Assembly (NCBI GenBank): GCA_006247105.1
Contig: CM016925.1
Span: 2,046,001-2,110,000 of the forward strand
DNA from: Giardia muris
Taxonomy: Eukaryota > Fornicata > Diplomonadida > Hexamitidae
Direction of reading: 5' to 3'
Length of the DNA stretch: 64,000 bases
Of the stretch, positions 1 to 64,000 are shown one piece after another. A model generated the notes under the pieces. The model saw only the letters and a program-made list of their open reading frames with translations. It searched no databases and was not told the origin of the DNA. Position numbers and translations under genes: made by a program. Position 1 is the stretch's first letter, and the number at the start of each line of letters is the position of its first letter.

Positions 1-133
1 TGCTGTCAATGTGAAGCACGGCAACAGGATACTCCAGAAGCTCAGGAGGAATGGGACCTTGGCCAGCGGGGGCGAAGAGGGTGAGACCGGAGTCCGTTCG
101 CTGGAGCGGAAGATAGAAGCCCGGAGAGGCCAT
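1..133 (-). CDS. Partial hypothetical protein (N-terminus only, cut by window edge)
   Basis: A minus-strand frame opens with an ATG at 133 and stays open to the window edge (44 codons, beginning MASPGFYLPLQRTDSG). The ATG is preceded by a small A-rich tract (cactaaATG), as expected for a start in this genome. It would be divergently transcribed from the histone gene at 252, with a 118-bp spacer. The visible part is rich in Pro, Leu and Gly; no domain can be named. It is included because the spacing fits the compact layout, but an open frame this short could be chance. Confidence 0.42.
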   Translation of the reverse strand, partial: MASPGFYLPLQRTDSGLTLFAPAGQGPIPPELLEYPVAVLHIDS

Positions 134-251
134 TTAGTGAAGGTTCAGCAATCGACTTGCATCCTCAGAAGTCAGTCCGCCCGTCGAGCATCCTCATTGC
201 TTTTTTGGGGAGGGGCCGGTCGCGGTAAAGTCGGAAGGGACAAAAGAAAAG

Positions 252-737
252 ATGGCACGCCTCAAGAGCACAGCGATCGATCGGATGAAGTCCGGAACCC
301 CGCCTCCTGCGCGGAAGACGACAAAGGCTCCTCGAAAGACAATCCTCTCCAAGAAGACCGTTGCTCGCAAGGCCCTTGACGGAAAGCACCGCGAGGGTCG
401 CTCCTCGTCACGCCGAGCCCGGCCTGGCGCCGTGGCCGCACGTGAGGTTGCCGCCCAGCAGAAGCGTACTGACAACGTAATCCCCTTGGCACCCTTCTCG
501 CACCTCGTTCGCGAAATCACCGCTGCAACCGGGGCAACCGACATCCGCTTCCAGAGCACGGCAATCCAGGCCCTTCAGAACGCTGCGGAGAGCACCCTCA
601 TCCAGATCCTCGGGGATTGTCAGACTCTTGCGAACCATGCAAATCGCGTCACCGTCATGGACAAGGACCTCCGCGTCTTCCTCAGAGTTGTTCGCCCGTC
701 CTGGTACCGTGAATCCGCATACCGAAGTCTAGTGTAA
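252..737 (+). CDS. Histone H3 variant, probably cenH3-like
   Basis: A 161-aa H3-family protein. The tail keeps an H3-like module (ARKTTKAPRKT near residues 20-30) but has an insertion before it. The histone fold runs from about residue 57: an alpha-N helix (REVAAQQKRTDN), alpha-1 (APFSHLVREI), alpha-2 starting at RFQSTAIQALQ, then RVTVMDKD and a divergent alpha-3. Loop 1 (between REI and DIRFQ) is one residue longer than in canonical H3, and the usual TNLCAIHAKR and PKDIQLARRIRG segments are replaced by DCQTLANHANR and DKDLRVFLRVVR. A longer loop 1 is typical of centromeric H3 variants. H3 family membership is seen directly; the centromeric role is inferred. The start has an A-rich initiator (aaaagaaaagATG), and the stop TAA lies inside agTGTAAAC. 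Confidence 0.85.
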   Translation: MARLKSTAIDRMKSGTPPPARKTTKAPRKTILSKKTVARKALDGKHREGRSSSRRARPGAVAAREVAAQQKRTDNVIPLAPFSHLVREITAATGATDIRFQSTAIQALQNAAESTLIQILGDCQTLANHANRVTVMDKDLRVFLRVVRPSWYRESAYRSLV

Positions 738-1026
738 ACGGTGTATCGAGGTGTCCATCTTGGGACCGCAGGATCCTGCTGGGTGAGGAGAAGACCGTCC
801 TCCAACAGAGCCCTCACGTTCTGGTGTGGTCTGGGACCATCTACAGGCCAATGGCAGACTTCACTCGCCTGTAGAACTGGAGGCGGTCGGAGTAGCCAGG
901 AGCACACGGGGATCTATCCAGAGGACACCCTGGGAAGTAGAGGAGAAGGGGAGCGTCCCGAAGCGGTGGGGATCAAGCTCTTCGTGCAGGTTCCGGATTT
1001 ATACTCTGACCCATTCGGGCACAGGA
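738..1026. other. Gene-free 289-bp spacer with a small hairpin
   Basis: No ATG-initiated frame of useful length is present on either strand; the longer open frames here begin with GTG. The stretch is moderately GC-rich and contains an 8-bp perfect inverted repeat, ctacaggc at 841-848 and gcctgtag at 867-874, with an 18-nt loop. It is unusually long for this window, where most spacers are under 60 bp, so an unrecognised RNA is possible, but no tRNA, rRNA or snoRNA signature is visible. Confidence 0.4.
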
Positions 1027-2622
1027 CTATGAAGAGAGGCCGCTATGGGCGGGAATACTGAGATTCTTCACTACCAACCTGCCATCTTCCCGTGCCAGCA
1101 TTGCCGCAAGTTTCGAGCCTGGAGCCGGCTCGAAGATCTTTGCGAGCACCTCCGTGCCCTCAGCGATGATCTTCTCGTCGAAGACCTGCTGAGCATTGAT
1201 CCTCTCCACTGCAAGCTTGGCATTGTCCGCCGTGTCGAAGAACACGTTGATGTGGAACTTCTTTGGATCGATGTCGTCACGCTTCGGGGCAGATAAGCTC
1301 TGGAAGCCCTCGAGCTTCTGAAGGTACTCGCGATACTCATCCTCGCTCTTTCCGCGGACAAGCCCGTAGATAGATATGCTCTTCTTGGATTTGACATACT
1401 TGTTATTAGAGTTCAACAGTCTCGCCTTCGCCAGATACTTGCGCATGCCATCGCTCAAGCACGACATCGCCTCGATCTCCTTCCCGTACTCCGTCTCGAT
1501 GAGCTTGCTGGAAACTGCCCTGATGATGAGCTTGCGCATCACCGGGCTGCGAGCATCAATGGAACAGTTCATGTTCCCGCTGCCTTTCTGGCGAGGATCC
1601 GCTCTCAGATCCGACTTCTCTTTGTCCTGCTCAGACAGAGGCTCGAAGACGTCATTCTCTGTGAGCTTATTGATCTTGAGATCGGCAGCGGTGAGATTCT
1701 TGAGAGGAATCTCGTTGAGCTTGGACTTGAACTTGGGGTCGAACCTATCGATCTTCCATCCGATGTCCTCAATGCTATTCGATCCGAACTCGGCCTCTGT
1801 GATGGAAAGAACGCTGAGGATGTAGCTTTTGAGGTCTTCTTCCTTGAGGACGATGTTCTTGATCTCCTCAGCGCTGAGCTTGAGGTCTCTGAGATCAGTG
1901 TATGTGAAATTGAGATCTCTGGAGTTAAAGTCCTCGACGTCATAGCAGCTGAGGTCAGAGTCACTGAGCTTGGTGATCCTCTCGAAGATCCAGTCACGGA
2001 CGACAGTGATATTGTCAAAGTGCTCCTCAGGGATGTTCTTAACGAGAGAGCGTCTGTTTTGTTCAATACGGACCCCCATGGGAACAAAGAAGCCGACTTC
2101 GACCTTGTTGCGACCGAGGTACTTCCCGTTTGTTCCCTGGACGGCCCTTTCCGCGTCTTCCTCCTTCTCAAACATGACGTAGCCGCGGTGGTGCTTGTTC
2201 TTGTCTGCGTCCCCATCGAACACCACGGACGTGGAGATGACTTCTCCGAAGCTAGCGTACGCCTCTCTCAGAGTACCACCTGTGATATCTTCCGGGAGGT
2301 TCCTGATCACTATGTCATATTTGCCATTAAGGCGCTGTTTGAAGTTGGGGACAAAGCGGGAGACATGCAGAGGGTGGGGCTTCCCAGAGATCGTGATATT
2401 GACAGAGTCGAGGGCCAAAAGGGCGGTGTTGACCTCATCCTTCGTCTGGAGATAGATCACCATGTAGCGGCCAGTCAAGTGACGAGCCTTTGGGGGGTTC
2501 TTCGAGATCATGATATGGGAGCTCTGATTCAGCACCTGGATATCTACCTGACTTAGGAGAGCGTAGATATCAGACCCAGTGAACTCGGTGGGGATGTTAG
2601 AGATGAGGATCGCGTTCTCCAT
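1027..2622 (-). CDS. RRM protein resembling poly(A)-binding protein
   Basis: A 531-aa protein with RRM 1 at about residues 3-90 (RNP2-like ILISNI), RRM 2 at about 102-180 (RNP2 IVIRNL, RNP1 RGYVMFEK) and an RRM-like fold at about 415-498 (ISIYGL, FHINVFFDT). The join between RRM 1 and RRM 2 (ALDSVNITISGKP, then the IVIRNLPEDI start) and the end of RRM 2 (GKYLGRNKVEVGFF) parallel PABP, where RRM 1 ends in a GKPVRI-type strand followed by NIFIKNL and RRM 2 ends in a KVFVGRF-type strand. The likely role is binding mRNA poly(A) tails or another cytoplasmic mRNA function. There is no obvious C-terminal MLLE domain. The charged middle (about 190-400) is not recognised. The ATG follows a short run of T/A-rich bases. 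Confidence 0.7.
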   Translation of the reverse strand: MENAILISNIPTEFTGSDIYALLSQVDIQVLNQSSHIMISKNPPKARHLTGRYMVIYLQTKDEVNTALLALDSVNITISGKPHPLHVSRFVPNFKQRLNGKYDIVIRNLPEDITGGTLREAYASFGEVISTSVVFDGDADKNKHHRGYVMFEKEEDAERAVQGTNGKYLGRNKVEVGFFVPMGVRIEQNRRSLVKNIPEEHFDNITVVRDWIFERITKLSDSDLSCYDVEDFNSRDLNFTYTDLRDLKLSAEEIKNIVLKEEDLKSYILSVLSITEAEFGSNSIEDIGWKIDRFDPKFKSKLNEIPLKNLTAADLKINKLTENDVFEPLSEQDKEKSDLRADPRQKGSGNMNCSIDARSPVMRKLIIRAVSSKLIETEYGKEIEAMSCLSDGMRKYLAKARLLNSNNKYVKSKKSISIYGLVRGKSEDEYREYLQKLEGFQSLSAPKRDDIDPKKFHINVFFDTADNAKLAVERINAQQVFDEKIIAEGTEVLAKIFEPAPGSKLAAMLAREDGRLVVKNLSIPAHSGLSS

Positions 2623-2768
2623 TTTTGGGAGATGAGTATCAACGGATATCGACTATCATTTCGATCACTCGGCCTTCTTTGCTGACATTCAGACATAGCT
2701 TGTGGGCTAAGAAGCTAATTACACATCAATATTATCGCCGCATATACAAACTCTGTCTAGCTTTCTAA

Positions 2769-3293
2769 TTACTTACCCAAACGAGTTGTGACTGTTGAAC
2801 CATCGAGGACGGCGCATTGAAGCTCGTAAGCACCGCGTGCTGCCTTACTTGAGGCCTCATCGAAGATGCCCGTTAGAACCCCGCTAACTATGCATGCAAT
2901 CCCAAGGCCTAGAATGTGCTCTTCTTGCTGTTCATACATCCAATCAAATAACCCGAGAAGCCCAGCAACAAGGTACAATAGAGTTGCGGTATACGCCAGC
3001 CAGTAAACCCGATGGCTATGGGAATTAAGGAGAACAAATAAGGCCATAAGAAGTTGAGCAGCAATTAAAGACCAAACCCATGTAGGTGCGAGTCCTAACG
3101 CGAGGGTTGAGAAATAGGTATCCGCCGAAGCATATAGCAGGCCAGCGAGGGTGATGTCGATCAGGGCGAAGCCGAGCTTCCAATAGATCCGTAGACGCCG
3201 CTCCGCCTCGGACATTCGACGAAGTACTCGCCGAATCTGTTCGGAATCATCTTTGGAGACTCTCTTTTGCCCCTTCTCTTGCGTCGTTTTCAT
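2769..3293 (-). CDS. Small four-helix membrane protein, unknown
   Basis: A 174-aa protein with a basic cytosol-type N-terminus (residues 1-38, rich in Lys/Arg) followed by four hydrophobic segments at about 42-57, 63-89, 96-116 and 127-144, then a short hydrophilic tail. There is no signal peptide and no recognised family signature. The start has a good initiator (cagtaaaATG). It lies head-to-tail upstream of the PABP-like gene on the same strand with a 146-bp AT-rich spacer in which no gene is visible. Confidence 0.7.
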   Translation of the reverse strand: MKTTQEKGQKRVSKDDSEQIRRVLRRMSEAERRLRIYWKLGFALIDITLAGLLYASADTYFSTLALGLAPTWVWSLIAAQLLMALFVLLNSHSHRVYWLAYTATLLYLVAGLLGLFDWMYEQQEEHILGLGIACIVSGVLTGIFDEASSKAARGAYELQCAVLDGSTVTTRLGK

Positions 3294-3379
3294 TTTACTG
3301 TGGGGATGCTATACAAGGCATAAGTGACATGCGCTTAGATGTGCTGCGGTTAACTCATATTCGACGTTGGAAGTTAAAA

Positions 3380-6241
3380 ATGGCGTCGGTGCCACGTCGG
3401 ACTAGAGACATTCCGGACTTCACAACGCGCCTCAACGGCCGCCCCGCCTCGTATCGGGCCGAGAATGACCCCCACCTCAAGGAGTTTTTCGCCAGACGTA
3501 ACTTGCGCTACATCGAGTCGAAGGCGCGAGCGCGGCGCGGACCCTCCGGCCCTTCCCACGAAAAGAACGGGGCTCAAAAAGCTTCCGCACAACGGAAGGA
3601 GGCAATGCTCAGGACGTACCTCGACAAATCCCTCAGTCAGCATCCCTATAATATCGAGCCCTCACCTCAGCACTCAGCGCCTGCAAAATCGGATACAGCC
3701 ACCGCATATCGTACTCGTCAGCCCGACCTCTTTGGAACGCAGGACACTGACCCGATGTGCGCCTCTCGCGTTCAGAACGCGGTCTCCTCCTTCAATAGGC
3801 TCTGGGAGGCGCTAGAGATACCCCTAGCCGAGCGGAACTATGCCTATGCACTCCTCTACAACAACCCTGCGCTCCTGACCCCGTATCAGAAGCGTCTCAC
3901 ACACTTGATGCACCTCCGCCGGATGTTCCGAGCGTTCCTTCAAGAGCGCATCTCTTGTAAGCGGGCACTGTTGGATATGCTTAGCGAGGGGCGCGGGAGC
4001 CGGAAGGTGCTCGCCGAGAATCTCTCAAAGCTTCGTCTTCTTACAATTTGCATGTCATCTCTCGCCAACGAGGCGCGTCTGATATGTGACAAGCCCATCT
4101 GTATGCCATACGTCCGCATATCGACCGAGTACGAGGATAGCTGGTTTCTGTTCCTCAAGAACGAGTGCATATATAGTAGAAAAAACACGGCCCTCATCTT
4201 CGCTATCCTACGCTTCTTCCCGGAGCTCACCCTTGCCGAGGTGCAGCAGGTGGTCGACAACTTTTTCAACCGCTGCATCTCCTGCAACGACGACGATGAT
4301 ACATTCAATATTCGGCGGAACGGCGAGGATGATGGTAATACCGACGGCGATTGCGCGCTCGAGCTGACGGAAGCAGACGTCTCACTCTATTTTCTTCTGG
4401 GCTTGCAGGCCGATGCCGTATTCCAGGGCGATGACCTTCCTGTCTGTTGGAATGCTCACTTACATACTCTCAAAGGTTGTATCACAGAGATTTGTGATAT
4501 CCAGGTTCCGCTATTGACCCCATCGCAAATTCTCGAGGCTATCCTTGGAGAGGAGGAGACGCTTCAAGAGTTTCAGGCCGTGGTCGAGTATACGCTTGAC
4601 CAGGAGAAGATGCTAGTTGTCGTGCCGGTTTTCCCTCCATCGGACCAATGGGAGGCATACTATCTCGATATCGACTCGTTTAATAATTATCAGGGCAGCC
4701 TTCGGCAATATGCAAAGCTCCTCCATGACGCCTCTCCGGAAGCCGAGCAGTCTCCACTTGCCGACCGGGTCGACAAGCGTGAAGCACTAGAAACGACCGC
4801 CAAACCTATCGTCAGACCGGATGGGGACGTTCTACTTCCTGGACCTTTGAAGCCGTTGGGAGGTGACTTTACACGCGACGTAGCGACTGAGCCCGACGAG
4901 GAACCACCTCAACATGCTTCTAATGTGTCTCCAGAGGCCCGGTCAGTAGAGCCTGAGGAAACGAATACATATGAAGCGCAAGGTGAGCCTACATATGAGC
5001 TTCCCGAAGAGGAGACCAGCTTGTGCCGCGTCAGGAGTCCTGAAGAAAGCAGTCAACTTGAGTTTCCACTCCCACCTGAAGGGCTTCCAAACGTGCCTAT
5101 TCATGAATTCAATTGGGAAGAGGAGGTTGGAGGCCCCTCTTGTGACTCCTGCGTTACCGACGATGAACACTACGGAGACGAGCAATTCGATGACGAGGAT
5201 GGTCCTTTTGATGAACCTGCCGACGTACGACCAACTTCAGACCTGTTCGATGAACTGGAAAGAGTCTTCACTCCGGTATATACCAATGACCTCCTTATGA
5301 GTGTTCATGAGTACGATATCGCGGAATGTAGGGATTCGAACCCTCCCGATGGTGAAATTCTTCCAGCAGTCATCATTCGGGAAGAGGTACTGCACGAAGT
5401 TGCACCTGAACCAGAACCTAAGGAAGCAAACCACGAGCTCACGTTCGAAACGTATGATACAGTAACGAAGGAAGAGATCGTGACCGTCGAGGTCCGCACA
5501 GTCGAGGAGGTGCGCGAGGTCCGAGAGGAGAACCTGAGCCGCGCTGCCACTCCTGAAGAGATCCCCTCTCCCGTCGAGGTCCGCACAGTCGAGGAGGTGC
5601 GCGAGGTCCGAGAGGAGAACCTGAGCCGCGCTGCCACTCCTGAAGAGATCCCCTCTCCCGTCGAGGTCCGCACAGTCGAGGAGGTGCGCGAGGTCCGAGA
5701 GGAGAACCTGAGCCGCGCTGCCACTCCTGAAGAGATCCCCTCTCCCGTCGAGGTCCGCACAGTCGAGGAGGTGCGCGAGGTCCGAGAGGAGAACCTGAGC
5801 CGCGCTGCCACTCCTGAAGAGATCCCCTCTCCCGTCGAGGTCCGCACAGTCGAGGAGGTGCGCGAGGTCCGAGAGGAGAACCTGAGCCGCGCTGCCACTC
5901 CTCCTGAAGTAGTTTCTCAGTCAGAAGAATCTATAGAGAAGTTGAAAGACGAAGATGAACGTTCCGATGAAATCCCAGAGGATGACTTTGAAGAGGATAT
6001 ACCAGATCAAGAGAACAACATGTCAGAGAATGCAGTAGAGGTCGATACAAAGGATGATGACGACTATATTCCTCCTGCGGACAGTTCCGAAGGCCACCAA
6101 GAAGGCGTTCGCCTGGATCATCTATCAAGCGAAGATGGGAGCGAGAACGATTCTCCCACGCGCACGGTCGAGCCAGCCATCTTCAAGTCGGCCAACTTTG
6201 TTGACGAAGAGGAAGACGCCATTGAGATTGCGCTGCAATAG
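3380..6241 (+). CDS. Large acidic protein with tandem 29-residue repeats, unknown
   Basis: About 953 aa from the ATG at 3380, preferred because it directly follows an A-rich tract (gttaaaaATG); an in-frame ATG at 3329 exists 51 bp upstream. The N-terminal third is basic and then helical with Leu-rich segments (about residues 130-320). The middle and C-terminus are strongly acidic (runs of Glu/Asp). Five copies of a 29-residue unit (VEVRTVEEVREVREENLSR..., ending TPEEIPSP) occupy roughly residues 703-841. No enzyme or known domain is recognised. The repeat region is predicted helical and highly charged, so a scaffold or cytoskeletal role is possible but unproven. An AGTAAAT poly(A)-like signal lies about 8 bp after the stop. 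Confidence 0.8.
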   Translation: MASVPRRTRDIPDFTTRLNGRPASYRAENDPHLKEFFARRNLRYIESKARARRGPSGPSHEKNGAQKASAQRKEAMLRTYLDKSLSQHPYNIEPSPQHSAPAKSDTATAYRTRQPDLFGTQDTDPMCASRVQNAVSSFNRLWEALEIPLAERNYAYALLYNNPALLTPYQKRLTHLMHLRRMFRAFLQERISCKRALLDMLSEGRGSRKVLAENLSKLRLLTICMSSLANEARLICDKPICMPYVRISTEYEDSWFLFLKNECIYSRKNTALIFAILRFFPELTLAEVQQVVDNFFNRCISCNDDDDTFNIRRNGEDDGNTDGDCALELTEADVSLYFLLGLQADAVFQGDDLPVCWNAHLHTLKGCITEICDIQVPLLTPSQILEAILGEEETLQEFQAVVEYTLDQEKMLVVVPVFPPSDQWEAYYLDIDSFNNYQGSLRQYAKLLHDASPEAEQSPLADRVDKREALETTAKPIVRPDGDVLLPGPLKPLGGDFTRDVATEPDEEPPQHASNVSPEARSVEPEETNTYEAQGEPTYELPEEETSLCRVRSPEESSQLEFPLPPEGLPNVPIHEFNWEEEVGGPSCDSCVTDDEHYGDEQFDDEDGPFDEPADVRPTSDLFDELERVFTPVYTNDLLMSVHEYDIAECRDSNPPDGEILPAVIIREEVLHEVAPEPEPKEANHELTFETYDTVTKEEIVTVEVRTVEEVREVREENLSRAATPEEIPSPVEVRTVEEVREVREENLSRAATPEEIPSPVEVRTVEEVREVREENLSRAATPEEIPSPVEVRTVEEVREVREENLSRAATPEEIPSPVEVRTVEEVREVREENLSRAATPPEVVSQSEESIEKLKDEDERSDEIPEDDFEEDIPDQENNMSENAVEVDTKDDDDYIPPADSSEGHQEGVRLDHLSSEDGSENDSPTRTVEPAIFKSANFVDEEEDAIEIALQ
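5486..5902 (+). repeat. Five-copy 87-bp tandem repeat inside a CDS
   Basis: Copies start at 5486, 5573, 5660, 5747 and 5834. The first four are full 87-bp units that look identical at the DNA level; the fifth matches for 69 bp and then diverges. A degenerate half-copy (TKEEIVT against TPEEIPSP) lies immediately upstream. The period is a multiple of three, so copy-number change keeps the reading frame. The identity including third codon positions indicates recent expansion or homogenisation. Confidence 0.95.
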
Positions 6242-6272
6242 TGGTGCGAGTAAATCAAGCTTAGGCGGGGTT

Positions 6273-7112
6273 TTACTTCCCCGCAGCCTGGATCTTGCGC
6301 TGCATCGACTTGAGGAAGGTACTGCCTCGGAAGGTGGAAGATTGGGCCGCATAGCTCTTTCGATGGGAGACAGCGTCTCGGTCAACGCAACGCAGCCGGA
6401 GGTTGATGTACTCCGCCCGATGTGCTGAGTCAAGGTCCTGGGCGAGATTCTTACCTCGCTGCCTGATGACGCCTAAAGCCTTATTGCGAGCGGCCCAAAA
6501 TTCGCAGAACTTGACATAATTCTTCTGTTCCAGTAGCATGATCTCCCGGTCATGCTTCTCATAAAGCCTTTGGCGGTCTAATTCGACTTTGCGTTGGTAC
6601 GCTTCCTCGGCCTTGGCTGTACACCGAGCCTTGGCACGCTCCGCAAGCTCCTGTGCATGCCTCGCTTTCTCAAACTCCTTCAACTTAAAAAGAGTCTCCG
6701 ACTCCTTGATAAGGGCCAAGGTTTCGCCGGAAAGGCGCACCTTGGGCCTACCCTCTGCGATTGCAATCTCAAAGCGCGAGAGTTCGACTTCCTGATCCTC
6801 CTGTAATTGACGAATGCTTTTCTCTATTTCTTGTTGGAGAACTAGCTCGTTTTCTGCCCAGACCCGCTCCTCTTGCGAGACTGCGAGGGCCTGCGCCTGG
6901 TCAAGGCACTCCTTCTCGAAGGTCTGGCGTGCGTTCTCCGTTCTCTTGAGGTCGGCAAGCTTCTGTTCCTTTGCCTTCTGTATCTCGAGATATAAGCTCT
7001 CGGCCAGAGCGAAGTTCTTCACGGTGTGCGCCATGGCGTAGTCTTCTCGTAGGTCCTGACAAATGTTCACACAATCGCGCTCGCGTGGCTTAACTGTGGT
7101 CAACGTCTGCAT
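6273..7112 (-). CDS. Coiled-coil protein, unknown
   Basis: A 279-aa protein from the ATG at 7112 (MQTLTTVKPRERDC). The frame is open further upstream, but that would run into the neighbouring ATPase gene. It is almost entirely charged alpha-helix. Near residues 25-60 a segment (YAMAHTVKNFALAESLYLEI) resembles a UVR-type paired-helix motif. The C-terminal about 40 residues are less helical. There is no catalytic motif. It sits 13 bp downstream of the WRNIP1-like gene on the same strand and converges with the acidic repeat protein. The stop TAA is nested in AGTAAAA, a poly(A)-signal-like tract. A structural or cytoskeletal role is a guess. Confidence 0.7.
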   Translation of the reverse strand: MQTLTTVKPRERDCVNICQDLREDYAMAHTVKNFALAESLYLEIQKAKEQKLADLKRTENARQTFEKECLDQAQALAVSQEERVWAENELVLQQEIEKSIRQLQEDQEVELSRFEIAIAEGRPKVRLSGETLALIKESETLFKLKEFEKARHAQELAERAKARCTAKAEEAYQRKVELDRQRLYEKHDREIMLLEQKNYVKFCEFWAARNKALGVIRQRGKNLAQDLDSAHRAEYINLRLRCVDRDAVSHRKSYAAQSSTFRGSTFLKSMQRKIQAAGK

Positions 7113-7125
7113 TTTGCTACTCAGA

Positions 7126-8349
7126 TTACACTGGCTGATGCACATCCAACTCAGCATAGAATGTACTACCTCGTAGCGCCTCGGGAAGGGTGTCGTCGAC
7201 GACGTAGCCTCCACATTGGTGTGGATAGACGTATGTGGGACCGCCATGCCCATGACGATAATCAGGAGGAGGTAAGCACTCCTCTATTGAATGTGACTCT
7301 GCTGCTTCTTGAGCCCTTTGAAGGGCAGTTGCCGCCGCGTTACTCTTTGGAGAACGTGCTAGATAGATGGCTGTTTCAGCGAGTGCATATTGACACTCAG
7401 GAAGACCAATAATGGAGGCAGCGGTGTGGCAACTTACAGCAAGTGATAGCGCCTGAGGATTAGCAAGTCCAATATCCTCGGAGGCCGAGACGATAAGACG
7501 ACGTGCAATGTAAAGCGGGTCTGTGGCATGCTTTATGAGCATCGCAACATAGAAGATCGCACCTTGAGGATCTGAAGCACGAATGGCCTTTATCAGGCCG
7601 GATATGAGCGCGGATTCGATACCAGCAGTGTTCCCAGTATTGCATAGAATCGCATTAACAGAGGCAGAAGTGATCTTCCCATCAACAATGGCCTGCTCTA
7701 GCCAAAGAAGGGCCTTCCGAGCATCACCATTAGCTTGAATAGCCAGTTGTACGACGGCCTCCTTAGACACGCACTCGTCTGGTGGAAGGGTTCTATCAAG
7801 TGAAGTGGATGTATTGAGAGCACGCACACATAGCTCAAGGATATCCTGTGGTGAAAGGATATCGAAATGGACCTCTAAGCATCTGGATAGAAGACCTTCA
7901 GAAAGACACTTAAGTCCTACTGTGGTGCAGAATATTACAGTGACATTTGGGTTATCAATGAGCGCCATGATCTTATCCTGTAACTGTTTTGATATCCGAT
8001 GGGCCTCGTCGAATAATAAACAATGCTTCCGAACCAGTTGACTGTTAAGAGGACTATCAATCTTACTTAAAGCGGCATTCATCGTATGTGAAACGTAATC
8101 GTTTGGGCCGAACCTGTGAAGTACATATGACCGATCGTAAAGGGGGGCATAGATCTGCCCCAATGATGTTTTCCCAGTACCAGATGGCCCTCGAAGAATT
8201 AATGATGGTAATTTGATAACTTGACCGGCCTGGCGTGTTGATGAATATATTTGTGCGATCGTCCCCGTCAGGGGATCGAAGATCCGTCGATTCCCGACGA
8301 AGTCCTCCAGTCTTTGTGGCTGAAGTATCGCACAAAACTTACTAGTCAT
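7126..8349 (-). CDS. WRNIP1: WRNIP1/RarA (Mgs1) family AAA+ ATPase
   Basis: A 407-aa protein from the ATG at 8349 (MTSKFCAILQPQRLEDFVGN). It shows Walker A GPSGTGKTS near residue 54, Walker B LLFDEAHR near 110, and the RarA-specific C-terminal half: a DPLYIARRLIV...SEDIGLANPQALSLA segment, then YLARSPKSN and a YPHQ...LPEALRG-FY end typical of the family. RarA/Mgs1/WRNIP1 proteins act at stalled replication forks, probably as tetrameric clamp-loader-like ATPases. No ubiquitin-binding zinc finger precedes the ATPase, so this is the short form. Its ATG overlaps the ATG of the divergent PTH2 gene. Confidence 0.9.
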   Translation of the reverse strand: MTSKFCAILQPQRLEDFVGNRRIFDPLTGTIAQIYSSTRQAGQVIKLPSLILRGPSGTGKTSLGQIYAPLYDRSYVLHRFGPNDYVSHTMNAALSKIDSPLNSQLVRKHCLLFDEAHRISKQLQDKIMALIDNPNVTVIFCTTVGLKCLSEGLLSRCLEVHFDILSPQDILELCVRALNTSTSLDRTLPPDECVSKEAVVQLAIQANGDARKALLWLEQAIVDGKITSASVNAILCNTGNTAGIESALISGLIKAIRASDPQGAIFYVAMLIKHATDPLYIARRLIVSASEDIGLANPQALSLAVSCHTAASIIGLPECQYALAETAIYLARSPKSNAAATALQRAQEAAESHSIEECLPPPDYRHGHGGPTYVYPHQCGGYVVDDTLPEALRGSTFYAELDVHQPV

Positions 8350-8360
8350 GAAATTAATGT
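8340..8360. promoter_or_regulatory. Overlapping divergent start region of WRNIP1 and PTH2
   Basis: The minus-strand ATG (8349-8347) and the plus-strand ATG (8348-8350) share bases in the string gtcatgaaattaatg. The AT-rich initiator of each gene therefore lies inside the other's first codons. If PTH2 starts at the second ATG (8357), aaatta precedes it directly. Confidence 0.6.
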
Positions 8361-8866
8361 TCACAATCGAGTTGCTTTCTACGATTATATTGACTGGTCT
8401 TATCGCATCCCTCGTCACATGTGGCTTGACAAGGAGGAGAAGGAAGGACCCCTACCCCGTGGATGAATGCTCTTGGATCAATCCGAGGGACCTTGAACAA
8501 GCAGAACGGCTCACCTGCAATACAAAACTAGTCCTTCTGGTCCGTACTGATCTTGGAATGGGAAAAGGGAAACAATGCGCTCAATGTGGTCATGCTTCCG
8601 TACGAGCTTGTCAAGTTGCCGCAAGATACGCGCCTCAATACCTTTATCATTGGCTCAATACTGGCAGTAAGAAAGTAGCATTGAAGGTCATAGAGGATGA
8701 GCTTGATCAACTTCTTGATCAAGCCGTCAAAAGAGGAATCGTTTGTGGTGTAATTCAGGATGCAGGTCATACTCAAGTTGATCCCGGGTCAAGGACCGTA
8801 GCATACATTGGGCCATACGAGGATGATATCATTGATGAGATCACTGGCCATTTGAAACTCCTGTAA
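8348..8866 (+). CDS. PTH2: Peptidyl-tRNA hydrolase 2 with N-terminal membrane anchor
   Basis: 172 aa (169 if the second ATG at 8357 is used). Residues 5-27 form a hydrophobic anchor followed by RRRR, as in eukaryotic PTRH2/Bit1. The catalytic domain starts at about residue 58 with the family signature VRTDLGMGKGKQCAQCGHA and continues through ALKV...VIQDAGHTQVDPGSRTV and a C-terminal IGP. The enzyme releases peptides from stalled peptidyl-tRNA; the anchor predicts tethering to an internal membrane (ER or mitosome surface, not decidable here). The stop TAA lies in ctgTAAAC, a poly(A)-signal-like tract. Confidence 0.93.
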   Translation: MKLMFTIELLSTIILTGLIASLVTCGLTRRRRKDPYPVDECSWINPRDLEQAERLTCNTKLVLLVRTDLGMGKGKQCAQCGHASVRACQVAARYAPQYLYHWLNTGSKKVALKVIEDELDQLLDQAVKRGIVCGVIQDAGHTQVDPGSRTVAYIGPYEDDIIDEITGHLKLL

Positions 8867-8893
8867 ACGACAAGCCGCAACCTAAAAGGATTT

Positions 8894-9907
8894 ATGCTTA
8901 CCCTTCGCCTTTATGTCTATACGACGGGTGACACCCTGACGGTCCAGGTCAACGAGGATGACACGGTGGATGTCCTTCTTACTCATTTGACGTCAGCCCC
9001 AAGTGAGCAAGTTCGTGCTCGAGTCATCTACAATGGCCGTGCTCTTTTACTTCGATCAACCTTTCGCGAGTCCGGAGTCGAGAACAATGCTACTATCCAT
9101 TTAGTTGCTGTTGATATGGCATCAAATAACGAAGGGGATACTGAAATACCTGAGTTAGCAGAGGTTTATCATGCTGGTCTAGAAAGACACTTACAATCTG
9201 GCATTGAGCGCCAAGACATCATTGCCATGCGCCTGAAGTTTCTGGCCCAGACTGGCTTCCTTTCAACGGAACAATTGAACATCTTGTACCTCAATCCAGA
9301 CCTTCTTGAACCATATGTGGGATACATACCTCCAGCAATAGAACACGTTCGGCAATTCTTTTTACGTGCACTTGAGCTTGATGAGAATGAGCTTCCTGGA
9401 GACGTACGACACCTATATACTCCTCAGCCACGCCTAGAACCAGAAGTGTTCTATGATGCGGAGTTCGTCTCAAACCAGTCGTTTAGTCTCATGATGCTTG
9501 AAGGTGGATTCTCCTTAGTAGTCCTACGGCAATTTAGCGACATCACTGACCTCTCTTGGCTTGACGATGATATGCCTTTCCCTACCATTCCCCTTCGTGC
9601 TTTAAGGTGCGAAGAGCTATATTATAGAAATGTATCCCCTACAGACACCCCTTATTCCATCGCCGCCACAAATGGGCTCCTTGGCCCTGGTGAACCCGTA
9701 CGTCCACAAGCCCGCAGGATCATGAGTGACTTCGGTCGGTTCATGACCCTTATCGTCGGAATCTTGATCGGCCTTATCCTTAATATCCTAGTGGCACCAT
9801 ATCTGAGCCAGGATAGCATCCCTGGCCCCTTGCGGACGGGGATGATCTGGGGGCTCACAGGCTGCCTCATCTTATCGTCCTTCATAGTGATGACAAATGC
9901 GTTCTAG
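8894..9907 (+). CDS. Ubiquitin-like domain membrane protein, Dsc3/TMUB-like
   Basis: A 337-aa protein. Residues 1-75 read as a ubiquitin-like fold (LRLYVYTTGDTLTVQV ... VRARVIYNGRAL...). The centre is acidic and hydrophilic, and the C-terminus has two hydrophobic helices at about 283-303 and 314-335 with a short GPLRTGM loop. A UBL followed by a C-terminal pair of TM helices matches Dsc3 of the fungal Golgi Dsc E3 complex and, more loosely, TMUB proteins of ER-associated degradation. The architecture is seen; the Dsc3 assignment is inference. The start has AT-rich context (ggattATG). Confidence 0.6.
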   Translation: MLTLRLYVYTTGDTLTVQVNEDDTVDVLLTHLTSAPSEQVRARVIYNGRALLLRSTFRESGVENNATIHLVAVDMASNNEGDTEIPELAEVYHAGLERHLQSGIERQDIIAMRLKFLAQTGFLSTEQLNILYLNPDLLEPYVGYIPPAIEHVRQFFLRALELDENELPGDVRHLYTPQPRLEPEVFYDAEFVSNQSFSLMMLEGGFSLVVLRQFSDITDLSWLDDDMPFPTIPLRALRCEELYYRNVSPTDTPYSIAATNGLLGPGEPVRPQARRIMSDFGRFMTLIVGILIGLILNILVAPYLSQDSIPGPLRTGMIWGLTGCLILSSFIVMTNAF

Positions 9908-9928
9908 TAATAGGAGATATGAGTGAAA

Positions 9929-10555
9929 ATGGGTTCGCGTGATTCGGATCTTGATGATGATTTGACGGAGGAGGATACCCTCGCCGTGAACCGGCTAGTC
10001 TTCGAGATACACAGCTACAACTGCTTCTTTGCACTTCGGCGAGTTATCGACTTGCGTCAGCTTTCTACTCATCTATTGAATGCAGAATACAATCCTAGGC
10101 AGCCCGTCGCTCGTCTCCGCTTCATGGAGCCGCAGTGTTGCATATCCGTTAGCAGGGGTGGGGGCTGTACGATCTTCGGATGTACGACGATGGAGGCGGC
10201 ACATTTGGCCGCGGCGATCTTTCTCAAGCTCCTCAAGACCATAGGGATCTCAGTTCCGAACTGTAGTGCGCTATCCATGCTCTCCCTATCGTGCACTACT
10301 GATCTGGGCTTCTGTGTACAGCTCGATAGAGCACAGCTGAAGTTATCAGGTTCTGTCTATGAGCCGGAGATCATGCCAAGCCTTCGGTACAACGCTAGGG
10401 ACGGGAAGGGAAAAGAGGTCGGATGCTCAGTCTTTGCCAATGGACGGATCACGATCGTTGGAGCCACCTCGATAGATTCTGCACGTAACGCCGTTCGCGA
10501 GGCGTACGGGGTTCTTCGAAGGCACGCCCTACCATACTCACACGTGCGGAACTAA
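9929..10555 (+). CDS. TBP: TATA-box-binding protein (divergent)
   Basis: 208 aa from the ATG at 9929 (MGSRDSDLD); the frame extends upstream only to a GTG. Two imperfect direct repeats form the TBP saddle: repeat 1 around residues 55-110 (PVARLRF..., CTIFGCTTMEAAHLAA) and repeat 2 around 145-205 (YEPEIMPSLRYNA, then VFANGRITIVGATS). The YEPE..P.L.Y signature is preserved. In repeat 1 the position of a DNA-intercalating Phe is not Phe (CISVSRGGG where TBPs have IFSSGK), while repeat 2 keeps VFANGR. G. intestinalis TBP is known to be highly divergent, so this is consistent. It should act in Pol I, II and III initiation. Confidence 0.88.
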   Translation: MGSRDSDLDDDLTEEDTLAVNRLVFEIHSYNCFFALRRVIDLRQLSTHLLNAEYNPRQPVARLRFMEPQCCISVSRGGGCTIFGCTTMEAAHLAAAIFLKLLKTIGISVPNCSALSMLSLSCTTDLGFCVQLDRAQLKLSGSVYEPEIMPSLRYNARDGKGKEVGCSVFANGRITIVGATSIDSARNAVREAYGVLRRHALPYSHVRN

Positions 10556-10578
10556 GGATCGAGCGTTCACCACATACA

Positions 10579-11787
10579 TTAATAATCGTCAAGAGAGGGA
10601 AGGCTATCGTCCTCCATATCGACCGTCGCCAACCCAGTCCCCTCATAGCTCCGGACATTTCCGAGGGTGGGGCTTGCCGTCGATGACAAGTCGCATCCGA
10701 ACGAACATTGAAAAGTTAGGTGTGGATCCTTTGCATCAGAGGCTAGGAGAGTATCGACGCTCGTCATTGAGATACTCGATCGGTCTACGAGCTCATAAAT
10801 CCCACCCCTATGGCATACTAGACTACATGGCCTTCCGGAAGGTTCCTCAATATCAAGCTCGTCGAGGTATTTCAAATGATAACCCTTGGTGGCAATACAT
10901 GCCCAGTTCATCTGTCGAAACCACCGGTGCCTCTTTAACTCGCTCATCTCCCCAGACCCCTTGCGACAGCCTAGTCTTTGCAGGGGGTTTTTCCTTAACA
11001 GCCCAGAGATAATATTCTGTGCCTCCTCACTAAAAAGCTCTGGGGCAAACGTCGGTTGGTCATGGACAATCCTGTGTTGCATACGAACGGTGTCTGTGTC
11101 GTAAAAGGGCGGGAGACCAGCAATTAGCTCATAGATGATCGTCCCAAGAGCCCAGAGATCTACCCCCTTCCCATGTCCACTGTTCTGAAGCTGCTCCGGA
11201 CTGAAGTACTCCGCAGTCCCCGCCATAGTCTTCGCCCCGAGAGTCTCAATGAGATCCTGCTTCGATAGCCCAAAGTCTGTGATCTTGATGTACCCGTCCT
11301 TCTGCAGGAGAATGTTCTCTGGCTTGAGGTCGCGGATGATGATGTTCTGCTTGTGAAGGTACTCGATGGCGAGGACGAGCTGGGCGGCAATCAGCTTGAC
11401 GTCGCTCTCGAGAAACCCGAACGTCTTGTGCTTCTCCTTCATCCGCTGCAGATATGCATAAAGGGTGCCTCCAGGGATATATTCGAGGACAAGGCAAGCG
11501 CCTAGAGACGTACGGAATGAACCATATAGCTGGACCAGGAATGGGTGTCTCAAGCTGCCAAGGATACGTTTCTCTCGCTCGAGCTGGTCGACAACTATGA
11601 CACAGCCGGCGGGACGCGCGTTGAAGGCCTTGAGGGCGTAAGGTTGATGGGTCTTTGTGTGGACAACCTTATACACGGTACTGGACGCACCTGAGCCGAG
11701 GCAAGTGAAGGAGTTGAAGTCCTCGAGTCCACGGAAGTCTCTATCGTCGTCGGGATCATCGGGGTCGAGGGCGTCGGGGAGGTCCAT
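10579..11787 (-). CDS. AGC-family protein kinase
   Basis: A 402-aa protein. The kinase domain spans about residues 24-290: Gly loop LGSGASSTVY, VAIK-type Lys in YALKAF, catalytic IIIRDLKPENILL, DFG in KITDFGLSK, and activation loop ...AKTMAGTAEYFSPEQL. The NPLQRLGCRKG...ELKRHRWFRQMNW tail of the domain is the AGC type (as in AKT, S6K and PDK1). The His of HRD is Ile, which is not needed for catalysis; most AGC kinases have Tyr there. The C-terminal tail is long and lacks an obvious FxxF(S/T)F motif, leaving the subfamily open (PDK1 or AKT-like). The N-terminal about 20 residues are strongly acidic. Confidence 0.85.
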   Translation of the reverse strand: MDLPDALDPDDPDDDRDFRGLEDFNSFTCLGSGASSTVYKVVHTKTHQPYALKAFNARPAGCVIVVDQLEREKRILGSLRHPFLVQLYGSFRTSLGACLVLEYIPGGTLYAYLQRMKEKHKTFGFLESDVKLIAAQLVLAIEYLHKQNIIIRDLKPENILLQKDGYIKITDFGLSKQDLIETLGAKTMAGTAEYFSPEQLQNSGHGKGVDLWALGTIIYELIAGLPPFYDTDTVRMQHRIVHDQPTFAPELFSEEAQNIISGLLRKNPLQRLGCRKGSGEMSELKRHRWFRQMNWACIATKGYHLKYLDELDIEEPSGRPCSLVCHRGGIYELVDRSSISMTSVDTLLASDAKDPHLTFQCSFGCDLSSTASPTLGNVRSYEGTGLATVDMEDDSLPSLDDY

Positions 11788-11797
11788 ACGACTCTTT

Positions 11798-12004
11798 TTA
11801 TGGGAGGCGACCGACGTTTGAACCAGCTAGCTTCATCCTTCTGGAAGATGTGGTGGGTGTCTTAAGGGGCATAGTTGACTTAGGGCGAGGTGGCGCTAAA
11901 GCGTCGACCAGAGGCTTACTGGATCCATAGACTCTCTTCTGGTATTCATCTGGCCCGGGAAAAGAGCGATCTCTCAAGGAATGTCCTTGATGCTTCAGTA
12001 ACAT
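11798..12004 (-). CDS. Small 68-aa protein, unknown
   Basis: A 68-aa ATG-initiated frame ends 10 bp before the AGC kinase start on the same strand and begins 21 bp from the divergent nucleoporin. It fills a 238-bp gap in exactly the way neighbouring genes are spaced. It is Pro/Lys/Arg-rich with SFPGPDEYQKRVYG near residues 14-27, which loosely resembles a PGPGxY (SHIPPO/STPGR) microtubule-lumen repeat. That resemblance is weak and single-copy. No membrane or signal segment is visible. Confidence 0.5.
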   Translation of the reverse strand: MLLKHQGHSLRDRSFPGPDEYQKRVYGSSKPLVDALAPPRPKSTMPLKTPTTSSRRMKLAGSNVGRLP

Positions 12005-12025
12005 AAGTGCTCAATGTAAAGAAAA

Positions 12026-15000
12026 ATGTCACGAAGCGGAGCGAACTTTGAGAGTTCTCTCTGTAAGTTCCTGCTCTTCAAGAAGTTGATTCTGAACGTT
12101 GACGCCGTGAAGGAGAAGCTGGATACTCACATGGCGCAGGAGCCCATGGCCGATATCACCGTGACATCTTTTGGACCTCGTCTTTTCTTGTATCACCCGG
12201 GGTACACCTGGGTATATGTTACTGACACGGACACATGGGAAGGGACCGAAGAGGAGCTTATTCTATCAGATATCACCGCCTTGCATACATTGCCTAGTCC
12301 TATTGATACTCTCATCCCACTTACAGAGTCCACCATCCTCATTGGTACGAGAGACTGTAGCGCCTTCTTATATGAGGTCACGAAGGCTGGGAGTGGATTT
12401 TCCTTCAAGAAGCAGGGTGATGTATGCGAGGCAGAGGAGATTCATCCATTTCCGATCCCATTAGTGTTGCACCCTAATCCTCAGGATACAATCGACCAGA
12501 AGGTGTCATGTTTCGCCATGCGAATGCACGACGAACGCTTGACCTTGATGTGTTGGTCAGAAGTTGCTAAGAAAGTCCTCTTAGATGAGAAGTTTTCTAT
12601 CCCTGCTCAGGTTTCCGATACCATTTTATCATCCGTCACACCCGACCGAAAACTCGTCATCGCAGTCGCGAACGATCAAGGATTGAGCATTTATGTCGGT
12701 GGGAAGCGAGCGGTGGTGCTTTCACCCGAAGATATCATAGGCAACGACGGTGACGACGATTTTGAGGTGACGTTCTATGATATCCTCGCTGATCGTTTCG
12801 TCTTCCTTTCTAAATGTGCGCTAGAGGATAGTCAACGCTCCAGCTTCATCGTGTACGATGTTGCCAAAAAGGAACAGGTCTTTTCAAAGGCGCTTCCAAA
12901 TGTTAGCTCCTGCGTGGTACTGCCATTTGCCCCTTCAGAATGCCAATGGCAATTCACTACTTTAATCAGGTCGGATGACGACTTCTATACCTTCGAGTTC
13001 GCCTATTTCGGGTTCATGAGGCAGAGTAATTTCTCAGCCCTCCAGCTTATCGAGGCAAGGCTTGAGAGCACACAGCAGCAACCCTTGCGTTTGCCACTCA
13101 TTTGGTGTCGTGATGTTCTCACATCACTTCGGAACGATAGCGATTTGACTTCGGTTCTGATACCACTTGGACCGAAGGATACGCTCACCCGAATGACGGA
13201 ATCATCAACTCTTCGCCTCCCGGCATTATCTCCCAACGCCACGAGTCAGATTCCCCGAGGCGATCTCATTTACGCCTCTGGTCCCAACTTCTCGTTGAGA
13301 CCATGTGTGGCTGGGTCTTCGTTCTTCACACGTACTGGTGCGCGTCATTTTGTACTCGAACCGGAGAGGATTCGAAAGATAGCAGTGACAACCGGTAGGG
13401 TCCACGATCTTCTCAAGGAATTACATGACATCATCAAGGCAAAGGATCCTAGTTCCAGTACACTTCAGCTGGATGATATGGGGTTAGTTCCTTCTCTTCT
13501 AGACGTCTCCGCTGAAGCTGCTGAGTATTGCCCTCTAGTAACCTTCCATTTGACCTCTACGAACCAGGTGGCGCTCTATGTCGAGTCCCCCTTCGCCTTC
13601 GTCCGAGAGGATCTTTTCCCGTTGTATACTTTAACCCCACGGAAGGTCATTCCGCTTGAACAGCCTAAGTTGGATCAAGTATCTCCTCCAGTCAATATGA
13701 AGACGGAACAGGACCAATCCGCATCGTTTTCAATGTGTGACTCTGTTGTTTCCAATCCTGAACAACCTAACACGAAGCTGCCATCGACGAACGCACCTCA
13801 CGGTTTGTTCATGCCTAATCTTCCCCTAACCAAGTCTCCCGCTAACGATACGATACGCGCTTCCAAGGCTGAGGAGGAGACGAGGGGCCATATAAAGGCG
13901 TACAAGGAGGGTCTCCAGGAGAGGTTAGGCAATCTGGACTCTCCAATCACCTTGTTCCTGGATTCATCCTTGCCAGACCACTTTGCTGACTGTGATCTGT
14001 TTCTACGCCAGCTGGTACTACTCAATATGCTGCGCTTCACGCCACTCATGCTTGCATATACCCAAGCGACATTTGATAAGGCCGCAGAGCGCTTATTCTC
14101 TATCGACAAGCGCTTCTTCTTCGACTTCTACGGCGCCTTTGACAAGAATGTGCTCCCACGGACGCCCATAATCAGAGGTTCCGATGTCTTGTCGATATTG
14201 GAACTTCGTGTGTTTCCTGATCCCGACAATATGACGGTCTGTTATACGGTCAACTCGTTGAATAGTAAGCCGACGATCACCGGGCCTTTTCTGAAGGGCC
14301 TCTTGGATTATATAGAGCAAGGAACTGAAAGACTTATTGGGGCTGCTGACTCTTTCCTTAGGTTGCTCGGGATGGTCCAGCCCTATTGCGCCGCGAGAAA
14401 GGACTTCCAGAGCGAGCTACGCGATACACTTGAGAGGTATCCGGGTAATTTCCCACACTTCTTACCGAAGTCTGGTACTATGGAGCCAAAAGCTATGGAG
14501 TCGTCAGTTTCCGTGCAGGGCTCTGCTTTAGAGAGCACGACAATCCCCGATAATGGAAGAACTAATACCTCCTCCTTTGGGATCCTATCGAGCATACTTA
14601 CAACCCCTCAGACAAGCGATAGCACTTACGATATGAGCCGTCCAGTACCCTCCTTCCGTGATCGCGACTCTCTCGCCACCAGCAACATCATGAAGAGCAT
14701 GCGTGCACGCGGCGTCAATCAGATCAATATTTCGCACTTGGATATGGACCTGCGACGACGTAACACGGACGCAACGATCGTGTTTTCCCTACCCAAAAAG
14801 ACGGCGGAGATCGCCAATAGCTTGGTCTATCGCCCTGCACAGACTCTAGGCCAGACAGAAGAGGTGGAGACCGCTAGGCCAAGGACAAACCTGATCTTTG
14901 AGAAATTACGCACCCTGAAGTTTACTGATGACACGTATGCAGGGCCAAAGTACACATCGATTATCTCGCTCCAAGCTAAGGATGGTATTCTAGAGGATGG

Positions 15001-16066
15001 TGAGTGCCATTTCCCACGAGATACAGGAGTCGTCGCGCGTATATGCGATATGCTTCCCTGCACGCTCTCCCAGTCAGCCGAGATCCCCGTTGATCCTCAA
15101 CACACTCTCTTCATCTCAGACCTCACGAAGGGTCATCCTACCCTCTTTGCTAGCAGCTCCACTATCTCGTTCCCAAGACTGGGTCTTGCACAACGGCAGA
15201 CTTCGGCTGGCGCATCTGAAAATACTAAAACATCTGCTGAAAAGCCATCCTCTTCAGAGACATCAAAGTCACAGGGTTTTATTCATTCCCGTAGTGAGTT
15301 GATGAAGGATACGCCAGTCCTATTGAAGGGGGATGTGAAGCAAGAGAAGAAGCCAGATGAAAGTGTACCCGACAAAGTAGCTGAACCCGGAAAGCCCTTT
15401 GAAGCTACTACTGTGGAACTCTTCTCAAGAGGCGCACTACCTGACACCAAAGGTACAGTACCAGAGCCGACAGCGATCTCTAATAAAGTCCCATCAGCTA
15501 ACAATACTCCTCCAGTAGAGAAGCCGGAACAACAAGCCAAGCCGGCTACCACGTTATCTCAAGCAATCAAAGAGGAGGATAAACCGGAGTCGAAAACTGA
15601 GCAGAAGAAACATGGGTCTATAGGATTCAAGTTTTCGCCCTCTTTCACTCCCAGTACATTATCTACACCAGCAGCCCCACTTATAGCTGCTCAAACGACC
15701 AAAGCCGAAGACAAGCCGCAACAGCCAAAAGAACAACAGCAACCAAAAGGACAGGAAGGAACTACCCCTGCTTTTCCTGCTACTTCCTTTGGATTTGCTG
15801 GAAAGTCGATTTTCCAACCAAGTCAGGCTGTTGCAGAGAAATCTACCCCCGGATTTCCATTGAATTTACCTTCAACTAAGACAGAACCTGTTACATCTTT
15901 TGGAAATAAGGGAGGGTTTGAAACAACGCCGCCTGAATCGGGAGACTCTCAGGATAATAAAGCTGTTGCAAATCCCTTCGTTATGTTCCAACTTCCGAAT
16001 ACAGCACCTTCAATGCAAGGTCAGGGCGTCTTTGGGGGTGCTAAGTTCACTTTTGGCGATAAGTAG
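12026..16066 (+). CDS. FG-repeat nucleoporin (Nup159/Nup214-like layout)
   Basis: A 1346-aa protein. The first about 480 residues are beta-strand-rich with repeated hydrophobic blade-like segments and are plausibly a beta-propeller. The middle is mixed helical (about 600-800). The C-terminal 300 residues are Pro/Lys/Glu/Ser/Thr-rich and carry scattered FG dipeptides in SFGFAG, SFGNKGG and GVFGGAKFTFGDK at the extreme end. A propeller followed by a disordered FG tail is the layout of Nup214/Nup159 on the cytoplasmic face of the pore, where it supports mRNA export. The FG tail is seen; the propeller and subtype are inferred. The start has a strong initiator (gtaaagaaaaATG). Confidence 0.68.
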   Translation: MSRSGANFESSLCKFLLFKKLILNVDAVKEKLDTHMAQEPMADITVTSFGPRLFLYHPGYTWVYVTDTDTWEGTEEELILSDITALHTLPSPIDTLIPLTESTILIGTRDCSAFLYEVTKAGSGFSFKKQGDVCEAEEIHPFPIPLVLHPNPQDTIDQKVSCFAMRMHDERLTLMCWSEVAKKVLLDEKFSIPAQVSDTILSSVTPDRKLVIAVANDQGLSIYVGGKRAVVLSPEDIIGNDGDDDFEVTFYDILADRFVFLSKCALEDSQRSSFIVYDVAKKEQVFSKALPNVSSCVVLPFAPSECQWQFTTLIRSDDDFYTFEFAYFGFMRQSNFSALQLIEARLESTQQQPLRLPLIWCRDVLTSLRNDSDLTSVLIPLGPKDTLTRMTESSTLRLPALSPNATSQIPRGDLIYASGPNFSLRPCVAGSSFFTRTGARHFVLEPERIRKIAVTTGRVHDLLKELHDIIKAKDPSSSTLQLDDMGLVPSLLDVSAEAAEYCPLVTFHLTSTNQVALYVESPFAFVREDLFPLYTLTPRKVIPLEQPKLDQVSPPVNMKTEQDQSASFSMCDSVVSNPEQPNTKLPSTNAPHGLFMPNLPLTKSPANDTIRASKAEEETRGHIKAYKEGLQERLGNLDSPITLFLDSSLPDHFADCDLFLRQLVLLNMLRFTPLMLAYTQATFDKAAERLFSIDKRFFFDFYGAFDKNVLPRTPIIRGSDVLSILELRVFPDPDNMTVCYTVNSLNSKPTITGPFLKGLLDYIEQGTERLIGAADSFLRLLGMVQPYCAARKDFQSELRDTLERYPGNFPHFLPKSGTMEPKAMESSVSVQGSALESTTIPDNGRTNTSSFGILSSILTTPQTSDSTYDMSRPVPSFRDRDSLATSNIMKSMRARGVNQINISHLDMDLRRRNTDATIVFSLPKKTAEIANSLVYRPAQTLGQTEEVETARPRTNLIFEKLRTLKFTDDTYAGPKYTSIISLQAKDGILEDGECHFPRDTGVVARICDMLPCTLSQSAEIPVDPQHTLFISDLTKGHPTLFASSSTISFPRLGLAQRQTSAGASENTKTSAEKPSSSETSKSQGFIHSRSELMKDTPVLLKGDVKQEKKPDESVPDKVAEPGKPFEATTVELFSRGALPDTKGTVPEPTAISNKVPSANNTPPVEKPEQQAKPATTLSQAIKEEDKPESKTEQKKHGSIGFKFSPSFTPSTLSTPAAPLIAAQTTKAEDKPQQPKEQQQPKGQEGTTPAFPATSFGFAGKSIFQPSQAVAEKSTPGFPLNLPSTKTEPVTSFGNKGGFETTPPESGDSQDNKAVANPFVMFQLPNTAPSMQGQGVFGGAKFTFGDK

Positions 16067-16069
16067 AAT

Positions 16070-18733
16070 TCACCTCAAGCCGAAGCCCTCACTATATTGA
16101 ATTGCGGTGAGAAGCTTTTCGCGTAGCTTTGCCCGCGAGCGGTACTGTGGCAACATCAGGACGCCAAAGCACGTGTGTGAGATAGGGAGGAAGTCATCAT
16201 CGTCGCCATTGAGGACGATTCGGAACTGAAGGTTTCCAAGGCCGCCGACTGGTGCGCGGCTACTCCCCCAGACGTACTTCAGAAGGGCTCTCCGCTCCTC
16301 GTCCGTCATGTCGTTATGGACAACGTCCCAGAACCAGCGGATGATCTGATGACTTGAAGAGAATGGTTCTTCATAGGTGGTGGCCTTTTCGAGCGCGAAG
16401 AAGTCGAGTTGCGGCTCTCCACATAGCGTGAGCTCCAGGTCTGCAGGAGTGAATAGGGTAAGACTTCTGGAGCGGACGATGAGGTAGAACCCGTCAGCGA
16501 AGTTATCGAATTGCCGTCGGACGGACAGGTTGAGGATGTAGTCCGTATATAGGCTGATATATCCCTCGATGTTATGCTCATCGACGTACTGGTTCCGTCC
16601 CTGATCGATCAGGTCACGTACCGAGCCATCATCTTGCACCACACTAAAAGTGACACCAAAGACATCCTCCAAAGATGCAAGGGTAGGGTCTTCACGACGA
16701 GAAAGAGCATAGGAATATAGCTCACAGAGGCCCTTGTAAATGCTGATGTCATAACCCTCGAGGTCAGCGAAGGTCCCAGGGAACCCCAGAAGCTTCCGGT
16801 ATATGACGCGAGGGAAATGACTTGGGACGTTAACCCCGTTCAACATGCACATCCCAAGGATCATGCCAGCAAAGCAATAATCCTTCTCAAGGTCTGCCCA
16901 TGCTTGATCGTCAGGCGCTAGGAGGGAATGTGCGCGGTTAAAGTAATAAATGTGGGTACCATCCTGGCGTTTGAACAGCTTAAGCTTCTCTGAGAAGGTT
17001 TCCTCGCATAAGAGGTTGAAAAACTCAGTTCTGAGCCCGCCTTGATCGATTCCTTCCTCCCCGTCGAAGGTGATTCTAAGCCTACGACGTAAGACCGGAC
17101 GGTGAGTAACACTACGCCAACTCCGTGGGTCATCAAGGTTTGAGGTACCAACGATATGGTCAAGAGTACCATAGAAGATGTTGTGCCTTTCGATGTACAT
17201 CACCTCTCCCGTATGTAAGAGATCATCGTAACGACACTCCTGACGTAAAAGCTGGGCCTTCTGGCTTGGAGTCAATAGAAAAGGGTAAAACATGAACGTC
17301 ATCAAGTCCGTTGTATATGGGATGTCCTCCAATTGAGTCAACTCGTTATGGAACTCGCCTGGTACCTGGTGGAAGAGATTCATCAATAGATCGAGCACTA
17401 AGTCTCGATTCTGATGCCGAAACACTTGTGTATTCGTATCGAACTCATCCAATTCAAGCCTGGTCGTCTGATTCAACTGGAAGACGTACCGTTCAACTGG
17501 TGACATGCTCGATATTAATTGGTCATTATTCAGCAACCAATACTTTTGATCAGGAGTTGGATTATATTCTTTTGAGTTCAAGAAGTCGCAATAGAAGGCC
17601 GAACTGGGTAAGAAATGTGTCGGATCGCTAGCTCCATCCGCAGCATTGAGTAAGGCGTCGCTAGAAAACGTCTTTTTGACCATCGACGGTTGAAAGATGT
17701 CCGTGGCATAAAAGCCTTCAATATTGATAGCGTGGAGGATGGATAGAAGCCGGAGGATGTCAAGGATCTCTTCCTTGAGGGGCAAGAAATCCTTGATGGT
17801 GGTTCGAACGCGTCGATGTTGTGGGTGTGGAGAGATTACTTCCAACATATGGCGACACACTTCAACCGCCTGTCCAATCAATCCAGCACCCGGGATGATA
17901 GTTGATTCACGGAAGAGGTTCTTCAACGTGAGAATCAAGGAGTCGGTATGTCCCAATGGTAGGAGCCGAACGATCTTGACTATGGATCTAAAGGCTTCGG
18001 GCATCACTAGATGAACGGCAGTTGGAAGACAAATCAGAGTGGCAAAGGACGTGATATGGACGGGAGAATCAATGGCAGTATCATCTGCTTCCACAATTGC
18101 ACTCAAGTCATCCAGAAGCCTAGAAAGCTCTCCTAAGAACGTCTCATGTGCTCCTTTGCGTTCGACAACCAGTAGTCCATCGGCCGTATGTGACGATGAG
18201 CGATCATGGAGTAATAGGGGCCGCTCAGCAAGCATCACCGTATTCAGGAAAAAGCGTGCGAGCATCACGCTTTCGACCGGGGATCGGTTGTGATATAAGA
18301 TGAAGTCGGCCAAGGCCGGTAAACTGATCAAGCGATGAGTGAGCATCATGGAGAGGTGCTCGAAGGAGATTGCATCGCGGACGTTAATCATGCTAACTCT
18401 CTCAAGGGACTGAGGGTCCAGAGTTGCTAATGGAGTTCCGTGATTCCAGATTCGGTGATTCAAGGGGACAACGGATGAGTTCGGGAGCACGTCCACGCTC
18501 GCTATCCAACGGGAGGTGATGGTCTCCACGGTGGGGAAGCATAGGGCTTGCACGCCGTGCTTCGAGAAGATGTCCTGTGCGAGAGTATCGACGTACTCCT
18601 TACTGACGAGCTCGTCCTTCTTGAAGGCAAAAGAACTCGAGGCGCGGCAGTGCCGGTTCATACAGGCCGAATTACCGCACCCGACCGTGAGCTGGACGAC
18701 CAGGTAAGATACGAAGTCTGTCATGCTCGCCAT
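16070..18733 (-). CDS. E6AP/UBE3A-like HECT E3 ubiquitin ligase with AZUL finger
   Basis: An 887-aa protein. The N-terminal about 65 residues hold a cysteine cluster (VGCGNSACMNRHC ... then ALCF) matching the AZUL zinc finger, otherwise characteristic of UBE3A. The HECT domain fills about 520-887: DGEEGIDQGGLRTEFF, FAGMILGMCMLNG, YVDEHNIEGYISLYTDY, and the catalytic loop PISHTCFGVLMLP with the thioester Cys at 855. In mammals the AZUL domain docks on proteasome subunit Rpn10, so this ligase may work at the proteasome. The middle region (70-500) is helical and has no known domain. The start lies 5 bp after the phosphatase stop, with initiator gaattaaATG. Confidence 0.92.
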   Translation of the reverse strand: MASMTDFVSYLVVQLTVGCGNSACMNRHCRASSSFAFKKDELVSKEYVDTLAQDIFSKHGVQALCFPTVETITSRWIASVDVLPNSSVVPLNHRIWNHGTPLATLDPQSLERVSMINVRDAISFEHLSMMLTHRLISLPALADFILYHNRSPVESVMLARFFLNTVMLAERPLLLHDRSSSHTADGLLVVERKGAHETFLGELSRLLDDLSAIVEADDTAIDSPVHITSFATLICLPTAVHLVMPEAFRSIVKIVRLLPLGHTDSLILTLKNLFRESTIIPGAGLIGQAVEVCRHMLEVISPHPQHRRVRTTIKDFLPLKEEILDILRLLSILHAINIEGFYATDIFQPSMVKKTFSSDALLNAADGASDPTHFLPSSAFYCDFLNSKEYNPTPDQKYWLLNNDQLISSMSPVERYVFQLNQTTRLELDEFDTNTQVFRHQNRDLVLDLLMNLFHQVPGEFHNELTQLEDIPYTTDLMTFMFYPFLLTPSQKAQLLRQECRYDDLLHTGEVMYIERHNIFYGTLDHIVGTSNLDDPRSWRSVTHRPVLRRRLRITFDGEEGIDQGGLRTEFFNLLCEETFSEKLKLFKRQDGTHIYYFNRAHSLLAPDDQAWADLEKDYCFAGMILGMCMLNGVNVPSHFPRVIYRKLLGFPGTFADLEGYDISIYKGLCELYSYALSRREDPTLASLEDVFGVTFSVVQDDGSVRDLIDQGRNQYVDEHNIEGYISLYTDYILNLSVRRQFDNFADGFYLIVRSRSLTLFTPADLELTLCGEPQLDFFALEKATTYEEPFSSSHQIIRWFWDVVHNDMTDEERRALLKYVWGSSRAPVGGLGNLQFRIVLNGDDDDFLPISHTCFGVLMLPQYRSRAKLREKLLTAIQYSEGFGLR

Positions 18734-18738
18734 TTAAT

Positions 18739-19659
18739 TCACAAGAAGTAGTCTGGTATGCATCTTCGGTCCGGGAGGGCGCGGCAGCTCGCAGGGGCCT
18801 CCTCAAAGATCTTGAACTGATAGGTGGAGCCATACCCAAACTCCAGGATGGCGGCGATGTTGCCAGAACGGTAACAATAGTTCGGACAGGACCAAAGGGT
18901 CAGGCAGAGGTTATTGAATTTGAACTGATAGCCGTCCATGACTAGCTGGTGCGAGCGTGCCATGAACTCAAGGTCGTTGGCGGCTATAAATGACTCTACT
19001 ACATCTCCACCGAAGAGACTACCTGCTCCACGGCCGGATAAGCTGAACCCGGTGGCATTGGCATCCTCTGCGGGGTCTGACCATAATAAGTCTGTGATCG
19101 GGCCATCAGAAGGGATCTCTCCGATGCGCGATAAGGCGGCAATGTCTGAGATGGCATTGATGTGCCTAGAGAGGCCACCATGTACGCAGTACACCTTATC
19201 ATCCACCAGGGCACTAATCGGGAGAAGGTCGAAGACGTCACAGAAGAGCCTCCAGATCCTATTTGAGCCGTATTTTCGAAGGCACTCGTCGTTATATCCA
19301 TATGTCTGTGTGATCTGACGGCACTCATGGTTACCACGCAAGAGAGAGAGGCGCATCGGGTACTTTATTTTGTATGCAACGAGGAGCATGAACGTTTCAA
19401 CGGAGAAGTACCCTCGGTCGACGTAGTCGCCCATGAAGAGATAGTGGACGTCTGGGATCGCGCCCCCGATGCTAAAGAGCTCTCGAAGGTCGTAGAACTG
19501 CCCATGGATATCCCCGACGATTGTCACCGGAGATTTCACCTGAAGGACGTTCGGCTCCTTCTGAAATAGCTCCTTCGCCTTGTACGCTAGTTCCTCGGCC
19601 TCGAGCTCCGTCGGGAGCTCGCAGCGCTTTAACCGGCCCAAGATGTTATCGATATCCAT
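18739..19659 (-). CDS. PP2A/PP4/PP6-type serine/threonine phosphatase catalytic subunit
   Basis: 306 aa, the normal length for the family. All metal and catalytic motifs are present: GDIHGQFYDL, GDYVDRGYFSVET, LRGNHECRQIT, a HGGLS motif, ARSHQLVMDGY and CPNYCYRSGN. The C-terminus ends in CIPDYFL, the methylated Leu tail of PP2A-class enzymes. Compared with PP2A, the segment after LLWSDP differs and RAHQ is ARSHQ, so PP2A, PP4 and PP6 cannot be separated. The protein is expected to act with A/B-type regulatory subunits. The stop TGA lies in TGTGAAT, which overlaps the promoter of the next gene (HECT ligase). Confidence 0.93.
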   Translation of the reverse strand: MDIDNILGRLKRCELPTELEAEELAYKAKELFQKEPNVLQVKSPVTIVGDIHGQFYDLRELFSIGGAIPDVHYLFMGDYVDRGYFSVETFMLLVAYKIKYPMRLSLLRGNHECRQITQTYGYNDECLRKYGSNRIWRLFCDVFDLLPISALVDDKVYCVHGGLSRHINAISDIAALSRIGEIPSDGPITDLLWSDPAEDANATGFSLSGRGAGSLFGGDVVESFIAANDLEFMARSHQLVMDGYQFKFNNLCLTLWSCPNYCYRSGNIAAILEFGYGSTYQFKIFEEAPASCRALPDRRCIPDYFL

Positions 19660-19704
19660 CGTTTTTTGATCACCACGCTCTTAAGCACATATCCAAGGTT
19701 CACA

Positions 19705-20319
19705 TCAAACTAGCTTCTGGCGCGTGATGTACCCCCGTATGGTCTGCACTTGCCAAGCGGTAAGCCCAAGATAGCCCAGAATGCATAGTAACGAGGTTAG
19801 GATGATACTTCTACGGACACGCCGACTCTTAGCCTCAAACGCCGCAAGGAAGGTCGCTTGAGTATCTGCTTGTTGATTGATCGCCCTAGCCTTCCCCAAC
19901 AGTCGCCCCAACGATTGTAGCTCTACAGCTTGACGTTCCTCTTCAAGGGTACGAACTCCAGTGTCATCCTGAATGGACAAGTGTACACGACCGGTGGACC
20001 TGTCACTGGCCTTATCCGCGCCCCAGATGCAGATACGGAAGTCGCCCTCCTTACTGGGGCTAAAGACTAGTTCTCCTCGATCTACAATATACGAGTCGAA
20101 TAGTACATTCTCATGGACGTCAAGGATACGGAGCTGCAAACGTGGGTCCTTGAGGTTGGTTGGCCCCTTCTTTCCTGTGAAAAGCTCAGGAGTGTTGATC
20201 CCATAACCTATCTTTATTGATGACCCTTCCTTTGGGGTATGACGGAAGCAGAGAGGCCTATTCCCCCTATAGTCAAGGAAAAGGCCAAAGCTCATTATGA
20301 TCAAAGAGAAAGTAATCAT
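19705..20319 (-). CDS. p24/emp24 family cargo receptor
   Basis: A 204-aa type I membrane protein: hydrophobic signal peptide (about 1-15), lumenal GOLD-type beta domain (about 22-120, with ELVFSPSKEGDFRICIWG), helical stalk (about 125-168), one TM helix (about 171-190) and a short tail RGYITRQKLV. The short basic tail with terminal KLV resembles the ER-return/COPI signal of p24 proteins. p24 proteins cycle between ER and Golgi with COPI/COPII coats; Giardia has only rudimentary Golgi functions, so this marks its early secretory route. The start is preceded by gggtaaaaaATG. Confidence 0.87.
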   Translation of the reverse strand: MITFSLIIMSFGLFLDYRGNRPLCFRHTPKEGSSIKIGYGINTPELFTGKKGPTNLKDPRLQLRILDVHENVLFDSYIVDRGELVFSPSKEGDFRICIWGADKASDRSTGRVHLSIQDDTGVRTLEEERQAVELQSLGRLLGKARAINQQADTQATFLAAFEAKSRRVRRSIILTSLLCILGYLGLTAWQVQTIRGYITRQKLV

Positions 20320-20341
20320 TTTTTACCCACGTGTGTAGTCC

Positions 20342-21997
20342 CTACACCTCATCCTTATCCAAGTCGATAAACCTCAATTGATCAGATTGAGGCTTGTTAA
20401 GGGTTCGATATAAGGCCACCGCGGACGGCGCCAGGCCCGAGACGAGCTCGTTCGGAAGGTCCGTATGCAATATCTCGTTCGCGTCCGCATGTGTGATCGT
20501 TCCCGTATTGACCAATAGAAGGAGCTTCCCCATGAGGGCGTCTATCGCCGACTCAATCGCGCTCAGGTGCATGACGACGTTCTCGCTAGTGACGAAGCCC
20601 TCCTGAATGTCCTCACTAATCGCACTGATCCCACTGATGGTCTCACACCCCGACTCCTTGAAGAGATGCTCGATCAGCTCGTAGACGTTGTTCATGCTCG
20701 TAGTCAGCTTGTCAAACTGCTGTTCAAACCCTTCTCCAGTTGCTTTGATCGCCGCCAATTGATTCTCCAAGGATTGAACCTCGGACTTCATGTTAGCATC
20801 AGCCTCTTGCTTGCGTAACTTGGCCGCGATGAGGTCGTTCTTAAGCTTGAAAAGATCCTCCTCCTTTGCCTCAAGTTCTGCACGTAACTCGTTCGTCAGA
20901 GTGAAGAGAGAGAAGTTATGCTCCTCTCCAGCTATGAAGCAGTCGACTATATGGTTGACGATCCCCTCGGTAAGCCGCATCGTTGCGTAATGTGGTTCCT
21001 GGTCTCCATTAGCCTCTGCAAGCGCCTTATTGATCGCGGGATAACAATGAGACTCGAGAATAGTCTTAAAGGCCCGCTCGTAAGTAGCCTCGTCATCTGC
21101 ACGGTCAGCAGCCTCCGCTTCCATATCGGTCCGGTTTGTGAGCGCCAGCTTGGCCGCAGCTTGGTCCTGGAGGTGCTGACTCTGCTGTTCCATCTGCTGT
21201 TGTTGAAGTTGGCGACGACGTGCATCTCGTTCCAAGATACGGCCAAGTTCCGTCCATTCCTCCTGGAATGCTTGTGCCTCCTTTTGTGCCTGCTCACGCA
21301 AGCGAGCCAGTTGCTCCTGTGTCTCTTCACGGTTCTTGAACTCCTCACGAGCACGCTCCATGAGCTGCGTCATCTCCAGGACCTTCTGGTCCGCCTCTTT
21401 AACAAGACCGGAATGAATCTTCTCAAAGGCGATATGCTCGGAACGTAGGTTCTCAATTGCGGCACGAAGGCGTCGGTTCTCGGCAAGGACATCATTGTAT
21501 TTGCAAGAGGTTTGCTGAAGCCGGTTCTCTAGTAGACGAACATGTTTCTCAACAGTCGCTGCGGTTGGGCGAGCGGCCTCAGCAGCGGCTCGTTCCTTAC
21601 GCAAGTCATTCATAACCTTATCGGCAGCCTTCAGCTTCCGCTCGAGGCTCCGGATTGCCTCTTTCTCTTGAGAGATCTTCTGCTCAAAGAGGGCACGCTT
21701 TGCAAGGAGTGCTTCGGCCTCTGCCGAGCGAGCCGCGTTTCCCCCAGCACGGTGCGTCGCCTCTGCGACCCGATCGCGGAGCTGGTTGTTCTCGTTCGTC
21801 AGGCGCTCAATGATCTGATTCTGACGTCGGATCGTGACTTGCGCCTCCTCGGCGAAGGCTTTACGATCACCTTCGAGGTGACGGTACTTGCGAGTCAGCT
21901 CGACTAGATCCTTCTGGGTCTTCGGCTCGCTATCGCCATGGACGTTCAGATGCGAGGTATGATCGATCTTGAGGTTGATATTCGGAGGGGCCTCCAT
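20342..21997 (-). CDS. Outer dynein arm docking complex coiled-coil protein (ODAD1/CCDC114-DC2 like)
   Basis: 551 aa, coiled coil from about residue 25 to 460. The opening helix (LTRKYRHLEGDRKAFAEEAQ, then IRRQNQIIERLTNEN) matches the conserved start of the DC2/CCDC114/CCDC63 family. These proteins dock outer dynein arms onto axonemal doublet microtubules, which suits an organism with four pairs of flagella. The C-terminal 80 residues (about 470-551) are less coiled. The gene lies 90 bp from the divergent DSS1 gene. The family call rests on the N-terminal signature; other axonemal coiled-coil proteins are possible. Confidence 0.75.
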   Translation of the reverse strand: MEAPPNINLKIDHTSHLNVHGDSEPKTQKDLVELTRKYRHLEGDRKAFAEEAQVTIRRQNQIIERLTNENNQLRDRVAEATHRAGGNAARSAEAEALLAKRALFEQKISQEKEAIRSLERKLKAADKVMNDLRKERAAAEAARPTAATVEKHVRLLENRLQQTSCKYNDVLAENRRLRAAIENLRSEHIAFEKIHSGLVKEADQKVLEMTQLMERAREEFKNREETQEQLARLREQAQKEAQAFQEEWTELGRILERDARRRQLQQQQMEQQSQHLQDQAAAKLALTNRTDMEAEAADRADDEATYERAFKTILESHCYPAINKALAEANGDQEPHYATMRLTEGIVNHIVDCFIAGEEHNFSLFTLTNELRAELEAKEEDLFKLKNDLIAAKLRKQEADANMKSEVQSLENQLAAIKATGEGFEQQFDKLTTSMNNVYELIEHLFKESGCETISGISAISEDIQEGFVTSENVVMHLSAIESAIDALMGKLLLLVNTGTITHADANEILHTDLPNELVSGLAPSAVALYRTLNKPQSDQLRFIDLDKDEV

Positions 21998-22087
21998 GAA
22001 TTTTTGTAGCTTCCATCGGTAAGCAAGAGTAAAGCATACTCCACAGCCGTCCCTAGGGCAAAGTGGGAGCAGATAACTCTGGAGAAA

Positions 22088-22267
22088 ATGGAAGAAGCAG
22101 GCCAGGCTAAGAAGCAGGTCCTACTCTACGACGAGTTTGAGGAGTTTGGGGCCCATCAAGAGCCAGATAAGGCACTAGAGAAGGCCCTCCTGGCGGGTGA
22201 TACGTGGATGGATGCGTGGACCGAGGCCCCCGAGGATCCATACATCCAAGCTCTCAAAGGGATGTAA
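22088..22267 (+). CDS. SEM1: DSS1/Sem1 (proteasome lid and RPA/BRCA2-type acidic adaptor)
   Basis: A 59-aa ORF between two minus-strand genes. It contains the DSS1 signature in order: acidic-aromatic DEFEEF at 15-20, then a Trp pair TWMDAWTEAPEDPY at 39-52 and a short C-terminal helix (IQALKGM). DSS1/Sem1 is a very small acidic protein that clamps Rpn3 and Rpn7 in the 26S proteasome lid and also supports TREX-2 and BRCA2. Its length is slightly below the usual 70 or so residues, with less Asp in the second motif. Rpn7 lies in the same window (31928). The start is preceded by ggagaaaATG and the stop sits in gatgTAAAT. Confidence 0.82.
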   Translation: MEEAGQAKKQVLLYDEFEEFGAHQEPDKALEKALLAGDTWMDAWTEAPEDPYIQALKGM

Positions 22268-22287
22268 ATGGGTACCGAAGGTTCACA

Positions 22288-23556
22288 CTAGTATGGGGAG
22301 TCTGGAGGGGTGATAGCAATGTTCTCAACTCGGAGGTGTGACCGTAATGGCAAGGTAGGTGGTGCTACAGGTGGATGGGATGAAAGGGTGGTTGGGGTGA
22401 AGACACGTCCAGCGAAGTCTGTCACACTGATAGTTAGGACATCCGGGGATTGGGGTGGCTTCATCAACACTTCTGTCTCAATCTTTGAGGCGTCATCATG
22501 ATCAACTTCAAGGTGAGAGGAGGTGGAGGCGGAAAGGGTAAAGCTACAGCCAAAGATGGACATGATGGCCTCGCTAGCTGCAGACCGTAAAGAGATATTC
22601 CCACTCTTTTTCCTAAAACCGCAATCGAGCTTGATGACATCATTAAGCAAATGGACACCGAGGATGGCCGATTGAGTCAAGGTGACCTCCTTGATCCGTT
22701 GCATCCCAGCCAAAGGGTTACCGATCAAAAGGATAACGCTTTGCGGTAACTTATGAGGAGAATGAAGAGTATCCGTCATGCATTCAGTTGCTCGACAATA
22801 TGGACGACTGACGAGTTTCATGTACTCCAACTGTAATAACCCATCTCGAACTAGGATGGCACATGGGCATTCCACACGCCCCGAAGCTGAAAGCAAAGAA
22901 CCTGCAAAAAAGACGGTTCCATAGGCATCTATTCCAGTACTAGCAGTCGTCATGTAAGTGGCCAAGCGAGACTTCTGATCAGATGGTTCAACCATCCGAA
23001 GGCTCAAAAGCCGATGTGCAATAGTCACACACTCACGCTCCTTCTGAATCGCTTGCTTCCCTTTCCATAGAATCCGGAAGATATCCTCGGGAAGATATTC
23101 ATTAATAGCACCCAATAGCAAATCCGAATCCAATAGATATTCCCTCAGCTCCGCCTCTGTCAACTCAGCTAATAAGGACTCGGCTACAAGCTGGCTGAAT
23201 AGGCTTGGGGGGACATTCCACATGTTCTCACGTACATGATATTTCGCGTGACTGAAAAGGACTCCAAGAAATGTATCTGTCATTTGCATGAAATCGAAGT
23301 AGCTCTGCCCAAGAGGAGGACGAGTCATCCACAAGGCGAACGTCCCAATGCGTTCCGCCCACGGGAGAATGTATGACGAGGAGGGTACTAGCTCACAATG
23401 CCCAGCAATGGCGCACACGAGCGAGAACCGTGAGTATTCGTTGTGCACAAGCGCCTCCGCCTGGAAGTAGTTCTGCACCACCTCCGAGGCCGTGGTAGTC
23501 GGCTGGATATAAAGCCGTCTAGACTCACCACAGAACCAAACTTCGATTTCCGGCAT
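22288..23556 (-). CDS. FERM-like domain protein
   Basis: 422 aa from the ATG at 23556 (MPEIEVWFCGESRRLYI). The frame is open further upstream but would overlap the kinase gene, and ttaaaaATG is a good initiator. Residues 1-90 look like a ubiquitin-like F1 lobe, 95-215 like a helical F2 lobe, and 225-340 (beginning YGTVFFAGSLLS...) like a PH-type F3 lobe. The C-terminal about 70 residues are Pro/Ser/Thr-rich and disordered (TPPDSPY end). FERM proteins link membranes to the cytoskeleton. The call is from layout and the F3-like motif, so moderate. It starts 2 bp after the upstream stop codon. Confidence 0.5.
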   Translation of the reverse strand: MPEIEVWFCGESRRLYIQPTTTASEVVQNYFQAEALVHNEYSRFSLVCAIAGHCELVPSSSYILPWAERIGTFALWMTRPPLGQSYFDFMQMTDTFLGVLFSHAKYHVRENMWNVPPSLFSQLVAESLLAELTEAELREYLLDSDLLLGAINEYLPEDIFRILWKGKQAIQKERECVTIAHRLLSLRMVEPSDQKSRLATYMTTASTGIDAYGTVFFAGSLLSASGRVECPCAILVRDGLLQLEYMKLVSRPYCRATECMTDTLHSPHKLPQSVILLIGNPLAGMQRIKEVTLTQSAILGVHLLNDVIKLDCGFRKKSGNISLRSAASEAIMSIFGCSFTLSASTSSHLEVDHDDASKIETEVLMKPPQSPDVLTISVTDFAGRVFTPTTLSSHPPVAPPTLPLRSHLRVENIAITPPDSPY

Positions 23557-23558
23557 TT

Positions 23559-26500
23559 TTAAGAGCTTTCGACAGATAGCTCCAAGGAGATGCATCCTTC
23601 ATCCTCCTTGCTCGTCGAGGGCTGATTCTTGATCCAGGTGCATAACAACTCGATGATCTCCGCATTTCCAGTTAATTCGGCCGTCTCTAGATTAGTCTGT
23701 CCATTCGCCATCGTCATATCTCCTTCATAATCAAGAAGGAGCTCCACACATTCCCGAGACCCCGCTCGGATGGCCGCCATTAATGCCGTCTCTCCATTCA
23801 GACGCTGCTTCTTACTTTCTAACGGAATGAGAAGAGGAACTACCTCAGGCCTATTCCGTTGTGCCGCTAACATCAACGCCGTACCACCTTCACGGGTGAC
23901 AAGCCCAGCCTCTTGATCGATAAGTAACCCAATAAGAGACACATAGCCGCCTTCAGCAGCATACATCAAGGCAGTCTTCCCATCTCCTCGTTGGCATCCA
24001 GCCTCGGCGGCAAGTAGGCATTGAGCAACATCCGGAGCATTGGCCTTGACGGCCTTCATCAGAGCCGTCTCCTCAAAGGAGTCCCGAGCTCCTGCTTCAT
24101 CTAGGAGAAGTTGAACACTTGAAAGATTCTTGCGCCCTGCAGCAATCATGAGGGCCGTCTGCCCCTGGTTGTTCTGTATCCGAAGCTCATGCTTCGCAAG
24201 GAGTTGAACAACGGCTGTTACGCCCTCACGCGCCGCCACCATCAATGCGGTATCTCCAGAATCGCTTTGGACGCCCACCTCCGCCTCACAAAGCTCTGTG
24301 CATAGAGCAAGGTTTCCTGCTCGAGCAGCTCGCATCAGTGCCGTCTCCCCTTGTGGGCCGCGTTGCTTCCCACAATATCCACGCAAATAATTAACAACCG
24401 CGTATTGGTTGTTATCACAGGCGATCATCAAAGCCGAGAGCCTCGCTTCCGAAAGGATGTGGGCCTCATCTTTGGCAAGTAACCTACAGACCTCCACGTA
24501 TCCAGAACGTGCAGCATATGAAAGCGCAGGAAGCCCGTCAGCATCGACCATGCGCGCCTCGATCGGCTGCAATACCTTGACACATTCCGTCTGCCCTTCA
24601 AGAGCAGCCAGCATCAAGGCCGTCACCCCATGGCGAGTCTTCAGACCACCTTCGAGGGCCAGGACCCGTTTAACCGCATCGACGTCTCCGAGCGTCGCGG
24701 CCTTCATTAGGCTTGTGTACTTGATCTCGACGGCGGGAGCACTGAAGGTCTTAACATCTCCAGGCACAACATGTTGTGCATATGTACTGACAGACCACTG
24801 TTTCTTCCAATCTGTCGTCCGGAGGTCCGAGACGCTCTCGTTATAGTCGTCAATGGTTTGGGTACGATAAAGCGAGGCGGAAAGTCGAGACTGTGTGCCA
24901 AACCCTGAGGTGGAGTTGAGGACTTCATGCAAAGGTTGGTCTCCCCTCGTCGTTGATGGGCGTGTACTCGCGGTGGAGGCCGGTGGGCGCGCGGAGGGGT
25001 GCCGAGACCGGAGTAAACGCCTATCTGAGGGTAGGATGGGAATACCATCGTCTATGGTTACATCCTTGGATAGGGAGGTTCCAAGGCTAGGTTCCTGCCC
25101 CAAGGACTGGCTCGATTGAAGGAGAGATGGCTGGAGCGTGCTCTGGTTGTATGTGGAGCCTTCGGAAGCCCTTCGTCCGCCCATAAACGTCTTATACGGT
25201 TCGAGACGCTTATCAACCTCGGCAGCCAGGATGTTAAGTGCAATGATATCCGAGGGGGAGTGTAACGCGATCCCATCGTTGGTGCGCATCCCCGGTACGA
25301 TTTCGATCAGGCGGTTCCGAATATCGTCGACAGTGTAACGTCCTTGTTGCCGCTGGAGCACGTTGATCACGATGTCGTCGACCCACATGGCCAGCTCCGA
25401 ATCAAGCTTCGATGAGGGCTTATAGAATTCGTTATCGGAATAGTCTGGAGGTGGACATGTGCTTGTAGACGCGATAGGGGTCGGCTCCTGCTCCTCTTTT
25501 ATGCTTTTGAAGGCGGTCGACTGCTCTCGTTCCTTCTTACGTGAGGCTCGGCTAGAAGCGCGAGAAGACGAGCGACTCTTAGAAGGCTTAGGAGGTTTCG
25601 GGGTCTTTTGGGCTTTTGGAGCCTTTCTAGGAGTCTCCTTACGCGGCCTCTTCTCTGTATGCGTTTCAGCACTGTCAGGAGTCTTAACGTCGGTGACAAT
25701 TTCTTTTGGCGATGAAGGATCCAAGATATCGATGGGGTCTGAGGTCAGCGTTTCAAGATGTGGGTTACTCCAGCTTCCAGAGCTGAAGAGAGTGGTGCTG
25801 AGGCCCATGGTTCTTTGTGCCTCCATCGAGAACCGTTCGGGTGGGTAGGAACCCGTCTGCTGCGCCTCCAGGTCCCGGCTACTTGGATGACGTGAAGGCC
25901 TTCGAACGTCGGAGGACTCGGAATCTGTGATACTGGTGGATATAGAGGGGACTTGCCGAAAGGATTTTCGTATCTCATGTGAGGACTTAGAAATTGAAGA
26001 TCTATCCAGGGTTGGCGCAGCGCTTTTCTCTCTAGTCAGTCTAAGAATTGATGGATGACATAATAACTCAGTCATCGTTAGTCGGCTTAAAGGGTCCTTT
26101 TGTAAGAGGCCGGAAACCACTTCTGTTAGGGCCGAACTATATCCGGGTAGTACCACGCCATCAGCCATTACCTCAATATATCCAAGAAGCGCCTCAACGG
26201 AAAACTTCGGGTCGAATAATGGCTGATTCGTGCAAAGCTCATAGATGATCGCTCCAAGCGACCAAGAATCTGACTGCTCACAAACCCGCTTCCCAGCTAA
26301 CACCTCGGGCGCAAGATAACGTCGGATGGCCTTCGGAAACGCCTCAGGAGGTACCAGGCCAAGAAGGCAGGGCAATGGTGGCAAATCGACCATCAGATGC
26401 GTCTCGTCACTCAAGTATATGCTACTAGGCGACAAGAACCCATAAGCGAGTCTATGGACACCCGGGAGCTCCTGCTTGAAGGCGTTGTGCATGTATTGTA

Positions 26501-26858
26501 GGACCGTGCCTACTTGCTGAAGGACGGCCCAGATAATAGGTTCCGACCATTGAAGTGTAGAGCGTTCGGCTAGAGAATACCCGGGGATGAACTCTGTAAC
26601 TATTCCAATCCGGTACGCCTCGGTATCCACCACGGCGTCATGCACATGGACCAACCCCGGACAAAAGAGCTGCACATACTCCCGCACGAAATGTAACTGT
26701 GGCGGGGCACTAGAAAGCTCGGTGAGTGGCCAATAGTCGAGTTCTAAGTAGCGCAAGGCCCTCCCATTCTCCGGGCTTTTGGCGACGCAGTAGAGGACGC
26801 CCTCAGTCGTCTGGTAAGGGTCTTGTGCGCTATAGTGCGCGCGAAAACGCGAAGCCAT
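23559..26858 (-). CDS. NEK-type pseudokinase with C-terminal ankyrin repeats
   Basis: A 1099-aa protein. Residues 1-270 have a kinase fold (VTEFIPGYSLAERS, YLAPEVLAGKRVCEQSDSWS, LGAIIYELCTNQPLF). The VAIK Lys is missing, HRDLKxxN is replaced by AYGFLSPSSIYL, and DFG by a VDLPP segment, so it should be catalytically dead. Residues 270-700 are low-complexity (Ser, Pro, Lys). About 710-1075 holds at least ten ankyrin repeats of the TALMxAAxxG type. G. intestinalis carries a very large NEK expansion, mostly such inactive kinases with ankyrin repeats, often tied to cytoskeletal sites. It shares a 6-bp promoter gap with the ankyrin gene at 26865. Confidence 0.9.
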   Translation of the reverse strand: MASRFRAHYSAQDPYQTTEGVLYCVAKSPENGRALRYLELDYWPLTELSSAPPQLHFVREYVQLFCPGLVHVHDAVVDTEAYRIGIVTEFIPGYSLAERSTLQWSEPIIWAVLQQVGTVLQYMHNAFKQELPGVHRLAYGFLSPSSIYLSDETHLMVDLPPLPCLLGLVPPEAFPKAIRRYLAPEVLAGKRVCEQSDSWSLGAIIYELCTNQPLFDPKFSVEALLGYIEVMADGVVLPGYSSALTEVVSGLLQKDPLSRLTMTELLCHPSILRLTREKSAAPTLDRSSISKSSHEIRKSFRQVPSISTSITDSESSDVRRPSRHPSSRDLEAQQTGSYPPERFSMEAQRTMGLSTTLFSSGSWSNPHLETLTSDPIDILDPSSPKEIVTDVKTPDSAETHTEKRPRKETPRKAPKAQKTPKPPKPSKSRSSSRASSRASRKKEREQSTAFKSIKEEQEPTPIASTSTCPPPDYSDNEFYKPSSKLDSELAMWVDDIVINVLQRQQGRYTVDDIRNRLIEIVPGMRTNDGIALHSPSDIIALNILAAEVDKRLEPYKTFMGGRRASEGSTYNQSTLQPSLLQSSQSLGQEPSLGTSLSKDVTIDDGIPILPSDRRLLRSRHPSARPPASTASTRPSTTRGDQPLHEVLNSTSGFGTQSRLSASLYRTQTIDDYNESVSDLRTTDWKKQWSVSTYAQHVVPGDVKTFSAPAVEIKYTSLMKAATLGDVDAVKRVLALEGGLKTRHGVTALMLAALEGQTECVKVLQPIEARMVDADGLPALSYAARSGYVEVCRLLAKDEAHILSEARLSALMIACDNNQYAVVNYLRGYCGKQRGPQGETALMRAARAGNLALCTELCEAEVGVQSDSGDTALMVAAREGVTAVVQLLAKHELRIQNNQGQTALMIAAGRKNLSSVQLLLDEAGARDSFEETALMKAVKANAPDVAQCLLAAEAGCQRGDGKTALMYAAEGGYVSLIGLLIDQEAGLVTREGGTALMLAAQRNRPEVVPLLIPLESKKQRLNGETALMAAIRAGSRECVELLLDYEGDMTMANGQTNLETAELTGNAEIIELLCTWIKNQPSTSKEDEGCISLELSVESS

Positions 26859-26864
26859 TATTAA
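26859..26864. promoter_or_regulatory. Six-base bidirectional promoter gap
   Basis: The divergent NEK-ankyrin gene (ATG ends at 26858) and the ankyrin gene (ATG at 26865) are separated only by tattaa. Each start therefore carries an AT-rich initiator made from the same six bases. This is the tightest non-overlapping divergent start in the window. Confidence 0.7.
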
Positions 26865-27605
26865 ATGCCCCTAGTAACCCTCTCCACCTCGACAGATTAC
26901 ACGCTCGCGACGCTCGATCGGGACCATGAGGGCAACACCCCTCTTATTCAGGCCGCGAAAGATGGAAACTGCGCCGCCGTCCTCGCTCACCTCCGGGAGG
27001 CGGGTTGCATCAACCGACATGGAATGGCCGCAATCCACTACGCGGCGGAGCGTGGCCATCTGCAGATCATTGAGATGCTCCTCCCGGCCGAGGCACGCAA
27101 GGTCGTCCCCATATACCGTTTTGCCACCTCGGTCTGGCGGAATGTCAGCGCCCTGATGATCGCTGCCTCTCGTGGCCATGTGGCGGCCGTTCGGCTTCTT
27201 GCACCGAGGGAGGCTGGGATCCAGAACCTCTCTCTTCAGACCGCACTCATGCGGGCCGCCATTGACGGAAGAGCCGACATCGTTCGCGAACTTCGCGATC
27301 TTGAGGGAACGACGTTTGATATGCACGGGGAGACGGCGTTGATGTACGCAGCAAAGCATGGGCATGTCGACTGTGTCCGGCTATTGCTCTCGAAGGAGCG
27401 CACACTCAAGGACCTTAATGGCTGGTCCGCGCTTGTCCATGCGGCATACTTCGGGAAGCTTGAGGCGGCGGCGGTATTGGCGCCCTATGAGGCCATGCAA
27501 TACGGTCACCTGGCCTTATCGCAAGCCAATCGAGGCTGTGGGAACTCTCAGGAGCTTCAGCGTCTTATTACTAGAACGCGTGCTAATGCTTGTGTACCCG
27601 TGTAA
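26865..27605 (+). CDS. Ankyrin repeat protein (Protein 21.1 class)
   Basis: A 246-aa protein, essentially all ankyrin repeats: EGNTPLIQAAKDGN, HGMAAIHYAAERGH, VSALMIAASRGHVA, QTALMRAAIDGRAD, HGETALMYAAKHGH, GWSALVHAAYFGK. The repeat interface residue pattern (TALM.AA..GH) is typical of the large Giardia 21.1 family. No kinase domain is attached, unlike its divergent neighbour. The start follows tattaa; the stop is gtgTAAAG, a poly(A)-signal-like tract. It ends 11 bp before the XPD start. Confidence 0.88.
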   Translation: MPLVTLSTSTDYTLATLDRDHEGNTPLIQAAKDGNCAAVLAHLREAGCINRHGMAAIHYAAERGHLQIIEMLLPAEARKVVPIYRFATSVWRNVSALMIAASRGHVAAVRLLAPREAGIQNLSLQTALMRAAIDGRADIVRELRDLEGTTFDMHGETALMYAAKHGHVDCVRLLLSKERTLKDLNGWSALVHAAYFGKLEAAAVLAPYEAMQYGHLALSQANRGCGNSQELQRLITRTRANACVPV

Positions 27606-27616
27606 AGATCAAAAGA

Positions 27617-30100
27617 ATGCCTCGTCATGCCATTGGAGACTTGAACGTCATTCATCCGTATAAGACCTTGACGCCAGTACAGGTACGGATGATGGAACAT
27701 ACCTATGCAGTCCTTCGGGCGCGAAAAGATGGGCAACGGGTTGTCTCCCTTTTGGAGGCTGGGACCGGGTCAGGAAAGACATTAAGCCTTCTGAGTACCA
27801 TTACCTCCTTCTCCGACATATATCCAGATGTCTTCACGAAAATCATCTTCCTTTGTAGAACGATCCCAGTCGTCGACCATGTATTACGTGAGATAGGGCT
27901 TCTGAACCATGCCCGTGCCACAATCAATATGGAGAAGAGTCAAGAACCAGGCCGCAAGCTCACTGGGAACGAGTCTTTACGTCTTTATCGTGCACTTCCT
28001 CTTACCTCTCGGCGAAGATTATGTATCAATGAAGAGATCCGTAGAGCCAATGATATCAATACGGCATGCATTAAGATCACAAAGGGGTGCGATCTAGAGG
28101 ATACACAGGTTTGTAAGGCATATGTTGGTGCCATCGCCCAACAAGATGTCCTTCCTTTTGAAAGTCAAGCCTATCATATTGATAACTTCATAGGAACATG
28201 TAAGAGTGCTGGGATTTGTCCATACTTTGCCTCCCGACATGCCGTCACAATGGCAGATATCATCGTTTGTAATTACAATTATCTTCTAGATCCAAAGTGC
28301 AGTGGGCCTTTGGCCTCGAAGCTTGATGATAGAGCTTTGATCTTAATCGATGAAGCACATAACCTTGAGCATGTAGCATGCGAGGCGTTCTCAATGCATA
28401 TCTCTAGACCCTTATGTACCATGTGCAGGCATGGTTTGACCTCCTTCCTAGAACGGGTCAATGCTAATCCTAATATTGGCACTCCCACCTTGAATCTTGA
28501 ACATTCAATTCTTAGAAAGGAGAAAGCTATCACTCGTGTTGAACAAGATGCACGATTAGCCTTCTCACGCTCTACTCCGTATGATAGTATCGACCTAACG
28601 TTAACCGTGCCAGCCTCCGCTCGAAGTCCTGCTCTTTTCATTGCAGGTCTTTCCCGTACAATTGACTTCTTCGAAACCCTTCTAGGTGATGAGAATAATG
28701 TCGTCTCGACGCCCAAATACGACGTACAGCGCCTCTACAAGCTCAAGCTTGTAGACACAGCCTTTCTTCAATGCGCCCCGGAGGTTCTTCACTATTACTT
28801 CTCCCTATATAACTTCTTTGACCCATCTCTTCAATTATTAGTTCAATTCCTTGCCCTCTTGGGCCTTTTTGGTACTCCCACCGTCGATTCAGGACATGCG
28901 GCACACTCCGTGTTTCTAGCACATGACGCATTCGTCTCTTTGATCCATCGGCCAAGTACTGACGTTGATGTTCGAGAAGGTACTTATCAACAGAACATCT
29001 TTAGTGAGAATAGCCATAGTTCCACCTATCGGCTCATCTGTCAAGATGCTCTTATTGCCATGCGGCCTCTTTATCAATACTTTTCATGTATTCTATTCGT
29101 TAGTGCGACGCTTTTTGGCGCCGGAGAACCTGGTGTACAGATTTGGGCGGCTGGTCAACCGACCTCTTCGACGACAAGTGGTCATGGATATACCTTCTCT
29201 CTCATTGAGAAGCTTCTTGGCTTACAACGTTTCAATGAACAATGCGAACACAAGTACTCCTTACAAATCCTTCGGCTAGCCATTGAGACCATTGACAAGC
29301 ATTCCTACTTTCTTGACATCATTGGAAAGGGGGCTGATCAAGCAAAACTAACGACTCGCTACTTATTCAGGATGACTGTCTCAGCGTTTCAGAATTATGC
29401 TCGAATTCTTTCACAACTTGCAGGATCGACAGCAGATGGGATGCTCGTCTTCTTCCCCTCCTACCGCTTCATGGAAGATCTCACTTCTATTTGGAATACA
29501 TCCGGCTTTCTATCAGAAATATCTGCTCATAAGCTTGTCTTCTTTGAGACTCCTGACCCGGTCGAGACTCTTCATGCATTGGAGGCATATCGTAGGGCAT
29601 GCGATGGTGGCCGTGGAGCCCTTTTCTTCGCCATTGCACGAGGTCGACTATCAGAAGGAATAGACTTTCGAGGTCACCATGCACGCCTTGTCATCGTGAT
29701 CGGCGTTCCATTCTTATACAGTGGAAGCCCCTTTGTTCACCTGAAACTCCATTATCTTCAGATGAAGTATGGGGTATCAGTCCAAGATTACTTAAGATTC
29801 GATGCGGGACGTGTGGTGGCACAATGCATTGGTCGAGTAATGCGTGGGCCTAATGACTATGCTGCCATCATCTTGGCGGATGAACGGTTTACTGAATGCA
29901 AGGATCTTGTTGCTGGGGCTACTGGTGATCCTCGTGATAAGAGCTCATGCGAATGTACTTCATGGTCTCCAGCATGGATGCGTCAACTCCTGCCGGATAA
30001 ATCCCATCCGCATGATGCCGTCGTACGAAGTGCAACCGATTTCCTAATCAGGCAGGCCCATGAGGCAAATCGGCTAGAGAACCAGCTGGACGGACACTAA
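27617..30100 (+). CDS. XPD: XPD/ERCC2 (Rad3) TFIIH helicase
   Basis: 827 aa from the ATG at 27617; the frame extends upstream only to a TTG. Walker A is EAGTGSGKTLSLL near residue 50, the DEAH box LILIDEAHNLEHV near 240, and the C-terminal motor SEGIDFRGHHARLVIVIGVP with QCIGRVMRGPNDYAAIILAD. The four FeS-cluster cysteines are all placed as in XPD: RLCINEE, TACIKI, VCKAYV and GICPYFASR. The segment before motif II (CNYNYLLDPK) and the ICPYF motif separate it from FANCJ, CHL1 and RTEL1. As the 5'-3' helicase of TFIIH it should act in nucleotide excision repair and transcription. An A-rich tract (gatcaaaagaATG) precedes the start. Confidence 0.93.
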   Translation: MPRHAIGDLNVIHPYKTLTPVQVRMMEHTYAVLRARKDGQRVVSLLEAGTGSGKTLSLLSTITSFSDIYPDVFTKIIFLCRTIPVVDHVLREIGLLNHARATINMEKSQEPGRKLTGNESLRLYRALPLTSRRRLCINEEIRRANDINTACIKITKGCDLEDTQVCKAYVGAIAQQDVLPFESQAYHIDNFIGTCKSAGICPYFASRHAVTMADIIVCNYNYLLDPKCSGPLASKLDDRALILIDEAHNLEHVACEAFSMHISRPLCTMCRHGLTSFLERVNANPNIGTPTLNLEHSILRKEKAITRVEQDARLAFSRSTPYDSIDLTLTVPASARSPALFIAGLSRTIDFFETLLGDENNVVSTPKYDVQRLYKLKLVDTAFLQCAPEVLHYYFSLYNFFDPSLQLLVQFLALLGLFGTPTVDSGHAAHSVFLAHDAFVSLIHRPSTDVDVREGTYQQNIFSENSHSSTYRLICQDALIAMRPLYQYFSCILFVSATLFGAGEPGVQIWAAGQPTSSTTSGHGYTFSLIEKLLGLQRFNEQCEHKYSLQILRLAIETIDKHSYFLDIIGKGADQAKLTTRYLFRMTVSAFQNYARILSQLAGSTADGMLVFFPSYRFMEDLTSIWNTSGFLSEISAHKLVFFETPDPVETLHALEAYRRACDGGRGALFFAIARGRLSEGIDFRGHHARLVIVIGVPFLYSGSPFVHLKLHYLQMKYGVSVQDYLRFDAGRVVAQCIGRVMRGPNDYAAIILADERFTECKDLVAGATGDPRDKSSCECTSWSPAWMRQLLPDKSHPHDAVVRSATDFLIRQAHEANRLENQLDGH

Positions 30101-30105
30101 CCCTG

Positions 30106-31272
30106 CTACATGGCCGCGACCGGCGCCCAGCGGTCGAAATTGTAATCGACGAGGACCATATCTTCAACAGAAAGGCGGCAATATGGACAACGCTTCTTAA
30201 GGACCTCTGTACAGTTAAGACAGGCGATACAGTGACGGCAAGGCAGAAAGACGACCTCGCAGATATAGTCTAAGCATATCGAGCAGGGCTGTGTATCAAC
30301 GTCGTCCTCCATCTCCTTGATTGAGGCGAGGCAGTCGCTAACCTTTTCGGCCACGAGTGACTCTGTAGTTATGTCTAGATCGTCGAAAAGAAGCGAGAAC
30401 ATCGCCTCCCGGAACCACCCTAGTGACTGGATCGTGCTAGTCTCACTGAACATGAGGCGAAGATATTCCAATTCCTGGTCCATACAATACACGAAGAACC
30501 AGGAGTTCCGGCGTTGGTCGTCCAGGTATCTCTTCGTGAGAAGGAGATGAATAAGGTTGTGGTTCTCCAACCCAGCTTCTCGAGCAAGCACAAATGCAGT
30601 TTTTCGGTCATTATCAAGCATGCTTGCCTCCTCGGTTAGCAAATCGAACAACCAGACATTACCACGCTGCGCAGCATGCATAAGAGCAGTCTTCCCCGTT
30701 GTATCCTTCAATCCAAGCTCGAAGTGAACCAATAATGAGACTATTTTCGCGTTCCCAGTCAAGGCCGCCTTCATCAGGGCGGTCATTCCGTTATTCATCT
30801 GTATCTTCGACTCCCTTTGAAGGAGGAGCATAGAGACGTCATAGTTCCCCTTCTCCACCGATAGCATCAATGCCGTTTGTCCATCTTTGTCTTGTAACCC
30901 GGCCTCGGCATCAATGAGAACTCTTGCCACCTCAGTCAGCCCCATGACGGCCGTCCACATTAAGGCCGTCCATCGAAGCTTATCTTGCTTCCCAGCCTCA
31001 TATTTCGCTAACGTGAGCGCGACGCTCTTGTTCCGGAACCGAGATGCGATCATGAGCGCGGTCTCCCCGTTGCTGTTCTGGATCGAGTGCTCGGCATTAA
31101 CAAGCAACTCGACCATCTTGAGGTCGCCGAACTTTGCCGCCCACATGAGCGCCGTCCACTCCATGTTGCACTTCGCGCCCCGGAAATCGTCGAGATTCTG
31201 CTTGATCAGGCTATACTTCGAACAACGGACCGCCTTGAACCATTCCTGGCTTGTCGTTATACGGCTGCTCAT
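30106..31272 (-). CDS. Ankyrin repeat protein with C-terminal RING finger
   Basis: A 388-aa protein. Residues 30-230 hold about seven ankyrin repeats (TALMWAAKFGDL, ETALMIASRFRN, TALMWTAVMGLT, TALMKAALTGNA, TALMHAAQRGN). A helical middle follows, then a RING at about 330-365: CSICLDYICEVVFLPCRHC, then C..C and CPYC. The C-x-H-x3-C-x2-C spacing is the XIAP-type RING. It is likely an E3 ligase with ankyrin-recruited targets, and a common Giardia combination. A good initiator (gtgaaaaATG) precedes the start. Confidence 0.88.
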   Translation of the reverse strand: MSSRITTSQEWFKAVRCSKYSLIKQNLDDFRGAKCNMEWTALMWAAKFGDLKMVELLVNAEHSIQNSNGETALMIASRFRNKSVALTLAKYEAGKQDKLRWTALMWTAVMGLTEVARVLIDAEAGLQDKDGQTALMLSVEKGNYDVSMLLLQRESKIQMNNGMTALMKAALTGNAKIVSLLVHFELGLKDTTGKTALMHAAQRGNVWLFDLLTEEASMLDNDRKTAFVLAREAGLENHNLIHLLLTKRYLDDQRRNSWFFVYCMDQELEYLRLMFSETSTIQSLGWFREAMFSLLFDDLDITTESLVAEKVSDCLASIKEMEDDVDTQPCSICLDYICEVVFLPCRHCIACLNCTEVLKKRCPYCRLSVEDMVLVDYNFDRWAPVAAM

Positions 31273-31340
31273 TTTTCACTGGCTAGACTGGACTGAGACC
31301 ATTATCCACCTAATCGATGGATGGCTCCAATAGCTGAGAG

Positions 31341-31352
31341 TTGAGTAAAGGA
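31341..31352 (-). ncRNA. Giardia ncRNA 3'-end/processing motif (possible short RNA upstream)
   Basis: The minus strand reads TCCTTTACTCAA, an exact match to the 12-nt motif (TCCTTYACTHAA) described in G. intestinalis at the 3' ends of processed ncRNAs and trans-spliced intron halves. On this strand the RNA would lie at higher coordinates (about 31353 onward, into the start of the gene at 31417), with the ankyrin-RING gene downstream at 31272. No clear box C/D, H/ACA or tRNA fold is seen in the upstream 64 bp, so the RNA class is unknown. Confidence 0.5.
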
Positions 31353-31416
31353 CAGAAATTGGTGAGTGAGCGTACAAGGAAAACACAAGAACGCTGACTT
31401 TTTAATTGTTCGCTAT

Positions 31417-31950
31417 ATGCCATTTGAGCGCCGTGGCTCTCCTCTACGTCCCGTATCTAAGCCCAGGATCGAACCCCAACAGGGAGGCTTCAAGCGTAAG
31501 GCTCCAGTCGCCCCGGCCCCTTCCACGTCGCGGGTGAGTAACACTAAAGAATCAGAGCGACAAGCAGCTCGTCAAGCACGCAAGATTAGTTGCCTGGAGA
31601 AGCAGATACAGCAAGCCACCGCGGCTCTAGCATACCTTGACGACTTCGCAGCAGCGATTAGTCACTTAGCCTCGTTCCCTGACTTGTATTCCCTACCCCA
31701 AGCACCAGTCTCTCCAGACTATGACACTCTCGAGGCGCAGCTAGTCGCCTGGGTCGAAGATAACGTCCAGAGGTATGAGCGAAAGACACAGGAACTTGGG
31801 CGTTGTGCCGCCTCTCTTCAACGGCGGCTTGGAGACCTTGCGACCCTTACTGAAGACTGTGAAAGACAGACGCGCGAGATGATCCAACGGCGCGTGACGA
31901 CGATCCAGCAACGTTGTCTCGGCAAAAATGATAGACGATCAACCGGTTGA
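31417..31950 (+). CDS. Small coiled-coil protein, unknown
   Basis: 177 aa from the ATG at 31417 (MPFERRGSPLRP). A longer frame upstream begins with GTG and would cover the ncRNA motif. Residues 1-45 are basic and Pro-rich; 50-75 and 115-165 are predicted coiled coils (ISCLEKQIQQATAALAYLDD; RYERKTQELGRCAASLQRRL). No family is recognised. Its 3' end overlaps the Rpn7 start by 23 bp in another frame. Confidence 0.62.
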   Translation: MPFERRGSPLRPVSKPRIEPQQGGFKRKAPVAPAPSTSRVSNTKESERQAARQARKISCLEKQIQQATAALAYLDDFAAAISHLASFPDLYSLPQAPVSPDYDTLEAQLVAWVEDNVQRYERKTQELGRCAASLQRRLGDLATLTEDCERQTREMIQRRVTTIQQRCLGKNDRRSTG

Positions 31951-33088
31951 CCCGGTCATCCTCGTCCACGAAGTGATGTACGCCGCGGCACGCGCACGGA
32001 ATGTCAGCCCGTATCGTGATGAGCTTGTGCGCCTAGTCGAGACCCATGGCCTCTTAGGCTCGTATAACTTACTCACCCGTCTCAACATCCTCCCTTCTGA
32101 TGAGGCTATGAGAGGAAGGCTTGAGAAGGTGATTGATGAGAAGCTCGTGGCCATCGATGGGCAATTGGCGGATGAGACCAAGTCCGAGTTCGATAAAGGC
32201 CTATTGAAGCTTGAGAAAGCTCAGATCTATGCGGCTGCGTGTATGCCCGAGCAGGCACTTGAGGTCGTCGCTGACCTTACGAAAGGGATCGTCTCAGATG
32301 ACATGCTCTTTAGTCTTCGCTTTTCCCTATTGCGCTGCTTCTTCGCCCTTAATGATTGGGACTCGTATAGGGCGCAGCTTGAGCTTTGTGGACGCGACCT
32401 GGAAAGCGCGAACTATGAGAACCGGGCCAACTTTAAGCTCTATGAGGCGGTCGCACATATTGTAGACTGTACAGGCCTTGACGATCACCTCACACTCGAG
32501 AAGCTTGCCACCAACCTCAAGGACATCGTCCCAGTCTATTCTGCAGAGGCCTTCATCCCGTATCCGGCCTTCGTGGTTCTTGCATACATCCTGAACCTTG
32601 TGGCCCTACCGCGGAAGGACTTCCTTCACTTCCTAACGTCATCGACAGATGCTCTTTCCGTCGTCTCTGACATTCCCCCACTCATGACGGCTATAGGTTG
32701 TGTACGGGACTGCAATTACAGCTCCATGAACACGGCTCTATTAGCCCTCGATGAATATTGTCGGACTCGCTATCTTCTGAACAAGATCCGTGCGACGGTC
32801 TGTCGTAGCTTTCGTCGTATCGTTATTCGTCAGTTCCTCACCTCCTATATGAACGCTAACATTTCGTCTATGGCAACGACGTTCCAGATCTCGGAGAGGG
32901 CGATGCTTTCCGAGCTCGAGGCAATGATCCTACACGGAGCACTTGATTATAAGATCGACCTCTGTGCAGGAGTCCTTAGTGATTCCCCCGTCGATGGCTA
33001 TTCCGCTGCGTGCGCAGACTTCATTCAAGCAGCCACTAAGTACTTGAAGACGTTGGAGTCGGCGAGGAAGTCCTTATTGACGACTTAA
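31928..33088 (+). CDS. RPN7: 26S proteasome lid subunit Rpn7 (PSMD6)
   Basis: 386 aa, the usual length. A helical-repeat N-terminal domain (LEKAQIYAAACMPEQALEVV, DWDSYRAQLELCGRDLE) is followed by a C-terminal PCI domain (about 250-370) ending in ...ADFIQAATKYLKTLESARK. The RYLLNKIRATVCRSFRRI...NANISSMATTF...ISERAMLSELEAMI stretch matches the Rpn7 winged helix (LSRFI position). The protein is a lid scaffold clamped by DSS1/Sem1, which is also in this window. The start is within aaaATG and overlaps the previous gene by 23 bp. Confidence 0.85.
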   Translation: MIDDQPVDPVILVHEVMYAAARARNVSPYRDELVRLVETHGLLGSYNLLTRLNILPSDEAMRGRLEKVIDEKLVAIDGQLADETKSEFDKGLLKLEKAQIYAAACMPEQALEVVADLTKGIVSDDMLFSLRFSLLRCFFALNDWDSYRAQLELCGRDLESANYENRANFKLYEAVAHIVDCTGLDDHLTLEKLATNLKDIVPVYSAEAFIPYPAFVVLAYILNLVALPRKDFLHFLTSSTDALSVVSDIPPLMTAIGCVRDCNYSSMNTALLALDEYCRTRYLLNKIRATVCRSFRRIVIRQFLTSYMNANISSMATTFQISERAMLSELEAMILHGALDYKIDLCAGVLSDSPVDGYSAACADFIQAATKYLKTLESARKSLLTT

Positions 33089-33114
33089 CACATCTGTTCA
33101 TTTGGCTTGGATTG

Positions 33115-34137
33115 TCATGCCTCGGAGTGAATAACCTTGTCCTTATTAGACCATCCGTTTGGGTAGAGCGGACAGTATTGTGCTGAGAGAGCCATAACGC
33201 TTTGCAATGTCCAACCCTCCATCATCTTAACAAGGTTCCGCAGCTCATCAAATGCAATAGTCGACTCCCTCTCAGTTATGTCAAGAGAAAAGGTGGAAAG
33301 TGACTCATCTCTTACCGACCGATCCCGAAGAACCACTGTGACACAAGGAATGTCCTCTTCATCAGACTCGGAATCTGAGACGTCTCCACTTTGAGGTAGT
33401 ACTAAAACCCTTGGAAAATCGGGATGCTGGTGAAGAAAGGACTGAATAACAGAAACGGTGCGTAGATGTAAGTCCTGAAGAAGCCAAACCTTGAACCGTC
33501 GCCTCAGTTCAGTATATTGCTGCAGGAGTTTGTCGGAACTCAAGACATCCTTTTCGGCCTGCGAGTAACACTCTGGAATGGTCTGAATAATAACTTTCTC
33601 ATCATCTCCGGTTGAAAAGCTCGTTTCAAGAGGGTATCGTCTTTCAAAGTATGTTTTCGCTACGTTTTCACATGCCAGTAACACATGGTCATAAAGGTCT
33701 GTCAGTAGAAATGCAGAAAGCTGATCCGGCTCATAATTGTCGGTACGGAACCCAACTAATTCTAGAGGGGGACCCGGAACTGCTATAAGACCATGGTCCT
33801 GGACTGCTGCACACCAGTCCTGATGAGCACGTTCAACGGGCGTCTCGACAGTAGTGAGGTCTCGTGGTTCAAAGTTAAAGAAGTTCTTCTTTCCGATACG
33901 GATAAGATCTCCTAGTGTCTCTAGCCTAAGCGATGAATCACTAGTGACCTTAGAGTCGTTCAGTAAGAGGCGATGCCGCCCAGTCCCTTTCTCCGCGACC
34001 GCCATCCCTTTAAGGCGCAGCCGTGTGGTCTTCGGAAGGGCCTCAAAGAAAGCTAGGCGCTGGTCAGGGGTGAGGAGTGTGCGGTACTCCACACTTTCCT
34101 GACATAAAAGCCGATGAACGACCGAATTCTCGTCCAT
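33115..34137 (-). CDS. Hypothetical acidic protein, unknown
   Basis: 340 aa from the ATG at 34137 (MDENSVVHRLLCQES); upstream in frame there is only a TTG. Mixed alpha/beta sequence with an acidic serine stretch (SGDVSDSESDEEDIP near 260-275) that could be a CK2-type phosphosite cluster, and an aromatic C-terminus (YCPLYPNGWSNKDK). No known domain or membrane segment. It shares a 9-bp divergent promoter gap with adenylate kinase and converges with Rpn7 (26 bp). Confidence 0.7.
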   Translation of the reverse strand: MDENSVVHRLLCQESVEYRTLLTPDQRLAFFEALPKTTRLRLKGMAVAEKGTGRHRLLLNDSKVTSDSSLRLETLGDLIRIGKKNFFNFEPRDLTTVETPVERAHQDWCAAVQDHGLIAVPGPPLELVGFRTDNYEPDQLSAFLLTDLYDHVLLACENVAKTYFERRYPLETSFSTGDDEKVIIQTIPECYSQAEKDVLSSDKLLQQYTELRRRFKVWLLQDLHLRTVSVIQSFLHQHPDFPRVLVLPQSGDVSDSESDEEDIPCVTVVLRDRSVRDESLSTFSLDITERESTIAFDELRNLVKMMEGWTLQSVMALSAQYCPLYPNGWSNKDKVIHSEA

Positions 34138-34146
34138 CGCCAAAAA
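34138..34146. promoter_or_regulatory. Nine-base bidirectional promoter gap
   Basis: The sequence cgccaaaaa is all that separates the ATG of the minus-strand acidic protein (34137) from the ATG of adenylate kinase (34147). The A run serves as initiator for adenylate kinase and, as T-rich sequence on the other strand, lies just upstream of the minus-strand start. Confidence 0.6.
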
Positions 34147-34845
34147 ATGTGCAATTGCAGAGATAAGAACTCAGCTAACCGTAGGGAGTCGACAGAGGTC
34201 CTCGCCGCCGCCGATAAAGGGATCCACCTCGTCCTATTAGGGGCGCCCGGGGCCGGGAAGGGGACCCAGGCGAAGCATCTCTCGGCGAAGTATGGGCTTG
34301 CTCATATCTCATCGGGGAACCTTCTCCGTGACGAGCTTGCACGTGGGACGAAGCTCGCCTCCGAGATCAAGGGTTATATGGATAAGGGCCAGCTAGTCCC
34401 GGACAGTATCATCATAGACCTGATCATCAATCATGTCAAGGGGCTTGACTCTCCGAATTGGATGCTTGACGGCTTCCCTCGTACCGCATCCCAGGCTAAG
34501 GCGTTGAAGGCTGCTAAGGAACTCTATCTGACCCATATAATCGAGTTGCAGGTGGATCAGGATGCGGTTGTCAAGCGATTGGGTGGTCGTCGGTTTGACC
34601 CTGTCACGGGGAATACCTATCACGTAGACTTCGACCCTCCCCCTGCCGACATTGCCGATCGCGTTGTCATTCGCGACGATGATAAGGAGGAGGTCATCCG
34701 CGAACGCTTCGTGATCTACGAGAAGAACAAGAAGCTCATTGCTGATACGTTCGGAGACGCCGTCACAGTCGTCAACTGCGAAGGTCTGAGTATCGAGGAG
34801 GTCTCCGCCCGTGTAGATGCCGTGATCGACGGGCGCGGGGAGTAA
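34147..34845 (+). CDS. Adenylate kinase (long-LID type)
   Basis: 232 aa from the ATG at 34147 (MCNCRDKNSANR), chosen because ccaaaaaATG is an initiator and the earlier in-frame ATG (34114) would sit inside the divergent gene. P-loop GAPGAGKGTQ, AMP-binding SSGNLLRDE and DGFPRT, and an extended LID (RRFDPVTGNTYHVDFDPPP) as in AK2-type enzymes, followed by RDDDKEEVIRERF. The enzyme interconverts 2 ADP and ATP + AMP, important in Giardia energy balance. The short N-terminal extension has no targeting signal I can identify. The stop TAA is nested in AGTAAAT. Confidence 0.93.
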   Translation: MCNCRDKNSANRRESTEVLAAADKGIHLVLLGAPGAGKGTQAKHLSAKYGLAHISSGNLLRDELARGTKLASEIKGYMDKGQLVPDSIIIDLIINHVKGLDSPNWMLDGFPRTASQAKALKAAKELYLTHIIELQVDQDAVVKRLGGRRFDPVTGNTYHVDFDPPPADIADRVVIRDDDKEEVIRERFVIYEKNKKLIADTFGDAVTVVNCEGLSIEEVSARVDAVIDGRGE

Positions 34846-34885
34846 ATTAATTCGACTTTTGGCCCGCTCTGCAAAAAGGGGGCTG

Positions 34886-37800
34886 ATGTCGTCTCTTCAT
34901 TTCACCGAACATTCCTCCGAGCTCCCCTCGAAGGGGTGCGTCCAGTCCGCCCAGACCATCAACTATAACCTGGTGAACGTGGGCGGCGCCTCGGTTCTTA
35001 TGAAGGATCAGAAAGGCCATCATTCCAATTCTACCTTTCGTGATAGCCCACCCTCTATAACAGATGAAGGAGGGAGTGCCCACTTCAGCGAGAAGCCGAA
35101 TTCTGGGGAGGAGGCCAAAGAAGATCTCCTGAAGCAGGAAAGGAAACAGTCTACGGCAGACCCGCATGCCCCGAATTCCACTTTGACTTTCACTACGATG
35201 CCCCAGGAGTCTGCAGATGTGAGTAGTGCTCCCGATAAGGATCCAATAGATCCCCCATTGAATGATCCCATTACTTCTCTTTCGACGAACATACCCGAGA
35301 AGTCCTCCATAGAACTTGAGATCCCAAAGAAATTAATAGCAGAGCTAGAAGTAGAACAGAAGCCTAAGGGTCAGGATACCCAATCGCAGTCGAATAACCC
35401 CGCTACCTCGGCGACTCTGATTGAATTCGTTCGACCATCCACCTCGTCGCGCACATCTCTTTCGGGTAGGCGGCACTCGAAAAAATGTTCGGATCTTGAT
35501 CTGCTCAACTCGAAGCTTCAGGATGACACGAATAAGCCAGCACCCGAGGAGATGGGTTGTTGCTTCTCTCATCTCGAGAAGTGTGCCACGAGCGACGCAG
35601 ATGCTGGGGTTCAGTTGTCTGAGGATCAGGAGTCACAGCTCCAAGTACCTGAGTCTGAACCTCAAGATGAGCAGGTCCCGGACTCAAAGGATAGTCAGCT
35701 CTCCGAGAGTACTCTTGTTCCGGATGACTTGATAGCGAGTACTATCCAGCCGTCGATTGAAGTTTCTAACACCAGCGCTCCTGGGAAGTACAATCCCGCA
35801 CCGAATGATGAGTTCACACCCTTCCGTGCCTCACCGAAGGACTTGGACCCCTTCATCAAGTCGATTCTTAGTGCCACAGAAGCAATTGCACCAGAGCGTT
35901 ATAGCTTCCGCTTCGTGAACAACCACGCATCCTACACCCCTGAATATGTGCTCCAGCGTATGGGCGACCCGCTTGCTCACGAGCGCCCTCGAGGAGTCCC
36001 TAAGGTCTCCCACGCGCTCAGCCGCTACTTCAAGCTCGCCGTCGAGTCCAATGTCGAGTCATACATGACAGATGCAAAGGCTGGGGACGTCCCGCAGGTG
36101 GTCAAGTGGATGATCACCGGGAATGATGAGGAGTTCGAACGGAAGTGCCTCCTGAACATCCGGACAATTCTTAACAAGGTCACCCGAGGGAACGAGACCT
36201 CGATTGTTGCGCAGGTTGTGGACTTCCTGCGGGAGACCGAGAGCTACGAGAGCGACTACAACCGCATATTTACGGTTGTCAACGTCTTCGACGAGATAGT
36301 CGATAAGGCATGCATGGAGAACAACTTTGTCGAGTTGTATACGGGGCTCCTCTACACGCTCCTCTTGAGCTTCGGGGGGTCGGAGAAGAATCAGACTCCC
36401 CTCCAGTCAACCTTCGAGAAGTTCCTCATCAGCGTCCGGAGATTCGATAAGGACCGGTTTCCGGAGCTAGACGGCCTACGGAAGGAGATTCCCGAGGCGA
36501 CCGACGGGAAGCTCACGCATAAGAACATCAGCAATTGTATGACCGTCTTCTTCCGACGCTATATTCTGGTCTACCTGGCCGAGGAGATCAAGCACGGGAA
36601 GACGCACAATACAGCATTCCACGTCCAAGAAACAGACAGCGACGATGTTCGGATCACCAAGGAGCAGCAGCGGAGTGTCCATCTGCGAAATAGCGTTAAG
36701 TTCATGGCCTCCGTCTTTAGTCGCGGCCAGTCCCTTTCCAAGGAACTCATTACTGTGACCGCATTCATAACTTGCATCTCTTACCTCCTTCGACGCCAGT
36801 ATGACCGTATGCTCGAAAACGCGTTCCAGAATCCGGAGGAAAGGGCCAGCTACAATACCGCCGTCTCGGAGGCTTTCCACTTGACCAGCAAACAGACTAA
36901 GGATGATGGGAGCCCACAGGTCCTGACGATCACCGCTGATGACATCTATAACGAGACACTCGCATATCAGGAGAAGGTTCGTCCGCTTATCGATCTCCTA
37001 GACCTCAAGTACAAGCCATACTGGTCGACCGAGTACATCGAGCTCGTCATCATCCTTCTTAGGACCGGCGGGTATGCTGCCGATGCTCTGGATCGAGCAA
37101 AGCCTGGATATACTCTCTATTGCTATTGTATGAGACTACTCGAGAAGTTCCACAAGTGTGAGGTCATTGAGGCGCGGCCCTATGTCCAGCTGATGGAGAT
37201 CTTCGAGGATCGAGAGCGAGGTTGGCCTCGTGCACGATCTGAGCTAACCCTCGTCGTCAAGTCGAAGATTCGCCCTGGGCGTCAACCGCGCCCGATTAGG
37301 GACGAGAATATTGACGACGTGAGAGAACTTGGACTCTACTACACGCTAGCTTCGTCGATGGGATACCTCGACTCGGATATCAACAGTGGGCCCAGCGTCA
37401 TCATCACAGATGAGAACATCTCGGAGTGGGAAAAGCGTTTCGTGGAGCTGACGAAGCGTATTGCGGTGCAGAACAAGCTCCCTCTTATGGTCGCGGAGAC
37501 CTTCAAGTTTGCGTCGGAGCAGACGGCATTGCGACAGAGGTTATTCTACAAGCTCTTTGTCCAAGCGCTCGTCGAGGTTTATCCGAAGATATCGAACAAG
37601 GATGCACAGAATGCGATCGTCCACGCACTCTCTGGACTTCTCCTTCAGAAGCACGTGAAGTTCATTAACTTGTTTCCCAACGTTATCCGGCGAGACCAGG
37701 CAGATTCAACGAAGGGGTATGATGGTACCGTGGACGAGAAGCAGTACGAGCTGGCTGTCGCGGTGGTTAGGCATTGCATTGAGCGCGCTCTTGAGAGTGC

Positions 37801-38896
37801 TTTGGAAGAGGACAATTACGCCTTCAGCCCCGATCAAATCGAGACGATCAATGAAGTCTACTCCCCTATCCTTAAGGGCAAGGAGCCGCGGCACCTGACA
37901 AAGGAGCAACAGGCGAAGATCGATAAGATAATGTTTGATATTGACTTCGATTTGTATCGGAAGGTCCAGGAGGCCGGATTGAAGGAGCGGATTCCCGACT
38001 TCGTTGAGACGTGCGTCCTACATGTTGTCGCGGAGACCATCTTCCAGACAAACGATCCCGACCGTATGCTCGATAGGGCTTATCTGGATCAGGCCTGTCG
38101 GGTTAATAACGAGGTCCTTAATCTTTATTGGAAGTCTCGGAATTTGACGAAGCGGCGTACTCCCTACCCTGCTCTTGAGGAGTTTCTTGTCAGTGACCTT
38201 CGCTTCCCCATTACTCTCCGTTATATCATCTTTGCTCGCGATGAGGATAAGTTTGAGAGCATGTCAAATCTCTTCATCCAGGCAAAGATGCCCCATGCGT
38301 TCCTCCGCTACATCATGTACCAGCTCATAAAGGATGCGAATGACCGGCGGGACTATCTTGGCGAGTTCAAGAGGCGTCTTTCTCAATTCCCGCTCTTGAA
38401 GCTGCCGAGCGTTATTATATCCAACCTCCATACGGCATCCCAAAAGATCAGCCAGACATGCGAGCAGCCTCTTTCTCGGCTTCTCGCAGAGGCCACACGG
38501 CAGAAGTATCTGGACTCCGAGTCTGTGGAACAATGGATAATATCCATGGCGAAGCGGCGCTTTGGGCCGAAGCTTGATGCTGCTCGTCTCACTTCTTTGT
38601 ATGATGCCGAGATGAAACGAGACCCCGGGCCCAAGGCATCGACATCGGAATCGCTTTCGATTGTGATTCTCCCTGGGAACCCGGATACTGGTGCCAATAC
38701 TACTGCTGCTACAACCACGACTACCAACGGCAACAGGACTGAGACGCGTACCCCTTCACATGAGAACCACGGGTCTCGACGACCTCGAGGAGGAGGCCCT
38801 AAGGACCGGCCCGAATATCGGCAGTCAGTTAGCGGCACCACCGGCTCTTTAAGCAGCTTCCGAAGGGACTCCGGTAAGTCCTCCGGTCAGAAGTGA
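34886..38896 (+). CDS. MIF4G-domain protein, candidate eIF4G
   Basis: 1336 aa from the ATG at 34886; the frame upstream begins only at a TTG. Residues 1-320 are low-complexity (Ser, Pro, Glu, Gln). Near 350 there is YTPEYVLQRM, close to the YxxxxL-phi eIF4E-binding motif. A MIF4G-type domain follows: helix 404 onward (WMITGNDEEFERKCLLNIRT then ILNKV), a CMENNFVELYTGLLYTLLLS helix near 480 matching the NFxxxYAxxC segment, and SVKFMASVF near 602 matching the IKFIGELF segment. More helical repeats run to about 1280. The tail is Thr/Asn-rich. A UPF2-type protein is the alternative. The stop TGA lies in AGTGAAG. Confidence 0.6.
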   Translation: MSSLHFTEHSSELPSKGCVQSAQTINYNLVNVGGASVLMKDQKGHHSNSTFRDSPPSITDEGGSAHFSEKPNSGEEAKEDLLKQERKQSTADPHAPNSTLTFTTMPQESADVSSAPDKDPIDPPLNDPITSLSTNIPEKSSIELEIPKKLIAELEVEQKPKGQDTQSQSNNPATSATLIEFVRPSTSSRTSLSGRRHSKKCSDLDLLNSKLQDDTNKPAPEEMGCCFSHLEKCATSDADAGVQLSEDQESQLQVPESEPQDEQVPDSKDSQLSESTLVPDDLIASTIQPSIEVSNTSAPGKYNPAPNDEFTPFRASPKDLDPFIKSILSATEAIAPERYSFRFVNNHASYTPEYVLQRMGDPLAHERPRGVPKVSHALSRYFKLAVESNVESYMTDAKAGDVPQVVKWMITGNDEEFERKCLLNIRTILNKVTRGNETSIVAQVVDFLRETESYESDYNRIFTVVNVFDEIVDKACMENNFVELYTGLLYTLLLSFGGSEKNQTPLQSTFEKFLISVRRFDKDRFPELDGLRKEIPEATDGKLTHKNISNCMTVFFRRYILVYLAEEIKHGKTHNTAFHVQETDSDDVRITKEQQRSVHLRNSVKFMASVFSRGQSLSKELITVTAFITCISYLLRRQYDRMLENAFQNPEERASYNTAVSEAFHLTSKQTKDDGSPQVLTITADDIYNETLAYQEKVRPLIDLLDLKYKPYWSTEYIELVIILLRTGGYAADALDRAKPGYTLYCYCMRLLEKFHKCEVIEARPYVQLMEIFEDRERGWPRARSELTLVVKSKIRPGRQPRPIRDENIDDVRELGLYYTLASSMGYLDSDINSGPSVIITDENISEWEKRFVELTKRIAVQNKLPLMVAETFKFASEQTALRQRLFYKLFVQALVEVYPKISNKDAQNAIVHALSGLLLQKHVKFINLFPNVIRRDQADSTKGYDGTVDEKQYELAVAVVRHCIERALESALEEDNYAFSPDQIETINEVYSPILKGKEPRHLTKEQQAKIDKIMFDIDFDLYRKVQEAGLKERIPDFVETCVLHVVAETIFQTNDPDRMLDRAYLDQACRVNNEVLNLYWKSRNLTKRRTPYPALEEFLVSDLRFPITLRYIIFARDEDKFESMSNLFIQAKMPHAFLRYIMYQLIKDANDRRDYLGEFKRRLSQFPLLKLPSVIISNLHTASQKISQTCEQPLSRLLAEATRQKYLDSESVEQWIISMAKRRFGPKLDAARLTSLYDAEMKRDPGPKASTSESLSIVILPGNPDTGANTTAATTTTTNGNRTETRTPSHENHGSRRPRGGGPKDRPEYRQSVSGTTGSLSSFRRDSGKSSGQK

Positions 38897-38904
38897 AGCT
38901 TTAC

Positions 38905-40833
38905 TCATAGGCTGTCAAACGCCTGAGTAAGTTGCTCGTGAAGTTTGTTCAGCTCGGTGACCCCGTACTCGACCCCGTTGGTGTTCGTGTCGATGAACTT
39001 CATGCGATAAAGAGATGTTATGAGCTGCTCGAGGCTACTTTTGATCTCAGCGTACGAGTGGCCTTGCTTGAGCGCGTTGCTGCAGAGCTCGTAGTAGTAG
39101 ACGATGTTCCTCAGCATGTGCGTCGTCTTCTGGAAGGGGCAGAAGCGATCGTAGACCGTATACGAGTTCTGCTGCAGAAAGCCCTCTTGGATGAGGTTGC
39201 AGACGTCAAGGATGAGCTTCTCATTATCATCAAGGCTATCGTACCCGACAAGCTGTGCTGTCTCCTGGATCGTGACTTCTGTCTGAAGAAGTGATCGAGC
39301 CTTCTCCTTATTCGCGAGGAACTGAGGGTCACGGGCCATATACCATGGTGTCAGTGCCTCGACTGCACGGGAGTAGCTAACGAGCCAGTCGACGGACGGG
39401 AAGTGCTTCCTCTTTGCCAGAGTCTTGCTGAGCCCCCAGAAGACTTGAACAATGGCAAGCGTCGAAACGGCGACGGCGTCTGAAAGGTCTCCAGCCGCGG
39501 GGGACACGGCTCCGATGATGGAGACAGACCCAACACGCTGCCCAGGTTCAATATGCTCACCCTCGGCGATTGCTCCAGACGAAGGGTCGTCAATGTTCTC
39601 AGGAGACCACGTTCCATTCGAGTTGCCCAAGCAAATGACACGACCCGCGCGCTCGTAGAAGTGACTCAGCTTCGAGGTCAAGTCTGCAGGGTATCCACCC
39701 TCACCAGGAATTCCACCAAGACGACCGCTGATCTCACGGAGTGCTTCAGCCCACCGAGAGGTGGAATCAGCCAAGAGAGTGACGTTATATCCCTGATCTC
39801 GGAAGAACTCGGAGATGGTAATTCCCGTGTAAATGCTGGCCTCGCGTGCCGCGACCGGCATATTCGACGTGTTGGCGACGAGAACCGTGCGTCCGAAGAT
39901 GTCCGCGGTTGTCGTGACGATCTTCCCATCGACGCGACGCTTCGCCTCGAAGGTCATTTCGGGGAAATCCGTAAGGACTTCTGCCATCTCGTTTCCACGT
40001 TCTCCACAACCGATGTAGACGATGACATCTGTGTTCCCGTACTTGCTGATAGATTGGCTGACGACGGTCTTTCCACAGCCGAAACCGCCAGGGATCGCCG
40101 CCGTCGCCCCAATGGCGAGTGGGAACAGTCCATCGAGGGTTCTCTGGCCAGTGATAAGAGGATTAATGCAAGGAAGCTTCTTCAAGGTTTTCTTCGGGGA
40201 CCTAACCGGATGGTAATGAGCGAGCCCATACTTGTAAGTGGCACCCTCGTACTCGACCTCTAAAATTCTCTCCTCGTCACGGACAGTATATGCATTTGTC
40301 GCGGCTGGAGCGATGTAGACAATCCGCCCACCAGGGACATTCGCCTTCTCTCCGGTCGCCTTGTTGTACCCGTAGGAGGGGAGCATGATGCGACACTCAA
40401 GAAGCTCGTTCTCAGGGACGACGCCAAAGATATCCCCAACCGAGATGAGATCGCCGACCTTAAGGACGGGCTTGAATGTCCACTTCTTATCAAGATCCAG
40501 GGCGGGTGCCGAGACACCACGAGGGATGAAATGAGAATTCGTAAGTGAGGCGATCTTTTCAAGAGGCCTTTGGATTCCATCGTACACGGAGGAGAGGAGT
40601 CCCGGGCCGAGGTGCACGGATAGGAGGCGTCCAGACTTATAGACGACATCGTTGACGGCGAGGCCGGAAGTATCCTCATACACCTGGATGACGGCAAGGT
40701 CCCCCTTGAGCTGGATGATCTCTCCGATGAGACGTGCGTTTCCGACGTAGCAGACCTCGAACATGAAGCAGCCCGTCATGTTCGACGCGGTCACGACGGG
40801 TCCTGCGATCGACTGGATGATCCCGTTACTCAT
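38905..40833 (-). CDS. VMA1: V-type ATPase catalytic subunit A
   Basis: 642 aa, full length. Beta-barrel N-terminus, non-homologous region typical of V-ATPase A (about 100-220), Walker A GGFGCGKTVV at 249-258, YIGCGERGNEMAEVL with the catalytic Glu, then SNMPVAAREASIYTG and YPADLTSKLSHFYERAG of the A-subunit family. It hydrolyses ATP to drive proton pumping into acidic vesicles, the peripheral vacuoles in Giardia. The sequence has no intein and no truncation. It converges with the MIF4G gene (8 bp) and diverges from the WD40 gene (37 bp, gacttttaattgagg). Confidence 0.96.
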   Translation of the reverse strand: MSNGIIQSIAGPVVTASNMTGCFMFEVCYVGNARLIGEIIQLKGDLAVIQVYEDTSGLAVNDVVYKSGRLLSVHLGPGLLSSVYDGIQRPLEKIASLTNSHFIPRGVSAPALDLDKKWTFKPVLKVGDLISVGDIFGVVPENELLECRIMLPSYGYNKATGEKANVPGGRIVYIAPAATNAYTVRDEERILEVEYEGATYKYGLAHYHPVRSPKKTLKKLPCINPLITGQRTLDGLFPLAIGATAAIPGGFGCGKTVVSQSISKYGNTDVIVYIGCGERGNEMAEVLTDFPEMTFEAKRRVDGKIVTTTADIFGRTVLVANTSNMPVAAREASIYTGITISEFFRDQGYNVTLLADSTSRWAEALREISGRLGGIPGEGGYPADLTSKLSHFYERAGRVICLGNSNGTWSPENIDDPSSGAIAEGEHIEPGQRVGSVSIIGAVSPAAGDLSDAVAVSTLAIVQVFWGLSKTLAKRKHFPSVDWLVSYSRAVEALTPWYMARDPQFLANKEKARSLLQTEVTIQETAQLVGYDSLDDNEKLILDVCNLIQEGFLQQNSYTVYDRFCPFQKTTHMLRNIVYYYELCSNALKQGHSYAEIKSSLEQLITSLYRMKFIDTNTNGVEYGVTELNKLHEQLTQAFDSL

Positions 40834-40870
40834 GGACTTTTAATTGAGGTTTTAAGGTGACGTACTTTCA

Positions 40871-42076
40871 ATGAGCGGATACGATGACGAGCTGAACAAC
40901 ATAGAGACTCAGAATAACATCCCCGAGGACCTCGTAATCTCGGGGCTCATGGGGATCGTCCCCGTAGCCTCGGATGACATCCTTGCGGTCGCAACGTCAA
41001 GTTCTGGTCTTATTGCCGTTGGTGGATTGGATGAAACGGTTTACCTTTTGGATGGGGCCGGATCTAACATCGCCACGTTCGCGGGGTGCCATAAGGAAAG
41101 TGTCACAGCAGTGACGTTCTCCAGATGTGGTAGATATGTCTTTTCTGGCGGGCTTGATGGGAAGGTCAATTGCTTCGACACTAATACCCTCCAGCTTGTT
41201 GGAAGCATCGAAGGTCCAACAGCAATCGAGTGGTTGACTCTCTTCTCAAGAAAGAACAGACTAGTCGTCGGATCGGATGATGGAACCGTCTGGTTCTTTG
41301 ATTTCACCCAACCAACAACCCCCTTGATTGGTGCGGTCATCGCTGGCCAAGTCGGGGCGATAACCTGCGGTGCAGTAATTAAGAATAATCGATTTGTAGT
41401 AGGGAGTCAAGATGGAACCGTCCGACTCATTGACCCCACTCAGGTCGCTACTGGACGGTCCACCATACTAGGGTCGATCCAGCTTGGTGCAGGGGTCATC
41501 TGTCTTCGTTTCTTACCATCTCATAATGGAAGTCCACAGGCGCTTGGCCAAGCCGTCATAGGCTGCGAAGATGGTTCTCTATATCTCCTTACGTTGTCAG
41601 AACGCGGGATCGCCATCGTCTCTACCGTCCATGACCATGAGGGATCGATAGAGTTTGTCGAGATATATGAGAAGTATCTTATCGCTGGAGGGACTGATGG
41701 CAATGTGATCATCTACGACCTACAGCATAGCTTATCACTGCGCTGCGCCCTTCATCTAGCAGTCTCTTGCACCCAGGCTGTTTGTACTAAGAATGGAGTT
41801 ATTTTCATCGGAATGAGTAATGGAGTCGTCGCGGCCTTCGATATACGTTCGGGGAACAAGCTGTTCGAATTCGACGCGTTTCTAGCCAATAAGCAGCTCG
41901 AACGAGAGGCGGACAAACCGGTCTTAGCGTTAGCTTTGTATCGTGAGGAAGAAGCGATTCTAGTGGGAGGAGATCAAGCACTCGTCATGTGGGCAACGAA
42001 CCCCGAGGCGTATGACGAGGGAGAGAGTGTGGACGTGTCAACCACCGACGAAGAGATTGGAGAACAACCAATGTGA
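40871..42076 (+). CDS. WD40 protein resembling AAMP/Sqt1 (uL16 chaperone)
   Basis: A 401-aa beta-propeller with seven or more WD-like blades: SSSGLIAVGGLDETVYLLD, HKESVTAVTFSRCGRYVFSG, RLVVGSDDGTVWFFDF, RFVVGSQDGTVRLIDP, QAVIGCEDGSLYLLTL, LIAGGTDGNVIIYDL, VIFIGMSNGVVAAFDIR. The IEWLTLF...VGSDDGTVWFFDF blade and the run of later blades parallel mammalian AAMP and yeast Sqt1, the chaperone for ribosomal protein uL16. The acidic N-terminus (YDDELNN) fits Sqt1. The start follows a T/A-rich tract (tactttcaATG). The stop TGA is in TGTGAAC. Confidence 0.72.
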   Translation: MSGYDDELNNIETQNNIPEDLVISGLMGIVPVASDDILAVATSSSGLIAVGGLDETVYLLDGAGSNIATFAGCHKESVTAVTFSRCGRYVFSGGLDGKVNCFDTNTLQLVGSIEGPTAIEWLTLFSRKNRLVVGSDDGTVWFFDFTQPTTPLIGAVIAGQVGAITCGAVIKNNRFVVGSQDGTVRLIDPTQVATGRSTILGSIQLGAGVICLRFLPSHNGSPQALGQAVIGCEDGSLYLLTLSERGIAIVSTVHDHEGSIEFVEIYEKYLIAGGTDGNVIIYDLQHSLSLRCALHLAVSCTQAVCTKNGVIFIGMSNGVVAAFDIRSGNKLFEFDAFLANKQLEREADKPVLALALYREEEAILVGGDQALVMWATNPEAYDEGESVDVSTTDEEIGEQPM

Positions 42077-42106
42077 ACCCTATTCCCCTCCTTTCCTTTC
42101 TTTCGA

Positions 42107-43003
42107 TTAGAAGCCCCGTTCCAATACCTTATTCATCTCTCCATATCCCCTTGTACAGCCCTCTCTCGCGATTTCAATCCCGAGTTGCCGACTCTCACGG
42201 ACAGCTTGGACTGTAAAGGGGTCTATTGCGGCCTCGCCAACGACGACGATTGGGTCCGGCTTAAAACTAGCCTTTTCGTCACGTCTATCACCTCTGTTTC
42301 GTTCCAAACGAGCTCGATCTTTTTTCGAACCAAGTTTCGAAGAGGAGCCAGTTATAACACAATGACATGTTCGACAAACCCCAGCACGATTTAAGATGAG
42401 CCAAGGGCGATGGCAGACGACACACTGGTGCATACAGTTCGGAATATACTTTCCTTGACGTAGACGTCCAAGACAAATTGAACAAAAGTCTTGCCCTTGA
42501 GACTTCTGCTTCCGAATTTCCGAAGAATAACAGAAGGGGGTGCAGAAGTTATCCGTCGTGGCCAGATAAGCCTTAACTTCACCACAGGAAGGACACACGT
42601 CATTGCATTTCCCAAAAGGGGCGAGGGGTTGACAATAAGGCTTGCATCTATTAGGGTTATGATGCTTGTACTGATGTTCTTTAGGTTGTAATGCGTCGAA
42701 CTGAGACAATTGTGGTATAGCAAGGAGTTGAATGTTAAGACGGTTTGTCGTACACGTGAGGATAGATCGAATGGGGAAGATCGCCTCATTCGCCTGGAGG
42801 ACGTCTCCAACTGCGTCGGTGGGGAGGAGGTCGCAGTGCTGTGCATTCTGAAGCCCGAACAATGTGACATTCTCCCCGAAGAGGACGCTATACTCTAGCT
42901 CAAGCTGGCGGCAATAGTCTCCCACCGTGGTACTAGTCGTGCACTTCGAGATGAAGAAGTAGGCCTCGTCGAAATAGACACGAAGAGTCAGATATTCAAC
43001 CAT
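42107..43003 (-). CDS. Cysteine/histidine-rich zinc-binding protein, unknown
   Basis: A 298-aa protein. The N-terminal about 80 residues could be a ubiquitin-like fold. Residues 118-215 carry many CxxC/CxxH pairs: CKPYCQ, CNDVCPSCGE, FCTPFC, FCSICLGRL, CMHQCVVC and CRTCHC, enough for two or three zinc sites. The C-terminus is basic then helical. CSICL resembles the start of a RING, but the later ligands do not follow RING spacing. A UBL followed by zinc ligands recalls RBBP6/Mpe1, but the DWNN signature is not recognisable. The HEAT-protein stop lies 9 bp upstream. Confidence 0.62.
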   Translation of the reverse strand: MVEYLTLRVYFDEAYFFISKCTTSTTVGDYCRQLELEYSVLFGENVTLFGLQNAQHCDLLPTDAVGDVLQANEAIFPIRSILTCTTNRLNIQLLAIPQLSQFDALQPKEHQYKHHNPNRCKPYCQPLAPFGKCNDVCPSCGEVKAYLATTDNFCTPFCYSSEIRKQKSQGQDFCSICLGRLRQGKYIPNCMHQCVVCHRPWLILNRAGVCRTCHCVITGSSSKLGSKKDRARLERNRGDRRDEKASFKPDPIVVVGEAAIDPFTVQAVRESRQLGIEIAREGCTRGYGEMNKVLERGF

Positions 43004-43012
43004 CGTTTTACT

Positions 43013-46000
43013 CTACGCAAAAGTGAAACTTGCCGTTGCCTTGACATCGAAAGGAGGTTTGGGTCCAAACATTCGACCCCATGGGAGAACCTTTGAGACA
43101 AATTGGTTCTTGACCTCCTGGTCAATTCCCGCCTCACAGCCATATAATAAGTGAACCGCCTCCTCAACGATGTATCCAACAGCCCCAGACTTAAATAGAT
43201 TCTGGAGGGGTGTAGTGACAACCCTTTGGCAGAAGCATATGAGTGAGTCTGGACTATATGACCTCAGATCCGCCTTTAAAACAGTAAGCGTCTCTTCAAC
43301 TGGACATACCCCTTCAACCTCGGCGTAGCCGGGAGCCTCGGGAATCGCAAAGGCGCCATAATCCAGAAGTACACGGAGAAGAGATACCTCGGGAGAGACA
43401 TCTGTATCCGCAGCCATATCCAACTGTTCAGCAAATAGATCCTGAAGCCCAATAGACTCGCACCGTTCCAATAGCGATTCCGAACCCTCCGTGAACACCG
43501 TCATGAAGACATTGAAGCGCTCGTCAATCGGAATCTCAAAGAACTCACAGAAGGGACTATCCGGATCGCTTGGGAGGCGACTAGCAATACGGGTCAGAAG
43601 AGAGGCGAACTGAGCGAAAGGAGCGCTAGTCTTCTTCATGAAGAGATAAAACACTCCATAAGCATAACAGATGGCAGGCGCAAGATACTCTTCATCAATC
43701 CCTGGCGCCCGAAGAGTTAAGATAAGCGACATCATCATTCGATCCATCAGTTCTGAGTCAATGGGACTAGGACTCGGGCCTATTGCGGCGAGTATCGTGA
43801 AGAGAATGGCCCGTGGGAATCCACTTGAAAACTCGCTGAGAGTGACGTTTGGACTATTTCTGGCGTTGAAAAGCTGCTGTTCAGTCAAGCAGGTACCAAG
43901 GGTATTCCGCATGGAGGTATATAGAAAGGTACAGTCGTAACAATGATCAAATGGAAGAATGGAGTTCTCTTGCGTATCGATACTTGCATTTATGGCCTCC
44001 GAAAAGTTCTCGATGCACTCGCAGACCAGCCCTGGCGTTAACAAGGACTTCTCATTAGCCCACTTGAGGAACCCATAGGCGGCAGGTGAAGCCGTACGAG
44101 CCAACTCTGCCCCTTCATCGTCCATAGCATTGTATGCATATGTAAGAATCCGGATGGCTAGAGCCACAAGAACGCATACAGGGGCCACCTCCTCGACAAC
44201 TTGCAGCGTCATCAGGGCCGTCAGGAACGCACCTGAGGCACGCATGGCTTTCGGAGCCAGCTCTGAAAACGTGGTTGCATAGCTAAGAATTAGAAAGACC
44301 TCTTTAAGAAGGAGATGAACATCAGGAATGCCAGACCATTGGAGAACTAGGCCTATTAGAGGCTCTAGGCAGTCGAGGGCGGCGACTTTTGCGAACTCTT
44401 TGTGAACACCATCTTCAGCCAATGATGCCTCAATGGTGAGGAGAATCAAGGCAAGAAATTGGTGCTCTGATTCCAGAACGACTTTGAGCCTCTGAATAGC
44501 AATTAACGGGCGTGTCTCCCCCTTTTCATCCTTTTGAGGAGGGGTATTGCGAGTACATGACAGGAGCGTGTGCGGGTTAAGACGAAGAACCTCGTCTCTG
44601 GACGTTTGCAGAAGCTCCTCGAGGGCCTTAAAGGCCGCCTCTTGAATATCTCCATTTTCCACACGAGTGAAGCCAAGGAGGTGCCATAAAGCCTCGATGA
44701 TGAAACTTTTGGGGAAAGGATCGCCGAGAAGAAGCAGGACCTTCTTGGCCATGATAGCGATCGGAAGGGACGAATGATGAGAAAGAAGGAAGAGGTGTAC
44801 GCGGATATTGAGTCCAAACACGAAGGTTGGGCAATAAGTGAGGATGAGATGGACGCCAGTCAATCCTCCATCGAGCAAGAGAGGCTCACTCTGCGAGAGG
44901 AGATGTTTTATATAAAAGATGGATTGATAAAGGTCTGACGAGTGTGCATGGTACTCTGCGGTAACGATTCCAGGGAGCAAGGCGTTCTGATAGATACCCG
45001 ACTGATCGCGACGGTTTGAGAAGCGCATGGACATTCGCTTATAGAGAGACACGAGACACCCAAAGTAGGGTGCGCCGGAATCGGTTCCTTTAATATCCGG
45101 GATGAGCGTTCCAAACTGGAGACGCATAGCGAAGCTGAGCATGCAACAATAGCTATGAGTGAAGGGATCGAAGGCGTCTGTACACAGGTTCTTGTTGAAG
45201 ATACGAGGGGCGTCACGAAGCATATAAAGATAAAGGGACTTACCCCTTGTAGCGTAAAGGAAGAGCGCTAAAGCCTCGGACGCCGACTTACGGCATCGTA
45301 CGTCCTTATGGACTAACAATGAGGCCAATGCCTGTCGAATAGTATCACTTTCAAGATCGGAAAGCATAAACTGTGAATTCTTCCTTAAGGCAGCATTTAG
45401 ATAACGACAAAGTGCCTTTGCAGTATGCCAACGAAGGTGCTGTTCAACGGCATCGGAATCGACGGGCATTTCTGCACACTTATGAAGGAATTGGAGACAA
45501 GTCAAAACCTCTTTCCCATACTTTGGAGAGATAAATTCGTCCGTTGGAAGACGACTTAGAATGTAGCCGATATATGTTGCGCAGCCTTCAGGGAGGTATG
45601 GAGATGATTGGGTTTGAGATGGTTCAATATCGTCACACTCAAGAATAAGGTCCAAAAGGATCTTGAACTGTTCATCAAGTGAGAACTCGACTAGAACGAG
45701 ACAGACTGCATCACGGACCTCACGTTTCTCATCATGAATGAGGTTACTCAAGAGAAGACTTAGTTGTTCTCGTTGTGTTGGGGATAAGGAATAGCCATGG
45801 ACCACGTGAGTGATGGCGGCGAGCGCCGTGAGACGACGTACCCAATGAGGCATAACGAGGATTTCGAGGAGGACATCGAAGGTAAGATCTAGCCAGGGGG
45901 TGATGTCCTGGCCGGACTTGACGACCTCGAGGACCGCCTCGACGCGCTTAGTCATCTCATTGTTAAGGACTCTCGTCTCAGTCTTCCCACACGCGAGGAT

Positions 46001-46036
46001 TTGCTGTTTGAGTGTCGAAAGAAGTTGATCGAACAT
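43013..46036 (-). CDS. Large HEAT/armadillo-type alpha-solenoid, unknown
   Basis: 1007 aa, almost all helical, with HEAT-like repeats in the first 300 residues ([60 protein letters not shown]). The middle and end remain solenoid-like but without recognisable repeats. No domain that names the protein is seen. Candidates for such a length include a nuclear transport or proteasome-associated HEAT protein, a tubulin cofactor D or a coat-related solenoid; none can be supported from the sequence. It diverges from casein kinase 1 with a 118-bp spacer. Confidence 0.7.
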
Positions 46037-46154
46037 CCTTTTTTCGTCCAGTTTCTTTCCTACGAGATTGAGCCCAGGACTCCGAATAGAGATGCCATTG
46101 CCATGGAACTATGGTGCCTCTCGATTGGAAGGATTAGGAAAAACCAAAAAAAGA

Positions 46155-47294
46155 ATGGCGGACCTGCGGATCGCCGGCAAGTACCAGCTCCAGTATCGTG
46201 TCGGGCGGGGGGCCTTTGGCGAGATCTATCGCGGGGTCAACCTTGCAACGGGGGAGGACGTGGCCATAAAGCTGGAACCAATCGAGGCAAAGCCCCCTCA
46301 GCTCTTATACGAGTCGAAACTATATAAGATCTTGGTTGGAGGCGTCGGTATCCCCTACATCTACCACTATGCGCCGGAGGGCGAATATAACGTCCTCGTG
46401 ATGGACCTCCTTGGGCCCTCCTTGGAGGACCTTTTTACTGCCTGCAACCGCCACTTTTCTCTGAAAACGGTGCTTATGCTGGCAGATCAGATGATTACCC
46501 GTGTCGAGTTCCTACACCTGAAGAACTTCCTCCACAGAGATATCAAGCCAGATAACTTCCTCATCGGTCTGGGGCGTCGCAAGACGACCGTCTACATCGT
46601 CGACTTCGGGCTAGCGAAGCGCTATATGGTGGGGAATACTCACATCCCCTACAGAGAGCACAAGTCACTGACCGGCACTGCTCGCTATTGCTCCATTAAC
46701 ACTCACCTGGGGCTCGAGCAATCTCGACGCGACGACCTCGAGGCTCTCGCGTATGTGTTCCTCTATTTCCTCCGCGGGTTCCTCCCGTGGCAAGGCCTCA
46801 AAGCGAATACGAAGCGCCAGAAGTACGAGAAGATCCTTGAGAAGAAGCTCTCAAGCCCCATCGAGTCCTTGACCCGTGGGCAACCGACGGAGTTCGCCGC
46901 CTACCTCCACTACACCCGCGCCCTTCGCTTCGATGACCGCCCGGACTATTCCTACCTTCGTAAGATCTTCCGTGAGCTGTTCGTCCGAGAAGGGTTCTCT
47001 TATGATTACGTCTTTGACTGGACGCTTCTCGGGATCGACGTCGACAAGTACCACGAGAACAAGCTGCGGGGCAGGGATCTAAACCCGAACCCGGAACAGA
47101 AGAAGAGCGAGTCCGGCGCTGATGTCGCTGAAGGAGATGACAAGGATGAGGACTCGGAGGATGGTGGGAAGAAGTCGGAGCGTCGTAGCCGCCGTGGTAG
47201 CATGCGCGGAGACGATTATGAGAAGCCCGAGAAGAGGAAGAAGGCAGACTCCCATAGGAACTCTAAACGCTTCGGAGGCGACTTCCACTTCTAA
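46155..47294 (+). CDS. CK1: Casein kinase 1 family protein kinase
   Basis: 379 aa from the ATG at 46155 ([12 protein letters not shown]). The preceding aaccaaaaaaagaATG is a strong initiator; the longer open frame upstream is implausible. Gly loop [40 protein letters not shown], and the CK1 signature [20 protein letters not shown] with [16 protein letters not shown]. The catalytic core ends near 295. The C-terminal tail is Lys/Glu/Ser-rich with RRSRRGS, typical of the autoinhibitory phosphorylated CK1 tail. The kinase is expected to be active and cytosolic or nuclear. Confidence 0.95.
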
Positions 47295-47323
47295 TGGATA
47301 AATCGCATGGTTCAGTTCATGGT

Positions 47324-48478
47324 TCACTGTTGCTTCAGGGTGATCCTCTCGATCCCGCGGAATATCGCAGCCTTCCTGGCCCTCTCGACGATACCCTTAG
47401 TAGTGTCTGTTTCTTCTTTCGGAGATAGGTTATCGAACCGAGCCTTGGTTGGTTGAACGTTATATAGCGACCAAAGAAGAGCGCTCCCCTCATCACCAGC
47501 CGTGGCCTCAAGTAGATCGGGGCTAAGTAAGCCCTCACGAAGACAATCATCATAACCCTTGAAGGCCAACCACATGGTGGGAAGCTCACCCTTATCGTTC
47601 GATATCGCACACTCATCAATGAGGTGCCTAATGCAATGCTTGTACCCAGCACGGGCCGCATACATCAGGGCAGTGTTCCCGTATTTGTCAACCGCAGCCT
47701 TATACTTCTCGGCGTTTTTATACACCTCATAGACGTTGTTCCTAAGCACAGCCGAGTGTAGAGGCGTCATCCCCTTCGGCTTATCCTCCCTCTTCGTGCC
47801 ATTCTTTTCCATAGCACTCCCATTAGCCTCCTGTCTTATTCTGGGCTCGTATAGCCCCATGACCTTTTGCATGTATTCTAAGATGACCGGGTGTGGAGAA
47901 CAGGTCTTGCAACAGGTCTCCATCCACGCATAACACGACGGAATCGTCGCCGAGAAGTCGATAATCTTCCTCAAGACCTCTCCCCTATCTTCATCGTCCA
48001 GGTTCCGCATCACACCCTCAAATATCTTCAGAGCCTCGCGCTGGCTATCAATGATCGTGACTTTTGCAAGGAGCTTGATCCATTCTTTATACTTCTTGGC
48101 ATCCTTGTTGGAAAGAAGCCTGGAAAGGGGCAGCTCCCCATTGTGGCGCATATTCGCTTCCGCCATGAGTAAAGATTTTGGGAGCTCGGGAGATTGCTCG
48201 CTCCCCTCAGTCATGGGCATATCTCCCAAGTACGCCAAATATCGGAAGATTGCTGGAGGCTCGACGTTTCGCATGCACACCTCGTCAATGAGTTTATCAA
48301 TTAGGGCCAAGTCCCCGGTCTCACAGGCTGCAGCAAGGGCGGATGTTCGGTTATAAACTTTAAACTTATCGTTCTCCCCCGCTGGCGTTTTCAAATAGCT
48401 GAGAACGTCCTTACTTGAGTCTTTGATCTTGCGAATGAGAAGAGACGGCTGATCGGGAGAGTCATCCATTTGTGACAT
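47324..48478 (-). CDS. Divergent ankyrin repeat protein
   Basis: A 384-aa protein with two clear ankyrin repeats (KGMTPLHSAVLRNNVYEV; KYGNTALMYAARAGYKHCIR) near 245-305 and a degenerate helical N-terminal half (TSALAAACETGDLALIDKLI near 45-65). There is no kinase or RING domain. It fits the Giardia 21.1 group, but the repeats are more decayed than in other ankyrin genes here. It converges with CK1 (29 bp). The start is MSQM, with a second possible Met at codon 4. Confidence 0.8.
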   Translation of the reverse strand: MSQMDDSPDQPSLLIRKIKDSSKDVLSYLKTPAGENDKFKVYNRTSALAAACETGDLALIDKLIDEVCMRNVEPPAIFRYLAYLGDMPMTEGSEQSPELPKSLLMAEANMRHNGELPLSRLLSNKDAKKYKEWIKLLAKVTIIDSQREALKIFEGVMRNLDDEDRGEVLRKIIDFSATIPSCYAWMETCCKTCSPHPVILEYMQKVMGLYEPRIRQEANGSAMEKNGTKREDKPKGMTPLHSAVLRNNVYEVYKNAEKYKAAVDKYGNTALMYAARAGYKHCIRHLIDECAISNDKGELPTMWLAFKGYDDCLREGLLSPDLLEATAGDEGSALLWSLYNVQPTKARFDNLSPKEETDTTKGIVERARKAAIFRGIERITLKQQ

Positions 48479-48520
48479 TTTTGTTTCTGTTTCATTAATT
48501 AAAGAATGTCTTCTTCACTT

Positions 48521-50614
48521 CTACCAATGAAGGGCTGGGGCCGGAGTCCTGGCGTTATGCGCGAGCATCTTCTCCGCCTTCGCCATAGCAGCCTCAATGG
48601 TCAGCCCGAAATGCTTTGCTAGGTCCTCTGCCTTTCCAGATAAGGAGTAATCATTGACAGAAATGACGTCGTGAGCATACCTTCCCTTGACCCCAAAGTC
48701 GACATAGGGCTCGACGCAGAGTGTCGGTACCCCTGCTGCCGTAAGAGAAGGAATCACACGCGCCTGCTCCTCGAATGGTCTGGCCGCAAAGAGCGTGTAT
48801 GAAGGCATCGACACGACGAAAAAGATAACATCGGAATAGCTGCTCTCAAGACGTCGCGCAGCCTCGAGACAGAGTGGAACCTCAGACCCAGAGGCGACGA
48901 AGACGAAACGCGTGGCTCCCGCCGAAAGCTCCGTCATATAAACAGTGTACGCACCGTCGATGACCTTTCGTGACGAGCTTCCTTGGACATCAAGGACACC
49001 CTGACGTGAAAGACAAATGATGTGCTGAAGCTCTGACAATGGATGACCGTCGATCTTGACATCGCCCGCAAACGTCGCCGCATAACAACCGTATACCTCA
49101 TCAATGCTACAAGGGCGCCAGTCTACGACGCGGGGCATTGAGCGGATCCACGCGACAGTCTCGATCGGATGGTGGGTTCCACCATCTTCTCCGAGGAAGA
49201 AGCTATCGTGCGTGAAGACATGGACGGCGCGAACGCCGCTAAGAGCGCCCATCCGGATCGCCGGGGAACAATAATTGAAGAAGATTAGGAAGGTCGCATC
49301 GAAGGAGACAAACCCTCCATAAGCTCCAATGCCGTTCGAAATCGCCGCCATCGCGTGCTCGCGGACGCCGTAGTTGATGTACTGTGCGTCCCTCCCAAAT
49401 CCATCGGCGAGGCGCGTAAAGGCCTTGATATCGGTGAGATTCGAACTCATCAGGTCTGCACTCCCAACGAGCATGTATTGGCCGAGCTTACTCTCTGCCA
49501 GGAGGTTCAGGATTTGTTGGCTTTGCTGGCGCGTTGCAAGGGTCTTCCCCCCGTTGCCCTGCTTAACCTTGAGGAGGGCATCATCGCACCACTCATAGAT
49601 CTTCTCAAGCGAGAGATGTGGTAGCTCGAAGAAGCGTGCCTTGATGCACTCCTGTGTATCCTTAGGGAGCGCCTCGTAGATGGTACTTCTCCATACAGCA
49701 TGAGTCTTCTGCTTCGTGGCGACGATTTCCTCGAAGCGAGTACGAGCCACTTCAGAGACATAGAAGCTCTTCTCTGGATCGAAGCCAAAGAACTTCTTGA
49801 AATCATGGGTCTGAGCGCCGAGTGGGGACCCATGAACGCTTGCCGTCCCCTGTTTGGCACTCCCATAGCCGATCGTCGTCTTAACCGAGATCAAAACGGG
49901 GCGCTCAAGACGTGTATGGTAGGCCTTGTCAAGCGCGTCATAGATGGCGGAGAGATCGGTATCTCCATTCTCGACCTCGATGACCTGCCAGCGATAGGCC
50001 TCAAAGCGACGGGGGACGTCCTCTGTGAAGCTGAGGTCTGTCTTCCCGTCGATGGAGATCCCGTTGTTATCATAGAGGACGATGAGGTTATTAAGGCGTA
50101 GCCTCCCAGCTAGGCTGCACGCCTCTGAGGCTACACCCTCCTGAAGGCACCCATCGCCGACCGTGCAGACCACCTTATTGGAATAGACGCCAGGGTACTT
50201 GGCTGCGGCAACCTTTGCCGCGATTGCCATTCCAACTGCATTGGCGATTCCCTGCCCAAGGGCTCCCGTCGTTATCTCAATCCCGACGGAAAGGTCTCGC
50301 TCGGGATGGCCTGGAGTATGCGAGTGGATCTTACGGAACTGCCGCAGCTGGTCCAACGGCAAAGGGTAGCCGAAGACGTGGAGAAGGGAGTACAGGAGGG
50401 CCGACGCGTGCCCATTTGAGAGGACGAAACGGTCACGGTTCGTCCACTCGGGGTCCTTCGGGTCAAAGTGAAGGAAGTGCTTGAAAAGCACGTAGGTCAT
50501 GGGCGCCATCCCAACGGGGGCACCCGGGTGGCCTGAGTTCGCGGCGTCCACCTGGTCGACCGCCAGGCAACGGATAGTGTTGACACACTCAACGTCGATA
50601 TCGTCAAAGATCAT
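48521..50614 (-). CDS. TKT: Transketolase
   Basis: 697 aa from the ATG at 50614 (MIFDDIDVEC), which is preceded by gataaaATG; the longer open frame upstream would overlap the next gene. Opening substrate/TPP motifs VDAANSGHPGAPVGMAPM and RFVLSNGHASALLYSLLH; TPP-binding GDGCLQEGVASEACSLAG with NNLIVLYDNN; pyrimidine-domain INYGVREHAMAAISNG; and the C-terminal domain with FVFVASGSEVPLC. It is a pentose phosphate pathway enzyme moving two-carbon units and needing thiamine diphosphate. Full length with all key motifs. Confidence 0.96.
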   Translation of the reverse strand: MIFDDIDVECVNTIRCLAVDQVDAANSGHPGAPVGMAPMTYVLFKHFLHFDPKDPEWTNRDRFVLSNGHASALLYSLLHVFGYPLPLDQLRQFRKIHSHTPGHPERDLSVGIEITTGALGQGIANAVGMAIAAKVAAAKYPGVYSNKVVCTVGDGCLQEGVASEACSLAGRLRLNNLIVLYDNNGISIDGKTDLSFTEDVPRRFEAYRWQVIEVENGDTDLSAIYDALDKAYHTRLERPVLISVKTTIGYGSAKQGTASVHGSPLGAQTHDFKKFFGFDPEKSFYVSEVARTRFEEIVATKQKTHAVWRSTIYEALPKDTQECIKARFFELPHLSLEKIYEWCDDALLKVKQGNGGKTLATRQQSQQILNLLAESKLGQYMLVGSADLMSSNLTDIKAFTRLADGFGRDAQYINYGVREHAMAAISNGIGAYGGFVSFDATFLIFFNYCSPAIRMGALSGVRAVHVFTHDSFFLGEDGGTHHPIETVAWIRSMPRVVDWRPCSIDEVYGCYAATFAGDVKIDGHPLSELQHIICLSRQGVLDVQGSSSRKVIDGAYTVYMTELSAGATRFVFVASGSEVPLCLEAARRLESSYSDVIFFVVSMPSYTLFAARPFEEQARVIPSLTAAGVPTLCVEPYVDFGVKGRYAHDVISVNDYSLSGKAEDLAKHFGLTIEAAMAKAEKMLAHNARTPAPALHW

Positions 50615-50651
50615 TTTATCACAGCCACGAAGATCCTTTGACTTCCGCTGA

Positions 50652-51206
50652 CTACGCGAGGCCGGAGAGGGCCGCAGAAAGCCGGGTATGCACCTCGTCC
50701 GCCTCGTGGAGAGCTGTCTCGTAGGCCCTGGACAAGCTGTCGATCTCACGGGCCTGTGGGATAAGTTCTATCTCTTGTTTAGCCGTATTGATGATCTCCT
50801 TGAAGAGGATATTCTCGGCCTCAAGCCGAGAGGCCTCAACTAGACTCTCTAAAAGATGAGTAACCTGCGACGCCAGGTCCTGTAAGGAGAGGGCCTTCTT
50901 AAGATCAATACTTCTGCTTTGGAACTCGATGAAAAGAGCATCGCCCTTCTCAACGAGCATATCGATAACAGCGTGCGGGACATCGAAGTCCTGCTGCCGG
51001 AAGTACCGGGCCGCAACGTCTATGCTTTCGGAGAAGCAGCTCATCATGACGCTACAGACATGACGAAACAAATCTTCGCAGTACGTGTACCCTTCACAGG
51101 CCTCCACGAACCCGTCGTAGAGCCCTGCCACGGACTCACAGAAGCTCAGGCGGATGACGTCGCAGAACGCGGCGATATCAAACCCCGCAGCATCTAGGTG
51201 AGGCAT
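50652..51206 (-). CDS. Helical/coiled-coil protein, possibly Mis12-like
   Basis: A 184-aa all-helical protein. An N-terminal helical hairpin (about 8-65), a short linker with FDVPHAVIDML (about 73-83), then coiled coil from about 90 (EFQSRSIDLKKALSLQDLAS; EASRLEAENILFKEI). This order of helices, an [IV]P turn and coiled coil is that of the kinetochore subunit Mis12/Mtw1, but sequence identity is low and the call is speculative. It lies 37 bp upstream of transketolase and shares an 8-bp divergent promoter gap with KAP3. Confidence 0.6.
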   Translation of the reverse strand: MPHLDAAGFDIAAFCDVIRLSFCESVAGLYDGFVEACEGYTYCEDLFRHVCSVMMSCFSESIDVAARYFRQQDFDVPHAVIDMLVEKGDALFIEFQSRSIDLKKALSLQDLASQVTHLLESLVEASRLEAENILFKEIINTAKQEIELIPQAREIDSLSRAYETALHEADEVHTRLSAALSGLA

Positions 51207-51214
51207 TAAAATTC
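51207..51214. promoter_or_regulatory. Eight-base bidirectional promoter gap
   Basis: taaaattc is the only sequence between the minus-strand ATG (51206) of the helical protein and the plus-strand ATG (51215) of KAP3. It is AT-rich and can serve as initiator in both directions. Confidence 0.65.
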
Positions 51215-53482
51215 ATGCAACCCATCTCGAAGAAGGTCATTCCCGGTACGATCGAGCTCGACTTACTGAAGCGGGCGATCGTCGTGAGCTATGAGACGGT
51301 TGTCATCTATGCAGACGAGGAAGGACAACAGAAGAAGCAGTCGAAGAATGGGAAGAAGGTCTTTCCTATTAGTCCCTTTCGTCAATCCGATATCCCGAGT
51401 ATTGTTGACGAGCTCGTAGGGAACTGTTCTCTCTTTAACCAGAATAACCGAGACCTTCTCCAATGTCTCCTCGAAGCATTGCTTGAGAACCGAGATGTTG
51501 GGTTCGGTGGTGAGGTTTCAATCGCTAAGCTCGATCGGTACATGGAATGCTTCTACGACGAGCTTCCGATTAAAATTGAGGCTACGCATCGGATCTTTAA
51601 GCTCTGCGAAAACCCGGACAACCTTCCTGCCTTAGCAAGCAATACTGTTCTTACATCGGCCCTGACGCGTAGCCTTTGCGAGGACGGGTCGAAGTCGATC
51701 GTCTTCGCTACGAACATCTGCTTCATCTTCTTCGCTATTTCACATTATAGTGCGTATGGTCAGCTATTATTGAAACATAGGATATCCGATGCTCTCATGA
51801 GGGTTGTCGACCAGGAGGAACGCCGTTATAAGGCATGGTGCAGTCGTCTTTCGGAGCTTAAGGCGGAGGTTACAAAGGCGTCTGCGGCCGAGAAAGAGGC
51901 ACTTAAGCACAAGTACTTGGAGCAGTATGAGAAGTTCAAGCGGATGTTACAGTTACAGGACCGACTTCTCTTTGCCGCGATGCATACCATCGTCAACTTG
52001 TCCGAAGCGGCGTCGGAGGCAAACGTTGAGGCCACTCATCTTCTTGAAGTTCGGCGGACCATCGATAAGCTGGCTGTCTTCCTCAAGCGTCGCCCAATCA
52101 ACCAGCCTCTCATCGCGTTGACGGCCGTTTACCTCCGAAGGCTTTCTATCACGGCTGAAGGGACTGACTTAATCCTCAACACGACCATTCCCGCGGGGAT
52201 CATCAGATTGGTCCAGGATGACCAAAACGGAGTCGTCTTTGAGCCTCTCGTTAGGTTGATGTATAACCTCTCTTTCGATTCTCGTGCAAGCCATCTTTTA
52301 CTTGAGTCCGGGATCCTATCTTCCATCCAGGAACATCTCCTGCGCTTCACGCGTCAACTCATGGCCCTCGTCGCGCCCGGGTTAGCGGATGAGAGTTATG
52401 GCGAACCAACGGTGGAAGATCTATGCAAGATCATCGAGGAGCATCAAGGGCGTGCGGAAAACGGGACCTTGGATAGCCTTACAAACCTTATTGCAATTAC
52501 AGCACGCTTCCTTTATCTCTTCTCGGCAGATCCGATGCAGCTTGAGCTTTTCGAGTCTACCTCGATTGGAAAGATTTGCATTTGGCTAGCCTGTCTACTC
52601 CTCAATCCTCCACTGGAGCTTGTCTCATTACTCGTCAACCTCCTAATCTCCCCGGCGATTGCAATTCCGATCACGACGAATGGCCTACTTCTTCCGCTTG
52701 CCCGTCAAGCGGTACGACTAAATGAGCCAGTCTTGTTCCTGATATTCAGTAATGCCGCCATTCATTACCCAACGTTCCAGAAGCGGCATATTGCAGACCG
52801 TTCATTCGCCCATATCCCGGTATTAATTGATGTGATGATGAAGCATGATGAGTCTCCGGATTATATCTTTGGACTTCTAGGGGCTGTTGCTACGGCTCCA
52901 TTAAAATATCTCGCTCAGAACCCTAACGTTCTACGTTTCATTATGGGGCTGATAATACAGCCTGATGCATCCGAGGCATTACGTTTGGAAGCGATCACTA
53001 TGCTATCAAACCTATTCACCTCAAAGACCGTCATCATTAATCCACAACATGTTAGTAGGCTTCCCGACACGCTTCTGACCCTCCTAGGGAAGCTGGATTC
53101 CGAGCTAGACTATCAGGGGGCTTTACTCCTTTGCATCCTTAAGGGGATCGCACATGATGACATTCGCGCCGCATTCATGAGCATCCCAGACTTCATCCCT
53201 GCCATCCTTCGTTTCTTATATACCTCGGACGAGGTCGTACAAATCCCCACCCTGAACGCCCCACGGTCTCAGTCGGCCTCACGTACGGGAGGGAGACGCG
53301 ACGCGACGTTGGTCGTTAAGAGTTCGGCCCCAACCTTCGAGGCTCGGGCGGCTAGCATCTGCTCGACGCTTTCCGCCCTCATCTGCGACGCAATAGCAGC
53401 GGCGGAGCAGGACCAGGCCGAGAAGCTTCAGAAACTGAAATTCCAGCGGTACAACCGTGCCCTCATCTCGGCACTTCAGTAG
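51215..53482 (+). CDS. KAP3: Kinesin-associated protein 3 (kinesin-II accessory subunit)
   Basis: A 755-aa armadillo protein. The N-terminal motif and its order match KAP3: IELDLLKRAIVVSYE, then DRYMECFYDELPIKIEATHR, ENPDNLPALASNTVLTSALT, SKSIVFATNICFIFFAISHY, and QLQDRLLFAAMHTIVNLSE. Kinesin-II carries anterograde intraflagellar transport; KAP3 anchors cargo and motor at the membrane. Giardia assembles some of its axoneme by IFT. The stop TAG directly abuts the stop of the convergent RING gene. Confidence 0.93.
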   Translation: MQPISKKVIPGTIELDLLKRAIVVSYETVVIYADEEGQQKKQSKNGKKVFPISPFRQSDIPSIVDELVGNCSLFNQNNRDLLQCLLEALLENRDVGFGGEVSIAKLDRYMECFYDELPIKIEATHRIFKLCENPDNLPALASNTVLTSALTRSLCEDGSKSIVFATNICFIFFAISHYSAYGQLLLKHRISDALMRVVDQEERRYKAWCSRLSELKAEVTKASAAEKEALKHKYLEQYEKFKRMLQLQDRLLFAAMHTIVNLSEAASEANVEATHLLEVRRTIDKLAVFLKRRPINQPLIALTAVYLRRLSITAEGTDLILNTTIPAGIIRLVQDDQNGVVFEPLVRLMYNLSFDSRASHLLLESGILSSIQEHLLRFTRQLMALVAPGLADESYGEPTVEDLCKIIEEHQGRAENGTLDSLTNLIAITARFLYLFSADPMQLELFESTSIGKICIWLACLLLNPPLELVSLLVNLLISPAIAIPITTNGLLLPLARQAVRLNEPVLFLIFSNAAIHYPTFQKRHIADRSFAHIPVLIDVMMKHDESPDYIFGLLGAVATAPLKYLAQNPNVLRFIMGLIIQPDASEALRLEAITMLSNLFTSKTVIINPQHVSRLPDTLLTLLGKLDSELDYQGALLLCILKGIAHDDIRAAFMSIPDFIPAILRFLYTSDEVVQIPTLNAPRSQSASRTGGRRDATLVVKSSAPTFEARAASICSTLSALICDAIAAAEQDQAEKLQKLKFQRYNRALISALQ

Positions 53483-55273
53483 TCACCTGCGGATCACCGC
53501 AAAGTTGATGACGTCATCCATCACGAAGCCCCGCTGGCAGATCGGACACTTGCGGGAGCGTGTGTCATACACGCTTCTGAAGCAGCTTCGACAGCTAATG
53601 TGCCCACAATTCCGTAGGCAGCTATCTGCCATTGTGTCGCGGCATACCGGACAAATGAACGTCTTCTTCAGGTTGTTTAGCAGGTGATGAAACGCGCGTG
53701 GGGTCGTTATCTCCCGGTAGGCATGGACTTCGCTCTCGAGACTAGTGGTTGCGGTATATTTCTGCTCCCCAATCTGCTGGATGGCCCGTTCAATTACCTT
53801 CGAGCTTCGTCCTAGAAGTTGTGCTGCTCCTGAGACACGTGATTGTTCAAGCTGTAATCCTACCAACCCAATGCCTGGCGTGGACGGGTTTCCGATCGCA
53901 ATCAACTGCGAGAGCATCGGCACGTGGGCCATATACGACTGAATACTGGCCATCAGGCTGTTGATCGCCGCTTGGAAGGAGGTAGGAGAGGCTGATTTTG
54001 AGATGGTATCGGATGCAAGCGAACGCGTTGCCTCACAACACTGATCGAAGAGATTCAGACGGATCTCAGCAGGACCATTCGGATTAGAGATACAGTGACT
54101 CAAATAGGCCTTCACAGTACGCACGACGGGGAGTTGAACTGCCGGTGCGTCCGTCGAAGGGATTTCCGTCCAATTGCCTTCCTGGTCCGGAACCTTCACG
54201 GCCTCGACTGCTGTAAGGATAGCATCTATAGCATCTGTTAGACCATCAAGATCCACCTCCTTAGAAGAGTTCATCAACGCCTCAATCGCACCTCCTAAAG
54301 TCTTCTCAAGCGTCGTAGTGATTCTTTCGAGCTCCTCACAGATCGATTCTATTTCCTTTGAAAAGGCTCCTAGATCCTCTCCACAAAATGTCACCCGTTG
54401 CGCAACAGCTGAGCTCACTATACCCTCATCGGTCCGAAGCGATAAGTAGTCCGTCAATGTCGTATGCAGCTCTGTTATAGTCGAGAGAAGCTTGTCCCGG
54501 CGTTTGTCCGTCTGCGCATCGTGGAGTTGAGGATTAATATCGCCAGCTAAGTACTTCTCGCCTCCAAGGATGACTCCTTGGCAATAGGCCTGAATCTCAT
54601 CAAGAAGAGATCTTAAGGATGCACGACAACCATTGGAGATGTCATCCTCTGGCATGCTATTCCCAGAGAGATACTGCCTCAGATGCTCGAGGTATTTTCC
54701 TCGCTTCTGTAGAAGAGGATAATCAACATCTGTCACCCCTTCATCCAGGGTAAGAATACTCCGAGTTGGGTCTGCAATCATGTCTCGGGTTCTCTGTTGG
54801 AAGCCCCTTGCCCATGCACGACGCCGTTGCCAGTCTTGCCGGAAGAGGTCAAGGAGTCCACGTTTCACGGTGGTGCATAGCCTTTCCAAGCTGAACCATG
54901 AGTCATCGTCTCCATCTATTGTTTCAAGCTCCCGGTAATCGCCATCGGGCGCAGGAGAGTTGCTTTGAACAATGTCACTCAATTGTTGAATGAGTGTGGA
55001 ATCCTCAGCATCAGTGGTATAACATTCTGGAAGTAAGCGATCAAGTCCGTCAATAAGCTTCGAGACTGCCTCACCGGGGTCTTTCTTACCCGATAGGATG
55101 GATTGTACAACGATGATTAAGAAGACCTTGGCCGAGATGAGTTCAAAATGATAATCGATCTCTTCCTGGCGGTCGAGAATTGGCTTCTCAACAGCCTCCG
55201 CATGCGCCTGCGCACACCGAAAGATGACCCGGAGATGCTCAATGACTGACTCGTATTCGGCACGCGTCGGCAT
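53483..55273 (-). CDS. Coiled-coil RING-finger protein, Bre1/RNF20-like
   Basis: A 596-aa mostly coiled-coil protein with a C-terminal RING (about 541-580): FICPVCRDTMADSCLRNCGH, then C..C and RKCPICQRGF. A long coiled-coil followed by a RING at the extreme end, and the CPxC...C-x-H...RKCPxC spacing, are those of Bre1/RNF20/RNF40, which monoubiquitinate histone H2B. The RING is certain; the Bre1 assignment is moderate because other coiled-coil RING ligases share the layout. Confidence 0.7.
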   Translation of the reverse strand: MPTRAEYESVIEHLRVIFRCAQAHAEAVEKPILDRQEEIDYHFELISAKVFLIIVVQSILSGKKDPGEAVSKLIDGLDRLLPECYTTDAEDSTLIQQLSDIVQSNSPAPDGDYRELETIDGDDDSWFSLERLCTTVKRGLLDLFRQDWQRRRAWARGFQQRTRDMIADPTRSILTLDEGVTDVDYPLLQKRGKYLEHLRQYLSGNSMPEDDISNGCRASLRSLLDEIQAYCQGVILGGEKYLAGDINPQLHDAQTDKRRDKLLSTITELHTTLTDYLSLRTDEGIVSSAVAQRVTFCGEDLGAFSKEIESICEELERITTTLEKTLGGAIEALMNSSKEVDLDGLTDAIDAILTAVEAVKVPDQEGNWTEIPSTDAPAVQLPVVRTVKAYLSHCISNPNGPAEIRLNLFDQCCEATRSLASDTISKSASPTSFQAAINSLMASIQSYMAHVPMLSQLIAIGNPSTPGIGLVGLQLEQSRVSGAAQLLGRSSKVIERAIQQIGEQKYTATTSLESEVHAYREITTPRAFHHLLNNLKKTFICPVCRDTMADSCLRNCGHISCRSCFRSVYDTRSRKCPICQRGFVMDDVINFAVIRR

Positions 55274-55315
55274 ACCTCACTTTGTTTGCGAACTAATTTA
55301 TTTGCAAGAAGTTAA

Positions 55316-55828
55316 ATGAGTCTTCTAGTTTCGGAGGACGCGATCGCGCACTTTGCTGCGCAGAACCCGTCGGGGATTACGCCGACCCAGCTACTCGACT
55401 TTTTGACCCTTCACAAGGTGCGGCCCGACGCCTTGAACGAGAACCTCGTCGAGTCCGTCATGCTGATGTGTAGTAGTCGTTATTCGGGAACTATCACGGG
55501 CCATAGCGCGATCAAGCGGGCCGTCTACGTTTTCTCGAACTACACCAAAGACCAGTACTACGCGCTCTACCTTTACTTTGATCAGAAGTTTCGAGGCGTC
55601 TTGAATTCTGAGGAGCTTATCGCCGCGATCGAGAAGATTCAGATCGGCCTATCCGAGAGGGCGTGCGCCTCGATGCTCAGCGACCACACGGCCGAGATCA
55701 CCGAGCATGGGGGTATCACTTACCGTGTCTTCATGCAAGTCCTCGTCAAATGCATTATATTCCGGCGTCAGTTTCTGGACGCGCTCTCCGCGGACGGGAG
55801 CATCGGGAGCATCAAGCTCAAGCGCTGA
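55316..55828 (+). CDS. Degenerate EF-hand-like protein
   Basis: A 170-aa protein whose helix-loop-helix pattern (ALYLYFDQKFRGVLNSEELIAAIEKIQ near 81-107 and ERACASMLSDHTAEITEHGG near 112-131) resembles EF-hands, but the loop Asp/Glu pattern is incomplete, so Ca2+ binding is doubtful. The fold resembles the calmodulin/calcineurin B superfamily. The start is agttaaATG, with a 42-bp divergent spacer to the RING gene. Its stop overlaps the CDS gene stop on the opposite strand by 11 bp. Confidence 0.6.
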   Translation: MSLLVSEDAIAHFAAQNPSGITPTQLLDFLTLHKVRPDALNENLVESVMLMCSSRYSGTITGHSAIKRAVYVFSNYTKDQYYALYLYFDQKFRGVLNSEELIAAIEKIQIGLSERACASMLSDHTAEITEHGGITYRVFMQVLVKCIIFRRQFLDALSADGSIGSIKLKR

Positions 55829-56810
55829 GAGCCTTGTACGCTATCCAGCTGAGTGTACACCCAAGGATATGACAGTCGATTCGATCCAAGACACCTCCAT
55901 GCCCCGGAATCACCTTCCCAAAGTCCTTCGTGCCCGCCGCCCTCTTGATTAAAGAGGCTGTCAGACCGCCTACAGGCCCTATTGTCGCAACCCAAGTGGC
56001 CATAATCAGCGAGTATCTGTAAAGAGGACTGGATGGATACATGTACATTGATTGTCCGGTACCCACCGCCGCATACTCCGCTGCCATCCGAGCAGCAACC
56101 TCTCCTTCATCTAGCTCTCTAAGAACACCCGAGGATGCCCAATAGGCCAACCGTGGGCAAATGAAATGGCCTGCAATGAGGGTAACAAAGGCCGCACCCA
56201 GAAATCCCTCCCATGACTTCGAAGGAGAGACACGAATCATCTTATGCTTCCCAAGAGTTACTCCAAAGAGATATGCCGCTATATCGTTGATCGAGACAAG
56301 GGTGATCGGCACCAAGAAGAGGGCACGATCCACCATCGAGGCATGAACCACCAATGAGCCGAGAGAGATGAAGCCTAAAACAAAGACTAACCAGAGATAA
56401 TAGATCACAGCTCCTATAAAAGGAGGCTTAACACTGAAGAGAGATAGCATAATAGCTCCCGTGATAATCACAAACGTGAGAAGAGTCGAATAATGGGTAA
56501 GCTCAGTAGGAACGTCGAGCTTCTCTAACGCTGGATGCCGCTCACATAGAGACCCATAGATCTCCATAATGGGGAGCTGGTATGCCATCGCGGTGACCCC
56601 TACAACCCAGTAAGTTAGACCTTGACGAAAGGGAATGGACTTCTGCCCTTGAAGCATCGGGAGAATACGGAACATCTCGACGAAGCTGGATGCAATAAGA
56701 AGGCCCACGAACGCTGGGAGATATGGCGACCCAAGGAAGATGACATACCCGAAAAGGGCGATCAGAAAAGTCGTAGATATTGTGCGAACAACAAAGTCCC
56801 CTTTTCCCAT
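55818..56810 (-). CDS. CDS1: CDP-diacylglycerol synthase (phosphatidate cytidylyltransferase)
   Basis: 330 aa from the ATG at 56810 (MGKGDFVVRT), which follows ggaaaaaATG; the frame upstream begins only at a GTG. About seven TM helices and the family signature at about 280-315: SLIKRAAGTKDFGKVIPGHGGVLDRIDC, written here in parts: SLIKRAAGTKDFGKVI then PGHGGVLDRIDC. The NDIAAYLFG and SPSKSWEGF segments also match. It makes CDP-DAG from phosphatidic acid and CTP for phosphatidylinositol and other lipids, in the ER membrane. Convergent 11-bp overlap with the EF-hand-like gene. Confidence 0.95.
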   Translation of the reverse strand: MGKGDFVVRTISTTFLIALFGYVIFLGSPYLPAFVGLLIASSFVEMFRILPMLQGQKSIPFRQGLTYWVVGVTAMAYQLPIMEIYGSLCERHPALEKLDVPTELTHYSTLLTFVIITGAIMLSLFSVKPPFIGAVIYYLWLVFVLGFISLGSLVVHASMVDRALFLVPITLVSINDIAAYLFGVTLGKHKMIRVSPSKSWEGFLGAAFVTLIAGHFICPRLAYWASSGVLRELDEGEVAARMAAEYAAVGTGQSMYMYPSSPLYRYSLIMATWVATIGPVGGLTASLIKRAAGTKDFGKVIPGHGGVLDRIDCHILGCTLSWIAYKALSA

Positions 56811-57044
56811 TTTTTCCTGACTGTTACACACTCTCTAGTGTCTACAGCCGCACAGAAGGTAATACGCTGATTCGAGGCTAACTAGTCTTATGACTCTCTT
56901 TATTTTCTGATAGCTTGCCAAGTATTCGAACTCAACAACATTCTTACATCCCTTTACTGACTTCCTTCACTCGACGCGCCTGTCGCTTCATCCAAAGATA
57001 TCCCACGTCGCTAAATGCTCTTCTTTAAGACTCTTTCTCAGCTT
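56811..57044. other. Spacer without a recognised gene
   Basis: 234 bp of T/A-rich sequence between CDP-DAG synthase and the kinase remnant. No ATG frame of note. It contains TCCTTCACTCGA at 56963-56974, one base off the Giardia ncRNA-processing consensus. No tRNA fold is seen. Confidence 0.4.
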
Positions 57045-57262
57045 CTATATTACAAGTTCGAAAAGCCCCCAACTCATCTCTCCAATCACTGGATGATCTT
57101 CTTCAACGATAGCGATCACATTAGAGAAGGGGCACTTCCCAGTGCACAACTCATATCCAATCACTCCCAGGGCCCAGACGTCTCCACTACATCTACCCCA
57201 GTGCAGTACTCGGGACGATCGACCGCTCCTCCGGGAGGGCAGTACCGGAGATCGACGTCCTC
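57045..57262 (-). pseudogene. Kinase fragment (NEK-like), broken
   Basis: On the minus strand, SGDVWALGVIGYELCTGKCPF is the subdomain IX region of a protein kinase (DVWxLGxxxYEL; typical of Giardia NEK proteins). Upstream in a different frame, RYCPP and PEERS-type residues look like the preceding APE region, so at least one frameshift is present. No N-lobe, no HRD/DFG and no start. The fragment stops where VSP sequence begins on the other strand. It looks like a relic cut by a rearrangement. Confidence 0.6.
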
Positions 57263-57271
57263 GAGGGCTCG

Positions 57272-59071
57272 GTGGAGGTGAAGAACGCGAGGGCCCTCTC
57301 GTGTACGGAAGGAGCCGGGACGGGGGAGTATACAAGAGCGAGGACGACGTGCACTGTACAGAACTGTCAGGCATGCGTCGATGGTGATGACACGAAGTGC
57401 GAGACGTGCGACACTGACTACCTCAAGGACTCGGACGGCTCCAACTGCTACTCCTGCCCCTCCTGCACCAACTGTGCCACGGCGAGTTCTGACAACACCT
57501 GCGCCTCCTGCAAGACTGGATATGCCACTCCAGCCAATAAGTGCAACACCTGCGCCTCGGGCTACAAACCCGACAGCTCAAGCTCCATAACCCAGTGCTT
57601 CGAGTGCACGAGCTGCGACCACTGCACCGAGGCGAGCCAGGCCAACACCTGCAAGACGTGCGCAACTGGATACACTGTTGGAACCGGGACCTGCGTCTCC
57701 TGCACTGACACCACCAAGTGTTCTAACTGTGTCCAGGCGAGTGCTGAGAACACCTGCTCGGGTTGTGCGGACGAGTACTTCCTCGACACCAGCAACGGGA
57801 ACCAGTGCACGAAGTGCAGCGCGGGTTGTAAGACGTGCTCCGATGCCACTGCCACCACATGCTCCGCCTGCATGCCCGGCTACAACCACGACAGCGGCGC
57901 CAAGACCTGCACTGCCTGTACCGTCACTGGCTGCAAGACCTGCGACACCGATGTCGCCACATGCTCGGAGTGCCTCGACGGCTACCACTCTACCACAGCC
58001 GCCGACTCTTCTTCCGTCACCTGCACGGCCTGCGACCTCCAGAACTGTGGAGCCTGCAACACTGACAAGAGCCAGTGCGAGGCGTGCAAGAGCGGCTTCG
58101 GCCCGACCTACAACTCTTCCCTCTCCATCACGACCTGCAGCAAGTGCCCCGACAACTGCGAGAGCTGCATCGACCTCGGCCTCGGCTCGGGGCTCGTCTG
58201 TGTCGGGTGTCCAACTGGGAAGAACCCGATCAACGGAGAGTGCGTCGATGCGAACACAAAGATCTGCACGGGGTCCTCCGGCTCCTGCACTTCCTGCCTC
58301 AACGGCTTCCTGGCCTATCAGGGCGGATGCTTCTCTCCCCAGAAGGCGGCGGACCTCAAGATCTGCCCTCTGAAGAACCAGCTTCTTGTTGGGGACACGA
58401 CCGTCTGCAAGGAGTGCCCTTCCGGCTTCGTTCCATTTGACGGGACCTGCACGCCCCTGGCCACCGTCAACAAGAAGACGACGAGGGCGGCAGGCGCCAA
58501 CGACATCTGCCTCAACGAGGCCGGGACTGACCCCGTCTCGTCCAGTGCCACGAGGTGCGGGAGCTGCAAGAATCCGACTGGGAGTACTTCCCCCAACTAC
58601 TTCCTCTTCGAGGGCGGCTGCTATCCTGCATCCTCGACCCCCGGGACTTCGGTCGGGAGCCTCCTCTGCTCAGCGGCCACGAATGGAAAGTGCACTACTC
58701 CCGCCACCAACGCCCCCTTCATCCTCGATGCATCCTCAGGGGCCTTCACGGCCTGTCCGAAGGAGTGCGGGGCCTGCACCTCCTCGACCGTCTGCAGCTC
58801 CTGCGCCCTTGGGTACTACAACACGGCTAATGTGGCCTCTCCCTCCGACTGCACGGCCTGCCCCAGTGGGTGCACCTCCTGTCCAAATGGGAAGTGCAAC
58901 CTCTGCTGGGACGGCTCCACTCCCACCAACAATGCCTGCCCCTCTCCCCCCTCCTCCAGCTCCTCGGGGCTCTCTGGGGGTGCCATTGCGGGGATCGTCA
59001 TCGCCGTCCTTCTGGTCCTGGGAGGTCTCGGGGGCTTCCTCGGTTGGTGGTTCGGATGCAGGGGGAAGTGA
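57272..59071 (+). pseudogene. VSP missing start and signal peptide (C-terminal anchor intact)
   Basis: About 599 residues of cysteine-rich VSP: repeated CxxC pairs (CTNC, CKTC, CSAC, CTAC, CNLC), Ser/Thr/Asn-rich spacers, and the VSP C-terminus, with TM GAIAGIVIAVLLVLGGLGGF and tail CRGK. The open frame begins at 57125 and has no ATG and no signal peptide before the Cys-rich part, which starts VKNARALSC. It is therefore a 5'-truncated copy: a donor-type or dead VSP unless a start is supplied by rearrangement. VSPs coat the trophozoite and vary antigenically. The stop is followed by AGTGAAT. Confidence 0.85.
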
Positions 59072-59077
59072 GTGAAT
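59071..59077 (+). promoter_or_regulatory. Poly(A) signal AGTGAAT of the first VSP
   Basis: AGTGAAT matches the Giardia poly(A) consensus AGTRAAY. It shares its A with the VSP stop TGA (59069-59071) and overlaps the ATG (59076) that opens the next VSP-derived frame. So the VSP keeps an intact 3' end. Confidence 0.6.
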
Positions 59078-59903
59078 GGTGAGGGGAGGGAAGAACGCGA
59101 GAGTCCTCTCGTGTACGGAAGGGACGGCATCAGGCAACTGCAAGACGGGGAGCTGCCTCGACCTCGGGACGCTGGGGAAGGTCTGCAAGGAGTGCGCGAC
59201 CACGACCGAGGCCCCGATCGACGGGACGTGCAAGGCCCCAACAGCCAACGATTGTACGAAGGACACAACCACTGGTGTCTGCACGGCATGTACAGGGACC
59301 TACTTCCTCTTCTACGGGGGGTGCTACAACCAGGCAGGAGGCGAGGGTGCTGCTCTCTGCTCGGCGGCATCGAACGGGCAGTGCTCAGAGAGGGCCAGCG
59401 ATGCGACAGGCATCTTCGTGAAGGGGAGCGAGTCCAGCCCCTCAGGCCTCTACACCTGTGATGATAAGACGAACGGGGTTCCCAACTGCAAGACCTGCAC
59501 CTCCCCCGCCACCAACAAGCCCAAGTGCAATGCGTGCAGGACGGGCTTCCTCCCGGACCAGGACAAGTCAGAATGCATCCAGTCCTCCCTCCAGCACTGC
59601 CTCCTGGTGACCGATGCTGACACCTGCGAGGACGGCTGCAAGACGTGCGACTCCAGTGGCTGCTCGGAGTGCCTCGAGGGCCACCACTCTTCCTCCTCTT
59701 CTCCCGTCTCCTGTACGAAGTGCGTCCTCTCCAACTGTGTATCCCGTCCAGACAGCAAGGACGTCTGCACCTCCTGCCTCAACGGCTTCCAGGGGTATAT
59801 GGATGCGATCGGGCCGGCTTATGGGGGCGAGGAGGCCTCAACGAGCACCCCGAGGAGAGCTGTGGGCCTCCCGTCCTCGGGGCAGGTCGTTGGTAGTGGT
59901 TAG
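59076..59903 (+). pseudogene. Truncated second VSP fragment
   Basis: 275 residues starting MVRGGKNARVLSCTEG, that is, the same headless junction as the first VSP 4 bp upstream. Typical VSP body follows (CxxC pairs CTAC, CKTC, CNAC, CSEC, CTSC) up to about CLNGFQGYMD, then the frame runs into unrelated Gly/Ser/Arg-rich sequence and stops. There is no signal peptide, no TM and no CRGK. It is non-functional as a surface protein but could act as a recombination donor. The ATG may be accidental. Confidence 0.75.
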
Positions 59904-59968
59904 ATGCCCAGAGTGTCAGATGGGGGCCTCAGTGGAAGGCTGGTGAAGGGGATGTTTGATGTTCAAAA

Positions 59969-61879
59969 ATGTCTCTTACAGACTTGATGAGGGCGGCCGG
60001 GAGAGGAGACCTCGAGGGCGTGAAAAGGAACTTCAATCAGGTTGGAAGGAAGGATGAATATGGTCAGACGGCTCTGATATGGGCTGCAAGATGGGGTCGC
60101 GCCAATTGCATTCCTCTACTCGAGAAGGAGATTGGAATGCAGGACAACAGGGGATGGACTGCACTGATGTATGCCGCCCTCACTGGCAATGCAGACTGTG
60201 TCCGGCTCCTCCTTTCAGAGGCCGGGAAGCAGACAACGAAGGAATGGTATGATTTCCCCCCCGGAATGACTGCTCTCATGATAGCAGCCCACTACAACCG
60301 CCCCGAAGTCGTCCAGCTCCTCCTCCCCTACGAACAGGGAATGAAGGACTCCAAAGGTCATACAGCTCAGTGGCATGCAAATAACAGCTCATGGAGAGGA
60401 GACTACACCCAGGTCCGGGAGCTCCTGGAGAACGAAGGAGCAGAGCGAATCCCTCCCCCGAAAGAGCAACCACCGCTTATGGTATCTGCAATCACTGGAG
60501 ACATCGAGGGAGTCAGGAAGCACTTGGATCGTGTTGGATATCAGGATCCGACTGGGACGACAGCCCTGATGATGGCAGCAAAATATGGCCACTCTGATTG
60601 CATCCCCTTCCTTGAGAAAGAGATCGGGATGCAGGACAACTGGGGATCGACTGCACTGATGAGGGCCGCCTCCAATGGCAATACGGACTGCGTCCGGCTC
60701 CTCCTTTCAGAGGCGGGAAGGCAATCGACGGAAAAATGGTATGACTTTCCCCCCGGAACGGCTGCTCTCATGATAGCAGCTCATCAGAGTCACCTTGAAA
60801 TCGTCAAACTCCTTCTCCCCTACGAACAGGGACTGAAAGATTCCAAAGGTCATACAGCTCAATGGCATGGGAACAATGGGGTATCATGGAGAGGAGACTT
60901 CACCCGAGTCCGTCAGCTCCTCAAGAACGAAGGGACAGAACGACTTCCCCCACCGGATCCTGAACTACTCATACTACAGTATCGTGTCAACGAACTCACT
61001 ACTGAGAACGACTCCCTCAAGAATGATCTCTCCTCCTCCAAGAATGCACACAATGAGACAAAGAAGGAGCTATCCCAACTGAATCGGGAAGTCTCCTCCC
61101 TCAAACAACAACTCCAGAAGGCCAACGAAGAGGCCAAGAAGAATCACGAGCTGAACGAGGCCCTGAACAAGAGGATACAGGAGGCCGAGAAGAGTCTTAC
61201 TGAGGCGAGGGAAGAGATCACTTCTCTCAAGAACCAGCTCACTGAGATGCAGAACACAATACTCAAGCAAGACAACAAGATCTCCCACCTACGCACAGAG
61301 AACGCTTCTCTTCAGGAGCAGCTATCCTCCTCCAAGAAGGCGCAAGGAGAAGCAGAGGAGAGGCTCTTCCAGATGAATCAAGAGATATCATCCCTCAAAG
61401 TCCAACTCTCCAAGACCAACGAAGAGAATGACGTCCTCCACAAACAGTTCGAGGACAGGGAACGACGGGACAGGGCTCAGATCGATCAGCTAACTGCAGA
61501 AGTCTCCTCCCTCAAACAGCAGCTCGACAATGCCATCGATGAGTCCAAGAGGCATGCGGAGATGAACGAGGACCTTCGAAAGGCCTCTGACCAGAATCGA
61601 GCCCTCATCAACGCCCTCACCACAGAGAAGGCGACCCTTCAAGAGCAGCTCTCCAAGACCACTGAGGACCTCAAGAGAGCACTTGCAGACCAGAAGGCCC
61701 AGAACCTCGCCCTCGAGAAGGAGGTTGCCCAATTGAGGACCGAGAGCCATGACATGAAAGACCTTCGGAGACGCCTCGAGGAAGTGGAGGAGGAGAAGAG
61801 GATCCTCCTCCAGAACCTCGCTGCTGTCGGGGGCAGGCTCACCAACCACCCCCAGGGCCTTGGAACGCCCACTGGATGA
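59969..61879 (+). CDS. Ankyrin repeat/coiled-coil protein built from a tandem duplication
   Basis: A 636-aa protein. Residues 6-165 and 170-330 are two near-copies of a four-repeat ankyrin block (offset 164 residues): both contain CIPxLEKEIGMQDN, DCVRLLLSEAG, WYDFPPG, LLLPYEQG and KDSKGHTAQWH. Residues 335-620 form a long coiled coil (ELTTENDSLKNDLSSSKNA...), in keeping with Giardia 21.1 or NEK-related ankyrin proteins carrying coils. No kinase domain. The start has initiator gttcaaaaATG. It follows the VSP fragments and is the last clear gene. Confidence 0.88.
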   Translation: MSLTDLMRAAGRGDLEGVKRNFNQVGRKDEYGQTALIWAARWGRANCIPLLEKEIGMQDNRGWTALMYAALTGNADCVRLLLSEAGKQTTKEWYDFPPGMTALMIAAHYNRPEVVQLLLPYEQGMKDSKGHTAQWHANNSSWRGDYTQVRELLENEGAERIPPPKEQPPLMVSAITGDIEGVRKHLDRVGYQDPTGTTALMMAAKYGHSDCIPFLEKEIGMQDNWGSTALMRAASNGNTDCVRLLLSEAGRQSTEKWYDFPPGTAALMIAAHQSHLEIVKLLLPYEQGLKDSKGHTAQWHGNNGVSWRGDFTRVRQLLKNEGTERLPPPDPELLILQYRVNELTTENDSLKNDLSSSKNAHNETKKELSQLNREVSSLKQQLQKANEEAKKNHELNEALNKRIQEAEKSLTEAREEITSLKNQLTEMQNTILKQDNKISHLRTENASLQEQLSSSKKAQGEAEERLFQMNQEISSLKVQLSKTNEENDVLHKQFEDRERRDRAQIDQLTAEVSSLKQQLDNAIDESKRHAEMNEDLRKASDQNRALINALTTEKATLQEQLSKTTEDLKRALADQKAQNLALEKEVAQLRTESHDMKDLRRRLEEVEEEKRILLQNLAAVGGRLTNHPQGLGTPTG

Positions 61880-63844
61880 CCTGCGTCCGGAGGCAGGAGC
61901 AGGAGGTCGGAAGGTCCGGCCGGATGAAGGAGTCCCCGTCGGTCCTCCTATGGGCCTCCGGGATCAACAGTCATCGTCCAGTGCCCCGGTCTTCGTCCTT
62001 CGATCAAGAGGAGTGAACGGGATCACGGGAGGGGACGAGAGGACGACCATGAGCCCCGGTTGATCTCAACCCGTCTCCATGAAGGAGGGCCAGCCTCCTC
62101 GGATCTGCCTGAGGGCATGGATGGAGAGCGGGGAAGGGCACCAGGTCGTGCATGGCTGTGTGAGCCAATGCCTGTTGCTCACTGCCCCGGACTCGTGACG
62201 GAAGTGGGTGTCCGGAGTTCACGCCCTCCAGCTCGTGGGGCCGTGCCACGAACTGGAGCCTGTTCGAGGAGCGTGAGGTGCACGGGTCGACGCCACCATG
62301 GACAGTATCCTCCTTGGTCGTCCCACGATGCACTGAGGATCCTCGGGGATGACAGCATCCACGACGACGGGTCCTCAGGCACAGGGAAGACCGTCCGAGT
62401 CGAACGGAGTGGGTGTTAGTCGGTTCGTGGAAGGACACGTTCTACCTCCTTCCCGACTGTGGTGGTATCGGGAGGTCCACCATCAGCTGGGGACGTCGGG
62501 GGGACCTGGAACCTCTGAGTTCGATCATCGGATGGAGCACGAGTCCTGTCCGACCTTATGGATCCCCTCGCTCTCGAACCCTGAGTCTGACACACCAGCC
62601 ACTGGTTCGTCCCCTCCTCGCCCCAACTCGGCCTCCGACTCTGATCGTCCCCTTGTCGTCGGATCCCTGCCTCCTTCTGGAACCCTTCTTGAAGCCACGA
62701 GGACCTCCTTGTCCACCCTTGCACGGATATCGTTCGAGTGGGGCTGTCATCACACGCCCGAGGAGGAGGAGAATACGAACGCCCCGAGACCTTTGCCATT
62801 GGGGAGCTCCTCCTGCAGGGACGTGCTCCCGGTCGTCCGTCTGACCCCTTCCCAACACGGACGCCAAGGAGGTCTCCGTTATCTCCACCTCGGACGGCTC
62901 TTCATCCGAGGTCATCCTGTCAGCAACATGCAGGGAATCGGGGGCAGGTCAAGTGGTGGGAGGGCTGGAGCAAGACGGACGCCTTCAGACTGGTAGGTAC
63001 GCGTATAGAGTGGCATCCTACCCTTCCCACCTCCTAGACGCCTGCACGTACAGGACCGATCGGACCGTCCCACGAGGGGGTTCGGGGAGGCGTCTCCCAA
63101 CCAGGCCTCTGACGTGCCGTGACGACCGGACTTCATCGAGGACCTCCTTGAGATACGACCAGGAGGCCCGGGGACATGGGGAGGACTGAAACACGTGCCT
63201 GGAGGCTGCACACAGGGAACGGGCTCACCTCCCTTCCGATCTTCCCGTCTCGACCCAGAACGGCAGCCCCATCACGAGTGCTTCCGGGGTCTCATACTAC
63301 GACCTCGAGACGTCCGGTCCAACCTGAGGCCTGATGGCACCCACAATGGGCTGGTCTATCCTGTCCAGGCACCCCGACGTATGAACCCAGCTGCTACGGT
63401 TCCACGTCCCCTCGAGCACACTCACGGACTGCATCTGGCATCACTTAGATCCGAGTCTCCTCACTTCTGGACGATGAGGGCTTCCAGGAGAGCAAGGATC
63501 CTAAGGACACAGGGGATGGGGAAGGGAGACGACTGGAGAGGAACGGGGCAGCTCGGTAACTACGGGAGCTGTTAGCTGGCCAGCAGTATGGACATGTCGG
63601 CCTGCATAGAGCTGTCCTGGTGGCCGGGACTAGGGCCGAGGCCCCCCGAGGCTCCCGTAGGTGGTCAGGCTGAAGGGTGCTCACTGGACGGGAGGTTGTC
63701 GTCGCTGTTCACGCAGTCCCCTTTCATCCTCCACATCATCTCGGACGTAGTGGACAATGATCTGCACAGGTACGTCGGGTAGCCGGCAGTGGAACCCAGC
63801 CCGGAGATAGGAATCACCCCAGCTCGCCAGCAGGAGTCAGGCGC
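61880..63844. other. About 2 kb GC-rich region without convincing genes
   Basis: Open frames occur on both strands but begin at non-ATG codons or show Pro/Arg/Gly/Ser-rich translations typical of GC-rich non-coding DNA. None has a domain or the spacing of a gene. A phrase GSSGTGKT (62369-62392) resembles a P-loop but is short and isolated, in a frame that stops soon after. No rRNA, tRNA, telomeric repeat or reverse transcriptase motif was recognised. It may be subtelomeric or decayed coding sequence. Confidence 0.55.
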
Positions 63845-64000
63845 TCACTGCGGGACAGCAGGCATGTACCCCCGGCTGACGTGGTTGGTCGTTGCTTCTA
63901 GACAGCGGAGGCGGTTGCAGCTGACCATCTGCTCGCACTCGAGGCACAGGGGACAGGCGTCTTCAAGCATCCGGGCCTGCTCCTTGCTGTCGAGCCCTCT
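63845..64000 (-). CDS. Partial Cys-rich frame running off the window
   Basis: A minus-strand frame is open from the window edge to TGA at 63847-63845, 51 residues with six Cys, including ACPLCLECEQ and SCNRLRC, that could bind zinc. It may be the C-terminus of a gene lying to the right, but its length and the surrounding low-information sequence mean it could be chance. Confidence 0.3.
   Translation of the reverse strand, partial: RGLDSKEQARMLEDACPLCLECEQMVSCNRLRCLEATTNHVSRGYMPAVPQ

Follow-up and report, generated by a model that had tools for sequence, protein, structure and literature searches.

Within the window, a 64,000-nucleotide stretch of the Giardia muris genome, one single open frame on the forward strand (34886-38896) encodes a 1,336-residue protein, the longer of two copies of a candidate divergent eIF4G-type MIF4G protein. 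The initial annotation placed this frame exactly, and all the peptides it quoted occur in the translation. As it also described, the N-terminus is of low complexity; the region concerned (residues 1-340; 34886-35905, +) is probably disordered, the residues S/T/P/E/D/K/Q/N making up 64% of it versus 45% in residues 395-1230. GC3 is 0.49-0.65 in residues 1-400 versus 0.61-0.82 in residues 401-1200. A pattern scan detected YTPEYVL, similar to the eIF4E-binding motif with Val for Leu, at residues 350-356 (35933-35953, +), followed by the Met359 codon (35960-35962, +), whose equivalent is the start of the public duplicate protein GMRT_21336. The predicted eIF4G-type MIF4G domain covers residues 424-782 (36155-37231, +) by an eIF4G profile and, for its first part only, by hhalign. 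Its best-conserved part, NIRTILNKVT ... FDEIVDKACMENNFVELY (residues 424-498; 36155-36379, +), gave 15.8 bits with the profile. Since YTPEYVL ends at residue 356 and NIRTILNKV starts at 424, the gap between motif and domain is about 67 residues and not about 50 as first given. Residues 786-1230 (37241-38575, +) match no Pfam family above cut-off, and a basic low-complexity tail with RPRGGG, read from the sequence, closes the protein (residues 1260-1336; 38663-38893, +); this tail may bind RNA. The neighbor at 1027-2622 (-) had been called PABP-like, a label that Pfam does not support because it shows one RRM and nothing else at E<=0.001; this gene is no evidence for the eIF4G reading.

Part of the locus is duplicated. 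The segment 35720-39643 has a copy at C1:2308983-2312906 (blastn, 3,924 bp, 99.57%). The alignment is ungapped, and its 17 differences all fall inside the ORF, where 9 of the base changes are synonymous and 8, spread over 6 codons, are non-synonymous. The segment includes the 3' part of the adjoining V-type ATPase-like gene, and the duplicate lacks ORF sequence upstream of about residue 279. It is this truncated duplicate, and not the 1,336-aa copy, that is public as GMRT_21336 (978 aa). No in-frame ATG was found in the duplicate upstream of the Met359 codon before a stop, so GMRT_21336 probably lacks the 4E-like motif. This resembles DAP5 (eIF4G2), which is reported not to bind eIF4E, but the parallel is convergence at most because GMRT_21336 is a recent segmental duplicate; it may also be non-functional.

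A second G. muris type, the paralogue GMRT_10606, was found through the 1,336-aa ORF. The two have the MIF4G core in common (BLASTP 36.6 bits, 30% over 106 columns, most of this stretch being residues 424-498 of the ORF), while the rest of the proteins is not significantly alignable. GMRT_10606 scored 14.8-18.1 bits with eIF4G profiles, and a homology search with it returned itself and one further relative.

The MIF4G domain was detected with a small eIF4G profile of 242 positions built from human eIF4G1, DAP5 and yeast. The ORF scored 36.4 bits in total (E 1.8e-13, for one sequence) in collinear segments at residues 424-498, 533-643 (11.7 bits) and 713-782 (5.5 bits) that cover profile positions 8-241; the 2,000 shuffled versions peaked at 8.0 bits, and the reversed sequence gave 0.3. 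Among 631 ORFs scored as background (about 294 kb of the 9.74 Mb genome), three exceeded 3.2 bits, namely this ORF, its duplicate and GMRT_10606; the remaining 628 peak at that value. Single-sequence eIF4G queries scored weakly on the domain: eIF4G1 beat all shuffles in both runs and DAP5 in one (7.7 versus 12.5 for the shuffles in the other), while eIF4G3 and yeast eIF4G did so in neither. Pfam called no MIF4G in the ORF at E<=10, phmmer against PDB gave no MIF4G match, and nothing related turned up when the ORF, fragments of it and GMRT_10606 were searched by sequence against Pfam and PDB. Weak Pfam and PDB matches to Bcl-2 chains, a spore germination protein, C962R, CofC and DUF6285, the Pfam ones below cut-offs, were ignored. 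Genome searches with PF02854, PF04050, PF09088 and human CWC22 gave nothing, but the PF02854, PF04050 and CWC22 blanks do not show absence, because the two Pfam queries were silent in controls too and the CWC22 search had no control. Queries with the ORF region and the duplicate region returned only the G. muris duplicate and no relative outside this species. The ORF, its duplicate and GMRT_10606 recovered no G. intestinalis orthologue, which does not show absence because the search retrieves only proteins that have 5-mers in common with the query and fall within a preset length range. Taken from the profile scores, a MIF4G domain is almost certainly present.

The order of low-complexity N-terminus, YxxxxL-phi-like motif and MIF4G is that of human eIF4G1 and eIF4G3 and of yeast eIF4G1 (p150), and the LNK(V/L)T, KA..E and Y positions of these proteins are kept. 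The Giardia ORF differs from them in having no Pfam match and in insertions within the domain, and the best 70 hhalign columns are 27% identical to eIF4G. DAP5 alone gave 83.5% in hhalign with three Giardia-type rows and 5.7% with the 1,336-aa ORF alone. The long C-terminus is unlike MA3/W2: on residues 786-1260, human MA3 and W2 queries fell below shuffles or gave no score, and PF02847 found nothing in the genome. MA3 and W2 belong to animal forms of eIF4G and are not universal; yeast eIF4G is not known to have either. Structure models of low confidence (pLDDT 46.4 and 42.3) are helical, Foldseek/VIA favoured no MIF4G family with them, and a literature search for an eIF4A-contact residue found nothing.

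YTPEYVL does stand before MIF4G, but a relaxed form of the motif appeared within 153 residues upstream of the domain in 452 of 5,000 shuffles, and the sole strict YxxxxL-phi match in the ORF (residue 1142) lies downstream of MIF4G; as an eIF4E-binding motif, YTPEYVL is weak evidence. In GMRT_10606 a pattern scan detected YPLTRLL, a strict form of the motif, equally far ahead of the MIF4G core, and homology between the pre-domain segments of the two types is unsupported, 263 of 500 shuffles being equal or better. G. muris has three eIF4E-like proteins, and in the alignment none places a Trp at the human W73 position. Binding of eIF4E through YTPEYVL is conceivable on the sequence, though we regard it as doubtful.

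The MIF4G families compared were eIF4G, CNOT1, CWC22, UPF2 domain 3, CBP80 and NOM1. In hhalign the two Giardia types gave 93.7% against eIF4G and at most 5.1% against each of the others, so eIF4G ranked first and not UPF2 (as domain 3), CNOT1 or CBP80. UPF2, which has three MIF4G domains and acts as a scaffold in NMD, is likewise large, and Giardia is reported to have PTC-dependent mRNA decay (PMC3177853); its MIF4G-3 profile, however, reached 3.8 bits against a shuffle maximum of 7.0 (hhalign 0.2-0.6%), PF04050 found nothing, though without a positive control, and UPF2-contact residues are reportedly missing from Giardia UPF1 (PMC3177853); judged on MIF4G-3, this identity is very unlikely. 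About as improbable is a place in the NOT1, CWC22, NOM1 or CBP80 family, despite a fold common to all, an EPNFHSLY stretch that CNOT1 also has and a CWC22 profile just above shuffles on GMRT_10606 (6.2 versus 5.6; 7.0 versus 5.7). NOT1 is a separate 3,083-codon ORF elsewhere in the genome with both Not1 and CAF1-binding signals (PF04054, PF16415), neither of which matched the 1,336-aa ORF at E<=10. On this ORF CWC22 scored 0.0 bits and NOM1 0.3 (0.0-0.9 for all with CNOT1, below shuffles), CBP80 scored 3.9 bits, a value without shuffles, and hhalign gave at most 3.1% for CBP80, CWC22 and NOM1. A different alpha-helical repeat protein that resembles MIF4G by chance would agree with the lack of database matches and with a model that fits generic helical-repeat proteins about equally; six control proteins from this genome, HEAT and ARM repeat proteins among them, gave at most 0.4% against the eIF4G profile, and together with the 628 background ORFs they leave this explanation little room. 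The profile score, the ORF background, the profile-profile comparison and the location of NOT1 elsewhere therefore make MIF4G well supported and eIF4G the best family tested, and the protein probably belongs to eIF4G rather than to another MIF4G family.

An eIF4G descent may also have led outside general initiation, to a Paip1- or DAP5-like regulator or an eIF4A- or eIF4E-binding repressor for selected mRNAs. The extreme divergence, the existence of two types and a truncated copy, the weak motif and the missing Trp are in line with this, as are Giardia leaders of 0-14 nt (PMC3388326) and reported direct contacts of eIF4E2 and eIF4A with pre-initiation complex components. However, no better candidate for a general eIF4G was seen in the roughly 294 kb scored, and we consider such a regulator unlikely, but worth keeping in mind.

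With moderate confidence, we favour a highly diverged eIF4G-type scaffold. Its MIF4G domain, complete by sequence, would hold eIF4A, and the segment just upstream (YTPEYVL) would bind an eIF4E-like protein, of which the species has three; RNA or the 43S complex may be touched by the C-terminus and the basic tail. Through these contacts the scaffold would join cap, helicase and ribosome, the role that eIF4F has in other eukaryotes. We judge a translation scaffold acting with eIF4A slightly more likely than not. With the equally unrecognised GMRT_10606, G. muris would then have two types of eIF4G-like scaffold, and the duplicate that lacks the N-terminal part of this ORF would come in addition. 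More tentatively, eIF4F may never have been lost in Giardia: in both extremely diverged scaffolds a site for eIF4E would lie some 75 residues ahead of the core of MIF4G, and segmental duplication in G. muris would have added a third form without the site, parallel to DAP5.

That eIF4G, the scaffold through which ribosomes are helped to find mRNA, is absent from Giardia, as the initial annotation noted, is claimed in passages of the literature of 2018-2026 (PMC5862402, PMC9014877, PMC10123126, PMC13067578), and ES6, which eIF4G contacts, is reportedly missing from the ribosome of Giardia (PMC10123126), which counts against the eIF4G reading. Giardia is a standard example when eukaryotes are said to manage initiation of translation with no eIF4G. 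A very diverged eIF4G core in an ORF without a recognised domain suggests that the supposed loss may be a failure of detection, which is directly testable. If so, the picture of initiation in Giardia as simplified or primitive would need revision, and the question could be put to a pull-down, the genes now being named. The case also illustrates how surveys of gene presence and absence can go wrong in parasites that evolve fast.

The ORF at 34886-38896 (+) is an uninterrupted frame of 1,336 aa, and the MIF4G domain in its product (residues 424-782) is well supported. As far as tested, and among the families compared by hhalign (eIF4G, CNOT1, CWC22, NOM1, CBP80 and, of UPF2, the third MIF4G domain), this domain is of the eIF4G type. 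The query alignment for the main comparison combined the ORF with GMRT_10606, a paralogue on contig C4, and P0004, a relative of GMRT_10606. It matched the eIF4G profile at 93.7% (p 2e-7). Since that profile was built of four sequences and the rival profiles of one or two, the fair comparison is given by the one-sequence figures: 82.6% for eIF4G1, 83.5% for DAP5, 45.9% for eIF4G3 and 13.8% for yeast eIF4G. The rivals reached 5.1% (CNOT1), 1.4% (CWC22, two sequences), 0.6% (NOM1) and 0.3% each for UPF2 MIF4G-3 and CBP80. Neither UPF2, which the initial annotation had named as the alternative and which was represented by MIF4G-3, nor CNOT1 or CBP80 was the best match. A separate run (alignment A4) gave 90.0% (p 1.7e-6), with 27% identity across 70 columns.

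The ORF alone gave 79.9% against eIF4G, 23.7% against eIF4G1, 5.7% against DAP5, 3.7% against eIF4G3, 3.1% against CBP80, 1.5% against yeast eIF4G and at most 0.6% against the others. Six control proteins from the same genome (HEAT, ARM/KAP, RPN7, NOT1 and two unknown ORFs) did not exceed 0.4% against the eIF4G profile; their top value against a single eIF4G sequence was 2.2%, for NOT1 against yeast eIF4G. As a positive control, G. muris NOT1 matched human CNOT1 at 22.3%. The assignment to eIF4G is weakened, however, by the single-sequence profiles, whose hmmsearch scores in bits were weak when judged against shuffled sequences in two runs. eIF4G1 scored above every shuffle in both (14.1 vs 11.7; 14.4 vs 8.2), DAP5 in one (7.4 vs 6.1) but not in the other (7.7 vs 12.5), and eIF4G3 and yeast eIF4G in neither.

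The role of NOT1 is already taken by a separate 3,083-codon NOT1-like ORF (C4:1229072-1233886), which holds both Not1 (E 1.5e-7, above cut-off) and CAF1-binding MIF4G (E 0.0095, below cut-off) signals. On the UPF2 side, PMC3177853 states that, of all the sequences it analysed, that of Giardia alone lacks the UPF1 domain bearing the UPF2-contact residues. The C-terminal region of the protein (residues 786-1230) has no assigned domain. No similarity to MA3 or W2 was detected in the ORF, a genome search with PF02847 (MA3) gave zero matches, and two attempts at structure prediction gave no reliable model.

A genome search with the ORF found, beyond its duplicate, one weak match (E 0.09) on contig C4, within the 1,241-aa ORF GMRT_10606 (L007:2205-5930, -). 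BLASTP of the two proteins gave 36.6 bits (E 1e-5, single comparison) and 30% identity over 106 columns, a stretch covering the core FDEIVxKAxMExxFxxxY. This core reads KKAAMEPLFSKVYASL in GMRT_10606 and EKAISEPNFSVAYANM in human eIF4G1. GMRT_10606 scored 14.8 and 18.1 bits with two eIF4G profiles (shuffle maxima 5.5 and 5.7), while the CWC22 profile was barely above shuffles (6.2 vs 5.6; 7.0 vs 5.7). Together with P0004, to which it is 79% identical overall and 81% across the searched region, it gave 48.0% against eIF4G, 33.6% against DAP5, 8.1% against eIF4G1, 3.3% against yeast eIF4G, 3.1% against eIF4G3, 1.0% against CWC22 and at most 0.4% against the others; the full-length pair gave 33.0% in a separate run. 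GMRT_10606 is a candidate second diverged eIF4G-type MIF4G protein.

The duplicate, GMRT_21336 (C1:2308983-2312906), is 99.57% identical to window positions 35720-39643 over 3,924 bp. Its protein, listed in the database at 100% identity, differs from the ORF product by a few substitutions and comes from this second copy; 9 of the 17 base differences are synonymous, and the 8 non-synonymous ones are confined to 6 codons. The segmental duplication is recent; its 3.9-kb second copy lies about 227 kb from the first and includes most of the ORF and, of the adjoining V-type ATPase-like gene, the 3' part. The window copy is the longer, the duplicated segment starting near its residue 279. Upstream of Met359, the reading frame of the duplicate reaches a stop without passing an ATG, so translation of that copy probably starts at Met359, downstream of YTPEYVL (residues 350-356). 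Where the window copy starts is not settled by the annotation of the duplicate. In the window copy the 358 codons upstream of Met359 are open and occupy the space behind the adenylate kinase gene; the predicted long form is therefore favoured. Elsewhere in the window, two adjoining ORFs (57872-59903, +) have matches to the family of variant-specific surface proteins of Giardia. The protein at 1027-2622 (-), initially called PABP-like, yields one RRM and nothing more in Pfam at E<=0.001.

YTPEYVL does resemble the eIF4E-binding motif YxxxxL-phi, with Val in place of Leu, as initially proposed, but the relaxed form occurred in the same space before the domain in 452 of 5,000 shuffles, and the sole strict match lies at residue 1142. 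Taken alone, the motif is weak evidence of an eIF4E site. At residue 270 GMRT_10606 has a strict motif, YPLTRLL, and the spacing between it and the core equals that in the window ORF within about one residue; a strict motif at matching spacing (within three residues) arose in 44 of 5,000 shuffles, and GMRT_10606 contains eight strict motifs in total. When GMRT_10606 is compared with P0004, the blocks covering residues 161-280, upstream of the domain, are 90-97% identical, and residues 241-280, with YPLTRLL, are the top of 31 forty-residue blocks (97%), which indicates constraint on this stretch. The segments around the motif in the window ORF and GMRT_10606 could not be aligned beyond chance: 263 of 500 shuffles did as well or better. 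Three eIF4E-like loci (L001, L002 and L003) were found in the G. muris genome; two eIF4Es are described in G. lamblia (PMC3388326), and consensus eIF4G-binding sites are stated to be absent from them (PMC5862402). In an alignment with human eIF4E, the best G. muris protein has Phe at the W73 position and the other two a residue other than Trp. As Phe is aromatic, binding by the best of them may be possible.

That Giardia has no eIF4G is stated in PMC5862402, in PMC9014877, in PMC10123126 (neither an eIF4G orthologue nor ES6) and in a 2026 paper, according to which Giardia 'lacks eIF4G' (PMC13067578), whereas PMC7139794 remarks in passing that Giardia forms eIF4F complexes. Giardia leaders are given as 0-14 nt (PMC3388326). 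Among the matches listed for open-licence literature on Giardia, diplomonad or metamonad eIF4G, eIF4F and MIF4G, no title or abstract opening reports a Giardia eIF4G. As a hypothesis, and judged from its sequence, the protein encoded at 34886-38896 is a good candidate for 'the Giardia eIF4G'.
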